Assembly: GCA_019787685.1 (NCBI GenBank)
Contig: JAHNUO010000007.1
Coordinates: forward strand, 1,364,001 to 1,428,000
Direction: 5' to 3'
Source: Chiua virens
Taxonomy: Eukaryota > Basidiomycota > Agaricomycetes > Boletales > Boletaceae
Length of the DNA stretch: 64,000 nt
Below, in pieces: positions 1 through 64,000 of this stretch; position 1 is the first letter of the stretch, and each line of letters begins with the position of its first letter. The notes beneath the pieces were generated by a model that made no database searches, was not told the DNA's origin, and worked only from the letters and a program-made list of their open reading frames with translations. The translations under genes and the position numbers were made by a program.

Positions 1-225
1 CCTGCACAGTCTCCTGACCTAAACCCTATAGAACATCTCTGGGGATGGCTTAAAAGGAGGCTTGCAGAGCATGAAAACCCTCCTAATGGGATTCATGAGT
101 TGTGAGAAAGAGTTCAGATGGAGTGGGAGAAGATACCAGTTGAGGAGTGTCAGAAATTGATTGAGAGCATGCCTAGGAGGGTTCAGGCAGTGCTTAAAGC
201 AAAAGGAGGCTATACCAAGTACTAA
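1..225 (+). pseudogene. Tc1-like transposase, C-terminal fragment
   Basis: Frame 1 opens with the AQSPDLNPIEHLW block, which holds the catalytic glutamate of DD34E Tc1 transposases, and ends in GGYTKY followed by TAA at 223-225. The rest of the gene lies off the left edge. A TGA at 103-105 sits where the sister copies at 16593 and 44257 have a non-stop codon (TGG, Trp, fits the alignment), so this copy is dead. The transposase would cut and paste its own element; this remnant has no function. Confidence 0.9.
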
Positions 226-471
226 TAATACCCAAATACCCTTGTGATTTCAAAAGCTCAAAAACCCTTTCCATGACATGGCTATTTCAAAATGATCATA
301 TCTTAATGGTGTGTGAACCAAATCACATGATCTTGGCGGCTGATTTGTAGCTGAGAGTAAGTGCTATTTATAACTCCACCAAAGCTAAGCAAGATTCCCA
401 CAGTGTCTGGCAGTGTGTGCAAGCGCACTGCAGTTGCGGTTAGCATGGAAAGGGTTTTTGAGATCACTGTA
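1..471 (+). mobile_element. Right end of a Tc1/mariner-like element (element 1), cut by the window edge
   Basis: The C-terminal part of a Tc1-type transposase is followed by a terminal inverted repeat of about 215 bp that ends CACTG at 469, then the target dinucleotide TA at 470-471. The terminal motif occurs twice in opposite orientation: CTCAAAAACCCTTTCCATG near 257-276 and its exact reverse complement near 443-461, so the end can fold on itself. Subterminal words such as TCATGTGATTTGG (reverse complement) and GCTTTGGTGGAG recur in the Tc1-like elements at 16593 and 44257. The element lies inside a copia reverse-transcriptase region. Confidence 0.9.
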
Positions 472-1109
472 GGTCCAGTGGCATCCAATGACTTTGCAGT
501 CCTTTGGTTGGTTGACTAGCTCCCATGTGCCTCATTTTTGCAGGAGATTGTATTCCTCATGCATTGCCTTCCACCATTCATCAGCATTGGGGCATGGGAT
601 GGCTTCATAGTAGTTATGTGGGGTGTCCTTGCTATGTATGGCTGCATATGCCATCTATGCAACAGTGCCAGTCATTAATGGTTCCATTGGTTCTGTGGCT
701 GTGTCAGCCATGTGCTGCTTTTGGGCGTCACACTGGACTTTATGTTTGATGTAGGCCTCAGCTTCCTTGGCTGTCTGCTTGTCTGTAGCCTCCTTCTTCC
801 ATGACAGGCAAGTTGTATGTTTGGATTGACAGGAAAGTGGCTGTGCAGGAGCTAGGACCAGTGGTGGAGTTGGCAGGGCAGGTTGAACTGCTGAAGGATC
901 ATGTATGGCAGGAGGTAGAGTTAAGTCTGGTGGGCTGTCCATGTGGGTTGGGGGTGATAGTGGTTCAACAATGATGGTTGGAATGGTCATTCCCATGTGC
1001 ACCCCCTCAGTCTGAGCATCAGTTGGAGTGTGTTTTGGCACCCTCTTACTAGGTGGAGTGGGGTCTGGGTCTTGGCTGTCAAGGTTGGGTATTTTTTTGT
1101 ATACAATAA
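472..1109 (-). pseudogene. Ty1/copia pol fragment (spacer and start of reverse transcriptase)
   Basis: On the minus strand an open stretch carries a proline/threonine-rich spacer (SKRVPKHTPTDAQ, PPLVLAPAQ) followed by the start of a copia reverse transcriptase (PNADEWWKAMHEEYNLL, then GTWELVNQPKDCKVIG). It stops abruptly at 472 where Tc1-like element 1 was inserted, and at the other side it abuts the 3' end of the Helitron near 1110. So both transposons landed in or beside this retroelement. An in-frame stop lies in the reverse transcriptase part (LLQ-K-stop-GTWELV), so it is not functional. Confidence 0.8.
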
Positions 1110-1160
1110 CTAGTAGAAGAGGGCCATACAGCCACAAGTGAGTCCATCTGAAGTTGTAGA

Positions 1161-2030
1161 TTAGTAACCATATAACATCACTGAAGCATATCTGTTGTGA
1201 CAAATATTAATATTGATATTAGAAGTCAAAGTTACTTTGGTATTAATTAAATCACCATTGTTATTCATACCATCATGAAAGAGTATAGTGCCATCAGGTT
1301 GAAAATTTTGACAGGTAAAATGATGATCACCATAGTAAATAATTCCTTTGATCTTGGGAATAGTATTGTGAGAATTCTTGAGAATCTTAACAGTGTGAGA
1401 CAAGACAAAAGATTGAGGCGTGTTAGATACATTAAATGAAATAAGATGAGGTATTTTAGGGAAATGAACAGGTTTATTTAATATACATCCACAGTTTGAG
1501 CAAATCATGTCATCATTAATGGTTAATAAATCATTAATCCATTCTGCAGTTGAATGACCATCACCAGGCAAAACATCAAGATATATTGAAAACTCTCAAT
1601 TATAAGGATGATGATGATTACAAGAAGGACATAATAACCAACCTATAGGAAATATATTTGCTAACATGGTTTAAAGTAAATCATTAACACTAGTGCAATG
1701 ATTTCCATTAGGAAAGGTTTGAGGATTTGCAGAGTGAATGAGTTTCTGCACATTATTATGCATTGTAGTAGACAACAATTTCTTTTTATGAAACTTCTGG
1801 AAGTTAAGAACAAGTTCTTGCATGTAAACACTTGTATTTGAGAAATGCTTGTTCCAATAAGATGGTTTTTCACACCATATTGCAAAAAAAAGGAAAACAA
1901 TAAGTCATATGCACAACTCCAATTGTTACAGTCCCATTTTAAATTATAGTTGTGTAGATCATTTACTATAGTCAAAGATGTGCCAATTTTTGTATTAAAT
2001 ATGGTACTTCCTGCAGCCACAGTATGATTT
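1161..2030 (-). pseudogene. Helitron 1 C-terminal domain, papain-fold (USP-like) protease candidate
   Basis: Two pieces on the minus strand (about 2020-1661 and 1571-1161) form the end of the Helitron protein. The first has WDCNNWSCAYDLLFSF, a candidate Cys box with an asparagine a few residues ahead of the cysteine; the second has a CSNCGC zinc-knuckle-like motif and GIIYYGDHHFTCQNF followed by FHDGM, a candidate His box. This Cys-box/His-box order matches deubiquitinase-type peptidases, and I recall similar extensions on other fungal Helitron proteins. The assignment is an inference from motifs only. It ends MLYGY-stop at 1161 and has at least one frame change near 1600-1660. Confidence 0.55.
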
Positions 2031-3992
2031 TGTGTTATACTGTAACATTTGCATCCAATGAATTTTTTGCTCTGTTAACTATTTTCCAATCTGTAGTAGC
2101 ATCAGTTGAAATTAAAGGGTCATTAGAAGACCAATGAAGTATCTTATGTAATCCAGAAGGCATATAATTTGAACCTTTCCATTATCTAAAGTTAGATATA
2201 CAATATGTAAGTGTGTTTTATCTGTGACCTATTATAGTATGAGGCAACTCATTTAAGAAATAAAGTCTAGTGATTTCATCAAGCAGCTCAAGTTCTCTAA
2301 ACTCATTACATTGCCATCCTGAAATACTACCTGTAATTTTATTAGTATCAAAGCCTTGTAGAATAATTGTACCATCTGCAGTGGTATCACATGACAGAGC
2401 AGTATATATTGACTGATGAGAATGGCATCATTGTAAATCAACAACATTGAAGTTTCTAGTCTTTCCTTGAGATACATAATTAGTCATTGCAAAGTTAGGT
2501 AAAACGTGGACTTGTCTACATTTAATATGAATTGTGACATCACTAGGTAAAACACAAGTGATTTCTTTAATGGTTGAAGGTATTGGAACAATATTTAAAG
2601 GTAAACCTTAAATTAAGACATCATGAGGAGAATACATCAATTTTACAAACCAGGTATCCAAAGTCAGTTGTATGTGAACCTGTACAAGTAGTCCAACCAG
2701 CCACAGTTCCTTCTTGTCCATTTGTTATACAAAGTTCAGTAGCATGATTATGCTTTATAATGACTGGTAGACACAATTGCAGACAACCTGCAAAGTGATC
2801 AGAGGTGTGTGGAGAACTCTTCCATGAAATTTCTTGTTCAGGTAATGACAAGGGAATGACATTTTTAGAATCATGCCCTTTTCTTTTGAAATTTAACTTA
2901 TTCTTATAAACCTCATTCACTCTCAAGTCTTCAGAGTAGAAGTTAGTCAATGTCTGATTTGAATCTTCAGCAAAATGTACACAACCTAACTCATTTATAT
3001 GGTCCTTTTGTGTATTCCAAGCTGTTATGATAGATACATTATGAAACTCTTAGATGTTAAAGATAATTCAGAATGTAAGGGTGAGATCACATGACTTTGT
3101 AAAAATTGAATATCTTTTGAGGTACAACTCTTATATCTCATGTTTGTTAGAGCAGCTCTAAACTTGTGATCATCAGAAGAAACAGAAGTCTGTCTCATGT
3201 TTTTTTTTCAATATGATCACTGTAGTCACTTGATTCCATAAGGCTTTTCCAATGGCTGATTCCTGATCATAATGTGTAAGACTAGAATAAGGAGAAGATC
3301 CAATTATACCACTATACAATGCATGTGATTCATTTCCAAGTACAGGTGAAAGTTGAGCAAAGTCTCCTGTGAAAATCATATTAATGCCTTCAAATGGCAC
3401 ATCACATTTGTTAAAGGCCTTTGCAAGTTGTGATGAAATCTTATATAAATCACTGGCATGACAACATAGAAACCTCATCTAAAAAGATATATTTAATCCC
3501 AAGTAATCTTTCTTTCATTAGATTAATCTTAGATGAAGTGCCAAAAGATTTGTCATTAATACCAAGAATAGAATGATAGGTATAACCTCCAAGTTGAGCT
3601 GCAGCAGAACCTGTAGGTGCTAAAATTAAAAAATCTGAACTCCTGTCAACAAGTAGTAGAAATTCTTTCAAAGCTTTTATTACTTGTGACTTACCTGTTC
3701 CACCCATATCACCTAGATACATTTTGAGTTGCTCAGTTGAGTGAGATAACATGTATTTTACTACAATCATGAAAGCACATTGTTGCTCTTCATTTAAAGC
3801 AAAGTGTTGAATTATGAATATAGAGATTTCACAAATATCTTCAGATATATTCTGTAGAAATTGTATGAAGTAATCTTTATCAATCAATTTTACACTATTT
3901 TGAGATTTTGAAAAGATTTCAGTTAACTTATTGAATGAAGATGAAGATGATAAAGAAGGTTTACATACTTGAAGTTTATGTTGTAAAAACAT
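2030..3992 (-). pseudogene. Helitron 1 PIF1-type helicase domain
   Basis: The superfamily 1B helicase part of the Helitron protein. In minus-strand order it shows LNEEQQCAF (Q motif region), LGDMGGTGKSQV (Walker A, about 3700), APTGSAAAQLGG (motif Ia), LDEVSML (Walker B, about 3495), GDFAQLSPV (about 3350), DHFAGCLQLC and NGQEGTVAGW, then YTALSCDTTADGT and KITGGISGWQC near 2330-2400. The ATPase would unwind DNA during rolling-circle transposition. Frameshifts occur near 3480 and 3170 and several stops lie between 2250 and 2620, so it is a relic. It continues upstream into the Rep part and downstream into the protease-like region. Confidence 0.88.
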
Positions 3993-4019
3993 TTTCTTTG
4001 TCTCTTGTACTTTTGCTTT

Positions 4020-7000
4020 CTATTCAGAAGCAGTTGATGTGATTGAGGGAACAATAGGTTGTAAGCATGAAGGAGTTTGAGTATCTTTATGGAGTGGATT
4101 TAACCATCCTGATGTGTTCATGTCATCTTGTATGATTTCCTTTTCATATTCCCATTTAGCTGTCTTCTGTCCTATGATATCATCTGTGAATAGAACATGA
4201 TATGTATTTGTAACATCACTATATTCAAGATAGGGCTCATCTTCAGTCTCATTGTGCATCAATTTTAAATCAGATGGAAAGGAAGAATAGATTAGCATTT
4301 TTTTTGCATTGTAAGGAAAAATCATCTCTTGCATCCATACATTCAAACTTCACCTTTAGATTCTGCATAATCTGTGTGTGTGAAGAATTAAAGGCAAATT
4401 CATTGAATGAAATTATCCAGTCACAATGTATTGATCATAAATCATAACCTGTATGCTGTAGAAGTTGGATACTCCTTATGGTTGCAGGATACCTTTTTTC
4501 CACTCTCCATCATATCCTATCACCTCCCATCCCATCTGATATCGACTTCGTGCCAATCCAATTCTATTTCTAGCGTTTACAGATCATCTGAACCCAATCT
4601 GAGTCCAATCTGAGTCAACATGATCCAAACTGGTTTCATTGTACGTATTCCACTTCATCTAATTTAACTTGTCCTATTTGATTTGGCCTTATTAAGGTTG
4701 TTCCTATCATAATATCTTCCTTTCCTTTTGTGATCTACAAGGTTTGACACCCCTTTTCTTAAATACTCACCCTACATTGATCCTGTATACTTACCTAGGG
4801 TTGGATTGCCTTTAACAGTCCTGGGTTGTGCCCAGGACTATAAAACCATGTTTTCTAACATTTAATATTATCTTTCTGTGTTCAGGAGATCACCTACCTA
4901 CTCTCCCAGTGTATGAGTGGGCCGTATATCCTTCCTTTTGCCTCGTCCTATTGTTCCTTCAGTGTCTCACCTCCTTAAATCAATTTCCTCATTGCCTTGA
5001 CTCCACCCAGGATACTTTTCATGAACTGCTTTTCATTCCAGATTGTTCAGCAACCTCTAGGACTTATAGACAAACCCAAATCCTTCAATCCCTTTGAGTA
5101 TAACCCCCCTTGGGATGAACCTATCACCCCACCTTTCTTCTCATTGCCTATTATTGGTTTTCTTCAACTGCCATGGTTTAAAAAATAATAACATCACTGA
5201 ACAATAAAAGCCTGATCACCTTTGTCATCATGAGGTAATGAAGGTCTGATGAAGTTAGGAATCCATTTAAACTGAGCAGACAACAGGTGAACACCATGTG
5301 TTAAATGTAAAGGATAATCATTTGTATAGAGCTAAACACCTTCAGGAGGCAAAACTTGATCTCCACTTGCAAGTCTTCTTTTCACCTTTTGTGATAAAGG
5401 AACACATGTATAAGAACAAATCCAATCATATAAACAAATTGAAGTACAAACCAAGGGTCTATATATATAGTCAAAGACAGGATTGGTTCCAATTATTTTA
5501 TTGTGGTCTCTATTTAGATATCAAGGTTCATTATGATCTAGTTCATAAGTATCATCTGAATGCCAAACCTGCCTAGCTTGAAGAACAAATGACATCCAAT
5601 AAAAGTTAATAAATTTATGATCTGTATAATGATCAGGATAGTTGCAATAGATATAATGAAGCTATTGGAGCTCCTAACCTCAAGTTTGGATGTTAAAGCA
5701 TTCACAGCCTGAGTCATGATTTTTCTTGCTTTTTCCTGACAATCTAAAGTTCCATCAATAAACATAAGATTATGATTAAATACACTTTGTATTGTGTCAA
5801 ATATTACATAAGTTTTGAGCAGAGATTTGCTTATATAATCTGAGATATATGCAACCACAGCTGTTATTGCAGTACCAGATAATAAACTTGTAACATCTGT
5901 ATTACAATGAAAAGATATGAGACAATATTAGTAAATGTGTTCATCATGGGCTCCCCCTTTTTAAGGTTAAGATAACCACTCTCAGTATCTACAAAAGTTT
6001 GATTGAAAGTAGGACAAGGAAAACATGCTTTGCAAACTCCAATTTTACTTGAGAGACAGCTTGTATGTAATTGGTTGACCAGTAGAAGAAGCTGATATAG
6101 AAGGAGAAGCAGAACAAGTATGAACATTTGTTTGAAACAGAATATCATTTGTTGTTTTAATATAATTAACTTCCCATTCACTATATGCTAAACATTGATT
6201 GCACTTACAGTTCTCTATAGATTTAGCTCCACATGTATGAGGAGAAGGTATGGGTAAGGTCTCTGTAGGAGTGAGTTTGATACACCAACTGGATTTCATC
6301 TTCTTTTAATATATCCTTCATGGTAGATATAGTATAGTCATTTAATTCACCCTGATGACATGATTTTAGGTAATGTACAAGAGATTTTTGAAAATTTGAA
6401 GAATCAAGTATTCATTTATGTAACTCTGTAGGAGCCACACAACCTTTGATCCATATAAGCATATGTAAATGAAGTGTTAATCTACCCTGTTGTTCAACAG
6501 TGCCATAAAAAGCATCAGTTGTACCATAAATACCATAAGTATATGAGCAATCTAATGAACCTTGAAACAAGGACTCATTAGAACCAATAGGACATCCTAG
6601 AACATGCTTAATGAACATAGAAACCATCAAGTGGAAGAAGCAAGCACCAGCTACAGGATTGCTTGAAACTAATTTTCTTCATGTAGATTGATGTAAAATA
6701 GTTGGAGTAAATTTTTCCTAACTGTCAGCATAGTAAAGACAAATAGGATGTCATTCATCTGCAGGTGACAGAGTAATGTACCAACTAGGAGCACCTTTAA
6801 ATGCTATTAGAGACCATATTTAATTATGCATATGTTGTTTGGAAGTGAATGAACTGCTTACATCTTTGCCTATTAACTCTAAGTCATTCATTAACTTGAA
6901 GCATCTCTTCTCCTCATCAGATGTAGGTATTATACATTCACCCAATTGAAGTATATGTGTGATATCAGAAAGCACAGCTGGATCCATGGAGAAAAGTTGT

Positions 7001-7785
7001 TGAGTTATAGTTTCAAATTGTGCACATTAGTCATGAGAAAACCACTTGTAGTTGCTTGTTTAAATTGTTTGTCATAGTACATTAGCATGTGTTGTTTACA
7101 TAGAACATCTGAGATCTTTCCTTTGTGTATATCTTGACCTATTCCTCCTAAACCATATGGGAACAACCATGGAAACATCATAGGATATAATCGAGGATCA
7201 TTCCATAAAGTTTCAGGGTTATCATCTCTGCCTACTGCTAGTATCTTACCACCTTGATGAAGATGTTGTAATGCCAGAGCTTTTAAAGCATGTAAGGACA
7301 ACAATATATAATCTTGACCTGTTACACCATGTATTGTCATTGGACAAGTTCCCATTAAAGTTCCATTATTATCTCCAGTTTTATGTAGAGCCTGAGTCTC
7401 ATAAGGACGTTCTCCAGAAGACATTTGGTATTCCATAACAAGTGGAGGTCCACTGAAAATAAAAGCAATAACATCATCCAGATCAGTAGGAGGTGGAGGT
7501 AAAGCTTTGTAAATCTTTTGTGAAGGATGTTTGAAAGAAATAGCATTTGCAATCATCTTTCTCGAGCCAGAGCTTCAAACTTTGATAACATATCTGTTGA
7601 TTCATACCCTAGATATGAGCAGTTTTTCAATATAGGTTAGATTCTGTAGCTCATTAGGAATATTTCCATACCATATATTGTTAGCCATAGCTAATTTAGG
7701 ATGATGATCTTTTTTTAGAGAAGATGAACAGTTGTCACAGATGAAATCATAGTCTCTTGCTAAGACAGGTCCAGATATTTGAACA
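4020..7785 (-). pseudogene. Helitron 1 Rep (HUH endonuclease) domain and linker
   Basis: Helitron_like_N-type Rep region. In minus-strand order: FICDNCSSSLKK and PKLAMANNIWYGNIP (7602-7785), RLYPMMFPWLFPYG and MLMYYDKQF (7005-7556), GTVEQQGRLTLHLHMLIWIKG with the HxH metal-binding pair (about 6430-6500), VAYISDYISKSLLKT with the two-tyrosine Y motif (about 5820-5855), then KWIPNFIRPSLPHDDKGD and FKPW near 5170-5260. After the 4417-5149 insertion it resumes with SFNEF, ECMDARDDF and the linker to the helicase. The Y-motif tyrosines would make the covalent DNA nick. Multiple stops and frame changes are present. Confidence 0.88.
4417..5149. mobile_element. 733-bp non-coding insertion inside Helitron 1, flanked by ATTAT
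   Basis: The Rep reading (FKPW on the right, SFNEF-MDARDDF on the left) stops and resumes on either side of this AT-rich block, and ATTAT is present at both edges (4412-4416 and 5150-5154). The block contains a TATAAAA-like word near 4839 and a CCTGGG/CCCAGG palindrome near 4820-4835. It could be a decayed solo LTR, but the ends are not TG...CA, so the class is open. No convincing coding sequence inside. Confidence 0.5.
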
Positions 7786-7809
7786 CTATGAGGGTCCAAA
7801 TGCACATTT

Positions 7810-7900
7810 AATCAGCGCACAACTTTGTCAAGTGGGAGCGCAACTTTTTTGAGTAGGAGTGCAACTTTTCTGGAGGGCATCAACTTTTTCTGTGTATTTC
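7810..7900 (+). repeat. Left subterminal motif array of the integrase-type transposon
   Basis: Four imperfect copies of a roughly 14-bp word, GCGCACAACTTTG, GAGCGCAACTTTT, GAGTGCAACTTTTC and CATCAACTTTTTC, spaced about 20-25 bp. They face inward and mirror the array at the right end. Subterminal motif arrays of this kind usually bind the element's own transposase; that role is inferred. Confidence 0.75.
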
Positions 7901-8289
7901 CGGGTCACTCCAAAAAAAATGAAACCATTAGACCATTTAGGCCATGTTTGATAAGATTCATGTCCAAGTCAGTGACGGCCAGTGTAATGTACCACATATG
8001 TTCTATGTAAATGGGACATCTACGATGTGAAATTCATTAAGGATGGGGAGCATGCTAAATGAGTGAATGTGCAAACAACGATGATTAAGAGGTAACTTGA
8101 ACAGGAGGGATGGAGTTCAAACATGATAATGAGTACACAAGCCTATGCCCAGGGATTTCGAGTGGCAGGTTTGTGAGCTGGACGTAGGGCTGAGACTCAC
8201 TGATGATCCAGAAGAGTGGCAGATGAGCTGCTTGTCGCCTGAGTAGACTGAGGGAACTCTGTATCGATGGACTTGTCAGTCACTAGTTC

Positions 8290-10110
8290 ATGGATAGGTG
8301 ACATGAGAACTGAGAAACATAAGTCCTGAGTGGGACAATTGAAGGAAAGTCAGCAAACATAGCTTACCATGATCATGGTAGGTATCAGATTTGATTTGCT
8401 TGCCCCATATGCCACTGCTAGAGCCAGAGCCACTGGTGGTGTTAGTTTCAAATGCTGTGGACGCATAGCGTTTCAATCCAACTTGGGCCTGTGTAGATAC
8501 TAGTATATGATATGTCCGAGTCATGACTTCAATAGATACTAGTAGGAAATAGAAACTGATGAACCTACAGGTATCGTAGCCTGAGTTCCAAACATCACTG
8601 GCATGCATAAGTCTGTTTTGGCAAGGTCAGTGAAAATACAGGGTCATGGTGGTATTCGACTGAGCCACAGCAGGCCCAGGACTGTCACCACCAGTTTCCA
8701 AGTCCATGTTGGTGCCAGCATCAGCCACACTATGACCAGTGACAACCTGAATATCAGAGTCATCAGACCCAAAGTCAAACAATTCAGGGATAGAGGGCCT
8801 GGGTGCCATGATGGCTTTTCCTTTCCCCTTCAAGTTGCTCTTCTGAGTCGACCACCATGACTGTGTCTTTTGAGGCATCACTGGCATGGTTTCATCATCA
8901 CTGGGATCATTAAAGTACTCGGATATATCATCACTTTGAGTGCCAACCTCCAAATCTAGGTGTGCTGTGGTTCTTAGTCAGGACTCTTCATATGGCAGCA
9001 TCCCAGTCAGGATATACATCATCTGGGATAGGGATTCATGGAGCTTGGGAGTGATGATAATATGATACCATGACAGCCAAAATAGTGAACCATGATATAC
9101 CGATGGCAATAGAATACAATGCAGATTTCCAATCAGGTGCACCCTTGACTTCATCAAGTTCTTTCCTAGTAATTGTTGGCCACATAAGGACAAAGTAGTT
9201 CTGGTGATCTGAATTGAGTAAGACCCAATGAAATCAAGGATCCCATGAGAAGCGTCAAGCCTATTTGAATGGCTTTGGAAACAAACATTGGAGCCACAGG
9301 TCAATATCAACCATTGACCATGAGACATTGAACTCTAGATCATTTCCACCACATTCACCCACCACCAAACTAACCTGACGATAGGTTTCTAGTTCAGACT
9401 TCCCAGGTTTCTTCATCATATGCTGGGGCCCAGTCTGAATAACTCAGGGTTAATATACTAGCAATAAAAATGGTAGCATGATAGATACTTACGAACTCCT
9501 CAAGTCGAGAGGGATCATGATCATCACACCAATTTTGATCAACTTCTCTTGTGGCAGATGAGACATGCTCCGACAGCTAACATTTCTAGTCTAGATGTTT
9601 ACAGTTAGTATATATATGACAATGTACCTTCAAAAGATTTGAAATATATACCTTGGATGACGAGGAAGAAGCCCTATTCTTACGAAATCCAGAGAAAGCT
9701 TCATTCTTGGCAGCAATAGTAGGTATCACTTTGGCTCATGGATGAAGTTGCATAGCACCAGAGTTGGCCTGCTGGGTGGCATGCTGATTGATGATGGCCT
9801 GAACCAGTATTGTTGGCCATCACAGGAGGTGCTGAGGTGGAGGACTGCAGAGCCTGAGCACTGTTGTGACCATCTGAGTCAGCAGAACCAGACAAGCGAG
9901 GAGGGGGATCAGTGGAGAAATCACTGTGACGGTGGTGGTGCAACTCCTTCTGAAAACAGGTAGTGCAGCAATCTCCGTTCCATCCAGCAGCCACAATGAA
10001 CTGGGTGCATGGTCCCACTGGACTGGAGGACTCTGAAGATGAGGCATTGAGTGACATCACTAGTGGATGAGACTTGGAGGGAATAGATGATGCCACCACA
10101 AAGGTTACAT
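8290..10110 (-). pseudogene. Unrecognised passenger gene of the integrase-type transposon
   Basis: Several minus-strand pieces point to one multi-exon gene: a Ser/Pro-rich N-terminus at 9701-10099 (start MVASSIPSKSHP) with a CCTTCFQKE stretch; a middle piece around 9000-9260 that in one frame reads WPTITRKELDEVKG and ISWFTILAVMVSYYHHSQ; and an acidic piece at 8627-8953 (SDDISEYFNDPSDDE, NLKGKGKAIMAPR). I do not know the family. It lies between the left terminus and the integrase gene, on the same strand as the integrase. Stops and frame changes indicate decay. Confidence 0.4.
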
Positions 10111-10123
10111 TTCTGCAGGAGAT

Positions 10124-11880
10124 TTATATACTATCATGGATGTGCATCATGATGTCCAAACCCTGTGCCCACAACACACTATGCATCCACCACACCTCAA
10201 AAGGGAGCTCAACTGTATACTCCTGTTTACTGTGGCCAACGGAAATTAGTTCAATCTCAGGGTATGAGCCACCCATCCATTCATCCTGGGCAACTCCATA
10301 GCCCAATGGGATAATCCCTCATTCTTGAGCTTCTTGAACTGCCAATCTGAATACTTCAAAGGCTTGAATGGTATGAAAAGGTGATGTCGTCAATGGCACA
10401 TCAACAGCAGCATGCCTGATATGCGTGTTCTGCTCGGCCACAATCTCAGCTTCCAGATTAACACCATCATCCGAGTGGCCAGTAATGGCAGGCTCCACAT
10501 AAACACCATGCTGGACGGTGGAGAGAAAATGCATATCCTATGATGTGTCCAAGTTAATTACTGTCAAAAGAGCTTTAACTTGAAACTAATTGATGTGACA
10601 TACTAACAGTGATCGATTATGTCCTCACTTTGAGATCAGGTGGTGGTTCCACTCATCCTGGAACTGCTGACAGTTGTCATTCAGCTGTCTGAGAAAGAGG
10701 TAATGTAATAGCCATAAGTGGTGTGAATTGCCAACATCAAGGTGATGGATGTCTCTGAGACAGATGAAAAAAGCTTTCCAATGACGCACAAAATTAATAC
10801 CAATGTCTACCCAAAGTCTTTCAATGTGGGAATTTCGTGTTGATTGTCCCCACAAGAAGGAGGATCAGTTGGGACCACAGTGTTGGATCATCCAAATAGC
10901 AATATCCAAATTCTCACCACCATGGTCTCCATGGACACGTGAAGGGGTGCCAAAAGCTTTAGTAGTGCCAAGAAAAAGGTCAAGCACTGTTTGTGCACGG
11001 TTATCTATGTTAGCTTGTAGGCCAACTAGTAGTGACGTCAACAAAAATACACACAGAACAAAGTACATGCCATTTGACAAAATCCATCAATTATGCCATG
11101 AATGACAATACCCCACCAGATCAATTTGTGGTGGCCATCAATATGCCACACATAATTTGATCAGGGAGCTTCATACACGTGCCACCTGATTACAGCTTGA
11201 TAGTGGACTGAGCTGGCCAAGCGGGTTGATACATTGCATAGATGATTGAATATGAGCCCGTTGTACGTGTATTCCATGAGATTTCAAAAATGCAATGACA
11301 AATCATAGACCAGCATTTGGGCAGTCCTGCTTGTAATGGCAGATGACCACATCAAGTTCTTCATCTGTTATGTTAGAATATTGCTTGGATAAGCCACTCA
11401 TTTGTAAATGATGGCGCAATGTGTTTCGATGTACACCAAGAGCTTGTGCAAGGGCTTGCAGAGGGATGTGGTGGGATAATGACATTGCATCGGCAAGCCA
11501 TTCAGTGTCAAATTTCAGGCATGGACAACCTCGATTAGGACCAGGTAGCTCAGATACAACAGGTGTAATGTGAATGATGGAATTCCTATGGAGAAATTAC
11601 TAGTTTGAAGGCATGGCAAACTGAAAAAATTCTTACTGTCTGGTCTTGGATGTAGCAGCCACGAGATTCTCAAGTACATGCAATAGTTTGCCAAACATAT
11701 TTGCACACGTTGTTGTCCAATTAAGGTTACCAACCTCAGGGTAGAGCACCTCAAGGAGTGGCACCATTTGCTGGGTAATCTCATCAGTGTGAATTTGAAT
11801 ATGAAGTGGATCATTATCTTCCTGTTGTAATAGCCCCACTGCATGCTGATATGCATCCTGAAGAATTTCATGTGCACAGC
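10124..11880 (-). pseudogene. rve-type integrase-core transposase (Agaricomycete integrase-like family)
   Basis: Minus-strand pieces in order: a helix-turn-helix near 11303-11485 (IPLQALAQALGVHRNTLRHHL); a catalytic core with IDGHHKLIWWGIVIHG (first Asp, about 11120), a probable 42-bp intron, then NIDNRAQTVLDLFLG, GDHGGENLDIAIWMI (second Asp) and SHIERLWVDIG (Glu), about 34 residues apart; then FLSTVQHGVYVEP, and a C-terminal domain with GYGVAQDEWMGGSYPEIE and VLWAQGLDIMMHI. The fold is the retroviral/IS3-type DDE core, so it is the best candidate for the enzyme that moves this element. An Arg codon of the core is TGA (CGA to TGA), and frames shift several times. Confidence 0.8.
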
Positions 11881-12239
11881 AAATGTTAGAGCTCTAGTAA
11901 TCCCATGCCAGAAGTGGAGGGAGGGCTTGGCTTACTAGATGCCACTGGTGATCCAGTCCAGGCATAGCTGGATTAATGGAGTTACTTGATGAGCCCTAGA
12001 ACTGTTGAGCTTGTGAGTTAGCATTGTTGAATAAACAGAGACTTACAATCCTGGCAGTTGAAGCAATGACAAGAACAGAGGTCTCTGTTTGGTACCAAAC
12101 TTGGGCGGTCAGATTGTGGCTGTGCCTAGCACTCACCAACTTGGACTCTCCATCAGTGCTTCAAGGTGTTCAAAGAGGTACCAATAAGTATCCCTCAACA
12201 ACTCCTTGTTGTTCCCTGGTAGCCACTCAAGCCTGAGGT

Positions 12240-13341
12240 GATCACACTGTTTCACACATCACTGAGTCGCCCTTGCCTAACCACTGGTCCACCAGCAGGT
12301 GTTGTTGTTATCACCTTTTCCATGTCACAGTCTATTCCTCAAGAGCGTCACCTGGAGTTTTATTTCAAGGATGGCACTGTTGTATTTGTGGTATGAACCT
12401 TCACAGATTGACATCCCAGGGTGCTGATTGTTGGTTTAAACACGTAGGTTCCAGGGTCAACCTCTGGAATGCTTTACCAGCTGTATCCTGGGTTTCTTGC
12501 AACACGTTCTTCAGTACTTGATGCTGTACTCTCGTTACCTCAGCAAGTAGGTCAAATAAACACCATCACTGCTGTGGGCATCGAGGGCACTTGTGATGAG
12601 AACCCTATTGTTCTTCATGGCATCATTCAGCACGAATTTGACTACCCTTTGAGCTTTTTGTTTGGCCGGTAAGTGTCACTTTTGACCACACCCTGGGGGC
12701 TTGTAACCATGCTAACATTACAAGTAGCTATGTCGACGAGGGCCACTGTCAAGAGTTCTTGATCTCTGTGCTCAAGCTATCAGCTTTCTTTGAGATCACC
12801 CATGGTTATCAGTTTGCTGTTGCTGAACTCACATGCCTCTCACCACTCAAGACCTCACTCAAATTGCAGCTTGGCTGCTTGTACTGTGTGGACCACTGGG
12901 TTGAACCAGCCTTCTGAGATATGATGGCTCAACTGCTGTCATCTATCTCTCATGCCAAGGCTCACTGCATGGGACTTGATTACTTTATGTCCTCTGCCAC
13001 ACCAAAGCAGTGATGGAAGAGAATTACCAGGCCATTGCATACACTGAGCCCGATCTCATGCGGCGTGGAAGGACAAGTGGTGGAATGGTGTTGCAAAGCT
13101 GCTGCTGCACCCTGACACCCCATGTCATCTAGATGAACTCCTGTTATTGTTGGACAAGATGGACATTCCAGGTCTTTGCAATGTGTGCAAGGAGGCCACC
13201 CTTACTCGTATGAGGGACTTGGATGTGCTTAAAATTGACATGGTATTGCAAGACATTGTGGTCTTAGAGGTAATGGAGATTCAGACGGATAAACCTATCC
13301 AGAGACACATAGGTTCCAGACTCGAAGCCTCGAAGGGCTAA
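12240..13341 (+). pseudogene. BTB/POZ-like basidiomycete protein, passenger gene, decayed
   Basis: Plus-strand pieces in different frames match the order of a basidiomycete BTB-like family: LEFYFKDGTVVFVV (about 12355), RSSVLDAVLSLPQQVGQ and DENPIVLHGIIQHEFDYPL (12469-12672), then QLGCLYCVDHWVEPAF and DMMAQLLSSISHAKAH (about 12880-12970), WWNGVAKLLLHPDTP and LLLLDKMDIPGLCNVCKEA (13080-13200), TLTRMRDLDVLK and EIQTDKP. The strand is opposite to the integrase and the gene runs toward the right terminus. Frame changes and stops (for example the TGA after VEPAF) show that it is dead. Its role in transposition, if any, is unknown. Confidence 0.6.
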
Positions 13342-13394
13342 CTTGATTTAAGTACATCATATCTACTAGTATCAAACTTGGATTATCTGCTTGT

Positions 13395-13570
13395 TTGACA
13401 AAAGTTGTGTGCTTGTGGTTGAGAAAAGTTGTGCTCCCGTCTCGAAAAATTGTGCTCTTGCTGCTTAGAAAAATTGTGCTCCTGGGCCCTATCCAGAAAA
13501 GTTGTGCTCCGGGCCCTGTCCAGAAAGTTGCACTCCCACTACTTGAAAAGTTGTGCTCCTATTAAATGTG
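13395..13570 (-). repeat. Right subterminal motif array of the integrase-type transposon
   Basis: Read on the minus strand there are about seven copies of a GAGCACAACTTTTC-like word, separated by spacers, two of which include GGACAGGGCCC or GGATAGGGCCC. The array is the inverted counterpart of the shorter array at 7810-7900 and ends at the terminal inverted repeat. Confidence 0.8.
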
Positions 13571-13587
13571 CACTTGGAGGCTCATAG

Positions 13588-14530
13588 AACACAGGGTTTG
13601 GTGTGATGTTTACACTCACTTTTAGTGACAACTTGATTACCAGCCAACAAACAATTAAGATGTTGTTCTGATAAACAAGTTATCTTTGTATTTAGATGCA
13701 AATATGGAGTAAGCTGAGCACATACAGCACAACCATATTCCATTAAGAAGTCTGTAGATGTATCTTTACAAAAACGATGGATGATTTTATCTCTCAACTT
13801 TCTTGAAGGAGATGAGGGAAGAAAATGACAAGTATCAAAGGATGAGTTAAGATTAGGTTTTTCTTTATTAGAACTTGGTAATTTTTGTTTTTTAATTTTA
13901 TTATGAACAACTTTGAATATGGAAACTCTATGATTGTTGTCATTAAGAGAAGATATGTTCATAGTATCAATTCTATCAATTGTAGTCAGTAGTTCAGATG
14001 ATACAGTACATTTAGGAACAAATAAGCCATATTCCTCAATAATTTGACACATTTGTTCATTATATAATCATTGTGCAAGAAATCTTAATGGAGAACAAGC
14101 AAACAGCAAATCATCAGCTTTAATCAATTTGATTGAGTCTACATGAACAGTATGATGCATATATTCAAAAGATACATTATCTTCATCTACAATTGAGGCA
14201 TGTCTGTGACTTAGAGGTGAATATAAGTATGGTTTAAGTTCTTCATACATAAAGACAGCAATACTTCGTCTGTCATGACCACCACCTATATGACAAGTGT
14301 CAAAACAATCATTATGAAGTGCTTCCTTTTGTTCTGCCTGTAGAGTATTAAGACTAGGCTTTTGCATGTAAATTTTATATTGAATATAGTTGACACAACA
14401 TGTGAGATGATGATCAAAATGAGCTATGTGTTTTGTAACCATATAATTAGTACACAAAAATCATGATGATGAATAATCAATTGTAAAAGGGAAAGACAGA
14501 TAGTTCTTATTGTAATTAACACTGAAGGTT
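13588..14530 (-). pseudogene. Helitron 1 Rep protein, N-terminal part
   Basis: Two long minus-strand pieces (14457-14068 and 14052-13588) carry the N-terminal region of the Helitron protein: MVTKHIAHFDHHLTCCVNYIQ, DCFDTCHIGGGHDRRSI, FMYEELKPYLYSP, DDLLFACSPLRFLAQ, then a basic stretch KIKKQKLPSSNKEK and DKIIHRFCKDTSTDFLMEYG, CAVCAQLTPY and LLAGNQVVTKSECKHH. The order and wording match other basidiomycete Helitron N-termini I recognise. A stop (FLAQ-stop) lies near 14065. The reading continues at 7785 once the 7786-13587 transposon is removed. The true start is uncertain. Confidence 0.8.
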
Positions 14531-15300
14531 CTGTTGATAACAGAAAAGTAAAAACTAATGATGAGTATAACAATACACCTGGGCTGTACTGTGACAGACT
14601 ATTATGGATATGGCAAGAGGACATGTTCCTGTCACCGAATTAGAAAGTAGAGACAAAGTATCCCAATCAATGGCCTGTAAATGATGAGTTGTAGCATAGT
14701 CAAGTGGCATGCTAATTCTGTGTTGCCACTGAGCCGTGGTTTGGTTGGTATCAGATGACAATCGAGAGTGCATGCTGTTGTACAGATATATTCCACGTTG
14801 AAAGGAATCCAAGTAAAGCAATCTTGAAGAGTTATGGTCAACACTCAGGAAGTGACAATTGAGATAGAAAATAAAGTGAGTAAGGATCAGTATTGAAACA
14901 AAGTGAGTTGAACACAAAAAGTTATGACCATATCAGGAAACTTTGTTTTTGTGCAGTAGTAAGCAACCCATGTGAGTAGTGCCAATAGCATATATAGCAC
15001 TACCTAGTGATAGTTATTCATTACATTCTCTCAATTCAATTACATATCCAGCTGTAGAACTCTCAATGCCAACAAAAAATATGTAGAGTAGATAGTGAAT
15101 AGCATAGCTACATACAAAAGCTAGGCCACACAACATGATATGTAGTGATGCCAAATGTAAGAGATGAAGCTATGCATATGTTTGATTGCTGAAGGAACAG
15201 CACAAAGATACATCTATTGAAACTGCACTGGTATCCCACTCGCCTGCTCCCTGCTCCATTGCCACCTAGTCACCATTGAAAAATCTAGGTGAATAGCATG
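14530..15300. other. No gene recognised; flank of Helitron 1
   Basis: About 0.77 kb with only short, frame-scattered open stretches. A minus-strand piece around 14640-14910 (LSSDTNQTTAQWQHRISMPL) looks like degraded coding sequence, but I could not assign it to a family. Confidence 0.4.
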
Positions 15301-15365
15301 AGCATCAGCTGGATAGAAGGGGAGACTGATCACTTACTGCCCATCACCAAGTCCAAGTTATTTTT

Positions 15366-16200
15366 TTAAGTCTTGAAGTGATTTTTGTAGTGCTTGAAAA
15401 GACAATAGTCAATATAATGATTTACAGTAGAAGGAAGTGGCCTTTTCCAGTGCATGGCCCTGAATCCAATGAGAGTGCACAGTGTGATACTTGGGCAGTC
15501 TGAGGGGAAACAGGCACATTGTTGCCCTGCCAAGCAAGGAATGACTTGAAATGAATAGAAGCTTCTTGACACTGGAGCCATTGAGCCATTTGGATTGTAT
15601 AATCCTTTCAATTACTTGCTACATAAGCCTTCTTGGCATAGTCAATATGAGGTGTTCTGAATGCTCAGAATTAAGTCCATCAAGGCTTCCTAATAAGTGG
15701 ATGATGTCAACATAATGTATGAGGCAATGGAACTTAGGAAATTAAAATGTTCATGGCATTCATGATCAATAAAGACCTCCTTGCACACATGGAACTTGTC
15801 AAGTGGATTTTGGAGGTCACAGAGGGTGTTGTCTGTATGAGATTGGTACTGTGCAAGATAGATGAAGTGGATGAAATGATGAGCAGCTTTAATAACTTGA
15901 GGAGGGGTTGCATCAACAAGGGCGCCTATGAATGTGTTCACCTCCAGTCCATTGCTTGATTTTAGAGATATCATCCTTGAAATGGTGCTGGCCAGAATAG
16001 GACAGGGATAGCCTGAAAGCATGGCATGTTCAGTAAAGGGGGCTCAATACACTCACAGATGATAAAACTCAGGAGAAAGTGTCCACTGAAAAGGAGGCTA
16101 CTAAGAAGGCACAGCATCACAAAGGACAATCTCTTAGATGTGAGCATGTCAGCAAGGTGGCCCAAGAAGTGGAATCTGACCAGTCTACTCAAAATGAAAA
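15366..16200 (-). pseudogene. Plavaka-like (CACTA-related) transposase fragment
   Basis: The minus strand at 16022-15690 reads SRMISLKSSNGLEVNTFIGAL, HHFIHFIYLAQYQSHTDNTL, NPLDKFHVCKEVFIDHECHEHFN, and after a frame change (15680-15400) DGLNSEHSEH followed by WLQCQEAIHFHSKFLAWQ. This matches the late part of the KDZ/Plavaka-type transposases widespread in Agaricomycetes. The piece ends near 16025 next to a plus-strand gene, so the N-terminal catalytic part is missing. It is non-functional. Confidence 0.7.
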
Positions 16201-16624
16201 TCATGCTGGTGTCTGACTCATGCCTGACAATGTGGTATGGGCTTCTCTATTCTTGTCTTCTTTGTTTCATCTGAACTGATGTGTTTACTCTAGTTCATTT
16301 CCAGGCCCCTTGGAAAGCCTTTGAGGTGGACCAAGACCCTCTTAGTATCACAACTTGTGATAGGCAAGGAAATGTCCCACCTGCTGTGGGAACCACCAGT
16401 GGGAAAAAACTTCATTGACCATTCATGATGATTCTGAGTGAGAAGTGCATGTTCATGGAGAGTGTGGCATATAATGTGAAGAGGAAGGGGCCAATGAAGG
16501 CTATTGCTCACTCTGGGGATGAGCTCAGTGATGACAGGGGAATATCAGTGGTAATGGTGCCACACAAACATGTCCCTTTTGAAAGGTAAGTATAGTGACT
16601 TCAAAAACCGTTCCAATAACTAAC

Positions 16625-17065
16625 TGTTACAATCTCAATGTTTCATCCTCATATGGATTATACTTTCAATCTTTTCTAACATTATGCCTCATGTCAAGGC
16701 TGTCCACAGGATCATATCCTATTGGTCACCACATAACCACAGCCTTATCCATGACTCACTCTCTTATCTTTTATCTCCGACTCATCATGACTCATACCTT
16801 GCCAGATACCTGTGCAAGGCTATGCATCTTATCTATGAGTCATATGATTCACACCTTATCATCCAATCATGTCCCTCTATCTTATCTATGTAGTTCATAC
16901 TCAGATTAGAACTCCGACATCCATGTAGTATATAAACCCCATGAATTGAAGCCAGAGGACTCTAACCAAGTTTTCTTGGAGTTTTCGCCTCTTTGATTGG
17001 ACTCCCACATCCTCTCTCACATCTTCACTAAACATCTAGTTCAATCTTTGTTCTAGGTTGTTTCA
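16625..17065 (+). mobile_element. Solo LTR (family L2) inside the left repeat of Tc1-like element 2
   Basis: The 441-bp block starts TGTTACAATC and ends TTGTTTCA, with a direct 5-bp duplication CTAAC at 16620-16624 and 17066-17070. Removing it restores the Tc1 left repeat so that it pairs with the right repeat. A TATATAAACCCC promoter-like word near 16929-16940 gives the orientation. It shares terminal sequence with the LTR at 46998-47619. Confidence 0.93.
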
Positions 17066-17391
17066 CTAACCCCAAACTGGGGCACGAAGCGCCCTGCAAT
17101 CACCCGTGGGAATCACACCTCACTTTGGTGAGACCAAACAACATACAAATGCTTGGCTACAAATTGGTCCCTTGGTCATGTGATTTGACTCATGGGCTGT
17201 GGAGATATGCCTATTTTAAATCAGGATTACCATTGGAACAGGTTTTTGGACTTTTAATATGAGATATAGGATCTCAATATTGCAAGAGGTTATTTGCTGT
17301 TGTTTGGTGCTACAAACAAAGATATGCATGTAAACATGTCATCTGAGTTTTAAAACATTCACATGCCTCTTTACTCTTTACCACTATCATC

Positions 17392-18402
17392 ATGCAATCT
17401 CTCTCTACTACTCAAAAGAATACCATTCTCGCTCAGCTTGATTCTGGTCATTCTATTCATTCTATTGCATCTAGCACTGGTGTGGGCCTTGCTACCATCT
17501 CTAGACTTCATTCCAAGAAGTGTTCTGACCTCCAAAAGTCTGTTGAGGGTTGTCCACCCAAGCTTTCCCCTACCAATATTCGCCATGCTATCCATCTCAT
17601 CTCTTCTCACAAGGCAGAGAATGCTGTCCAGGTGACCAAAGCACTCTCCAATGTCATTAACCAGCCTCTCCATCCTAACACCATTCATCACCACCTGAAA
17701 AAATCTGGGTTGAAGGCTGTAGTCAAGTCCAAACATCCTTTACTTTCTGCTAAACATCGCAAGGCTCACTTGGACTTTGCTATTTCTCACAAGGATTGGA
17801 CTATAGAGGACTGGAAGAGGGTCATATGGTCTGATAAGACCAAAATCAATCGCCTAGGATCAGATGGGCGCAAGTGGGTGTGGAAAAAGCCAGGTGCCTC
17901 AGTGACAGGCTAGTACAAGGAACTGTGAAATTTGAAGGAGGATTTGTAATGGTATGGGGATGTATGACTTGGCAGGGAGTTGGCTATGCTGCTAAGATTG
18001 ATGGTAGGATGGATGGGGACCTTTACCTTCAGATTTTAAAGGATGATCTGCTGAATACTCTGCAGTATTATGGTCTTGATTCACCTGACATCATCTTTCA
18101 GCAAGACAATGACCCCAAGCACACCTGTAGAAAGGTAAAGGAGTGGTTGGAAGAGCAGGATTTTGAGACCATGGTATGGCCTGCACAGTCCCCTGACCTC
18201 AATCCCATTGAACATCTCTGGAGTTACCTCAAGAGAAGGCTGGCAGAGTATGAACATCCCCTAATGGAATTTTGGAGTTATGGGAGAGGATTCAGAAGGT
18301 ATGGGAGGGAATACCAGTTGAGGAGTGTCAGAAGTTGATTGAAAGCATGCCAAGGAGGGTACAGGCTGTGGTTAAGGCCAAAGGAGGATACACCAAGTAC
18401 TG
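17392..18402 (+). pseudogene. Tc1-like transposase of element 2, two frameshifts
   Basis: Starts MQSLSTTQKNTILAQLDSGH with an N-terminal helix-turn-helix (SIHSIASSTGVGLATISRLH), then a second HTH region, then the catalytic core: VIWSDKTKIN (first Asp), IIFQQDNDPKHT (second Asp) and AQSPDLNPIEHLW (Glu), with 34 residues between the last two (DD34E). The end GGYTKY-TGA is at 18400-18402. One base is missing near 17905 (…GASVTG-stop, continuing as DRLVQGTVKFEGG in the next frame) and one near 18262 (EHP-LMEFW in place of EHPPNGI). Otherwise it is about full length for the family, near 340 residues. Inactive. Confidence 0.92.
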
Positions 18403-19086
18403 ATATATACCAAATACCCTTTCAGTATCAAAAGTCCAAAAACTGTTCCAATGGTAATCCTGATTTAAAATAGGCATATCTCCACAGCCCATGAGTCAAA
18501 TCACATGACCAAGGGACCAATTTGTAGCCAAGCATTTGTACTTTGTTTGGTCTCACCAAAGTGAGGTGTGATTCCCACGGGTGATTGCAGGGCGCTTCAC
18601 ACCCCGGTTTGGGGTTAGTTATTGGAACGGTTTTTAGAGTCACTGTACTATATTACATTCTCTATGTAGCCATGGCTAACTTGCCATATATACTAGGGAC
18701 ACAGATATTTCTGATAATGACACTGTGATGGGGTCACATGACATTGCTTCCACACCTCCACTCACCTCATCTGTTGACCAGATCAGTGATGGTGCCACAG
18801 TGGCTGCTGGCAACAACTCAGATGTCATGATCACAGTCCCAATAGCCCCAAAGAAATAGACCCATAGCGAAACATTTTCAAGCAATGAGGATGAGCCACA
18901 AGTTCATGCTTTTTCTTCTATGACTGTGACCCAGAAGAAACCAGATCCCTGTGTCTCCCTCATCACCACTGGGATAAAACTAGTACTGGGTAAGCTTTGT
19001 CCCTGGGCTTCAGATTACACCAGGGATTTGCTCCCAGTGATCAAGACCACTATTGAGTTGTATTGTGCATTGTTGCTCACTGAAGG

Positions 19087-19781
19087 TATTACAATAGTTC
19101 CAGGCAGGACCTAGCATAGCCGCAAAAGCACTAAGTACCAAGTGGCTGCAATAACTCAAACAATCACCACTTGATACATGATGTGCTGGATAAGGTCAAG
19201 GAGGGTTACTGGTCAGCAGATTGCTACCAGTGAGACAAGGTAGAACTCAGGCATTGCTGAGAGCATCCTGTTGGGAATCTATACCCAAAGGACCAAGGGA
19301 CTTCCTCTTGTGATTGAGGTAGAACTAGGCATTGGCCATAGTGTCAAGAGTGGCTTAGGTGAAGCCCAAGGAGGAGGCAGTGATACTCAGCTAGATTGTG
19401 AGATCATGACTAGGGTACAGGAGTATCACTGCGAGGTATTTATATGCTTGGAATGGTGCACAGACCAAGTGTCCAAAAGGGATGGCCAGGAAGAGCAGAA
19501 GGGATAAGGGCCAAAAGGAGGAATTGTATGATGTGAAGGCAACAGATGACAACAAAAGTGAAATGAGTAAGTGTGATGCCATCAGATGATGACATGAAGT
19601 AAAATGAGTAAGTGCAATGCCATCGGATGATGACATGAATTGAAATGAATAAGCACTCAGGTAATGCCAGCACTGGTTACATAAAGGTAAAAGGAAACAA
19701 AGTACAGATAAATGTACAAGGATATCTAGGTATCGAGCATAGTAAAGTAGTACAAATGAGGAAAAGAGAGAAATTGTAACA
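19087..19781 (-). mobile_element. Solo LTR (family L1), 695 bp, target duplication GAAGG
   Basis: The block is bounded by GAAGG at 19082-19086 and 19782-19786. On the plus strand it starts TATTACAATAGTTCC (TG decayed to TA) and ends AATTGTAACA, which makes inverted tips TGTTACAAT/ATTGTAACA. A TATAAATACCTC word on the minus strand gives the orientation. It lies inside the DUF6532-like gene. Confidence 0.93.
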
Positions 19782-20108
19782 GAAGGGGCCTTCCCAATAC
19801 CCAAGCAAGAACACTGAGTGGGCAAATGGAACGTGGACCCTGGTGTGCTCCCACCATAGCATCAATCCAAGGCAGCTTGATGCTAGAAGTTGTGTGGTCA
19901 TAAGTAACATTACTTAAAGGATGCATGGATTGACAATTTGCTTAGATCACTCAGCGCAGCTTGCACCTCCATGGTCAATTCAAGACCAAGGAACAATATG
20001 TCATGGAGGGTGCATTTGGTTTCAAAGCTAGTGCTGCTCAGGTGCAAATCAACAAGAACCAAGACCTTGTGGTGATACTCCTGGCAGACACTGTATTCAC
20101 CTTCTGTA

Positions 20109-20865
20109 TATTACAGTAGTCCTGGGTAGGGCCTAGTATAGCCACAAAAGCACTAAGTATCAAGTGGCTACAATAACTCAAACAACCACCACTTGATATG
20201 TGGTGTACTGAAGAGTACAAGAAGGAGTACTGGTTAGCAGATTGCTACCAGTGAGACAAAGATAGAACTCAGGTGTTGCTGAGAGTGTTCTGTTGGGAAT
20301 CTATACCTGAAGGACCGAAGACTTCTCCTTGTGACCAGGGTGGACCAAGTGGCTGGACATTGGTTGTAGCAGCGAGGTTGGCTTAGGTAAAGCCCAAAGA
20401 GAAGCAGGAGATACTCAGCTAGATTGCAGAGATTGAGACTAGGTAATACAGGATATCTCTGTGGGGTATTTATATGTAGAGAAACAAGCATGGACCATTG
20501 GTCCAAAAGGGATAGCCTGGAAGAGTGGAACAGTCAAAGGGCCAAAGGGGTCATATGGAGTAGGGAGCACCAGATGAACAAAGTATACAAGGTAAATGCA
20601 GAAGCTATCGGAATAATGACAGAATGAAGGTAATCCCTAGTGGATTAAAGGAAGTCAAAGGAAAGAAGCGATGATGGAACAATGGTTAGGCCAGAGTTAC
20701 ATAATTGGATCAAAGGAAAGAAAGATAAATGAGAAAAAGGGGTTTAGTCCTTGCTGAGCAATCTGAGACAAGGGTAAGCCTTGTGGATTGAATGTAGGTT
20801 GGTATCTGTAGTACCAAGTGAAGTGAAATCAAAGAAAAAGAAAAAGAAAAAGACGAATTGTAACA
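20109..20865 (-). mobile_element. Solo LTR (family L1) without matching target duplication
   Basis: Same family as 19087-19781 and close in length to 36017-36775 (757 and 759 bp). The plus strand starts TATTACAGTAGTCC and ends GAATTGTAACA. The flanks are CTGTA on the left and CCATG on the right, so there is no duplication; the left flank is DUF6532-like coding sequence and the right flank is a truncated Helitron helicase. The lack of duplication points to recombination between two LTR copies. Confidence 0.85.
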
Positions 20866-20933
20866 CCATGTATATGCTCTGTTCTTCAAGTTCACACTTG
20901 CTGAATTGAGGATGAGTGAGATGTGTATATATT

Positions 20934-23900
20934 TTAAGATAATTGCATACAGAATTCATTTGGAATTTTCTCCAGTAATTTATCATTGAAAATATCAATG
21001 AAAAGGTTCTGGGGCAAGAGGAAGGCACATTTGAGTGATTGTGAAGAATTATCAAGAATATTGTTTGGAAAAAGAAACTTGATTGCTTTGTCAATGTTGG
21101 TTATCAATTGTACAAAAGGAAGAGTGGTGCACGATTGGGAGTAATCTTCCCCAATTTTATTGATGAAAAGCATAAAGTCAGGATCATGCATTATTCATAT
21201 CAGGGCAAGCAAAGTGTAAATGTGCATTCTCTGCCATAAGGGCAAATTCTTGATGGAAGCTGCCAATGTCACCATTTCTCTACCACCTGGCACAACAGGA
21301 GCAATTTGTTGAAAATCTCTATTTGCAATGATTTTTTCCCTCAAATGGAAGGTTGAATCATTGCATGATCTAACAGCATAAATGATCAACACAATTCCAG
21401 CAGGCTCTGTTTGCCATTGGCAATTTGTCCCTAAATTATTGCCTTTGCATGTCAAATAAGGTCTGCACAAGCAATGTAGGGTGCAATTTTTGAGTGAAGG
21501 TCTACATTGTCATCTGTGACAGGGATTCTGAAGGTGTAGTGAGCTGTTTGTCCAGGGTGATATGCAATTGCAGACAATGCACTTGTCCCAACAACCAAAA
21601 CAATGTGGAAATTGGCTTGTAGTGTAGCCAATATAGTTTGTATGAGGTACATTTTCCCTCTTCCTGGGTACCCTTCAACAAAGGACATGGTATGGAGAGG
21701 GTTGTCATTGAGGAAGAAGTAAAGAATGCAGTCAAAAATGTGCTGCTGCTCATTAGTGAGGTGTGTTTGATGAACATGACTTTTGTCGATAAATGTAATG
21801 TGGTTATGCTGCAAGTCTGCCATTTCCTCCACAACATCCTTTGTTCAATGGACAGGAACAAGTAGGCCAAAATCTTGCATTTTTTTCCCAGAGAGAGAGA
21901 TATATTGCTCAATTTTTCAAGCAATTGTTGGAAGCCTTCTTTGTCATTTTGTAACTGTACAATGTAGTCAAGGCTCATTGATCAAGCAAATTCTCGCCAC
22001 AGAGGCATAGCAGGATATCTTTCTTGAATTAATAGAAAAAAGAGAAAGTGGAGTTGTCCGGGTGTGTGATGAGATTCAATAGCTTTTTTCATTGCAAAGT
22101 GACCTTCATTTTCATCTGTGAATAAGCCACAGTAGTTGGCAGCTTCATGAAAGGTGATGAAAGTAATTCCATTGATGGTTTGAAGATCTTTGAATGAAAT
22201 AGCTGCTCAGTGGAGGAATAGAGCACAAACATAGAACAGCTCTCCACAAGTAGGAGAGATAGTCACAACACAAACAAATTTTTGTCCTGAGACATGTTGG
22301 GAGGCTTTATTTTGTCTTACATCAACTTTTTCTTTTTCTGCAAAGTTGCGTTCCGTGAGGATCTCTTCATCCAAGGGATACAAAACAAATTGTTTGAAAT
22401 ATTCTTCAAACTTGAGAGGAGCAAGTGTGTCAAAACAAAGAAAGTAACAATCAAGAAGGGAAGTGGTGGAGCATTCACCTGTTTGTCGTTGAAACTGAGA
22501 AATGTTGTCACCAGGGAGGTGAATTGGAAGGCAGTCCACAGATGGTTCATTTCGAGTGATATCATAGCCTAGGATGCACCATGTGCTTTCAGGTGCAGAT
22601 AGGTAATGTGCTTTTTGGAAGTCATTAATCTCATTCACAGGAGAATGACATAGTGGATCTTCAGGATCATTGGCAAGAGTGAAGAACATGATATCAGGCC
22701 CTTTGTAAAGATATTTGTAGAGGTAACTGAATACTTTGGCTATAAAGACAATCTCGAAGTGAAAATGACAATTAGCAATGTTGAGCAATGCAGGGCAGTG
22801 TGGAACCACCCATGCATCTTCTTCAAATCAATGATGTCATTGAATTCGACCAAACTCATTGATCAAGGTAGTGAGATTGATTGGATGGGGCAAACCATAT
22901 ATGCAGTGACCATTGCGATTGCATTGACTACTGGGATGCATCAGGTGATTTTCATGGTGCACCATGAATTTTTTAACTTTTTCATGTAGTGCAGGATTAT
23001 CATGAGACATTTCAGCAGAGATAATGCTGTCAATTGTCTCAAAGGGAGGTTGAGGGTCTACCTGTGAGAGAGAAATGAGCCAGTCATTATTTAAAAATAA
23101 ATGTGTAATAATTGCCTTGAAAATAATGTGTGCATAAGGGAAACCCCTCTTTTGAAATTCAACAACACAGATCAGATACACCTTTTGTCCAAAAGAAGTA
23201 CAAAGAACAGAGAGAATCTTTTCAAGTCAATACTTAAATACACGTGTGACCACCACAGGAGCATCTGTCACAGTTTGACCTGGTTTGAGAACTGATTGCA
23301 CTTCTGGCCAATCAGGATTGAAAGTCATGGTGCAAAAGAAAGTGGGCTGCCCAAATTTCTGGCCAAGCACCATTGCATCTGCTGTTTGTTCTGATGACCA
23401 TGTGTGTGAGCCAACAAAGCTGGAAGGAAGTCTGAGTGAAAGATCAAAATCCTCTTGTTCATGATGATATCATCATTTGCAAGAAGCTGACTTCGGTACC
23501 AATGGATTTGGGAGAAAGGAGGGAGATTAGGTATTGTGGTCGATCCCCATCCAATTTCAGCATGAGGGAAAAACAGGACGTAGTGGAGAGGTTCATAGTG
23601 ATGGGAAAGAATATTTATAAACTGGGGTGGCTGATTTCTATGACAGTGAATGACAATGGAGCGGGGATTGACAGTAGTGGAATTCGAAGCATGCATGACT
23701 GCCACAAAATCAGAATTAGATGTGAAGTCTCATAGCTCCAGCTGTTTGCTTTCTGCCAAGAAGTGATGTGAAAATGATGAAGATGGTGCACATAGGTATT
23801 GACATCTCACAAATCATCTGCAACTACTTACACAATAAATGCCTGAGTCCCAAATTGAGTAGCCTTTTGTGTGTGCTCCAATTCATCATACAAAAACCAA

Positions 23901-24259
23901 TGGATTGAATGATCTGTGTACTCAGTGTCATAGATAAGATGATATGTTTTGCCTGTGATTGCAACAGCAGGAGGACCTGCACCAGCACCAGTTGTGAAAT
24001 GCTCAAATGAGCTATTGACACCTATTCCTGCAAATGAAAAGAGATTGTGTACGACTCTACTGTGATCCATTAAATGATGTGCGTTATTTGGATCATGAAG
24101 AAGAGCATACATATGGTAAGGCAAGGGATGAAGAGCAGGCAATGCTTGTCTGCTGTTAGCACAACAAAATGAATTGTGCTCTGAGCAGAGCAAGACTGCA
24201 TGGCAAACGTGATATCGATAGTTCCATGTCACAGGCTTGATCTGAGAAGGAGAATGCAC
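20934..24259 (-). pseudogene. Helitron 2 Rep-helicase protein
   Basis: In minus-strand order: HHLQ-like N-terminal region with HSIHWFLYDELEHT (about 23870-23910); CVVEFQKRGFPYAHIIFKA with the HUH-type histidine (about 23100-23180); NGHCIYGLPHPI; FSYLYKYLYKGPD with the tyrosine motif (about 22690-22720), YLSAPESTWCILGYDIT and LPIHLPGDN; then a PIF1 helicase with SFVEGYPGRGKMYLIQTI (Walker A, degenerate GRGKM, about 21650), NDSTFHLREKIIANRDFQQIAPVVPGG (about 21290-21370) and FNDKLLEKIPNEF (about 20950). It breaks off before the terminal helicase motifs. Frame changes occur near 21480, 21980, 22830 and 23300. Confidence 0.85.
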
Positions 24260-24540
24260 CGTAAGGTCAATCCACCAAGGTGATTGCAGGTTTTGTTGCT
24301 ACAAGCAAGTTAATTAGTATGTCTCCTATTGTTGTGAAATAAAGCCATAGTAATTACCCATGCATCTCACATACTTTGCTGGACATGATGTGAGCACTCA
24401 CAATTTGCTTCAATGGATAAAGGCATTTTTTATTGCACAATTAAACAATATGAATGCAGACATGTATGAGAAAGAGAAGGGCAGACAAATACAATGACAC
24501 AAATTTTGAACTCCTACAGTTAGCATTCCATGAATAGCAC

Positions 24541-25350
24541 CTACTGAGATCCAGAAGCAGAGGTAGATGCAATTGATTCCTGCAAGTTAGTTTGCTCATC
24601 TGGCTTGAGATCATCTTCTTTTCTCACTTGTTTTTCCTTCCATCCCTTCCAATCAAACTTCCCCAATGTGCTGGGAGGTGGCAAGTTCCCTGAGGGTGCA
24701 GACATGTCAGCACTGGGACCTAACACAATATCAATGGTGTGAATGAGAGCATGCTCTCCTACAAATGTGGAGAGATGTCCATGTAACACAACATGTTTTC
24801 CAGCATCTGGTGTAGGCATCTCCACAAACTGCATGCTAGCAGCAGGATAAAAGCACCCAAGGTGAGTCAGTTGCTGCAGAGTTGCACCATATTGAGAAAC
24901 ATCAATGTTAAATGTGCGGTTGTGCTCAACATCCAGCCTAGATTGTGACACCCTTCTAACTACAACAAATACAGGTGGAGGAATCTCCCCTTCACCATCC
25001 AACAAAGATGGTATAGATAAGAATTCCTGGAAGAGAATGCCAATTAGATGCAAAAGTCAAAGTGAGAAAAGCACATACTCCATTCACAAACAATTGCAGT
25101 AATGGTTCAGTAGTCAGAGGGTTGGTGCCTGCTGTTGTGTGTGATATAACACATGCTGTTCCAAAGTATGCTCCATCTTCCAGTGGCACAGATGCACCTC
25201 CTCCAAAAGTGAAAATATCAACAGGGAGATCCACGCCAGACATAGGAAGAAACCTGTCATGTTTCCAAAATTGCTTTCCTGGAATATATGTCTAGGAGTG
25301 TCCATTTCGAACTCCCATGATACCATTGACATTGCAAGCAGTTGCCATGA
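24541..25350 (-). pseudogene. Helitron 2 passenger gene, possible OB-fold (ssDNA-binding) protein
   Basis: Start MATACNVNGIMGVRNGHS at about 25349, an in-frame TAG, then YIPGKQFWKHDRFLPMSG and VDLPVDIFTFGGGASVPLED, a probable 52-bp intron (about 25024-25075), and a 170-residue last exon with VFVVVRRVSQSRLDVEHN, MPTPDAGKHVVLHGHLSTF and HTIDIVLGPS, ending in a Ser/Thr-rich tail and a stop at 24541. The protein is beta-rich with a GK-V-L-G-L pattern that could be an OB fold, which would fit a rolling-circle transposon, but this is a guess from pattern only. Apart from the TAG it is nearly intact. I know of no named family. Confidence 0.5.
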
Positions 25351-25749
25351 TGGTGGAAAGAAGCAAGGAGATAGCAAAGGGGCCTAGGTGCACAAAGATA
25401 AGATGGGCCACTGAGACAGGAGAACAGGATTGAGTGACATAGCAGTGGAGGCCATGGAGCACTGGATAGAAGAGTGCAGGGCAGAGCTGCAATTCAGTAT
25501 GTGCAAGCTATTTCACTGTTTCCATTTTACCAACAAGTTTGAAAAGCTTACTTTTCACTCTGTATTCGTGTAATTTAAATTGATGCCAGCAATTTCAACA
25601 ATGAGGGCAAATCAAACACATGTCAGAGTGAAGCTGTGCATGATCGAAGCCATATCACACAGTTGGTAACAAATTTCTTTTTGATGATGTGCTCTGCAAC
25701 ACCTGAGCCACGGGTCACACGCCCACTATCTGATGCCCGGCATGTAGAT

Positions 25750-26840
25750 TTTCCATATTAGAGAAAGAAAGTCACATGGGTGTACACTGCTCAGGCTTAT
25801 AGTATTAGATATAACACTATGTAGACTTTGTGAGGTTTCCTGATGCACATTGACGCTAGATAGAACTTGATACTTTGCCATCACATGTTGAGGTCACTGC
25901 TCATATCCATGTAAATGGCAAGCAGATTTTATCAAAAAGTTGAAGTTATTGAGCATGTGGACGAGAAGACAAGTAAGGATTTTGTACATTGTAGTACAAT
26001 GTCAAGGAAAAATGCAAATCAAGTGTTATCGTGCCTGACTCAGATTGGAATGGAAAGGAATCAAAGAGAGCTTTTGATTAAGTACAAATACCTAAGTATC
26101 TATATGATGTAGGAAAATAGACTAGAAGTAACCTAGTGTAAATGTAAATGCAAGGCAATGACTCAATTAACTGTATCTTTGAGAGAAATGTTACTGTATT
26201 CAATAGTGTGCATACATACAGTTTTGAAATGTTCATCAATAGATGGAGAACTGAGGGAATAGTTATATCACAAATCATATGCATGATGTAATTGGCAACA
26301 CACTGGTTATGCTGTGCAAAAAATTGATGTTGGTGTATATTGAGTAGAGTAGAACAGATTTCTTGTTCATCTAAACTAGAATGTAGCTCAAACTCTGATG
26401 ATAAGGATAAAGCAATGTCATATGTGGTATTCAAAACAGAATGAGTGTCTAGAAGTATTTTGCTTAATGGAAAGAACTCACTTCATTCCCTAAGTACATT
26501 GTTCAAAGCTGTATGAGGAATGTTGTGCAATATTAACAGAGAGAATCAGACATTGTATTGTCCAGACTCCTTTTCAACTGCATGATGACATATTAAGTGA
26601 AGCACATATTGTACTTTTTGACTCACCAAGTAAAATATAATAAATGTTGGACATTAGAATAGATACAATCGACAGAAGTGAAACATTGATGGTCACAAAA
26701 GCAAAAGGAGTTGATGACAGATGAGCTGCTGTATGAACACAATTGAAATTTGATTTTCAAATCTTATCAATCAGGTTGAAAATTTTCTGAGCAATCACAT
26801 GGTTAAGAAAAAAGAGAGACATAGCAAAGATGGATTACAA
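25750..26840. other. No gene recognised
   Basis: About 1.1 kb of AT-rich sequence with only short open stretches. No terminal repeats or family motifs found. Confidence 0.5.
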
Positions 26841-26847
26841 AGTCATT

Positions 26848-27800
26848 CTAATTGTTTGATGGTGGCATCCCTACAAGCACAACATAGTGGATGTTCAATC
26901 TGTGATGATCCAAGAGATTGTCAACTTTATGTTTATAGGTATTGACTATATAAACAACCATCACCAATGATCCAACAGGAAGTTCATCATCAAATTGCTT
27001 CACATTGTGTTGATCCAGATTAAGGTTGATACTTGGTTCAAATCTTATAGTCTTGTGCCTATAATCGCAAATAGGAACTACAAGGAAGATAAGTGAGTAA
27101 AGAAAAGACACAAAAGTCAAACCAACCTTTTTCTGATGTGGAAAGTACATGCCTCACTTGTGATCTGCCTGAAATTGATCTGGGACTAGGAGCAGATATA
27201 ACAAATTTATTCTGTTTTGACTTTAGCAGAGATGATGAACTGGGTTTTTCATCTACTACAGCAAAATTTAGACTTTGTTCTTTTGGTTTTGGTCAGAAAT
27301 GTTTGAAATTGAAAGTGGTCCATGTATAGATCTACAGCTGGAGTTGAAGTTTGGTACACCACTCCAAGGCAACTGATCGACCATTCAAACTCTTGAACTA
27401 GAAAATCCCCTTTGATGTACCATTGAGGCACACTTTCTGTCAAATAGACCCAAGGAACATGCAAATAACAGTTGGTCATGTAAATGAGAGAGACACACAG
27501 AGTGTATCAGGTCTCCCAATGATTGACTGTTGTGAAGGTTACAGTAAAGTTATTTGAATTAGATGAAATTTGATGAGTTGTAAGTCAGCAAGGATTGACC
27601 TGAGAAAGGTTGACAAAATTGCCATAGTTTGAGAATGTATACAATCCTCACAAAACCTATGAATGGGCTCCAGCAGATGCAATTTCAAAGGTCAAAATAA
27701 ACATACTTGGTGTTTACAATTCCACCATTACAGTACCATAAAGTGAGCAATGCTATGTATCTGTGCCACTTTTCCAGCATGCACGTTAACTAAAGTAACT
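26848..27800 (-). pseudogene. Unrecognised multi-exon gene relic, related in style to the Helitron 2 passenger
   Basis: Pieces on the minus strand: LHVPWVYLTESVPQWYIKG and LVQEFEWSISCLGVV (27479-27370), HFQFQTFLTKTKRTKSKF, then after changes of frame FEPSINLNLDQHNVKQFDDE, LPVGSLVMVVYIVNTYKHK and LNIHYVVLVG ending PPSNN-stop at 26848. The closing 'LPVGS-V...VVLVG' pattern resembles the beta-rich end of the gene at 24541-25350, so a related gene is plausible. Intron-like gaps separate the pieces. No family name can be given. Confidence 0.35.
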
Positions 27801-30800
27801 GATCTGATGAAAGACACACTTCCATGTAATGTGAGAATCACAAAAGGAACTACATATGGAAGATTCATCAAATTGTCATAATGCTTGCCAAAAATTCAAT
27901 CCTGATTATCAACCTTGGAACCATCCACTTTGGGTTTATATCTTCAAACCAAATAAATCAGTAAATTATAAGAAAGGGTTAAATAAAGACAGTATCCCAA
28001 CTTACATTGATCTACTGAGATCTTCTAAATATACTGTTGTCAATCAGGTAGCAGTATTTGAGTTGGTCGACAATTTGCCTCTTCTGAATAAAGTCAATAA
28101 ACAACAAGACAATGACATAGAATGTATACATGATAGTCTGACATCAAGCAAGTTCCAGATCAGTCAGAATATCATCATTGGGTTCAATAGTAAGGTGTCT
28201 GCTCATCAACTCATTCTGAATATTCACCAAATCAGGACTATGTGTCCAAGGCTTGACTTCACAACATTTGTTGGAATTCTTCCTGCTATCACAATGATTT
28301 TTGCATATGTATATCATCTGGTAAATTTTTAGAATCATCTGAAATGATGAATGAGCATAAAGAACCCTTCAAATTGTCATTCTTGAGACTGCTATAAGAT
28401 AACATCAAGCTCAGGGCTTTAAAGTATACAAAGATGTCCATGTATGAATTATCATCAGATGATTCAGTGTCTTTGACAACACAATGTTGTGATGAATGTG
28501 AATGTAAAGATAGAAGGATCAATGATTCATTAGAATCTAGTAATCTAAGAGGAATCCAGTGAACCAATTATCACACAGAATAGAGAGAGATGGACTGTTG
28601 TGAGGGTTTATGTTTACATTGCCCTTTGGTTTTGATTGTTGTTGAAGATTCATTGACATTGTTGATGATCTATTATTTTTAATAAAAAACATTGAGGACA
28701 TGACTGACAAGACAAAAGATAATACTGACACTTCTTCATGAACAAGAGGGCAATACTTAGTTGAGAAATCTAATGAAACACATACAACAATGCTTACCTG
28801 CTAACCTCCTTTGAGATTCTTTTCTTTTTCATCAACCTAATGGAATGAACCATGAAGTCCATTAGAAGAGAAAAACCAGATTTAAAAGGAGCCATGTACT
28901 TGTGACCCAACATGGATGAAATGACAATGGAAGATAGACTGAAAAACAAAGACCACCATCAGACATCAACATGTGACATGGCTAAATAACACACAAATGG
29001 TGAGTGAAGTTAGGAGGTGTGGATGAATCATCATGATTGAAATTGATTTTGACTATATGAATTTGCAAAAACCTGGAACATAGGTTGAAATACCCCCAAA
29101 AAATTGTAAGGCAACATTATTTCATAAAATTTCGACATCAAGGAAAGAAAGTAGAAGACAAATATACAGAGTTGTATTATCTGTGTGACTACAGACAATC
29201 AATACAAAACCAAACATGCAGTATGATAACATGAAAAATAGATTATTTTCACTCTTGAGTAACAACTGAGACCTATTAAAAAAATTGTCAAATGAAAGCT
29301 ATCAAAAATCAAGTGAATGAACTCAAGACATGAGCTGTTGATGGACTGTCATCAGGCTCATTTTCAAAGATTACAGTACCTTCTGCAAAGGAAGAGACTT
29401 CATGTTGCAACAGAATCCATGCAAAAATTGGCAACTGTCCTGGTACTCTAACAACTAATGAAACTGATCAGATTACAAGAAACAATAAACTTACCATAAA
29501 CAAAAGCTGAATGATATACTGAAGCAGGCATTGAACAAATTCTGCTTGGAAATGATGACAAGTCAGAGTTAGCTTGCTAGCTATATGTTTCAGAAAGTAT
29601 GTGTTAACAAGTATTTGAATACAAATAATCACAGACCACCTTGTTTGAAATTATGTTGAAATTCCAACAAGAAAATGACTGAGTTATGTGTGGTTGTAGA
29701 GCCATTCAACAAACCTGAAATCATCTGAATCCAATGCATACTAGTGCAAGCATTAAGTCTGATGCAGTGAAAAGCAATAGAGAAAGACCTCACTTTATTC
29801 AGAACATTATGAGATGTAAATGACAATGAATCTTGAAGTAATCACAAATAGATCTAGATGAATGACAACAAACAAAACAAGGGATAACAACTGAAAACCG
29901 TGACACAAATACAAATCACGTGACTTCAACCATACCACCTCCATATGCCAGTGAACATGTAGCAACTTGAAAGTCACCATATGATATATGCCAAAAATCT
30001 ATTTAGACTGTCAAAAACATGTTCAAATGCTGCAAGCAAAGATCTGATTCAAAAAACAGACACACACATGGCATCAAACTGTTTACTCTGTTATCTGAAA
30101 TGAAATGAGAACATTATGAAATTGTGTTTCAAAATTTATCTAAGGTAACTATACACAAAATAACAAAGTTTGATGGGTGTCAACAGATAACTCAGATAAC
30201 TTGCGTGAGCAATACATATCATTTTGAACTAGCATTCCTGCAACAAGTACAATCAACAGTTATGCAAAATGGACAATTATCTCAACTTCAATCAAGCAAG
30301 TAAGATCCTGCTCTTGTCATCTACATTCTTAAGTTTTGATGCTTAATAATAACAGAATTTCAGTACAGTGAATTCATTGCAATAAGACGAGGAAACAAGA
30401 CAATGCTTCCTTGTCTTGCTTACAACCTGGTATGTTACCAAACTTATGTGAGATGAATCATAATCAATACTTGAAAGGATTCCGACATCTTCAAAGGCTG
30501 GGTCACTACACCAACTGATGCTAATGGGGAATCATGAATGGCATACAAGAGTGACAATGTACTCATTTGACTCACAAGTGATCAGTATGCACATACTGAG
30601 AAAAACAAAGTGGAATACTATAAGATGAGCTCCAATTGTAAAAGGTCAGTCCATTCAATCAATAAGCAATCCATTTCTGAGGTAGAAGTCATTAAAACCT
30701 GATGAATGTCATGTGCTGAAGTATTACAATGTGTAACACAACAACAAAATCAATGTCAATTCATTGTGTACCTTGAGTCTAAAAGTAGCTTAAGGAAAAT

Positions 30801-30870
30801 CTTGAGGAGTCTCCCATCCTGATGTTCATTAGAACAAATAATCAAGCTGTCACTGAATCGTGAAGATTAG
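27800..30870. other. AT-rich region with decayed open stretches, nothing identifiable
   Basis: The longest open frames (27856-28332 plus; 28144-28731 minus in pieces) overlap each other on opposite strands and match no family I know. From 28740 to 30870 there are only very short frames. It probably represents old, mutated transposon sequence. Confidence 0.45.
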
Positions 30871-31148
30871 TATTAAATTAACAGTGAGCTCGAAGGCTGA
30901 AAAAAATTCCATTGGAAGTCTGATAAAAATCTAGCAGTAGCCGAGGACATTGCTGCATTGAGTGCCAAGGACCTCTTGTAGACAAACTGCAAACATGCCA
31001 GGGAGGTGAAAGTGCTACCATGAAGCACTGATAAAAAATGTGGCAGTGGCTTGACAGGCGAAACAGGTAAGACTGCAGCCCACTAATGGCAGTCTTCCTG
31101 GTCCTGTAGATGCACTTGAATTCATCTCCCTGGTGGTTCATAGGTGGT

Positions 31149-31343
31149 TCAGGCAATGGGACTTACCTGAGGCCCTAGCAATGAATCCAGAGCATCAAGA
31201 AATTTCTTTCTTTCTTCCTTTTGAGCATGGCATGTCTCTGAACCCTGTTGACAATTCTTCAAGCTGACAGTCAAGCTATGTGCTAACTCTGAGTCTGCCC
31301 CCGAGAATTGCTGCAGAACAACTGCATTTGAGTATGAGTCCAT
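31149..31343 (-). pseudogene. Short unrecognised minus-strand coding relic
   Basis: A 64-residue open frame with charged, coiled-coil-like composition (SLKNCQQGSETCHAQKEERK) is followed at 31170 by a GTAAGT-like donor and a second possible piece at 30878-31156. It faces away from the transposase gene that starts near 31484. Real coding potential is uncertain. Confidence 0.25.
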
Positions 31344-32491
31344 ACTGGCAGCACTTCCCAGTCAATCCTGAGCCATCTCCTTGTCTCCAAACATGAACCA
31401 ACTTGTGATCTGTCTCCTGTGAAGAAGTCTTTGATGATGAAGATGACCTTGTTGCTATACAAGGTCTTTGGTGGCAAGAATATTTGGTCAAACCATTTGA
31501 GGGGCCTGGAATCTTTGAGAATGCCATTATTGATGGTGAGATGGTATCACAGGAATGGCCTGAGGGAATGGATGTTCCTGATGGGTTTCAAGAACCCAAT
31601 AATGAAGGTGCTATTCACTCATGTTATCACCTGAACATAGATACTGAGGCAGTCACAGAAGTTGAGGGTCATAGCAATGAAAATAATGATATTGACAGAG
31701 ATAAGGTGCCAATGAGTGGCTCTCAGGACTACAGCTGGGCACTGCAATGTCCTCCAACTGTGGAGGCTGCAAAAAAGGCATGAGCAGACCGCCAGGAGCT
31801 CCTGAAGTTATACCAGGGCAACAAAAGACACCTTGCTAGTGTCCTTGAAGAACATCTTCATGTGATGAAGGACTTTCTCATCTCATTCACAGATGTCAAC
31901 AACAAGCTTGGCCTTGTCACTGGTCAGTGGGGAAAAGCAGCCCTTCAAACAGCATGATGAGAAGAAAAGGGGTTGTCATTTGCATGGTGCCTTGGTCGAT
32001 GGACAAAGCAATATATCAAGGATTGCAACAACCTACCTGTTCACCAATCAACTCCAAAGATCTCTTGCATCACCAATGAAGAACTTGTAGCAGACATCAA
32101 ACTCCATCTACAGAGTGTCGGAAAGTACATCTGCACCATGGATATAGTTGATTATCTTGAAGATCCTGTCATTCAGAAGCACCATGGGCTGAAGAAGACA
32201 GTGTCATTGACAACTGCTCAACAATGGCTGAAAGAGCTAGGTTACCACTGGAAATGAGAGAAGCATGGACAGTGATGGTCATGAGTGCACTGATGTGGTC
32301 AAGTATCATCAAAATACATTCCTTCCTGCCTGGTCAAGCCTTGAGCCCCATCTATGGACATGGACAGAAAATAATATGATCAATCTCATTGTTGACAATT
32401 CCAAGTCCTTCTCCCATTCATCTCATCAAGCTGTTGCTTGGTTCCATGATGAATCAGCATTCTATGCTAATGACCACCACAAAGTTCTCTG

Positions 32492-32980
32492 TAGTGTTTT
32501 AAAGTCTGGTCCAGTCCGGTTTTCCACAGTCCAAATAAGGCAACTGTACCAAGATCGGTCCTAGAAAGGTCCTGGGCCCTTGCACCCACAACTGGACCAA
32601 AAAAAACCAGTCCAAAATGGTCTTTTGATTGGTTAGAACCAGTTACAACTGGTTTTGTGTGAAACCGGTCTTTTGACCCCTATCCCGTGGAAACCATGAT
32701 TAGCCATGGTGAAACAAAATATATTATGGACACCTGGCTACCTACTGACCCTTAGATCATAAGATCTGAATCACAGGATCAAAGGATATGGCCATTTCCA
32801 GGTGGCATATCAGCCAGAGAGGGTCTCAACTCGGTTTTTGTTGTAGAAATTCAAATAAAATACCTAAAATTCTGAAGATATTGTGGGAAGTACCAATGGA
32901 TAGGAGCTAAAGACCAGTCCACTAAAGGACCGGTTGTGACCAGTCTTTTGAGCAGTCCTAGACTCCACTTCAAAACACTA
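32492..32980. mobile_element. hAT-like MITE, 8-bp target duplication GTTCTCTG
   Basis: The 489-bp non-coding block begins TAGTGTTTTAAAG and ends with the inverse CAAAACACTA. The exact 8-bp repeat GTTCTCTG flanks it (32484-32491, 32981-32988), which is the hAT signature length. The interior has many GGTCC/GGACC words (GGTCCAGTCC, CGGTCC), like hAT subterminal repeats. Removing it restores the transposase reading (HKVL then WEHESQ). Confidence 0.93.
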
Positions 32981-33050
32981 GTTCTCTGGGAACATGAAAG
33001 TCAGATGCACTACCTCAGCAAAAAGGAGAAGGCATATCTTTGATGGTTGC

Positions 33051-34326
33051 TGTTACTGTTACAATTCTTTTCTTTCTTTCACTTGTACTGCTTCACTATG
33101 CCTGATACTTCAGGTATCTCACTATGCTCATCCCTACTCGTTCTATTTGAAATCCTTTACCTAAGCATTGGTTCAACCCGAACGCTTACTCATTTATTTC
33201 TTATCATCATCTGCTGCCTTTGCACCGTACGATGTCCTCTTTTGACCTATTGTGCTGGTTCTGCTCTTCTCAGTCACCCGTTCTTCCATTGGTCTGTGTG
33301 TCCTCTCTTACATATAAAATAGCTTGTCAAGTTACTCCTGTACACTAGTCTTGTTCTCTGCAATCTAGTTGAGTACACTCAACTCCTCCTTGGACTTCAG
33401 CTGAAGTCAACCTCATCTCTTGGTCCCAAGAGTATAGATTCTTGACCAGACAACTCAGGAAACTTCCTGAGTCCAACCTTGTTCTCTCTGGTAGCAATTA
33501 TGCTAACCAGATATCTCCTTTGAACTCCACAGTGTGCCATGTACCAAGTGGTGGTTGTTCGAGTTATCGCAGCCACTTGTTACTTAGCACTTTTGTAGCT
33601 ACAATAGGTCTTACCCAGAACTATTGTAACAGTTATAATTTCTCTCTTTTCCTCACTTGTACTACTTCACTATGCTCAATACCTAGGTATCATCATACAT
33701 TCATACATACTTTATTTCCTTTCACCTTTACATAACCAGCACTGGCATTACCTGAGTGCTTACTCATTTCAATTCATGTCATCATCTGATAGCATCACAC
33801 TTACTCACTTTACTTCATGTCATCATCTGATGGCATCAAGCTTACTCATTTCACTTTCATCATCGTCTGTTGCCTTTGCATCATATAATTCCTCCTTTTG
33901 GCCCTTATCCCTTCCCCTCTTCCTGGCCACCCCTTTTGGACACTTGGTCCATGTATGATTCCATATGTATAAATACCTCACAGTGATACTCCTATACCCT
34001 AGTCTTGATCTCTGCAATCTAGCCAAGTCTCACTGCCTCCTCCTTGGGCTTCACCTAAGCCACTCTTGATACTACAACCCATACCTAGTTCTACCTCAAC
34101 TACAAGAGGAAGTCCCTTGGTCCTTCAGGTATAGATTCCCAACAGGACGCTCTCAGCAATGCCTGAGTTCTACCTCATCTCACTGGTAGCAATCCACTGA
34201 CCAGTAACCCTCCTTGACCTCATCCAGTGCATCACGTATCAAGTGGTGGTTGTTTGAGTTATCATAGCCACTTGGTAATTAGTGCTTTTGTGGCTATGCT
34301 AGGTCCTACCTGGAACTATCATAACA
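33051..34326 (+). mobile_element. Solo LTR (family L1) split by a second LTR
   Basis: It starts TGTTAC at 33051-33056, is interrupted by the LTR at 33057-33631, resumes at 33632 and ends CATAACA at 34326; without the insert it is about 696 bp, the same as the 19087 copy. Its own target duplication is degraded: GTTGC at 33046-33050 against GTCAC at 34327-34331, two transitions apart, but placed exactly where the host frame (LMVA/DFVSADYG) requires. A TATAAATACCTC word near 33966 gives plus orientation. Confidence 0.85.
33057..33631 (+). mobile_element. Solo LTR nested in the tip of another LTR of the same family
   Basis: The 575-bp block starts TGTTACAATTC and ends CTATTGTAACA. Flanks are GTTAC (33052-33056) and GTTAT (33632-33636), a 5-bp duplication with one C-to-T change. 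It inserted 6 bp inside the start of the older LTR. Confidence 0.87.
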
Positions 34327-35399
34327 GTCACAGATTTTGTGTCTGCTGACTATGGTTTTCTTTGATCACCAGATGGAAAGGAATCTGCATGGGTTCTCTT
34401 CAAGGCTGGGAAAACACAACATGGATATTTTACCAGCAATGAAATTATAAAACAGGCTGCATGAGCAATGGAGATACTTCAGAAATACTGTCCAGATGAT
34501 AACCATGTGTTTATATTTGACAATGCCATATCCCATGTCAAATGGGCTAATGATAAGGGGAATTTAGTTTTTGGTCCTGATGAAAAACCACAAAATAACA
34601 ATGCTCATGCATGTTTCCAAAATGGTGATTCCCAGCCACTTTACTTCCCTGAGGGACATTCACAGGCTGGCTGGTTCAAAGGGATCGAACAGATCCTCCA
34701 GGAACGAGGCTACAATACCAAGGGCCTCAAAGGAGTGCAAAGAATTCAAATGTTAGCCAGGACAGAAGGACTGCTGCTGTTGCCACATATTATTCAATGA
34801 ACCTGACTTTGAATGTCAAGTCTCTATTGGAAAATCAATGTCACAAACATGGTTTTCATGTCATCTTTTTGCCAAAATTTCATTGTGAGCTTAATGTCAT
34901 TGAGATGTGCTGGTGATATGCCAAGTGAGTCTATCATCTCAACCCCCCCTCCTCAAAAGAAGCTGATCTCAAATGAAATATGTTGTCTGCACTTGCATCA
35001 ATTCCACTCTCCTCTATGTGATGGTAAGAATAATCTTCAACTTGCAGTCCTCCCTTTTTCAGTTCTCATTTTCAATCCAATAGATTTGCCATGTGATCTT
35101 GGCGCTTTATTGAGGTATATAAACATGGTCTTGATGGTGCTCAAGCTGCCTGGGCAGTAAAAAAGTTTCATGGTCACTGGATTATGCCTGAAACATTGTT
35201 GTGTGGCTTTGATGGCATCTTGAACCCTCACATTTAATACCCCATTAGAATACTATTCACTATGAATCCATGATTAATCATTATTACATATTGTACATAA
35301 GTTCACTAGCATAGTCAATACTCATAGAACAATCTTAGTACTTACCATTTAACCTCCACTGTACATGGCAAGTCCTTGGCATCACCACTGAGCATGAGT

Positions 35400-37183
35400 G
35401 TCACACTCAGTCACCTCACGTGATGTTCAACAGCATTGAAACTTGTGATCCAGTGATCTTTGTAATAGTTGCTTACACCATTGACAACTGGACCACTCAC
35501 ATGTGGCTTGTTTTACACTCACTCGCATTGATGGATGATGGGCTAGTGAGCAAGTATGATCAAGTGACAACTAAAAGACTGATGAACTCTACAGGTCACC
35601 AAACAGAGATATCAAGAAGCCTACCAAAGGATGAACAATTTGAACAAGAAACCCTTTGTCATCAGCCATAAAAGAGCATTCTATGATAAAGAGACACTGC
35701 TCATTCCCATGGAAAGTCTGAAAAGGATGCATATGGCAGAGTGATACAAGATATGAAAGTACATAGCATAGAATCCAACTATCTGATTTTTGTGAAAACT
35801 CCAGTAGATGGTCACTCGAAATCTAAATATATATGATGATTGGGTTAGACAGTAGTCAGATCAGATAACAATTTTTTTCTCACAGCCCAATTATCATGAA
35901 TTCAGGCATGCTGCAACTGTTTGGAAAAAAAACTTGCCTTTCTTCAGAAGGGCTCATAACATCTCAGGAGAAGACAAATTTGTGTTTTGGTGGTATCTAG
36001 ACTTTGTAAGCCTTGGTGTTACAATAGTTCCAGGTAGGGCCTAGCATAGCCACAAAAGCACTAAGTATCAAGTGGCTGTGATAACTCAAACAACCACCAC
36101 TTGGTATGTGATGTGCTGCAGAGTTCAAAGAGGAGTACTGGTCAGCGGATTTCTACCAGTGAGATGAAGATAAAACTCAGGCATTGCTGAGAGTGTCCTG
36201 TTGGGAATATATACCTAAAGGACTGAGTGACTTCCCCTTATGATCAGGGTGGACCAAGATGCTGGAAGTTGGTCATAGTAGCGAGGTTGGCTTAGGTTAA
36301 GCCCAAAGAGGAGCAGAGATACTTAGCTAGATTTCAGAGATCAAGACTAAGGCATACAGGGTATCTCTGCGAGGTATTTATATGTCGAGAAACAAGCATG
36401 GACCATTGGTCTACAAGGGGTGGCCAAAAAGAGTGGAACTATCAAAGGGCCAAAGGGGTCATATGGAGCAGAAGTGCTGGACAGAACAAATTATAAAAGG
36501 TAAATGTAGAAGCCATCAGAATGATGACAGAAATGAAGGTGATTCCTAGTGGATCAAAGGAAGTAGGAGAAAAAAAGTGATAATAGAACAACTGGTTGGG
36601 TTGGAGTCATGTAATCAGATCAATGGGAAGACAAGGTAAATGGGGCAAAGGGTTAGGCCCTTGCTGAGTAATCTGAGACAGGGGTAAGCCCTGTGGATTG
36701 AACATAGGTTAGTACCTGTAGTACCAAGCATAGTGAAATCAAAGTAAAAGCAAAAGGAAAAGATGAATTGTAACACTTGGATGCTTGTTTGAAGCCACAT
36801 ACATAGGACTCTGTCAATGGAGTGTGGATTGAGTTTTTGCCAGAGCTTGGGTGGGACTCAGACATGGCAATGGGAGCTGAAAACTTGCAATGTGGAGATG
36901 CTGGGTTTACAGTCATATAAGGCCTCATTTGGTGTTGTACACATGAGGGCTTTAGTGGGGCTACAGTTGTGGATTTAGTTGGCATATTCATGTGCATCAG
37001 GCCAGAAGCCTTTGGACATTTGAGTATGGCAAGTGTGCTCTCATGGGTGGTCTGGTTAAAGCATTCTGTGATGCCATTTTGCTGTAGGGTATGTGGAGCA
37101 AAGAGTTCAAACATTCATGGGTAATGCATTTATTTTGAAATAGGCCTGTAGCCGTCTGCCAATGAATTCACCCCCATGGTCAG
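35400..37183 (-). pseudogene. Ty1/copia pol relic (integrase region), interrupted by a solo LTR
   Basis: Minus-strand pieces: GGEFIGRRLQAYFKINAL near 37120-37175, APHTLQQNGITECFNQTTHESTLAILKCPKASG (37100-37000), PNEALYDCKPS and VFGSHCHV-like sequence (about 36860-36930), WLQTSI at the LTR edge (36790) and, beyond the LTR, IPPKHKFVFS (about 35960-36000), the usual end of the copia integrase. The copy is frame-shifted and truncated by a MITE at 37184. Sequence between 35400 and 35950 is probably the same relic but is too degraded to assign. Confidence 0.7.
36017..36775 (-). mobile_element. Solo LTR (family L1), 759 bp, target duplication CTTGG
   Basis: The plus strand starts TGTTACAATAGTTCCAGG and ends GATGAATTGTAACA, flanked by CTTGG at 36012-36016 and 36776-36780. 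It is inserted in the copia integrase. Similar in length and sequence to 20109-20865. Confidence 0.95.
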
Positions 37184-37895
37184 TAGTGTTTTAAGGTCCA
37201 GTCCAGGATGGTCCTGGTCTTAGTACTTTAGAAAAGGAAGTGGTCCTGGTCTTTCAAAAATTGAGAAAAATGAAAAGATAGGTATTGGCCCAGGGTTCCC
37301 CACTTTGGTATACATTCCATATGTTTTGCAGTATTTTAGGTATTTATGTGGAATTTCTACCCTCAAAATCAAGTTTGTACCCCCCAAGTATGATATCCGA
37401 CCCAGAAATGGCTATATCTCTGCCAGTTATGGACTGATCCTCACAATTATTGGACTCACAGCACGCCAGGGGTCTACTCTACATTATGTATACTGATGAC
37501 AAAGTGTGATTCATGCGAATATACTGTAACATATGCAAGCACATGAAAAAGTGCTGGGAGGATATCTCAATTGTGCTCTCTATTGCAGATGAGTAGATAA
37601 CCCCTGTAAATAACATGTGATGCGAAAATGACAATATCTCGGTCATTTCTGGACCGATTCCCACGAACATTGGACGCCCAAAAAGGCAAGAATCTAATCT
37701 AAATCTGGTAAACTGATGATTAAGCCAGCTTTTGCAAAAAACCAGGTCCTAAAAAAGTTGTTAAAGTTGTTAGGACTGGTTTTTTGTGGTTTGGGTCTGG
37801 TCCTACCACTTTTGGAAGCTTACTAAGACTGGTTGCGGTCTGGTTGCCTCATTTGGACCATGGGAAACTGGACTGGACCAGATTTTTAAACACTA
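37184..37895. mobile_element. hAT-like MITE, second copy
   Basis: The ends TAGTGTTTTAAGGTCCAGTCC and GGACTGGACCAGATTTTTAAACACTA are inverted and match the 32492 MITE; GGTCC words are frequent inside. The 8-bp flanks (ATGGTCAG and CATAGCAC) do not match, and the copia frame does not resume on the right side, so one flank has been rearranged. Confidence 0.8.
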
Positions 37896-38720
37896 CATAG
37901 CACAAAGTAATCTTTTTAGAGAAAACTATTATATAAATAAAAATATATATTTATATAAGAATAAACATAAAAGTATGAGCATAGTCCTAGTAGCTCCATT
38001 GGCTTCTGTCATATACCATTCAATCTCCATTCCTCTGGATACAACTTTGACTCTCTTAGATGATAACTCTGGGTTGATCTCCCTCAGGACACAACTCCAT
38101 GACCCCAGACTTCTGCTATGTATATATGTTTCCTCTTTTTGTTTAGTACATCAACCTGTGTCTTGCTTACAAGCACAGCTCTGGCTGCCTCAGTACCCAA
38201 ATCACCTCCAGTTATTTAGTTTCCTGATTATCTGTCTTACTCAGATTTAGTCATCCTCCATTCTCTGTATTATTCATCTCCTTGCTCCATGACTAATCAT
38301 TCTGTTTTCTCTGAGTATATAAATTGTAGTTACTTCAATTATAACTTCAGTCTGAATATTAGTTTGGAAGATCTTGACAGCCTTTACTCCCCTCAACTCC
38401 ACTTTATGTGTTAAGTTCTTACTCTGACCTCTGTTCTCCACACATCCATAAATACAGGGACAGACTGTGACAAGGGTGCACCACATACAGTGAAGCCAAG
38501 TCCTATCTGGTGCTAACTCTGGAGATCCAGAGTTGGCAACCAAGGAGTTGCATGGTCTCTAACACCTTTCCCTTTTGTATGTAGTACACTATAATCACTT
38601 AAACTCTTGCATGACACAACTGTAGCATCCATAGTAATCCATAGTCACTTGCCATGTGTGCTACAACACACTAAGTAGCACTATATAAAGTTACTCATAT
38701 TATCACTCTCAACCTCATCT
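37896..38720. other. No gene recognised; possible decayed LTR-like sequence
   Basis: AT-rich, with a TATATAAATTG promoter-like word near 38313. No coding family, terminal repeat or target duplication could be settled. Confidence 0.35.
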
Positions 38721-38721
38721 A

Positions 38722-38899
38722 TAGTGATCTCAATAACCCTTTCCATACTAACCACAGCTGCAGTGCACAAAGTGCACTGCCAGACACTGTGGGAATATTG
38801 CTTAGCTTTGGTGGAGTTATAAATTGCACTTACTCTCAGCTACAAATCAGCCCCAAAGATCATGTGATTTGGTTCACACACCATTAAGATATGACCATT
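38722..38899. mobile_element. Isolated terminal repeat of a Tc1-like element (element 1 family)
   Basis: About 178 bp starting TAGTGATCTCAATAACCC after TA, which matches the reverse complement of the repeat at 290-469 through GCACTGCCAGACACTGTGG, GCTTTGGTGGAGTT, CATGTGATTTGGTTCACAC and ATTAAGATATGA. Similarity stops near 38899 where the DUF6532-like gene begins, so only one end of the element remains. Confidence 0.85.
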
Positions 38900-39960
38900 T
38901 ACATTATCCCTGTCCGGCTCAATCTCTTCCTCTCCTGCTTGCTTGTGTTGCCCTCAATCTCACTTGCCTGATTCCTGAGTCCACTAGATCCAGTCTCCAA
39001 TCCAAACTCCATGATGGCATCTTGAATGACATTATCAGGTATAAAGGGTTCATCATCTTTGTGGGTTACAGTCTTGATACCAACATGTGACCTGTGTGAA
39101 GTCAGCAAATATCTACACAAAGTCAATACATATACATACTTACCTGCCATTCTCAAAAACCTGGGTAAAATCCCTTTGTCACATGTTCAATACTGATCAA
39201 AATACTTAGTGGAGCATATCAAGATGCTTCCAGTAGATATGTTCATACTGCTCCTCCTTGAATTGAATTGGTTCATGCTTGCTGGTGGACCACTCATCAA
39301 ATGCACATTCAATCTGTCATGGCAGTTGCAAATCAGATCTTAACCTCCATCCAAATCTGCAGTGTGAATACATACCACAGTAATCACCAGCACAAATCCC
39401 ACACAGGGGAACAGGCAGTAATCATCAGCCCATTTAATTCCTTCATTTGTCTTGTGTGCAAAAAGTATTTTGTTGATTACCTGTTGAATTTCCTTGTGCT
39501 TGTAAAGGCCAATGCAAGGGTGGAGCTCCTGGTGGCAGTCATATCATTTAAGTAGTGCCATGGTATGTAACTATACAGTGATATAGAACTTGCACAATAT
39601 ATGAAGCCTGCCTGACTTGAGCTCATACACAAGCTTTCTATTATTTGCTTTGGTGGTCTTGTCACCTACAACTTGAACAAACCCATATGCAGCTGCAACA
39701 ATTGCCCTTGCATTTTGAATAGGCTATGAAAGTGAGAGCCACAAGCAGTTATCTAAAAGTCAAGATATCATTGATTTAGTAGTAGAAATTACAAATTCGA
39801 GTTCAACACTTACTAGCCAGATCAGTTTGTCATTGAGACCACTGTTCTTCATATCAGTACTGTAATATTCATAGCTTACCTTCCAGGTAGCCAAGGCCCA
39901 CTCTGGTTCAACAATGGTGTCAGGGAATGGGTTTTCCTTGAGTAACTTGATCTGATACTG
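38899..39960 (-). pseudogene. DUF6532-like basidiomycete gene (second copy)
   Basis: In minus-strand order: LLKENPFPDTIVEPEWALATWKVSYEYY (39950-39860), a possible intron, NARAIVAAAYGFVQV and ANNRKLVYELKSGRLHIL (39720-39590), then YKHKEIQQVINKILFAHK and YCLFPCVGF(A/V)LVITVV (39510-39370), EWSTSKHEPIQFKEEQYEHIYWKHLDML (39300-39220), and a tail ending SRTGIM-stop at 38899. This is the full motif order of DUF6532 proteins, a family of unknown function expanded in Agaricomycetes. Stops (for example the TAA after HLDMLH) and frame changes make a pseudogene. The tail runs into the Tc1 repeat remnant. Confidence 0.65.
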
Positions 39961-40430
39961 TTAGGCAACTGCATGGGTACAGCTAACCCATGTGGGTCAC
40001 GGGTTGGGTACAATGTGGATATGATGAGTATTTCATGGGTATCAAAAGGCAGCCAAAAAAAAAGTCATACAGTAAATATATTTATAATAAGTATCCAAAA
40101 GTTAGCAAAGTTAGTGTAAAATTGAGTGTAACAAAGTCTTTGTGATATACTAATACTCCTAATTATAGCCCTTCAATATCTCTTGATATTTGTGACTGAC
40201 CTTTTGAACATGTTATCAAGAAATACTCATATTGTGACTGTTTCTAGTTGTAGGCCAATCATCATAACAGTAGCCCTAAGAATATAGGATAATCCATCCT
40301 TGTATGGCTAAGCATGACTCCTACATTATCAATAATAGTGGTATTTATTTAGGCTATTCTGTGGCTATAGTAGAGCTATTATGGGCCATTTTTCAGGTCT
40401 GGAATGAGAGACAAAGTTGGAAACACAGCA
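39961..40430. other. Intergenic, upstream of the PIF/Harbinger transposase
   Basis: No coding family. It contains a palindrome-like stretch around 39980-40015 (CTAACCCATGTGGGTCACGGG TTGGGTA) that might be an element end, but no partner was found on the other side of the transposase. Confidence 0.35.
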
Positions 40431-42187
40431 GAAGCACATGCTGAATGCCAGGCTGTGGTATCTAAATCACATGAATTGGAGCAGGCCTCATCACACAAGT
40501 CCAAAGAGAAAGAAAAAATTGATTGATTGCAAGGGACAAGTGAAAACTGCAGGGAACTGTTTAAGAAACTCCCTCCCTGCTTCCCACTCCCATCTGGACA
40601 TTACCAAAGATTGTGCATCACACCGTGCCTCATATATCAGAAGAAAAAAAGCTGTTGCAAGATATCAACAAATTAGAATTTAAAGTGCTGTTACAGTGAT
40701 TAGAAAACTTACAGTGTTGCATAGAAGAAGATGAGGACTTGGATGAGATTGATGAGTTGAATGATGATGCATTGGAGATCCTCCTGCTAATAACCCTATT
40801 TTCCTGCTCATATTCTCTGATCTCAAATCTGATAATGAACCTGAGTCTGAGTCAGAATCAACCTACTTGATAAACAGAAGAGAGTCAACATAGCAACTAC
40901 TATGTCAAATCAGTGTGCTCCATGACAAAGTCAGACAGGCCCGCATTATCAACCAGATAGCTGAACTGGTGTTGAAGGCATCTCAGCTGCATCTTCTCAA
41001 GCATTTTGCAGAATTCCAACCACAACTCTTTCACATGAAAGCTTATATTGATCCCAAAATATTTGATTGTATCTGAGATCACATTAGTGGCCACCCAGTC
41101 TTCACTTCAAACTCAAAACACCCTCAATTTCTGGTTGCAATTCAGCTCATCATCTTTCTTTATTACCCAGGGTGCTACAGAAACTCCACAGCAATAGAAT
41201 ACATAGCACAGTGGGCGGGAATTGGCACTGGAACAGTGGTGAATTGCATGGAACACACTATGCTTGCCATCTTGGACCAACATGATCAATATGTGAAGAT
41301 TCCCACCACAGACTCTATCAACACAGAACTGGCATGGAGGTTTGTTGCAATGAAATCTCATGAAGCATCGAGAGGGGGATTTTTGTGACTGATGGGACAA
41401 CTATAAATTTGTTTCAAAAACACTCACTTTATGGCAAGATGTACTACAATAGAAAAATGAATTATTTGTTGAACTGTCAGGTAAGAGTTCTCATACCTGA
41501 ATTTACTTGATGGCTAACATGTTACAGCTTATTGTCATGCCACACAACCTCCTCATGGTTGATGACAGTTTAGAACACCCAGGAAGCATGCATAATGCTT
41601 ATGCATTTCATGGAATAGATCTTGCCCAAGCTCCAGTTGGCTTGATCCCAGAGGGCCACTGGATCTGGGCAAACAGTGCTTACCCAATGTGGCCATGGTG
41701 TGTCATCCCTTTTAAAGCCACATGAACAGAGCTGTTGTCATGACCACAGAAGGTTTATAATCAATACCTGTCAAAGGTCAGTGACTACAGTTTCATAGTG
41801 TCAGTGTGCTACAATCTGTCTCAGGTGTGCATGTGTGTGGAGCATGTATTTGCAGCCCTGAAAGGCAGGTTTCAATCACTTCATGATCTTTACATGTACA
41901 TCCAGACACCCAATGATCTAACCTATGCTTTGCACTGGGTTCAGTCCTGCATCAGGGTGCACAATATGATTGTGTGATTTGAGGAGATGCTTGGGTTATG
42001 GTCATTGATGGATTGGGCACATGAAGAGGTCTGCAAGGGGGAGAACAACCATCAGGTTGACCCTACTGCACCTGTAATGGTGATGGTCCCAGATGGAACA
42101 TTTGGACTATCATTCTGCTTGCATCTGATGCAGGAAATCTTTGTGGCATGTGGCATGAATTATGTGGTCAATGAAGGGCAGGAGTAG
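40430..42187 (+). pseudogene. PIF/Harbinger transposase (DDE_Tnp_4 type)
   Basis: Plus-strand pieces: a basic N-terminal part (40417-40683), YYPGCYRNSTAIEYIAQWAG (about 41163-41220), VVNCMEHTMLAIL, then FVTDGTTINLFQKHSLYGK and YYNRKMNYLLNCQ (first Asp, about 41385-41480), a 47-bp GT/AG intron (41481-41527), then LIVMPHNLLMVDDSLEHPGS (second Asp) and GHWIWANSAYP, WPWCVIPFKA-stop, and after that CEHVFAALKGRFQSLHDL and TYALHWVQSCIRVHNMIV (Glu region). The last frame ends at 42187. It would cut and paste with 3-bp target duplications. The TGA in place of Arg after FKAT and other lesions inactivate it. Confidence 0.82.
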
Positions 42188-42199
42188 TGCATATCAATT

Positions 42200-42619
42200 A
42201 GAAAAAGAGAGAGAGAACACACTGTGAGTTACAGGAATACATAGCTTTATTTGATATACAACCTACAACAGAAAAGACCAACCAGCTGCATCAAGCACCA
42301 CTGGAATGTGAAGAATTGGGAGAGAAGGAAGAAGAGCCAACAGGGGAAGAAGGACCAGCAGGGAATGAAAAAAGATTGGCAAGAAATCAACTTGAAGAGG
42401 GACCAGAGGAAAACAAAGAACCAGTGGGATGCAGAATCGGCAATGAGGGTGGCAGCTCACAAGCCACATGTAAATGCAATACCAGGGAGGGACAGTGAAG
42501 CACCAGGCAGAGTGAAGTTGGAGGGAAGTGACTGAGTGGTTTGTACAGTTTGGGTTTGCACAACCTGCAACATTTGAAGGGTGTACTGCAGTCAGAGCAT
42601 TTCAATCTGGTGCAAGTAG
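42200..42619. other. Low-information stretch between PIF transposase and copia 3' LTR
   Basis: A minus-strand frame (42387-42671) with a Cys-rich start (CSNTTCTRLKCSDCSTPFKCC) overlaps a purine-rich plus-strand frame. The composition is biased and I cannot support a gene. Confidence 0.35.
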
Positions 42620-42973
42620 TGTTAGAACAAACCAGTTCCATAGGACCCGGTTGTCCTGAGGGCAGAGTCACTACTCTGGTGACTTACCTGATGGTAAAGC
42701 TCAAGACAGTATTGTGGAGGATGGAGAGAGAGAAGATTCTTATTCTGTATATACAGTAGAATATGTTTATATATCTACTGTAATGCTATGCTGTACCTGT
42801 AGTCAGGACTAATGGTACTGCATGAATGATTGTAACTAATTGTATTGTAGTACCTAAGGCACTACAATAAGTCTATAGTCATTCTGGTACTTTTGGAGAA
42901 CTTCTGGAAGTGGAAGCCTCGGAAGTGCAGGAACTACCAGGAATGGTCAGAACAGTTTATACATGTTCTAACA
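42620..42973 (-). repeat. 3' LTR of copia element B
   Basis: The 354-bp block reads, on the minus strand, TGTTAGAACATGTATAAACTG ... GGTTTGTTCTAACA: TG...CA tips with 9-bp inverted ends TGTTAGAAC/GTTCTAACA. A purine-rich tract lies just upstream on the minus strand, as expected at the start of a 3' LTR. Confidence 0.85.
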
Positions 42974-42986
42974 CTCCCCCTTGCCT
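42974..42986 (-). other. Polypurine tract of copia element B
   Basis: The minus strand reads GGCAAGGGGGAG directly before TGTTAGAAC of the 3' LTR, the position of the plus-strand priming site used in retrotransposon replication. Confidence 0.8.
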
Positions 42987-44256
42987 TGTGTACATAGACA
43001 CTTCAGGCATTAGAAAGGACTTTTGCACAAGTTGTTAGGCTGGCAAGTGAAATTCCAAACCAAGTAAGGAGCAAAACTTCTTGAACTTGACATGTCCAAG
43101 GTTCTTAGTGAATATATCCACTGGATTGTCATCTCCAGGAACATAAAGTAGCTCTACTTGTTTGTAAACCATCACAGCATCTTGTATAAAATAGTAGCAG
43201 ATGTGGATGTGTTTGGAATGCTTTTCAGTGACTGGGTTCTGAGCTATAAATAGCAATCCCTAATTGTCCCCACAGATTGGGATTGGTTTTAGATGGTATC
43301 TGAGTTCTTCCATCATTTGAAAAATCCATACAGCCTGGCAAGAACAATCACTCAGAGCCATGTACTCAGCTGCTGTAGAAGAGAGGGCTGTGGTTTTCTG
43401 CAGGTGTGAATTCCAGAGGAAAACACCATTAGCTAGCTTTATGTAAAAGCCAGTCTGGGAGAGACTGGTAATCTTATCTTGACCCTAGTCAGAATCAGTG
43501 AAGGCAATAATGCCTTTGCCAGAAGATCCATCAAACACAAGTGAACAATCACAAGTGCCAGCTAAGTAACAGCATATATACAAGGCCTTATCAAGGTGCT
43601 CGTGTGAGGGATTTGCAGATTGTCTAGCCAATTGCATTACAGCATAGGCAATAGCTGGTCATGTGCCAATCATAAGATATATTAATGAGCCTATCACTGT
43701 CCAGAAGCACATCCACAACTCTAGATTAACAGAGGCATCATTCTTTGCTGGGTAATATCCTTGTGGTAAGGGAGTACAAGCAGGCTTGGCATTTGTCATG
43801 CTAAAGCACTCAAGCACTTTGTCGAGGTATGAGACTTAGTCTATGAGGATCCTATGATCTTCTTGACATATATTCATTCTGAGGAATTCATGTGTTTCAC
43901 CTAGATCATGGCATTCCCACTTCTTTATGAATGTGGCCTTTAGCTTATCTACTAATGCTTTACTGGGTCTGCAGAAGAGGATGTTGTCCATGTAGATAAT
44001 TGCTAGGATGATATCTTTTCCATTGCGATAGATACAGAGACCAGTGTCTGTTCTAAGTCACTTGAAGCCTAGTGCCTGCATTGACTGATCTAAAGATCTT
44101 CACCAGGCTAAACCTGCTTGTTTAAAGCGATGGCTCAGAGTAGTCAGAGGACTTTGCCTTTTGAGTTGGGAGGCACAAACCCTTCAGGAAACTCCATGTA
44201 GAGTTCCTCTTCCAGTATTCCATATAGGAAGGCAGATTGGACATCAAGTCCTGATA

Positions 44257-45715
44257 CAGTGAGCAACAAAACTGTTGCAATGTTTGACCCTAATGTAGTG
44301 TGCATAGTGCACCGCAATCACTCATGGGAATTTCACTTAGCTTTGGTGAGACCAAATAAAGTACAAATCATTGGCTACAAATCAGCCTCTGGGTCATGTG
44401 ATTTGGCCCAGTGGCTGCGAAGATGTTGCCATTTTAAGTCACTCTAGTCATTGCAACAGTTTTGTTGCTGATATCATGGGTATGGTAATTAGTATGAAGT
44501 GTACCCTCCTTTGGCCTTGATAACCTCCTGAACCCTCCTGGGCATACTCTCAATCAACCTTTGACACTCCTCTGCCCCAATCTTGTACCACTCTGCTTGA
44601 GTCCTCTTGCAAAGTTCCAATATCCCCTTGGGTGGCTCAGGATACTCTGCTAGCCTTCTTTTGAGGATGAACCATAGATGTTCTATGGGATTAAGATCTG
44701 GGGACTGAGCAGGCTATACCATGACCTCAAATCCATGCTCCTCAAACCACTCCTTGGCCTTCCTACTGGTATGTTTGGGATCATTATCTTGTTGAAAGAT
44801 AATGTCCTCTGGAAAAAATCCAAAATCCACCAGGGTTTGTTGGAGATCATCCTCTAAAATCTGCACATAGAGGTTAGCATCCATCTTACCATCAATCTTG
44901 CAAGCCATTCCAACCCCTTCCCAACTCATACAACCCCATATCATCACTGAACCTCCCCCAAAGTTGACTGTACCCTGTACAATCCTATCACTAAGGCCCT
45001 CTCTTGCCTTTTTCCAAGCCCATTTCCTGCCATCTGACCCAATATGATTGACTTTGGTCTCATCTGACCATATGACATGATTTCAATCATCCACAGTCCA
45101 ATCCTGGTGGCTTATAGCAAAATCCAATCTTTCTCTCCTATGACACTTGGAAAGAAGAGGTTGTTTTTGCTTTACTACAGCCTTCATACCAGCCATTTTC
45201 AGGTGATGACAAATGGTTTGTGAGGATATGGGATGGTTCTTGACATCCTGAAGAGTCTTGGTAATCTGGACAGCCTTTTCAGCCTTTCCAGTATCAAGAA
45301 GTCGAATGGCATGGCGTATATCAGTGGGGGAAATGATAGATGGATGACCACCAGAGGCTTTGGGAAGGTCAGGACAGTGTTTGGCACAAATACGACTGAT
45401 GGTGGAGTGGTTGAACCCAGTAGAAGCAAAGATTTGGCGGGTTGATTGACCCAATTCCAACAAAGTAATGATCTGGTTGGTTTGATCAATGGACAGAGAT
45501 TTCATGATGAAAGAAGTGGCAAAAGTGATGATATTTGGCTGTGTTTACATCATGTTGAACTGTTTATGCATCACATGACCCAGAGGCCAATTTGTAGCCA
45601 ATGATTTGTACCTTATTTGGTCCCACCAAAGCTAAGTGAAATTCCCATGAGTGGTTGCAGTGCACTGTGCACACCACATTAGGGTCAAACATTGCAACAG
45701 TTTTGTTGCTCACTG
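44257..45715 (-). mobile_element. Tc1/mariner-like element 3, complete, TA target
   Basis: The 1459-bp element is bounded by TA (44255-44256 and 45716-45717). The tips CAGTGAGCAACAAAACTGTTGCAATG are inverted at both ends. Each inverted repeat is about 220 bp and is closed internally by an inverted copy of the tip (CATTGCAACAGTTTTGTTGCTG at 44453-44474). It carries one transposase gene on the minus strand and disrupts the copia reverse transcriptase. Confidence 0.95.
44489..45505 (-). pseudogene. Tc1-like transposase of element 3, intact but for two stops
   Basis: A single frame of 338 codons from MKSLSIDQTNQIITLLELGQ at 45505 to GGYTSY-TAA at 44489. Helix-turn-helix regions lie at residues 15-45 and 60-120; the core has VIWSDETKVNHIG (first Asp), IIFQQDNDPKHT (second Asp) and AQSPDLNPIEHLW (Glu), DD34E. 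Only two lesions are visible: TGA at 45083-45085 and TAG at 44714-44716, both apparently tryptophan TGG codons hit by G-to-A. It is the best preserved of the three Tc1-like copies here and the full length suits the family. Confidence 0.94.
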
Positions 45716-46739
45716 TATGTGCCCATTATTGAGGGCTGATAGAGCAAGCATGCATTGCACTGTCTCAAAGTGTACAACTGGGCTGAAGATCTCATCAAAG
45801 TCAAGCCCTTCTACCTGTGAGAAGTCTTTGGCAACTAGGTGGGCCTTCTTACAACCATCTAATTTGATATCAAACACCCATTTATTTTTTATAACCTTTC
45901 AGTTAGGTGGATAGTCTATGAGTTCAAAGACTTTGCGATCTTTCATAATTTGTAGCTCTTTCTCACAAGCTTTATGCCAGAGCTTTTGCTCTTGGTGAGG
46001 GAGCTTAAGTATATCACAGTATAACCAGTCTCTATAGTTGACTTTGGTCATTCCAGAGTTTCCAAGTGGAACTGCATGAGCACATAGATAATGCAATAAA
46101 GCATCTCCCCTTTCCCTGATCAGGTGTTCTACATCATCTTCTGACAGAGTTAGTGAGGGTGGGAGGCCACAAGGGATGTCTGGTGTTGCAGGTTCATGTG
46201 GAGTGCCTGATGATTCACCAATCATCTCCTTCCAGTGTGATTCTCTCTCAATTTCTTTGAGTTGTTTCAAAGGGTGTCTCTGTTCTCCATAGACATTCCC
46301 AGGTCATCTAGGATGGTTTTTAATCCTTTCACTGTGACATGGTAAAGCTGGAGGGGCTGCTGGAGGCAGTCTAGGAGCACGAGGAGGGGTCACTGGGGGT
46401 GGTGGTGTTTCTTGCAAGTGTTCCAGTGCTTCCAGTGCTTCCAGTGTGTCCAGGCATTCTGGTTGCATTGGTGTTTCTGGTCATATGACAGGATGATGAG
46501 GTGCATGTTAAGGTATATCAGACTCATCAGAGGAGAAATCCTCTGGTTCAGAGTGATGATCATAATGAGGAGATGGGTTGCGTGGTGCACTACTTACTGG
46601 CCTGTGAGGCCAAGCCCCTGGACAACAAGAGAACAGGTTCTCATCAAAAATGGCATGAGCAGAAATGAATATTGTATTACTAGGATGCATGAAAATCCAA
46701 TTGGATTCACTTCCTGCTAATACACCAAGGTAGATCGTC

Positions 46740-46997
46740 AACTGTGATTGGGCTGTAGTTTGCCTGTTCTGATCTCATTGGGAAGATGCACATAGGCACC
46801 ACATCCAAAAACACATAAGTGTGAGATTGAAGATTTCTGTCCAGTGAGCAATTCATAAGGGGTTTTCCAATCTAATCAGGCCAATGGTGTGTGGTTATAC
46901 ACATGGGAAGCATGTAAATATGCAGATTCCCAGTAGGAATTAGGAAGACAAGCTTGAAGTTGCATTGCCTATGCCTTATCCATAAGTGTATGGATTA
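46740..46997 (-). pseudogene. Copia element B integrase, C-terminal half
   Basis: The minus strand reads LIHTLMDKAQAMQLQACLPN-SYWESAYLHASHVYNHTPLA, then LDWKTPYELLTGQKSSISHL and VFGCGAYVHLPNEIRTG. The first residues lie against the solo LTR junction at 46997/46998 and continue, after the nested insertions are removed, from VHQQNGHAE at 50669. The spacer region with HSEPEDFSSDESDIP follows at 46508-46741. A TAG replaces the Gln of KAQAM. Confidence 0.8.
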
Positions 46998-47619
46998 TGA
47001 AACAAGCTGAATATGGTGAGGCACATAGTAGGGTGGGATGCAACATGTAACAGTTGCAAGAGTGCTCATTGATGAGACAAGACCCTAAGGTCAGCTCAAG
47101 TACAGAGTTTATGTGTTTAAGCACCTGTACGTTATATTCCAATGGTGAAGTTAATTCACAAGTAGTTTGATGACTGCTTGGGCAGAGAAGTAATAATAAA
47201 TATCATTAATTAACAAACTGGGAAATCATTCCTCAGGTCACTCAAGTATATATACTAGATACATGTGGGTGTACACTACTGGATAAGGAAGGCTGATAGG
47301 TAAGCATAATTATAAATAGTTCGAGGTATCGGCTACATGAGGTAACAGTGATGCAGAGCATGCAATGGATGCGTGACATTGACCAATTGGGTATGATCCA
47401 GATGAGTCAGGTTAGGGGTCATGGTGAATCATAATGACTCAGGGAATGCATGAGGCATACATGGAAGGATCTATTGTGTGAGTACACATTGTGAAGGCAT
47501 ATAATGCAATGGAAGCACACAGAGATTAATAACATGCTGAGGAGTCATGTTGTTACCCTAGACAATGTGGTAAACACGTGTCATGAAAATAAAGAGCATG
47601 GGAATCATGTATTGTAACA
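46998..47619 (-). mobile_element. Solo LTR (family L2) in the copia integrase, target duplication GATTA
   Basis: The 622-bp block reads, on the minus strand, TGTTACAATACATG ... AGCTTGTTTCA. GATTA precedes it at 46993-46997 and follows it at 47620-47624. The right GATTA is the point where the TIR element inserted (its TA is 47623-47624). Removing LTR, TIR element and one GATTA gives a continuous copia integrase reading (GHAE-stop-LIHTLMDKA). Confidence 0.92.
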
Positions 47620-47761
47620 GATTACAGCGGTTTTCATATCTTCATGGAAAAGTAAATTTGAAAAGTTGCGCCTCGGAGACAGCCAGGCAAGGACCCCACA
47701 TGCAGCTAAGTGGGCTGAGTTAGAGCTAGCTTATGTCATACTTTCAACTTCGTGTACTAGC

Positions 47762-49337
47762 ATGTCTGACAAGCCAATGGAGAAAAATTATGCATTCACA
47801 GTTGCCCTCACTGGCTACTCTGCACTCAAACAATCATCCAAGGGCAAGAGTACCATCAAGAAACAGGAGAAGTCTGTGAAAACGAAGGAGTTACTTTTTC
47901 AGCTCAATGAGGACAACTATGTTGAATTCCTGGAGAGTATCCTTGAGAAGCATGGTCAGACTTAATACAAGGTCTCGAACAAGCATCAGTTCTCATTCAA
48001 GTTTATCATGGCGAAGATGAAAAGGTATGCATGTGTTCAACTACTATTCACTATTGCTTCAAGTTGACTATACATTTTTTAGCCAGTGTGCAGCTGAGGC
48101 GATGGACGTCGACAATGAATTAGATTACAAAGAAATGGTCCAGAAAATTTGTGATGCAGGTGATTCTACGCCAGCAACAAAGATTCTTGTCGACATGAAA
48201 CATGTTGAAAAACTTCCGTCACATCAAGTGAATGCTCAATCTGGTGACGAAGACTCAAGCATTTCAGACGATAATCAGGTATTCCATTTTGCACCATGGC
48301 TCAAGCATATTCTAACATGATCTTTGACAATGACCAGCCATCCCAATCAACTTCAAACCATCTGGATGCACGCCTTGCTCAATGGCGTACAATGCTGACA
48401 AAGAAGTACAAGAACGATTGGAACGAAGGCCTCACATATATCACACTGTCTGGTGATGCTCTTCCACTTACTCCTGCGATGGTGCTCGACTGGGCACGTG
48501 CTATGGTATGTACTTTGTATGTTCCAAGACTGAAATGCACTAACTGTATGACTATAGGAGGAAGGGCAGGCATCGTTGAATATGCCGCCAAACATCCCAT
48601 CATTCGATCCCGAAAACAAGGTACAATTTTTACATCCGGCGCGCAAGGCACAGGCCTTGAACACTGTGCAGTCCCCTGCACAGAATTCTGCTATGCCCGA
48701 CATCAACTCGATTACATCCATTATCCTATTGCAAACACTTGCCAATCTTTCACAGCCTACAGGCCTGCCTCATAGCCCAAATATACCAGCTCTCCCAACA
48801 ACACCTGTTCATCATGCATCAGAACGATCTACCTCACCTCCGGTTCTGTTACCCTCTCAGCTCATGTGGTTTCTCAAATATGCAGAGATGGAGCTTCGTA
48901 TTGTCAATGCGACCACATATGAGCAGCGACTTGCTGTGCAGCATATCGGGCCAGATATTTTTGCCGAAATTGATGACAAGACGCTGATTGCTGAAATCGG
49001 AATCCCAACGGGAGATATCATCCATCTGAAAAAGGGATCTACTGTCTGGTGGAATGGACCGGATGCGAAACGAAAGTGCAGTGATACAGGGCAGAGTCAA
49101 TCAAAGTTGCCTGCTCATCAGGCCTCAAAGAGAATCACCTACGAGAAGAAGTACCACAATGGTGGCGGCTGCCACTTTACTGGACCTCCGATGATTGCTG
49201 GGGATGATGACGGTCCACCTAAGGACTATGACCTTTGGTATCAATCTACTGACCATGGCGCCTGGCTGCCTGCTCCACGAGGGTTCATTGTCTGCGAGGA
49301 TGAGGACAAGGACAATTTGGATCCGTTTTTCAAGTAA
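47762..49337 (+). CDS. SAM-like-domain passenger gene, four exons, one premature stop
   Basis: The inferred exons 47762-48024, 48083-48278, 48338-48505 and 48558-49337 join in frame across three GT/AG introns of 52-59 bp and give about 468 codons. The N-terminus (MSDKPMEKNYAFTVALTGYS) is basic, the middle is acidic (GDEDSSISDDNQ) and Pro/Thr-rich, and residues of the last exon form a SAM-like helix bundle: LMWFLKYAEMELRIV, GPDIFAEIDDKTLIAEIGIP, TGDIIHLKKGSTVWWNG. The C-terminus has conserved-looking GGGCHFTGPP and DYDLWYQSTDHGAW. The only lesion seen is TAA at 47963-47965 (codon 68), one C-to-T change from CAA. It converges with the transposase inside the same TIRs. Function unknown; DNA or transposase binding is a guess. 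Confidence 0.8.
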
Positions 49338-49450
49338 TTAGTCGAATTTACATGTCATTTACACAGTCGTAATGCATTGTTTTGGTCAGTTTCATTGCAT
49401 AGTGTGCAGTAACGGTGGAATTGCAAACGGAAAATACAACACTAATTCGC

Positions 49451-50522
49451 CTACACAATGTAACCCGATGCTCGGAAATACCCTTTTGCTTTGTCAGGGG
49501 TAATATTCTGACATGCACGAACAATGGTAGTCATTGAGAAATCCTTTGTGTTGTGCCGAAAATATGCCTTGATTGCCGAAAAAGCTTGTTCAATCAGGTT
49601 GTAATCGGGAGAGTAAGGAGGAAGAAAGATAAGCTTGCAAACTAGAAACTGTACAGTTAGTATGCGAAAGAAAATGACATATTGATATCATATGGTGCAT
49701 GTCTTCAATGAGTGCATGGACCGCCTTGCTCTTGTGGATGCGGCAGTTGTCCATGATAATGACACTACGGGAACCAGGGTATGGGTTTGTGAGAGGCATC
49801 TGCATTGAAGAAAAGTCAGTATGATACACAGAATGATCAAAATGTCATACCACATGTTCCTCCAGAAATTTCAGAAAACATTGACTGTCTACCAGTCCCT
49901 CAATGATATCGTATGCAACGATACCATCCAGGGTAATGGCAGGGATAATCGAATACCTTGTTCCACAAACAAAGTACCTCTCAACACAGCAGCGAACACC
50001 TCTAATCGACCATCCATGTTAACGGGTAGATGTCCGTCTATCCTTTGCAGCTTCATCAATGAAAACAAGCATGTTTGCGTCTGGCACATCTGCTGCAATG
50101 TGGTTCATGTAGAGTGCATGCGCCTCTTCATTTCACTCCATAGCGGGAGCAGAAATGACCTTTCGCATGATGCAAAGACGGCGGAGTGTCTGCAGAAGTG
50201 TTGAAAGTGAAATAGATTTGTGGCGCTTGGCCCAAAGTTCATGCTGAATCTCATTGAGGTAAATAGTACGATGGTATTGAACAACGGCAGAGATAAAATC
50301 AACATCTGTGGAGGTGAGGATTCAACAACGCCAAAATGAGTGAGAGTACTTGTACGGGTCAGTGATGGTACCATATTTCGAGTGAAAGGAAAGGATCTTG
50401 TAAACAAGTGACTTCTTGAGGCCTAATATGTGACAGATATCTTTGACGCTGTGGTTATCATGATATAAGAGTGGCACTTGAGCTTTGACGCAGGGAGGTA
50501 CAAGGTGGTGGTGCCCTGGCAT
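49451..50522 (-). pseudogene. DDE transposase of the 3.0 kb TIR element
   Basis: Start MPGHHHLVPPCVKAQVPLLY at 50522, with a helix-turn-helix (SVKDICHILGLKKSLVYKIL), then YLNEIQHELWAKRHKSISLS, MLVFIDEAAKDRR (first Asp), GWSIRGVRCCVERYFV, SIIPAITLDGIVAYDIIEG, an intron at 49800-49850 that fits in frame, VIIMDNCRIHKSKAVHALIED (second Asp), a second intron with unclear borders near 49642-49690, and KLIFLPPYSPDYNLIEQAFS (Glu), ending GYFRASGYIV-TAG at 49451-49453. Three in-frame stops lie in exon 1 (after FWRC, AME and TSTR); two equal CGA-to-TGA and one CAA-to-TAA changes, so an otherwise complete gene was silenced by transitions. Confidence 0.88.
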
Positions 50523-50668
50523 CGATGGTGGCGATGTGGTGCAAGGATGAATGATGCTTACTCAATCACACCAGCACTCACCCAGCTGCACATGGGGTCC
50601 TTGCCTGGCTGTCTCCGAGGCGCGACTTTTCAAATTTACTTTTCCATGAAGATATGAAAACCGCTGTA

Positions 50669-51430
50669 ATCATTCTGCATGTCCATTTTGCTGATGAACA
50701 TATGGGACTGATTGAAGTATGTGTATACCTTGGTCTCAGTAAAGGCTTTCAAAGTGAATTTGCCTCTGGCATCAGAATGCCAACCTTTAATGTGAGCATT
50801 ATATTGGTTGTGGACATAGGTAAAGAATTGTTTTATAGCCTTTAAGACTTGATCCTTGGATTTGAGACATACAACCCATGACATAGATGTATAGTCATCC
50901 TAAAACATGATTGCATATCTATGCTTATGGTATGATTCAACCTCAAAATACTTGAGATCTGAGTGTATTAACTCAAAGGGAGCAGAGGCTCTCTTCTCAG
51001 TATGAGAGAATGATCAGTTTGGTTGTTTTCCATGTTCACATTCAGGACAGATGGGTGCTTTCAATGGAATGTCTACTTCTGGAAAGTCTTTGGTGTGTTT
51101 GCATGCAGCTTTAAGCACATCATGTGAAGGATGGCCAAGATAACAATGTATCAACTCAAAATCAAGGGTATTGAGTGACATTGAATGAATTTTAACACTT
51201 TAGTGTTTCTGGGCATGTTTTGCTTCTTTTAAGTCATTCTGAGTGTTCCAGGTGTCATTCCAGACTGGAACTGGCCTTCTGGCTTATACTCAATGAAGTC
51301 ATGAATATTTGAAGTAAAATGTGATGATGCTCCGGAGTCAAGTAATCACATGTCAGGGATATTCTCTTCATGAGTTATCTCTCTTTGCTTTCCTTTGCCC
51401 ATGTACTTGTTACAGTTATCACACATAGTG
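50669..51430 (-). pseudogene. Copia element B protease end, GAG-pre-integrase and integrase N-terminal half
   Basis: In minus-strand order: LLDSGASSHFTSNIHDF (aspartic protease active site, about 51300-51350), FELIHCYLGHPSHDVLKAACKH and ICPECEHGKQ (zinc-binding pre-integrase, about 51030-51160), then FELIHSDLKYFEVES, DDYTSMSWVVCLKSKDQVLK (first Asp of the integrase core), GWHSDARGKF (second Asp) and VHQQNGHAE at the insertion edge. The expected Glu follows in the distal half. Several stops are present (for example before LLDSG). Confidence 0.85.
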
Positions 51431-51435
51431 AGAGG

Positions 51436-52990
51436 CTAGGTAGCAGATGATATTCTTAGACTATCTACTACATTAGACACTAGTAAATGACTTCGCTGCA
51501 ACACAAGGTGTGTGTTAGTGTCAGAGTAAGATTGTCTGGAATGAGAGACATACTTGGGAGTAGATCCACAATCATAGTAATGTCCAAGCCAGTCATCTTC
51601 ATCATCACCAAGGGAGACAGCATCTTCATCCTCAATAACAGCCATGGAAGTGTTTTGTTCAACATGTTCCAAAAGATGCTTGGATGAAGTGGGAATTTCT
51701 TCTAACCAATCTGAGTGCTTGTTGGCTATCATGTCCACATTGTGGACAGATTGAATAGAAGGAGTTTCCCCAATACAGTGGAGAAGGGATATCACATTCT
51801 GAATGTGAGAGAATGCAGAAGGACCATATTGAGTTGAAGCTAGTTTGTGTGAGAGAATGCATGGGTTGATGGTTGGAAAGGTGAAAGCAGATGAGGCGGG
51901 ATCAATAATAACAAGCTCTTGATCAAATTTGACAAAGGCAAATAAGGGAACCTCCTCAGCCACAATGTTGGCCTTGTGGTGATGTTACTGAGGGTTCTTG
52001 CTGTAGTTAGAGCATTTGCCATATCTCTTTTCCTTCCTAAGCCTTCTGGACCAGAACCACCAGAACCAGAATTGGCTTGTTGCTTCTGCTGAGCACCAAG
52101 CTTTGGTTCCTCCCCTTTCCACTTAATAGCAGAAACCTTGTTCACTTGCTGTTCAGGCTTTGCCTGAGGTCTGGTCTGAATTGGATGGCAAGCAATGTGT
52201 TGTTGCCAAGCAGCTGTGATGGCCTGTTCAACATCTGCCATAGTAGGGGTTTTGGTGTTGGCAGATGGTTTCTTGTTTGTAGCAGTATTGAGTAAATTGG
52301 TGTAGAAGTCAGCAAATTTGGGTAGTCAGGACAGGATGATCATCAGCTTGATCTTGTCATCAACCTTGTAATCAAAAGACTTGAGCTGGGAAAAGTGGGT
52401 ATTGAATTTGGCAAAAGTCTGGGCAAGATGCTGATTTTCTGAGAAGAAAAGGGACATCATGGACTTGAATTTGGAATAGGCAGAAGAGATGGTATGGCTA
52501 TCATACTGTTACTTCAGTAAATTCCAGAGAGAAAGAGCTATACCACAGTCAGTGTGACAACTGAGCAAGTGATGCTCAATCTGAAGCTTCATGGAACCCA
52601 TGGCTTTGTCATCATTGTCATCCCAATTATTCTGATTTTCCAAGTCATCATCCATGGGGTGTGTCCATTTCATATAAGCATTCCAGACACTAACTATATG
52701 TACACCATTCTGCAGCAGCAGAATAAGGCAAGGGGGCATGTACTAAAGCTCTTCATTAGGTTCCAATCAAGTCACAATGTTCCTTGCCATCTCGTAGTAT
52801 CCATATCTTAGGGTTGTGACTAAGGAATGTCGCCATCAAACAAACTTGCAGTCTGATAGAATGGATAAGGCTTTGACACATCGTGGGTCCACGTAACTGT
52901 GTGTCAATCATGTCATTGAGATCAAAATTAATCTTGGGGAGAGCGGTACAATTCAGTACATATGTCCCATTCCATGAAAGAATCACAGTG
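51436..52990 (-). pseudogene. Copia element B gag
   Basis: In minus-strand pieces: VLNCTALPKINFDLNDMIDT and LSHNPKIWILRDGK (52986-52756), AYMKWTHPMDDDLENQNNWD, GSMKLQIEHHLLSCHT (52739-52509), then ADVEQAITAAWQQHI and a basic Gln/Gly-rich tail GSGPEGLGRKRDMANALT (52241-51990), and an acidic piece DEDAVSLGDDEDDWLGHYYD (about 51550-51620). The layout is that of a retrotransposon capsid protein with a nucleocapsid-like tail. Frame changes occur near 52500 and 52000, so it is not functional. Confidence 0.7.
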
Positions 52991-53159
52991 CTTCTGACCT
53001 CCTAGATATTTAGTCTAAAGTATTTGGATGTGACACTGTCAACCAGCTCCAGGGTCAGTAAAAGAAGGTCATGATGAAGGAGATATCAGAGGAAAATGGA
53101 AGTTATGAATATTCTAAGCTCAGGGGAGACAGACAGAGGGTTGTGTTGGTAATGAAATT

Positions 53160-53710
53160 ACTAGAGAGAATTTCACAAGATGCCTGAGGGGCAGAGAAGG
53201 AACTGTAAACCACAGAAGACAGAAAGTGAGTGGGAAAGAGCTATGGTCACCATCACCACAAATAAGCCAAGGAAGCCCAAGAGACACTGCCCACAGTAAA
53301 CCACAGCCAGTGAGGAGGAATCATCTGCAACAGACAATCTGAGAAGGAGAGTGACGGTCACTGCCACCAAGAATAAGGCCAAGGGAGTCCAGTGAGAGCC
53401 ATTACCTGCACACTGAGGAGAGGGAACTGTTGCAGATGATCCATGGTTGTCATTACCATGAACAAGGCCAATGAAGTCCGAGAGACACTGTCTGAGGTAA
53501 ATCACAGACAGTAAAGAGGAACTGTCTGCCATAAGTCATAGATAATCTAAGAAGGAAGAGCAATGGTTGTTACCATTGCAGATGAGGCCAAAGAAGTTGG
53601 AGAGACTACCCATAGTATACCATAGACAGTGAGAAGAGGAAGGGGGTCTCAGGCTAGGACAAAAGCTAAGTGGGGTGATGATCATTGTTGCCACAAATAA
53701 GGCCAAGGTC
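53160..53710. repeat. Degenerate tandem repeat block, copy 1
   Basis: About five imperfect units of roughly 100-130 bp carry the words GTCACCATCACCACAAATAAGCC, AAGGAAGCCCAAGAGACACTG, CCACAGTAAACCACAGCCAGTGAGGAGG and CAATCTGAGAAGGA. A homologous block with the same internal order is at 60560-61100. No gene could be assigned. Confidence 0.75.
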
Positions 53711-53719
53711 ACAAGACAC

Positions 53720-54060
53720 TATCCATTGTAAACCACAGATAGTGAGGAGGGGAACTGCCCACAGTAAACCATGGACAGTGAGGAGAATAATACTCCTCAG
53801 TATTTAACACCAAGGAGTGAGAGAGTACTAGGGGAATGGAGTAAAGGGACTTCTTGATCATGGGTCAATGAGTGCACGTGCATGTGCTTACCTGATATGA
53901 CACTTTTGGAAGTCATGACTTGTGCCTTTCTGAACTGTTCTCCTCACTCCTCAGTGTTGAACACTGAGGAGTGTCTTTGTCCTCAATGTCCACAGTTTAC
54001 TGTGAGCAGTTTCCCTTTCTCACTATTCATGGTTTACTGCAGGTAGTCTTCTACATGCTT
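53720..54060. repeat. Imperfect inverted repeat next to the tandem block
   Basis: ACAGTAAACCATGGACAGTGAG and ACTCCTCAGTATTTAACACC on the left (53760-53815) are mirrored by ACTCCTCAGTGTTGAACACTGAGGAGT and CCACAGTTTACTGTG, then CATGGTTTACTG on the right (53945-54035). The arms are separated by about 130 bp with no gene. It resembles a foldback or MITE core. Confidence 0.55.
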
Positions 54061-54408
54061 CCTTGTCAACAATGGCTTTGGTCATGACAATAGACTTGGA
54101 AGTGGAACACCACCTCACAGAGATTGCCGACATTGGGTGGGTGACCACAATTGTTGGATATTTATTCAGTCAAGACACATCATTGTCCACTTGTCCTTAG
54201 ATCTTACCTCTATCCCCAACTCTTCAGTGTTCACACTGTTGAGTTTCTTTTGCTGTTGGATCTTGTCATTGCAGCTCATTGGTGTTTATGCTGATGAGCT
54301 CCTTACTTCGTGCCAACTATCCAACCTTATACTGAGGACTTTCCCCTGCTGTTCAAGCTCTAACTCTTCAGTGTTTACACTGACAAGTGTCCTCTCTGTT
54401 CCCCTTGT
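54060..54408. other. No gene recognised
   Basis: Short pyrimidine-rich stretch with repeated TCTTCAGTGTT(C/T)ACACTG words (54225, 54366), probably an extension of the neighbouring repeat. Confidence 0.4.
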
Positions 54409-55033
54409 TGTTATGGTAGTTCCGGGTAGGACCTAACATAGCCGCAAAAGCGCCAAGTACCAAGTGGCTGCGATAACTCAAACAACCACCACTTGATATG
54501 TGGTGCACTGAAGAGTTGAACGAGGAGTTCTGGTTAGCGGATTGCTACCAGAGAGACGAGTGAAAACTCAGGCGTTGCTGAGAGTTGTCCAGTTGGGAAT
54601 CTATACCCGAGGGACGGTCGAGGGTCGAGGGTTGACTACGTTGAGTCCGAGTGTTGGGTCAAGGGACAACGAAGGAAGTCCCTGGTCGAGTGGTCACAAG
54701 GAAGGTTCCGAGTGGAGCAGTGATACTCAGCTAGATTGCGGGTACTACAGAAGTACAGTGGTACAGAGGGAGTATTGCTGCGAGTTATATACATTTGATA
54801 TAAAGGGTGTTCCAACGAAGGGAAGAACTAAGTAAAGGGAACAAAGGTGAAGTGGGGACACTTCGTGAGAAGAGGGAGTTGTGCAATGACGACCGATCAA
54901 GGAACCAAGAAGCTACCATGCTATGGAGTGATATGATCTCTGCAAGTACGGGGAGTGGGTCATAGAGCGGAAGAGCTAGGTAAGAGTCCATTGGGAAATG
55001 GAGTCGACAAGGCAAAAGAGAAAAGTTGTAACA
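54409..55033 (-). mobile_element. Solo LTR (family L1), youngest copy, target duplication CTTGT
   Basis: The plus strand starts TGTTATGGTAGTTCCGGG and ends AAAAGTTGTAACA; CTTGT flanks at 54404-54408 and 55034-55038 are identical. This copy keeps many CpG dinucleotides (GTTCCGGG, GCCGCAAAAGCGCC, GGTCGAGGGTCGAGG) that are TpG or CpA in the other L1 copies. Confidence 0.95.
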
Positions 55034-55159
55034 CTTGTCATCATCCCATTGATCTTTCTTGTGTTCTCCTTCTCTCCTTGGTCAGTACAAGCTCACTTGC
55101 TTCACATACTGTCCCCATGTTCAACTTTATCTCCTTAGGCATCAATGTACATGTTTGTA

Positions 55160-58058
55160 GACTCTTTGTCGGGATGGGTGTTCATATCTAATACAGCAGA
55201 CGCGCCTTCCTTGATTGTCCTACTGGCAGTTGATGGAGTAGACAATCTTCTCCAGAATCTGGGGAGCTTGCATTTGATGTCAGCACAATATCCACATCTG
55301 TCCTATGCCCTCTGGAATCCACTTTGCACTGGGCTGCTATTCTCATGTCTTCACCATAACTGGCAGATGATACCCATCGTTCACTCCAAAAGGATGTTTG
55401 TTTTATGCCCTTCTCTCCTTGAAAGTGGTCAGAACTTGACAGCTTCCTCTCTCAGGTATTCAGGGCTCTCCCTGTTGAATGTTATCCCAATGTTGTTGTC
55501 CGGCCCATTCCTTCCAATGCAGAGTATTTGAGTTCATATCCAACAAAGGATGTCATTTGTTTGGTGGCTAAGCACACACTCATGGCCTTTCAGCACCTTA
55601 TTGCCCTGTGCTCATGGAAGATTGCCTCACATATGAAATTTGCCGATATCAGTTGGGTCAAAATTCTTGAGATGCTTTGAACCTCTCCTGTAGCTACATT
55701 CTCTCTCTCCAACCCCAGAGTGGGCACTGTTGTAGATGTCACTGATCATGCCTACTTGGCATGTGTTCGACCTCTTTGCCATGGGCTAGTGCCCATCTAC
55801 ATTTGCTGGGGCAATTACAACAAGTTCTGTGAGCAGTATCATCAGCCCATATTTGAATGTGTTCCAGACAGTGTGGAAGATGCCTAGTGGATCAATTCTA
55901 ACTACTATCCCACCCCGGAACTCCTCACAAGTGCCATTAATGCGTCTGGCCACCCCTCCGATTCTACCAGTGTTCCCCCAGGTGCTACTCATGTTTTTCC
56001 ACCACCTGTCAAGGAAAGTGACCAGAAAAAAGGAGAGACATGGAAAGAGTTCTTTGCTCAGCACGTCCAGGCACATCCAACCATCCTAGCAAGAAAGTCC
56101 CTGATGGAAAAACAAAGGTGCGAGCAACATGCCCAGAATGCTCATGCTGCTTGAGCACCAGGACGAAAGGATGCCAATGTGTTCTATTGGGAGGAACACA
56201 ACAGGTTCTGAATTTGCACCCTATCAGATACAATTACTACAACAAGATATAGTGCAACTATCACAACGAACAGCAGCACTATGATGCCTTCAAAGATGAG
56301 TGAGATATATGCACTGAATTCAACTCTGATGCCCAATCAGATGCTGGTGATGATGGCGACAACAGTGACAACAACAGTGATAACAACAACAATAACAATG
56401 ACAATAACAGCCCACCAATGGTCTCCAAAAAACTCCCAAAGTCCGTAGCATTCTGCTCCACACCACATTTGATTCCATCAATCGTTCTGAGGGTCATTCA
56501 GTCCTCTATTCCTCCTATGATTCCCGGGTTACCTGTTGCCATGGTTGTGGGGTTCAAGTTGCCCTCTAGTGATCAACAGACCTCACGTGACAGGATTTGA
56601 GAACCCAAGGGGTTTTCCAAAAGTCAGTTATCCATCTGTGAAGCTCGGTCAGAGGCAGGTCCTTCTGATGATCAGCCCATGCTATGTGATCTTCCATCAG
56701 AGTGTTAGCCTCATCTTGATGGTCAACAGCAACCATCTGTCAATGTCCACCTGGTCGAACAGCCAACAGCCAAGGCCCCCTTGGTCGAATCACAGATATC
56801 GTAGCCAATGGCCAAGGCCCTTTTAGAGGGCAATAGCCTGCCTGATCCCCAGCTGTCTGCTCATGCCCATCCTGTATCTGTTTTCACCAGTGATGAGGTG
56901 CCAGAATCTCAGGTTTCTCACATGATGCATCTACAAGATGTCTTGGGGATGTAGTACAGGTTCAACAACTCCTCACCCTCTGGTGTGGTTCATCAAATGA
57001 ATAACTCCCTCAGCTCCCTTGCATTGAAAATCTGTGAAGGCAAGTCAACCTTCCCTGGTGGTACTTCTCTTTGTGAGGCTGCTGCTACTTTCCTTGAGAA
57101 GCTCATGATGAGGCAGCCCCTTGATCCTGCCACCTCTGATTTGTTAGATGGCAATCTTGTTAATGAATATGTGAGTGGTCATCATGTTGGGGTGGATGGC
57201 ACCAAAATGGCCAAGTTATTCTATCTGATAACTCCCAAGGCTGTGGCCAGTGCGCTCGTCATATTCCTTGATGACTCTCTGGCGGTCCTCTATGTTATCC
57301 ATGCTGGATTGGGCCCAGACCCCTGTGACATTACAATGGCACTTGCATGCAAGGGTATCCCTGTCAGCACTCGTATTTTGTGTGATAGGGTTCCAATTGC
57401 AACTTACGATCTATCCTTTGGCCTAGGTTTCCTACCTTGTAATCATCAGCCACACTCATCAGATTATGCCACATATCTTCAAAGGAGGGATGGCCTGCTG
57501 CACTGAACATGTATGGCAGAGCTGCAATATTGAAAGGTGGAATCATTGGACATCTCGCATGTGAATTACTCAGAGATTGAGTCAACTTTCTTGTTACTTC
57601 TGGTCCATCTGATAACATTCTCCGCTTTGGTTTGTGTATTAAGTTTGGGAATGCACACTATTGGGATGATGACCTGGATTGTGAGGATGAGAAGATTATA
57701 TGTGGTGTGTACAAGCTGTTTACAGGTAATGTCTGTCAATTCTACATTGTCACAGTATACTAAGCTGCTTCTAGGTCAACAAGCTTGTTCTGGCCAACAG
57801 ACTGCTGATGTCTCATGGTGGCCCAAGCAGTCAACATGGGAGTCCAGTGATCTAAATGTGGGCTATTGGTCCACAGATAATGAAGCCTGGTACCAAAAGC
57901 CCCTTCAGAAAATTTGTGAGTACAATGAGAAGGGTAAACCTTCTTACCATAGTGCCTCTGATTGGCAGAAAGCCTTGAAGTACTGCAAAGACGCTACAAA
58001 GAAAGCTTGCAATTATGCCACACAGGCTGCTGAGCACTGGCTTATCAACCATATGTGA
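55160..58058 (+). pseudogene. Large orphan-family basidiomycete gene with tryptophan-rich end
   Basis: Pieces on the plus strand follow the order of an Agaricomycete-restricted protein family that I recognise but cannot name. Around 56030-56300 it has WKEFFAQHVQAHPTILARKS, GRKDANVFYWEEHN and YDAFKDE, followed by an acidic Asp/Asn repeat (56335-56412). At 57000-57500 it has PLDPATSDLLDGNLVNEY and FYLITPKAVASALVI, then PSDNILRFGLCIKFGNAHYW and CEDEKIICGVYKLFTG across a 49-bp GT/AG intron (57727-57775), and QQTADVSWWPKQSTWESSDL, VGYWSTDNEAWYQKPLQ and DWQKALKYCKDATKK to TGA at 58058. The last exon is clean, but earlier parts need frame changes (near 55530, 56160, 57510), so I treat it as broken. 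No transposon signature. Confidence 0.6.
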
Positions 58059-58079
58059 TTTTATACTATTACATTTTAA

Positions 58080-58790
58080 CGTACTATCCCCCACTAGGTA
58101 GTCATTTTTGAAAACACCCCAACAACTATTGTCCCTTTAGTCACACCTCATGTATAGTAGTTTCATAGCCAACATGATGTTGAATGATGTGAATCCATGA
58201 AGTATTCATTGAGATTGAAAAAACTGTGTGACAATGAGCAATATCTCCTGAGCAACCTAGACTTTCTATGGGCACAAGCAAACTTGAATGTCCAAGTTAC
58301 ACACCCAATTCATTTGTGTTCACAAGGTATCTTCCTTCTTCATTGCACTCCACTGCAAAGCTACCACACTTTATAGCCTGTGCTCGACAGGACTTACATG
58401 TTTGCATTCAGTACTGTACATATTTATGTAACTGGGGGGATAACACCTTAAATGTGACATTCTTTTGCATAATTGTTGTTCAGGCGACATCGCACCTAAG
58501 TGGGTGATCACCATGGCCAGGTGACCTTATTGTGTTAACTGACAGTGATGACTATTTTCAGCATGCAAGCAATTAAGAAAGAGTAAAACAATTAGAACAA
58601 TTACATGCAGTAGTACTTAAGACGAGCAGCTTGTGTTAATTCCCTTCACCATCACCAGAAGAAACACCTTTACATTCTACCCACATCATGATAATCATGG
58701 GGAATATTCCTAGTAGACCATCCAATTCTGTCTGTGAAATTTTCAAAGTGAGTGTCATCCTCACCACCCTGCTGCTATGTGATCTCTTAC
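58080..58790. other. No gene recognised
   Basis: About 0.7 kb without convincing open frames, terminal repeats or family motifs. Confidence 0.45.
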
Positions 58791-59050
58791 TAAGGCTGTG
58801 AAGCAGTTATTGAGCGTACCAGCTGCATTCTCTACAACTAGTAAGAAATGTCAAGCCCTGGATGAGCCAACTACCTCAGCTCCCTCACCGACAAAGAGGA
58901 TCAACCTTATATATGGTGATCTCCCCTGCTCCCCTGCTCCAGTACCCCACCCTGCTGAACGACATGTCTGACCCAGTAAGCACAAACCTGAAGATGAGAT
59001 CGAAGAGAAAGTCACCCAGAGATGATGGCTGGAACATCCATGAGTAAGTT
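58790..59050 (+). other. Short coding-like plus-strand stretch
   Basis: Reads KAVKQLLSVPAAFS, then DEPTTSAPSPTKRINLIYGD and PEDEIEEKVTQR in one frame with a TGA between, followed by a GTAAG-like donor at 59044. Possibly an N-terminal exon of a low-complexity protein. Not assigned. Confidence 0.25.
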
Positions 59051-59149
59051 TGCCCTCAACCTAACTGCACAGGCCACTGTCAGCGCTGATTCTTGTATAG
59101 CAACTACGTAGACATGAGACCATGCTGGATATAACAAACCCACAGTATT

Positions 59150-60420
59150 CCTTGCTTTTGTGTTTGCCAGCTGAACTCCTCCTTTTGATTGTCAAAAACC
59201 TAGACCAGGAATCACTCTGAAGGCTTTCACAAGTTTGCAAGTTTCTCTTAGAAATTGCCTCTGAGTGTTACCTGACAGTTTTGAAGTTTGGGCATACCCA
59301 CCTAGTTGTGGGGGACCATGACTGGAGGGTATTGAGAGATGAAGACTGCGAAGCCCTGCTAGTTTGGAGATGTACAAACACATTCAGGGTGCCTAAAGTT
59401 ATCTAGTTTGTGAGTTCGGGATGGACAAGTGATCATCAATTTTAAGCTCTGTTAGTCTTCTTTGATTCACTCAAGGGGCAGAATCTATACAACAGGCACA
59501 CCTCCTTCTCTATGTAGGCCCTACGCAAGATGCCCCTGGGTTACTCTCCTGCCTGAAAAGTATTCAAGCATCAGGCTGTGAAGAGCTATATTGCAGTGCT
59601 GGCCCATGTAGAGGATTAAAAACTTTGCTCAATGGCCATATTGAGCCTTGTGCAAGTAATCTTCAAATACTTTGTATTGACTCCCCTCTGCTGTTCGCAG
59701 GCCAGATTGTGTCTTTTACAACCACAGTTCTGCATAACGCCCCTCTCTGGCATCTCATACTGACCAACACTGCCTTGGCGCCCGCAGAATGGACAATGCT
59801 CATGACATCATTGAACCTCCCACAGCTCACCACCCTGGAAGTGGAGGCCAGATGTCCCATCCCTACCTTCATCAGCTTCCTCTTGAGACACCAGGTGCAC
59901 GAGCTACATGTTCTGTCAGACAAGCATTACATTACAAATGGAGTCAAGTTATGCCCACAAACTCAGGTTCTCATCCCTTTGCTTGCAAAGCTCAATGTCC
60001 CAGTGGAGGTGATAATCAGGTTGATGTGCCTTATGGAAGTTCCCAAACCATTCTCAAGTGTCGCCATTTAACTGCATCCCTTAAGTGACTAACACTTGAT
60101 CTTCCAGGTATTCATGGACTGCATGGAGAAGTTCCCAGAGCTAGAGGAGTTGCAAATCACCATGCAGGATGAAATCAGTGATCAAGCGATTCATGCAGTA
60201 CTGGACATCAGGCACATCTGCTCTCCCAAACAAATAACTCTTAGTCTTTTGGATGTGGGAGATAACCCTGATATTATTGTGAGTAGGGGTAATTCAGGCT
60301 CATCTGGGCTAACCCAGTGAGCCACTTTAGACATATTGTGTACCTTGAATGTAATCCTTTTCACAGATGCACAGGCTCACACTGCATATGTGTAGTTTAT
60401 TGTCCAATTACGAGGTTACA
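59150..60420 (+). pseudogene. LRR/F-box-like basidiomycete protein, fragmentary
   Basis: The long frame at 59625-60071 has a leucine-rich repeat rhythm: EPCASNLQILCIDSPLLFA, APLWHLILTNTALAPAEW, LNLPQLTTLEVEARCPIPTF, QVHELHVLSDKHYI. A probable exon after it (60096-60320) reads MEKFPELEELQITMQDEI and ITLSLLDVGDNP. This pattern fits the F-box-associated LRR proteins that are numerous in Agaricomycetes; such proteins normally select substrates for SCF ubiquitin ligases. The F-box itself is not visible; upstream sequence (59150-59600) has stops. Confidence 0.45.
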
Positions 60421-60559
60421 AACCTGTTTCACGCATATTCATCATTGGGGGAGAACCTGCATGTAGATATTTTCAGGCATGACCAGGAAGAATGATGGGA
60501 CATGTGTATTACCCTGTATATGTATACTGTACCACTGAGTGTTTCTCTGTAAATACCAC

Positions 60560-61100
60560 TCAAAAGCTCAAAAGACACAAGGGAGTTAGGAAGGCCATCG
60601 TAGCCAGGAATAAGCCAAGGGAAAATCCAGTGGGAGACTATTCGTGATAAACTGCAGGCAGTGAGGGAAAACCATCTGCAGTAAGCCACAAGCAATCTGA
60701 GAAAATAGAAGAGAAGATTATCACCATCGCTACAAATAAGACAAAGAAGTCTGAGATTACTCATAGCAGCCCACAGGAAGTCAGAAGGAACTATCCACAG
60801 AGAGCTGCAAGCAATTTGAGAAGAGAGAAGATAAGTAGGAAAAGGATCATTGTCACCACAAGTAAACCAAGTCCGAGAGACATAACCCATGGGCAATGAG
60901 AAGGAACTGTCTGTAGTAAACTACAGGCAATCTGAGAAGGAAGAACAATGGTGGTCACCATCGCAGATGAGACCAAGAACATTTGAGAGACTACTTGTAG
61001 TATACCACAGGCAGTGAGAAGAGGAAGGGGATCTCAGGCCAAGAAGGCTGAGTGAAGCAATGGTTATTGTCGCCACAAATAAAGCCAAGGTTAAAAGATA
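60560..61100. repeat. Degenerate tandem repeat block, copy 2
   Basis: Homologous to 53160-53710: units with ATGGTGGTCACCATCGCAGATGAG, TGAGAGACTACT, AGTATACCACAGGCAGTGAGAAGAGG and CGCCACAAATAAAGCC occur in the same order, and the junction AGAGGAAGGGGATCTCAGGC matches 53633-53652 almost exactly. Confidence 0.75.
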
Positions 61101-61138
61101 CTTTGGTCTGCCAATTTTCAATGCTACAACTTAGCACA

Positions 61139-61510
61139 CTAGAGGAGTATGATGTCTACATGGTTCATCTCACCACCATCCCCATCTATCACCCATCCCT
61201 CTTGCAGGCTCCCATTACTTCCACTATCATCCTTGTCTGATCCTTCACCTAATCTTGTGGTTGCCCTGGTTATAGTTGAAGGACTGCCTTTGACCATGAG
61301 CGAAGCTGGCTCTGTGACATGGTCCTGGATCCCTTGCCATGCTAGCGTTTCCCATGCTAGCTCTGGAGCATTGTACTTGGCTACTTCAGCCTTTATCCTC
61401 TTCCATTCCGCTCTAGCTGCTGTCAATTGTGCAGCATGCAGTGGTTCTTGCATAGTCTGAGCATCCCCCCTCCACATGGATGGTAGAAGTGTTGCAATGA
61501 GGTCTGCCAT
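61139..61510 (-). CDS. Hypothetical 123-residue protein
   Basis: An uninterrupted minus-strand frame starts MADLIATLLPSMWRGDAQTM at 61510 and ends at 61139. It is Ala/Glu-rich and helical at first (AARAEWKRIKAEVAKYNAP) and acidic with Ser/Gly repeats later (GEGSDKDDSGSNGS). It lies just downstream of the WD40-like gene on the same strand, 3' to its apparent end. I do not recognise it; it could be a separate small gene or a last exon. Confidence 0.4.
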   Translation of the reverse strand: MADLIATLLPSMWRGDAQTMQEPLHAAQLTAARAEWKRIKAEVAKYNAPELAWETLAWQGIQDHVTEPASLMVKGSPSTITRATTRLGEGSDKDDSGSNGSLQEGWVIDGDGGEMNHVDIILL

Positions 61511-61559
61511 AGTTGTATCGCTTTTTCACCAATTCAAACCCTGTTTTTTTTTTTTCATG

Positions 61560-62780
61560 TCATCAGTTTGTAAACCTACACAGTTTTATGATGCATACTA
61601 TCACATTCAGCAGAATGACTGATAGGACACAGATTGCCAATGCACACAGAGTTACTGTAAAGGCCATATTCAGTGTCTGAAATAGTTCTCACTCTGTGAG
61701 GTCATTCTTTTTGTGAGCCATTGGATCACCCTTCGACCTATCATGGTTGGATTAGGTACATTGCTTGATGTGGCAGTAATGATCGTGGAATCTGTCTCCC
61801 CATCATGGACCTTTATGCAACTGAATATAGCTGCAAGATATCAGGTAGTCTGGATATACCGCTATTGTTTGCACTAGTCCTTCCTTCCTGTGCTACAGCA
61901 GTTGCAGTCAGGTTCCCTGCTTGCGATCAAATATGTAAGCTGAACCATTATCACCTCCCCCAACAATGATTGCCCCTTTTCTCCAAATGCCACCTGTTTC
62001 ACTTTAGGGATGCTTGGCTTAGGGGGATATAAATGGATGAGGTGGCCAGATTCCATACTGTGAATGTTCATCCCATCCATGACATTGTCAATCAAGAATA
62101 CTGAATAGTTTTCATGAGCTGTGACACCTCTGCTGCAAAGGAATTATTAGATAATATCAATGCACCACAAACCGGGATCATACATGGCTGACAATAAGCT
62201 GACGGTCTTAACCACCCTCCTGTCACTGCAAACAGTGAACCTAATGGTAACCTCGTAAGTACCATCATGATAACAAATGTCTTGTACTCACATTTGTCCA
62301 TTGTACATTCCCCAAACATATAAGCTGTGTTGTGCATTAGTGAAAGCAATTCCTTTGGCTACTCTGGTGGCCAGTTGGATGCTCATGGACAGGACAAGAA
62401 TATCATTGTCAAACACCCAAACCATGACCTGGCGTTCTTGTGTGCCAGTCACCAGTCGCACACCTGTCCCAGCAGGTATAGAATTGCTCATCACGCAAGT
62501 AATTTTGCTTCCCATGCCTACTTGCTTCACGACAACTTCTTCAAACTTTGTCTGTGACAGTTACATCAGAGTTCCTCCATGTGGGGTTATGACATCGCTT
62601 ACCACTTTAGCTTTTGCTGCCTGATACCAGAATATCAAGTATTCAAGACCTGTGCCAAAGCACAGAGTCTCGTGAGTGCCATCCTGGTGATTGTTAGTTC
62701 CAAACTTCTGTTCATTGTAGACTGAGTTACTCACTTCCACTTGCAAGCAAGTTTCCTTGCTCACTTATTGCAAGGCAATT
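61560..62780 (-). pseudogene. WD40-like basidiomycete protein with C-terminal membrane segment
   Basis: Minus-strand pieces in order: LCFGTGLEYLIFWYQAAKAK, TKFEEVVVKQVGMGSKITCV, GVRLVTGTQERQVMVWVFDND (a WD-type repeat ending), GIAFTNAQHSLYVWGMYNGQ, then LIDNVMDGMNIHSMESGHLI, KVKQVAFGEKGQS, a piece near 61820 and MAFTVTLCALAICVLSVILL (hydrophobic, about 61590-61665). The order matches a beta-propeller family seen in Boletales-type fungi, with a membrane anchor at the end. In-frame stops near 62561 and 62288 and frame changes near 62100 and 61930 suggest a pseudogene, although some breaks may be introns. Confidence 0.6.
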
Positions 62781-63050
62781 TGTAGTGTCACATTGTTCCC
62801 AGTTTAATTGCCCAGCCAGCTGATATCTTTGAGCAAAAGAAAGCATCGCAGGCATATTATCAAAAGACTATGGTGTTTCTGTACTCCTGAAACCGACTGC
62901 CTGTACCATTTATCTAGCTGTTGCTTATTGTTAGTTGGTGCTGGCGTTCATCGGCATTAGTGCAAGCCAAAAATGTTGACTTAACTAACAAATTGCAAGC
63001 AGTACGACAAAAGATGGTAACCATGAGGTACCAACATTGGAAACACTAGT
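62780..63050. other. No gene recognised
   Basis: Short intergenic stretch between the WD40-like gene and a small tandem duplication. Confidence 0.45.
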
Positions 63051-63054
63051 GCTA

Positions 63055-63345
63055 TGAGACAACAGGCGATTACCTGAAGACCCATTGTCAGCAATGGGCA
63101 ATCAATTATTGACTTTCGTCACACAATAAGACAGTTGTCCTTCTATACATGGGCTATTACCTAACTCACTGAGGGCTCATTGTAATGGCCTGTTGCCAGC
63201 AACAGGCACTCAATTGTTGACTTCATCCACACAATTAAGACAGTCATCCCCCTGTCAAGTAAGACAACAGGTGATTATGGGAACAATGTGTTGAATCAAT
63301 TGTTAATTTTTATCATAGCAAATAATCACCTGCTGGGGGATAGCA
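63055..63345. repeat. Two-unit imperfect tandem duplication with inverted edge
   Basis: GTCAGCAATGGGCA ... TCAATTATTGACTT ... ACACAATAAGACAGTTGTCC (63087-63138) is repeated as GCCAGCAACAGGCA ... TCAATTGTTGACTT ... ACACAATTAAGACAGTCATCC (63196-63250). Then ACAACAGGTGATTAT (63265) faces ATAATCACCTGCTG (63322-63335) as an inverted pair. Confidence 0.65.
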
Positions 63346-63423
63346 ATTACAAGGCCACCAAAAAAGATAGCATAAAAAACAGTTATCATTCACCAATAGT
63401 GTATTCACTCTTCTCAGTCTGAA

Positions 63424-64000
63424 ATGTCCATAGCCTTCCCAGAGTTGAACTTCTGGGAGGATCCCAATGCTATGGAGATTGATGACAATATTCCTGATCA
63501 ATGGGCAGCCAATGGGCTAAAAAAATCATGTGTTTATCCCCGAGACAATAATTGTGACAGTGAATCTGATGCCGGATATGAGATACCAAAGGATGAACAA
63601 GATACTGATACAGTAAGTACTTTCACTTAGCTGCAATAAATGCTAACTTTGGTCCAGGAGTGAATCCAATCCAGTGTTCATATCAAAGAAGTTGATTATT
63701 CATTAGAGCTATGAGGGTACCTCTGAAATTCAGAGGATGCATTCATGATAGCTGTCAAACAGAATCAAGAACTTGCAGTAAGTCCACCAAAAGCTGCATG
63801 CTCATCTCTATTGATGTTATGCATAGGCCATGAATAGTGGTCTGCAGAAAGCCTATGCAGCACAGGAAAAGGCATTAGAAGACTTCCAGTGAGAAGTTGA
63901 GGAGTGGACCCAGAAGGATTGCACTAAAACACAGAGAGAACTAAGGGTATGCAGAGTTTTGCTGAAGAGTGGGAGGGAGAGTGCTAATTATGTGCAGGAT
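63424..64000 (+). CDS. Unknown gene, partial at the right window edge
   Basis: The first exon 63424-63630 or slightly shorter reads SIAFPELNFWEDPNAMEIDD, then an acidic stretch (CDSESDAGYEIPKDEQDTD), and contains a GTAAGT donor at 63613. Further coding-like sequence follows at 63830-63960 (LQKAYAAQEKALEDFQ, VEEWTQKDCTKTQRELR; coiled-coil-like, with a TGA after FQ). It runs off the window. No family recognised; the stop suggests either another intron or decay. Confidence 0.35.

Follow-up and report, generated by a model that had tools for sequence, protein, structure and literature searches.

A likely IS3EU/GingerRoot-type transposon with a three-gene set in the bolete Chiua virens

The described transposons closest to the element reported here are IS3EU and GingerRoot. 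In the passages that describe them, complete IS3EU families always end in TA..TA, usually make 6-bp target-site duplications and have no HHCC before the core, and GingerRoot elements end in TA..TA, occasionally in TG..CA (Kojima 2023, PMC10045372). Those passages mention an HTH-like N-terminus in describing IS481EU, not IS3EU. The IS3EU elements of rust fungi are described as having TAYGG..CCRTA tips, terminal inverted repeats (TIRs) of more than 30 bp, and a TET/JBP gene between the transposase gene and an oppositely oriented alpha-kinase gene (Kojima 2025, PMC12730594). A table of repeats from one Boletales species also includes IS3EU (PMC12411881), and part of another report records it from a Ganoderma species (PMC8955403). 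A preliminary description of the locus analyzed here was aware of no definition of the mobile unit, termini and cargo of agaricomycete integrase-like proteins. IS3EU had already been published from fungi, with passengers in rusts, and from a Boletales species. Ginger1 and Ginger2, in the parts of two papers that treat them, have TGTNR ends, an H2C2 zinc finger and 4-bp duplications, or 4-5 bp for Ginger2/TDD (PMC2836005, PMC10045372). Vertebrate proteins that combine BTB with the zinc finger of an integrase are described in the relevant passage of PMC12062965.

We analyzed a window of 64,000 nt of Chiua virens DNA (contig C7, positions 1364001-1428000) and searched the genome (48.3 Mb in 136 contigs). 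We think it likely that the window contains a decayed IS3EU/GingerRoot-type transposon of Boletales with a fixed set of three genes (Table 1). The analysis supplies the edges of the element, the length of its duplication, its arrays and its genes for mushroom proteins that stand in databases only as integrase-core proteins.

Table 1. Features of the element and its flanks, in window coordinates.
Feature	Position	Strand	Description	Basis
Unit	7787-13586		5800 bp; TATGAG...CTCATA	tips by copy comparison
Left target-site duplication	7781-7786		GAACAC	single copy in empty site
Right target-site duplication	13587-13592		GAACAC	copy comparison and empty site
Left terminal inverted repeat	7787-7826	+	tip TATGAG	arms 7786-7826 / 13547-13587; tip by copy comparison
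Right terminal inverted repeat	13547-13586	-	tip CTCATA	inverted-repeat arms and copy comparison
Left subterminal array	7815-7870	+	motif GAGCACAACTTTTC; 3 copies, first 28 bp from tip	<=3 mismatches
Weaker fourth left array copy	near 7877			by eye
Right subterminal array	13399-13558	-	6 copies, first 28 bp from tip; one weaker copy	<=3 mismatches; weaker copy by eye
Third gene, decayed	8146-10057	-	N-terminal C..C..C..HH, central conserved block, C-terminal RNPWA	tblastn with P0001, P0148 and the C15 protein
Integrase-like transposase gene, decayed	10139-11965	-	HTH and rva_4 core; introns; several in-frame stops
BTB-like passenger gene, decayed	12331-13323	+	stops and frame breaks; head to head with transposase gene

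The whole unit in the window was inserted in the past and made a 6-bp duplication. Contig C21 has an empty paralogous site (241190-241445) that contains GAACAC once and no insert. This site is 88% identical to the joined window flanks over 240 bp, and a reading frame runs open across it. Because C21 carries the joined flanks uninterrupted, with GAACAC once, the element can be delimited as in Table 1, and the empty site indicates that all of it, rather than only a part of the block, moved into this place. The mobile unit first proposed was therefore right, and each of its edges was off by one base: because the duplication is 6 bp, bases 7786 and 13587 belong to it and not to the element. A frame is open across the C21 site, and the flanking frame may belong to a Helitron, as first described; besides that description, the signs are a helicase-like frame recognized by eye and a weak match to DUF6570 in one of three flanking frames scanned (6.4e-05, barely passing its cut-off). 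The helicase-like and DUF6570-like frames lie beside the insertion at window positions 3450-3992 and 7005-7556, on the minus strand.

Other copies in the genome have duplications of the same length. We compared seven end pairs, and four had a duplication, each exactly 6 bp and neither longer nor shorter: GAACAC in the window, AAGATT on contig C15, ATAATG on C16 and CGACTG at one of two short elements on C14 (C14-b). There was no duplication at the other short element (C14-a, 2068 bp), at the C18 pair (tips ~12.5 kb apart) or at a long pair on C14 (C14-long, ~12 kb apart). As a control, flanks were cross-paired among the seven end pairs, and none of the 42 pairings matched over 6 bp. The 4-bp duplication AACA of the preliminary description thus gives way to one of 6 bp in every copy that has a duplication.

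The ends fall into two families. The inverted arms of the window element (41 nt including the duplicated base) are 85% complementary. Tips of the form TATGAG..CTCATA are found in the window element, C14-a and C14-b, and tips of the form TATGG..CCATA in the C15 and C16 copies and also at the C18 and C14-long ends. Allowing up to three mismatches, the window tip pattern occurs at 11 places genome-wide and a reversed control pattern at none. The tip pattern of the related family occurs at 14 places (control, 0), two of which are among the places found with the window pattern.

Inside the tips are arrays of short motifs, inverted between the two ends. About four copies on the left and seven on the right had been described, and we recovered these numbers when one weaker copy on each side is included. 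The window element contains nine matches to the GAGCACAACTTTTC-like motif, whereas 100 dinucleotide shuffles gave 0.64 on average and never more than 3. The C15 copy has a different motif, GGCGCAATCATTTG, with 10 matches, nine of them at the ends (shuffle mean 0.82, maximum 3). The array of the C16 copy is eroded and unconvincing taken alone (five matches, four at the ends; mean 0.63, maximum 4). The motif sequence differs between the window family and the C15-type family, and in both families the first motif is 27-28 bp from each tip (5/5 copies scanned). We infer that the arrays are candidate binding sites for the HTH of the transposase and that they diverged along with it.

Tips and arrays of the window type also occur in the two 2-kb elements on C14. 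These elements are in opposite orientation, ~120 kb apart, and 94.8% identical over most of their length, and only C14-b has a duplication. Neither matched any of the three genes, and we infer that they are non-autonomous derivatives.

The C15, C16 and C18 copies have the three genes of the window element in an unchanged order. Order and orientation are the same in two families of this genome that are 66-69% identical where they can be aligned. The core of the transposase is Pfam rva_4 (PF24764), which is rve-like and agrees with the retroviral-type core first described; the match to an HTH is weak. The acidic triad in the C18 copy is D-56-D-34-E. Among 114 listed relatives, a simple pattern gave a spacing of 34 between the last two residues in 51 and another spacing in four; 59 were unmatched. 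The C15 copy has a stop where C18 reads open. Pfam rva_4 gave 11 matches genome-wide, at six places: on C15, C18, C16, C7 (the window), C14 and C11.

The BTB-like gene, which had also been noticed before, is matched in tblastn by P0125 of Boletus reticuloceps over window positions 12256-13323, with gaps. In C15, C18 and C16 its last exon has an open frame of 217 codons. Assignment to Pfam BTB is weak (7/18 members of the family match, the best at 4.6e-6), and a fold search with a model of the protein gave no match at E 0.001. Further BTB pieces are on C12 and C4, and an interrupted copy is near a tip on C20. The C20 copy adjoins a right-hand tip and is split by ~0.7 kb of unrelated sequence (about 3290-4020 of the extracted locus); this locus had no transposase match.

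The third gene corresponds to the further gene of no assigned family in the preliminary description, and it recurs in relatives. A tblastn search with P0001 of Boletus reticuloceps covers the window from 11965 to 8146, with gaps, as far as the C-terminal RNPWA. An N-terminal C..C..C..HH motif (by pattern) and KRIK-type basic motifs are each present in 8/18 third-gene proteins, several of which are partial models. Three relatives had no Pfam match, and there was no sequence match in the PDB. The predicted structure had a mean pLDDT of 36 and was unusable.

Pieces of the gene set are also found together in other Boletales (Boletus, Lanmaoa and Paxillus). Among the matches listed, at least nine of the 152 proteins retrieved combine two of the modules in one gene model. 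Eight join the transposase to the third gene (P0001, P0017, P0020, P0070, P0073, P0110, P0144 and P0149), and P0103, from Ceratobasidium (Cantharellales), joins rva_4 to a BTB-like part. These models are probably annotation artefacts that join adjacent genes, and for that reason they are informative about the neighbourhood. In addition, among the matches listed, 4 of 26 BTB matches were on the same contig of the same species as a transposase or third-gene match. One such pair is in Chiua virens itself (P0115/P0142). In Boletus reticuloceps, P0125 and P0001 have consecutive locus tags (3897/3898). In Paxillus rubicundulus, the BTB protein P0130 and the fused transposase/third-gene model P0144 are on one 13-kb contig. 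The pair in Hydnomerulius pinastri (P0128/P0147) is on one 692-kb contig, which indicates the same contig and not a neighbourhood. BTB neighbours of the integrase recur in the C15, C16 and C18 copies and beside pieces of the set in other Boletales.

The dN/dS ratios indicate purifying selection in most of the usable comparisons. We made 10 exon-wise comparisons, three of which were saturated, their values of 0.000 being meaningless. In six of the seven others dN/dS was well below 1. For the BTB-like gene it was 0.14 between C15 and C20 (211 codons), 0.17 between C15 and the window, and 0.20 between C15 and C16. For the transposase it was 0.14 between C18 and the window (one exon, 166 codons, dS near saturation) and 0.09 for a second exon against the window; ratios against the window are rough, with dS > 2. 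The third gene gave 0.17 over only 37 codons. The seventh value, 0.38, is for the transposase between C15 and C16, and CpG decay has affected both C15-C16 ratios.

We considered whether the BTB-like and third genes might be inert fragments captured from a host, and not working parts of the element. Mushrooms have large families of BTB genes, passengers can be passive, and within the 9.9 kb examined at each of the rva_4 places on C14 and C11 there is neither a BTB gene nor a third gene. But the conserved order and orientation in two diverged families, the low dN/dS ratios, and the recurrence beside transposase and third-gene parts in other Boletales all argue against inert cargo, which we regard as unlikely. 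Because the set recurs in a second family, pieces of it lie together in other Boletales, and most usable comparisons indicate purifying selection, we take the BTB-like gene and the third gene to be regular parts of the element. Relatives with ends were found in part: the same genome has copies with termini, duplications and the same cargo, and two more distant rva_4 fragments, on C14 and C11, were not tied to ends. The C14 fragment (4649-5186 of the extracted locus) has 41% identity and begins just outside a C15-type tip.

Three features match IS3EU/GingerRoot: TA..TA ends, a 6-bp duplication in 4/7 end pairs, and no match to an H2C2 zinc finger. The H2C2 finger was sought in 12 transposase relatives (with E as high as 1 allowed for P0001 and P0002, and 0.05 for the ten others) and in the window pieces, and a host gypsy integrase, the positive control, matched Integrase_H2C2 at 6.7e-19. 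The HTH was not counted toward IS3EU because an HTH-like N-terminus is described for IS481EU instead. Six relatives match NCBIfam IS3 and IS481 models, but these matches do not discriminate and were set aside: gypsy and copia integrases of the host score higher than the relatives against IS481 and about the same against IS3.

The placement is based on the published descriptions of ends, duplication and zinc finger. Like the rust elements, as they are described in PMC12730594, the Chiua elements have 6-bp duplications, TIRs longer than 30 bp and a passenger in opposite orientation; the tips are TAYGG in C15, C16 and C18, but TATGA in the window family. In contrast to the TET/JBP and alpha-kinase passengers of the rust elements, the passengers here are the oppositely oriented BTB-like gene and the third gene, and the word BTB does not occur in the main text of that paper. 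Compared to IS3EU and GingerRoot generally (Kojima 2023, PMC10045372), the TA..TA ends, the usual 6-bp duplication and the lack of HHCC are shared, and the three-gene set is different; subterminal arrays are absent from the passages describing those groups. In the literature searched, which took in few subscription journals and not Repbase, so that absence is weak evidence, we found no BTB passenger or third gene in IS3EU.

We regard it as quite improbable that the element belongs to a separate superfamily with no more than TA..TA tips and 6-bp duplications in common with IS3EU. Polintons, too, make 6-bp duplications. The likeness to IS3EU comes from descriptions, and in a quick tree the mushroom proteins are apart from those of fish and Hydractinia; still, among the matches listed, rva_4 proteins of fish and Hydractinia are 40% identical over ~55% of the query, and fungal IS3EU, as far as the published passages describe it, agrees in its tips, in the lengths of TIR and duplication, in having no zinc finger and in an oppositely oriented passenger. 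The tree included 51 of at least 114 listed relatives and five genome copies (a quick method, with SH-aLRT only); 24 of 53 inner branches were open, and no branch separated the outgroup from the rest. Transposases of the window and C15 types were within a set of 10 rows with SH-aLRT 100 (four copies, five Boletales proteins and one other), and P0103 and the C14 fragment were unplaced. Thus the element looks like a variant of known IS3EU rather than a new superfamily. The suggestion of a new lineage survives for the variant, with its BTB-like and third genes, and not beyond it, since the TA..TA and 6-bp signature was already published for IS3EU/GingerRoot and IS3EU was known in fungi.

The Ginger1/Ginger2-like transposon with CTATGAG tips and a 4-bp duplication that was suggested earlier is hardly credible: the core is rve-like, as in the DDE integrase-type core of Ginger (which has TIRs of similar length in the parts of PMC2836005 that describe it), and a duplication of 6 bp must include one of its inner 4 bp, but a 4-bp reading leaves an outermost element base that varies among copies and in C16 fails to pair with its counterpart at the other end. 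In all four copies, by contrast, the 6-mer is exact; there was no TGTNR end, and no zinc finger in the 12 relatives and the window pieces.

Returning to an IS3EU-type element, transposition might proceed as follows, by analogy with the DDE integrase family. The transposase would bind the subterminal array through its HTH and assemble on TIR plus array. Cleavage at the TA tips would be followed by strand transfer into the target through DDE chemistry, with a stagger of 6 bp. The BTB-like gene lies head to head with the transposase gene, and the third gene is downstream of the transposase gene on the same strand, its product perhaps serving as a nuclear accessory factor. The BTB protein may serve the element, though this is doubtful; its likeliest role would be that of an adaptor or oligomeriser acting upon proteins of the host, such as a Cul3-type ligase adaptor against silencing. 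Equally tentative is the broader notion that, in a lineage of mushroom IS3EU elements, the transposase has long had a BTB protein of the element as its selected partner, in Boletales and also, through an ancient or a separate association, in Ceratobasidium. This BTB protein would probably be a chromatin factor, or an adaptor of a ubiquitin ligase, and would help the element to oppose silencing by the host or to control transposition. A BTB-like gene adds to the known fungal IS3EU passengers (TET/JBP and alpha-kinase), and if its protein does act on factors of the host, the transposon would have a tool against silencing that can be put to the test.

We also looked narrowly for rva_4 outside eukaryotic genomes. 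In viral contigs (with a fish query) none of five stretches was confirmed, and in plasmids there was none. In prokaryote genomes, two peptide patterns gave 33 stretches, four of which were confirmed, all in sponge-symbiont MAGs. These four had no clear element ends, and the genes are probably sponge host DNA in the bins.

The copies differ in their decay. The window copy has in-frame stops, frame breaks in its genes and loss of CpG (observed/expected 0.24), compared to 0.57 for C16 and 0.90 for C15 and C18. In C16, 137 of 170 C-to-T or G-to-A changes are at CpG. The strong CpG decay fits methylation-driven mutation of silenced transposons. C15 and C18 parted recently, since they differ at only 26 of 4977 aligned sites. 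Over the whole 64,000-nt window, CpG observed/expected is 0.17.
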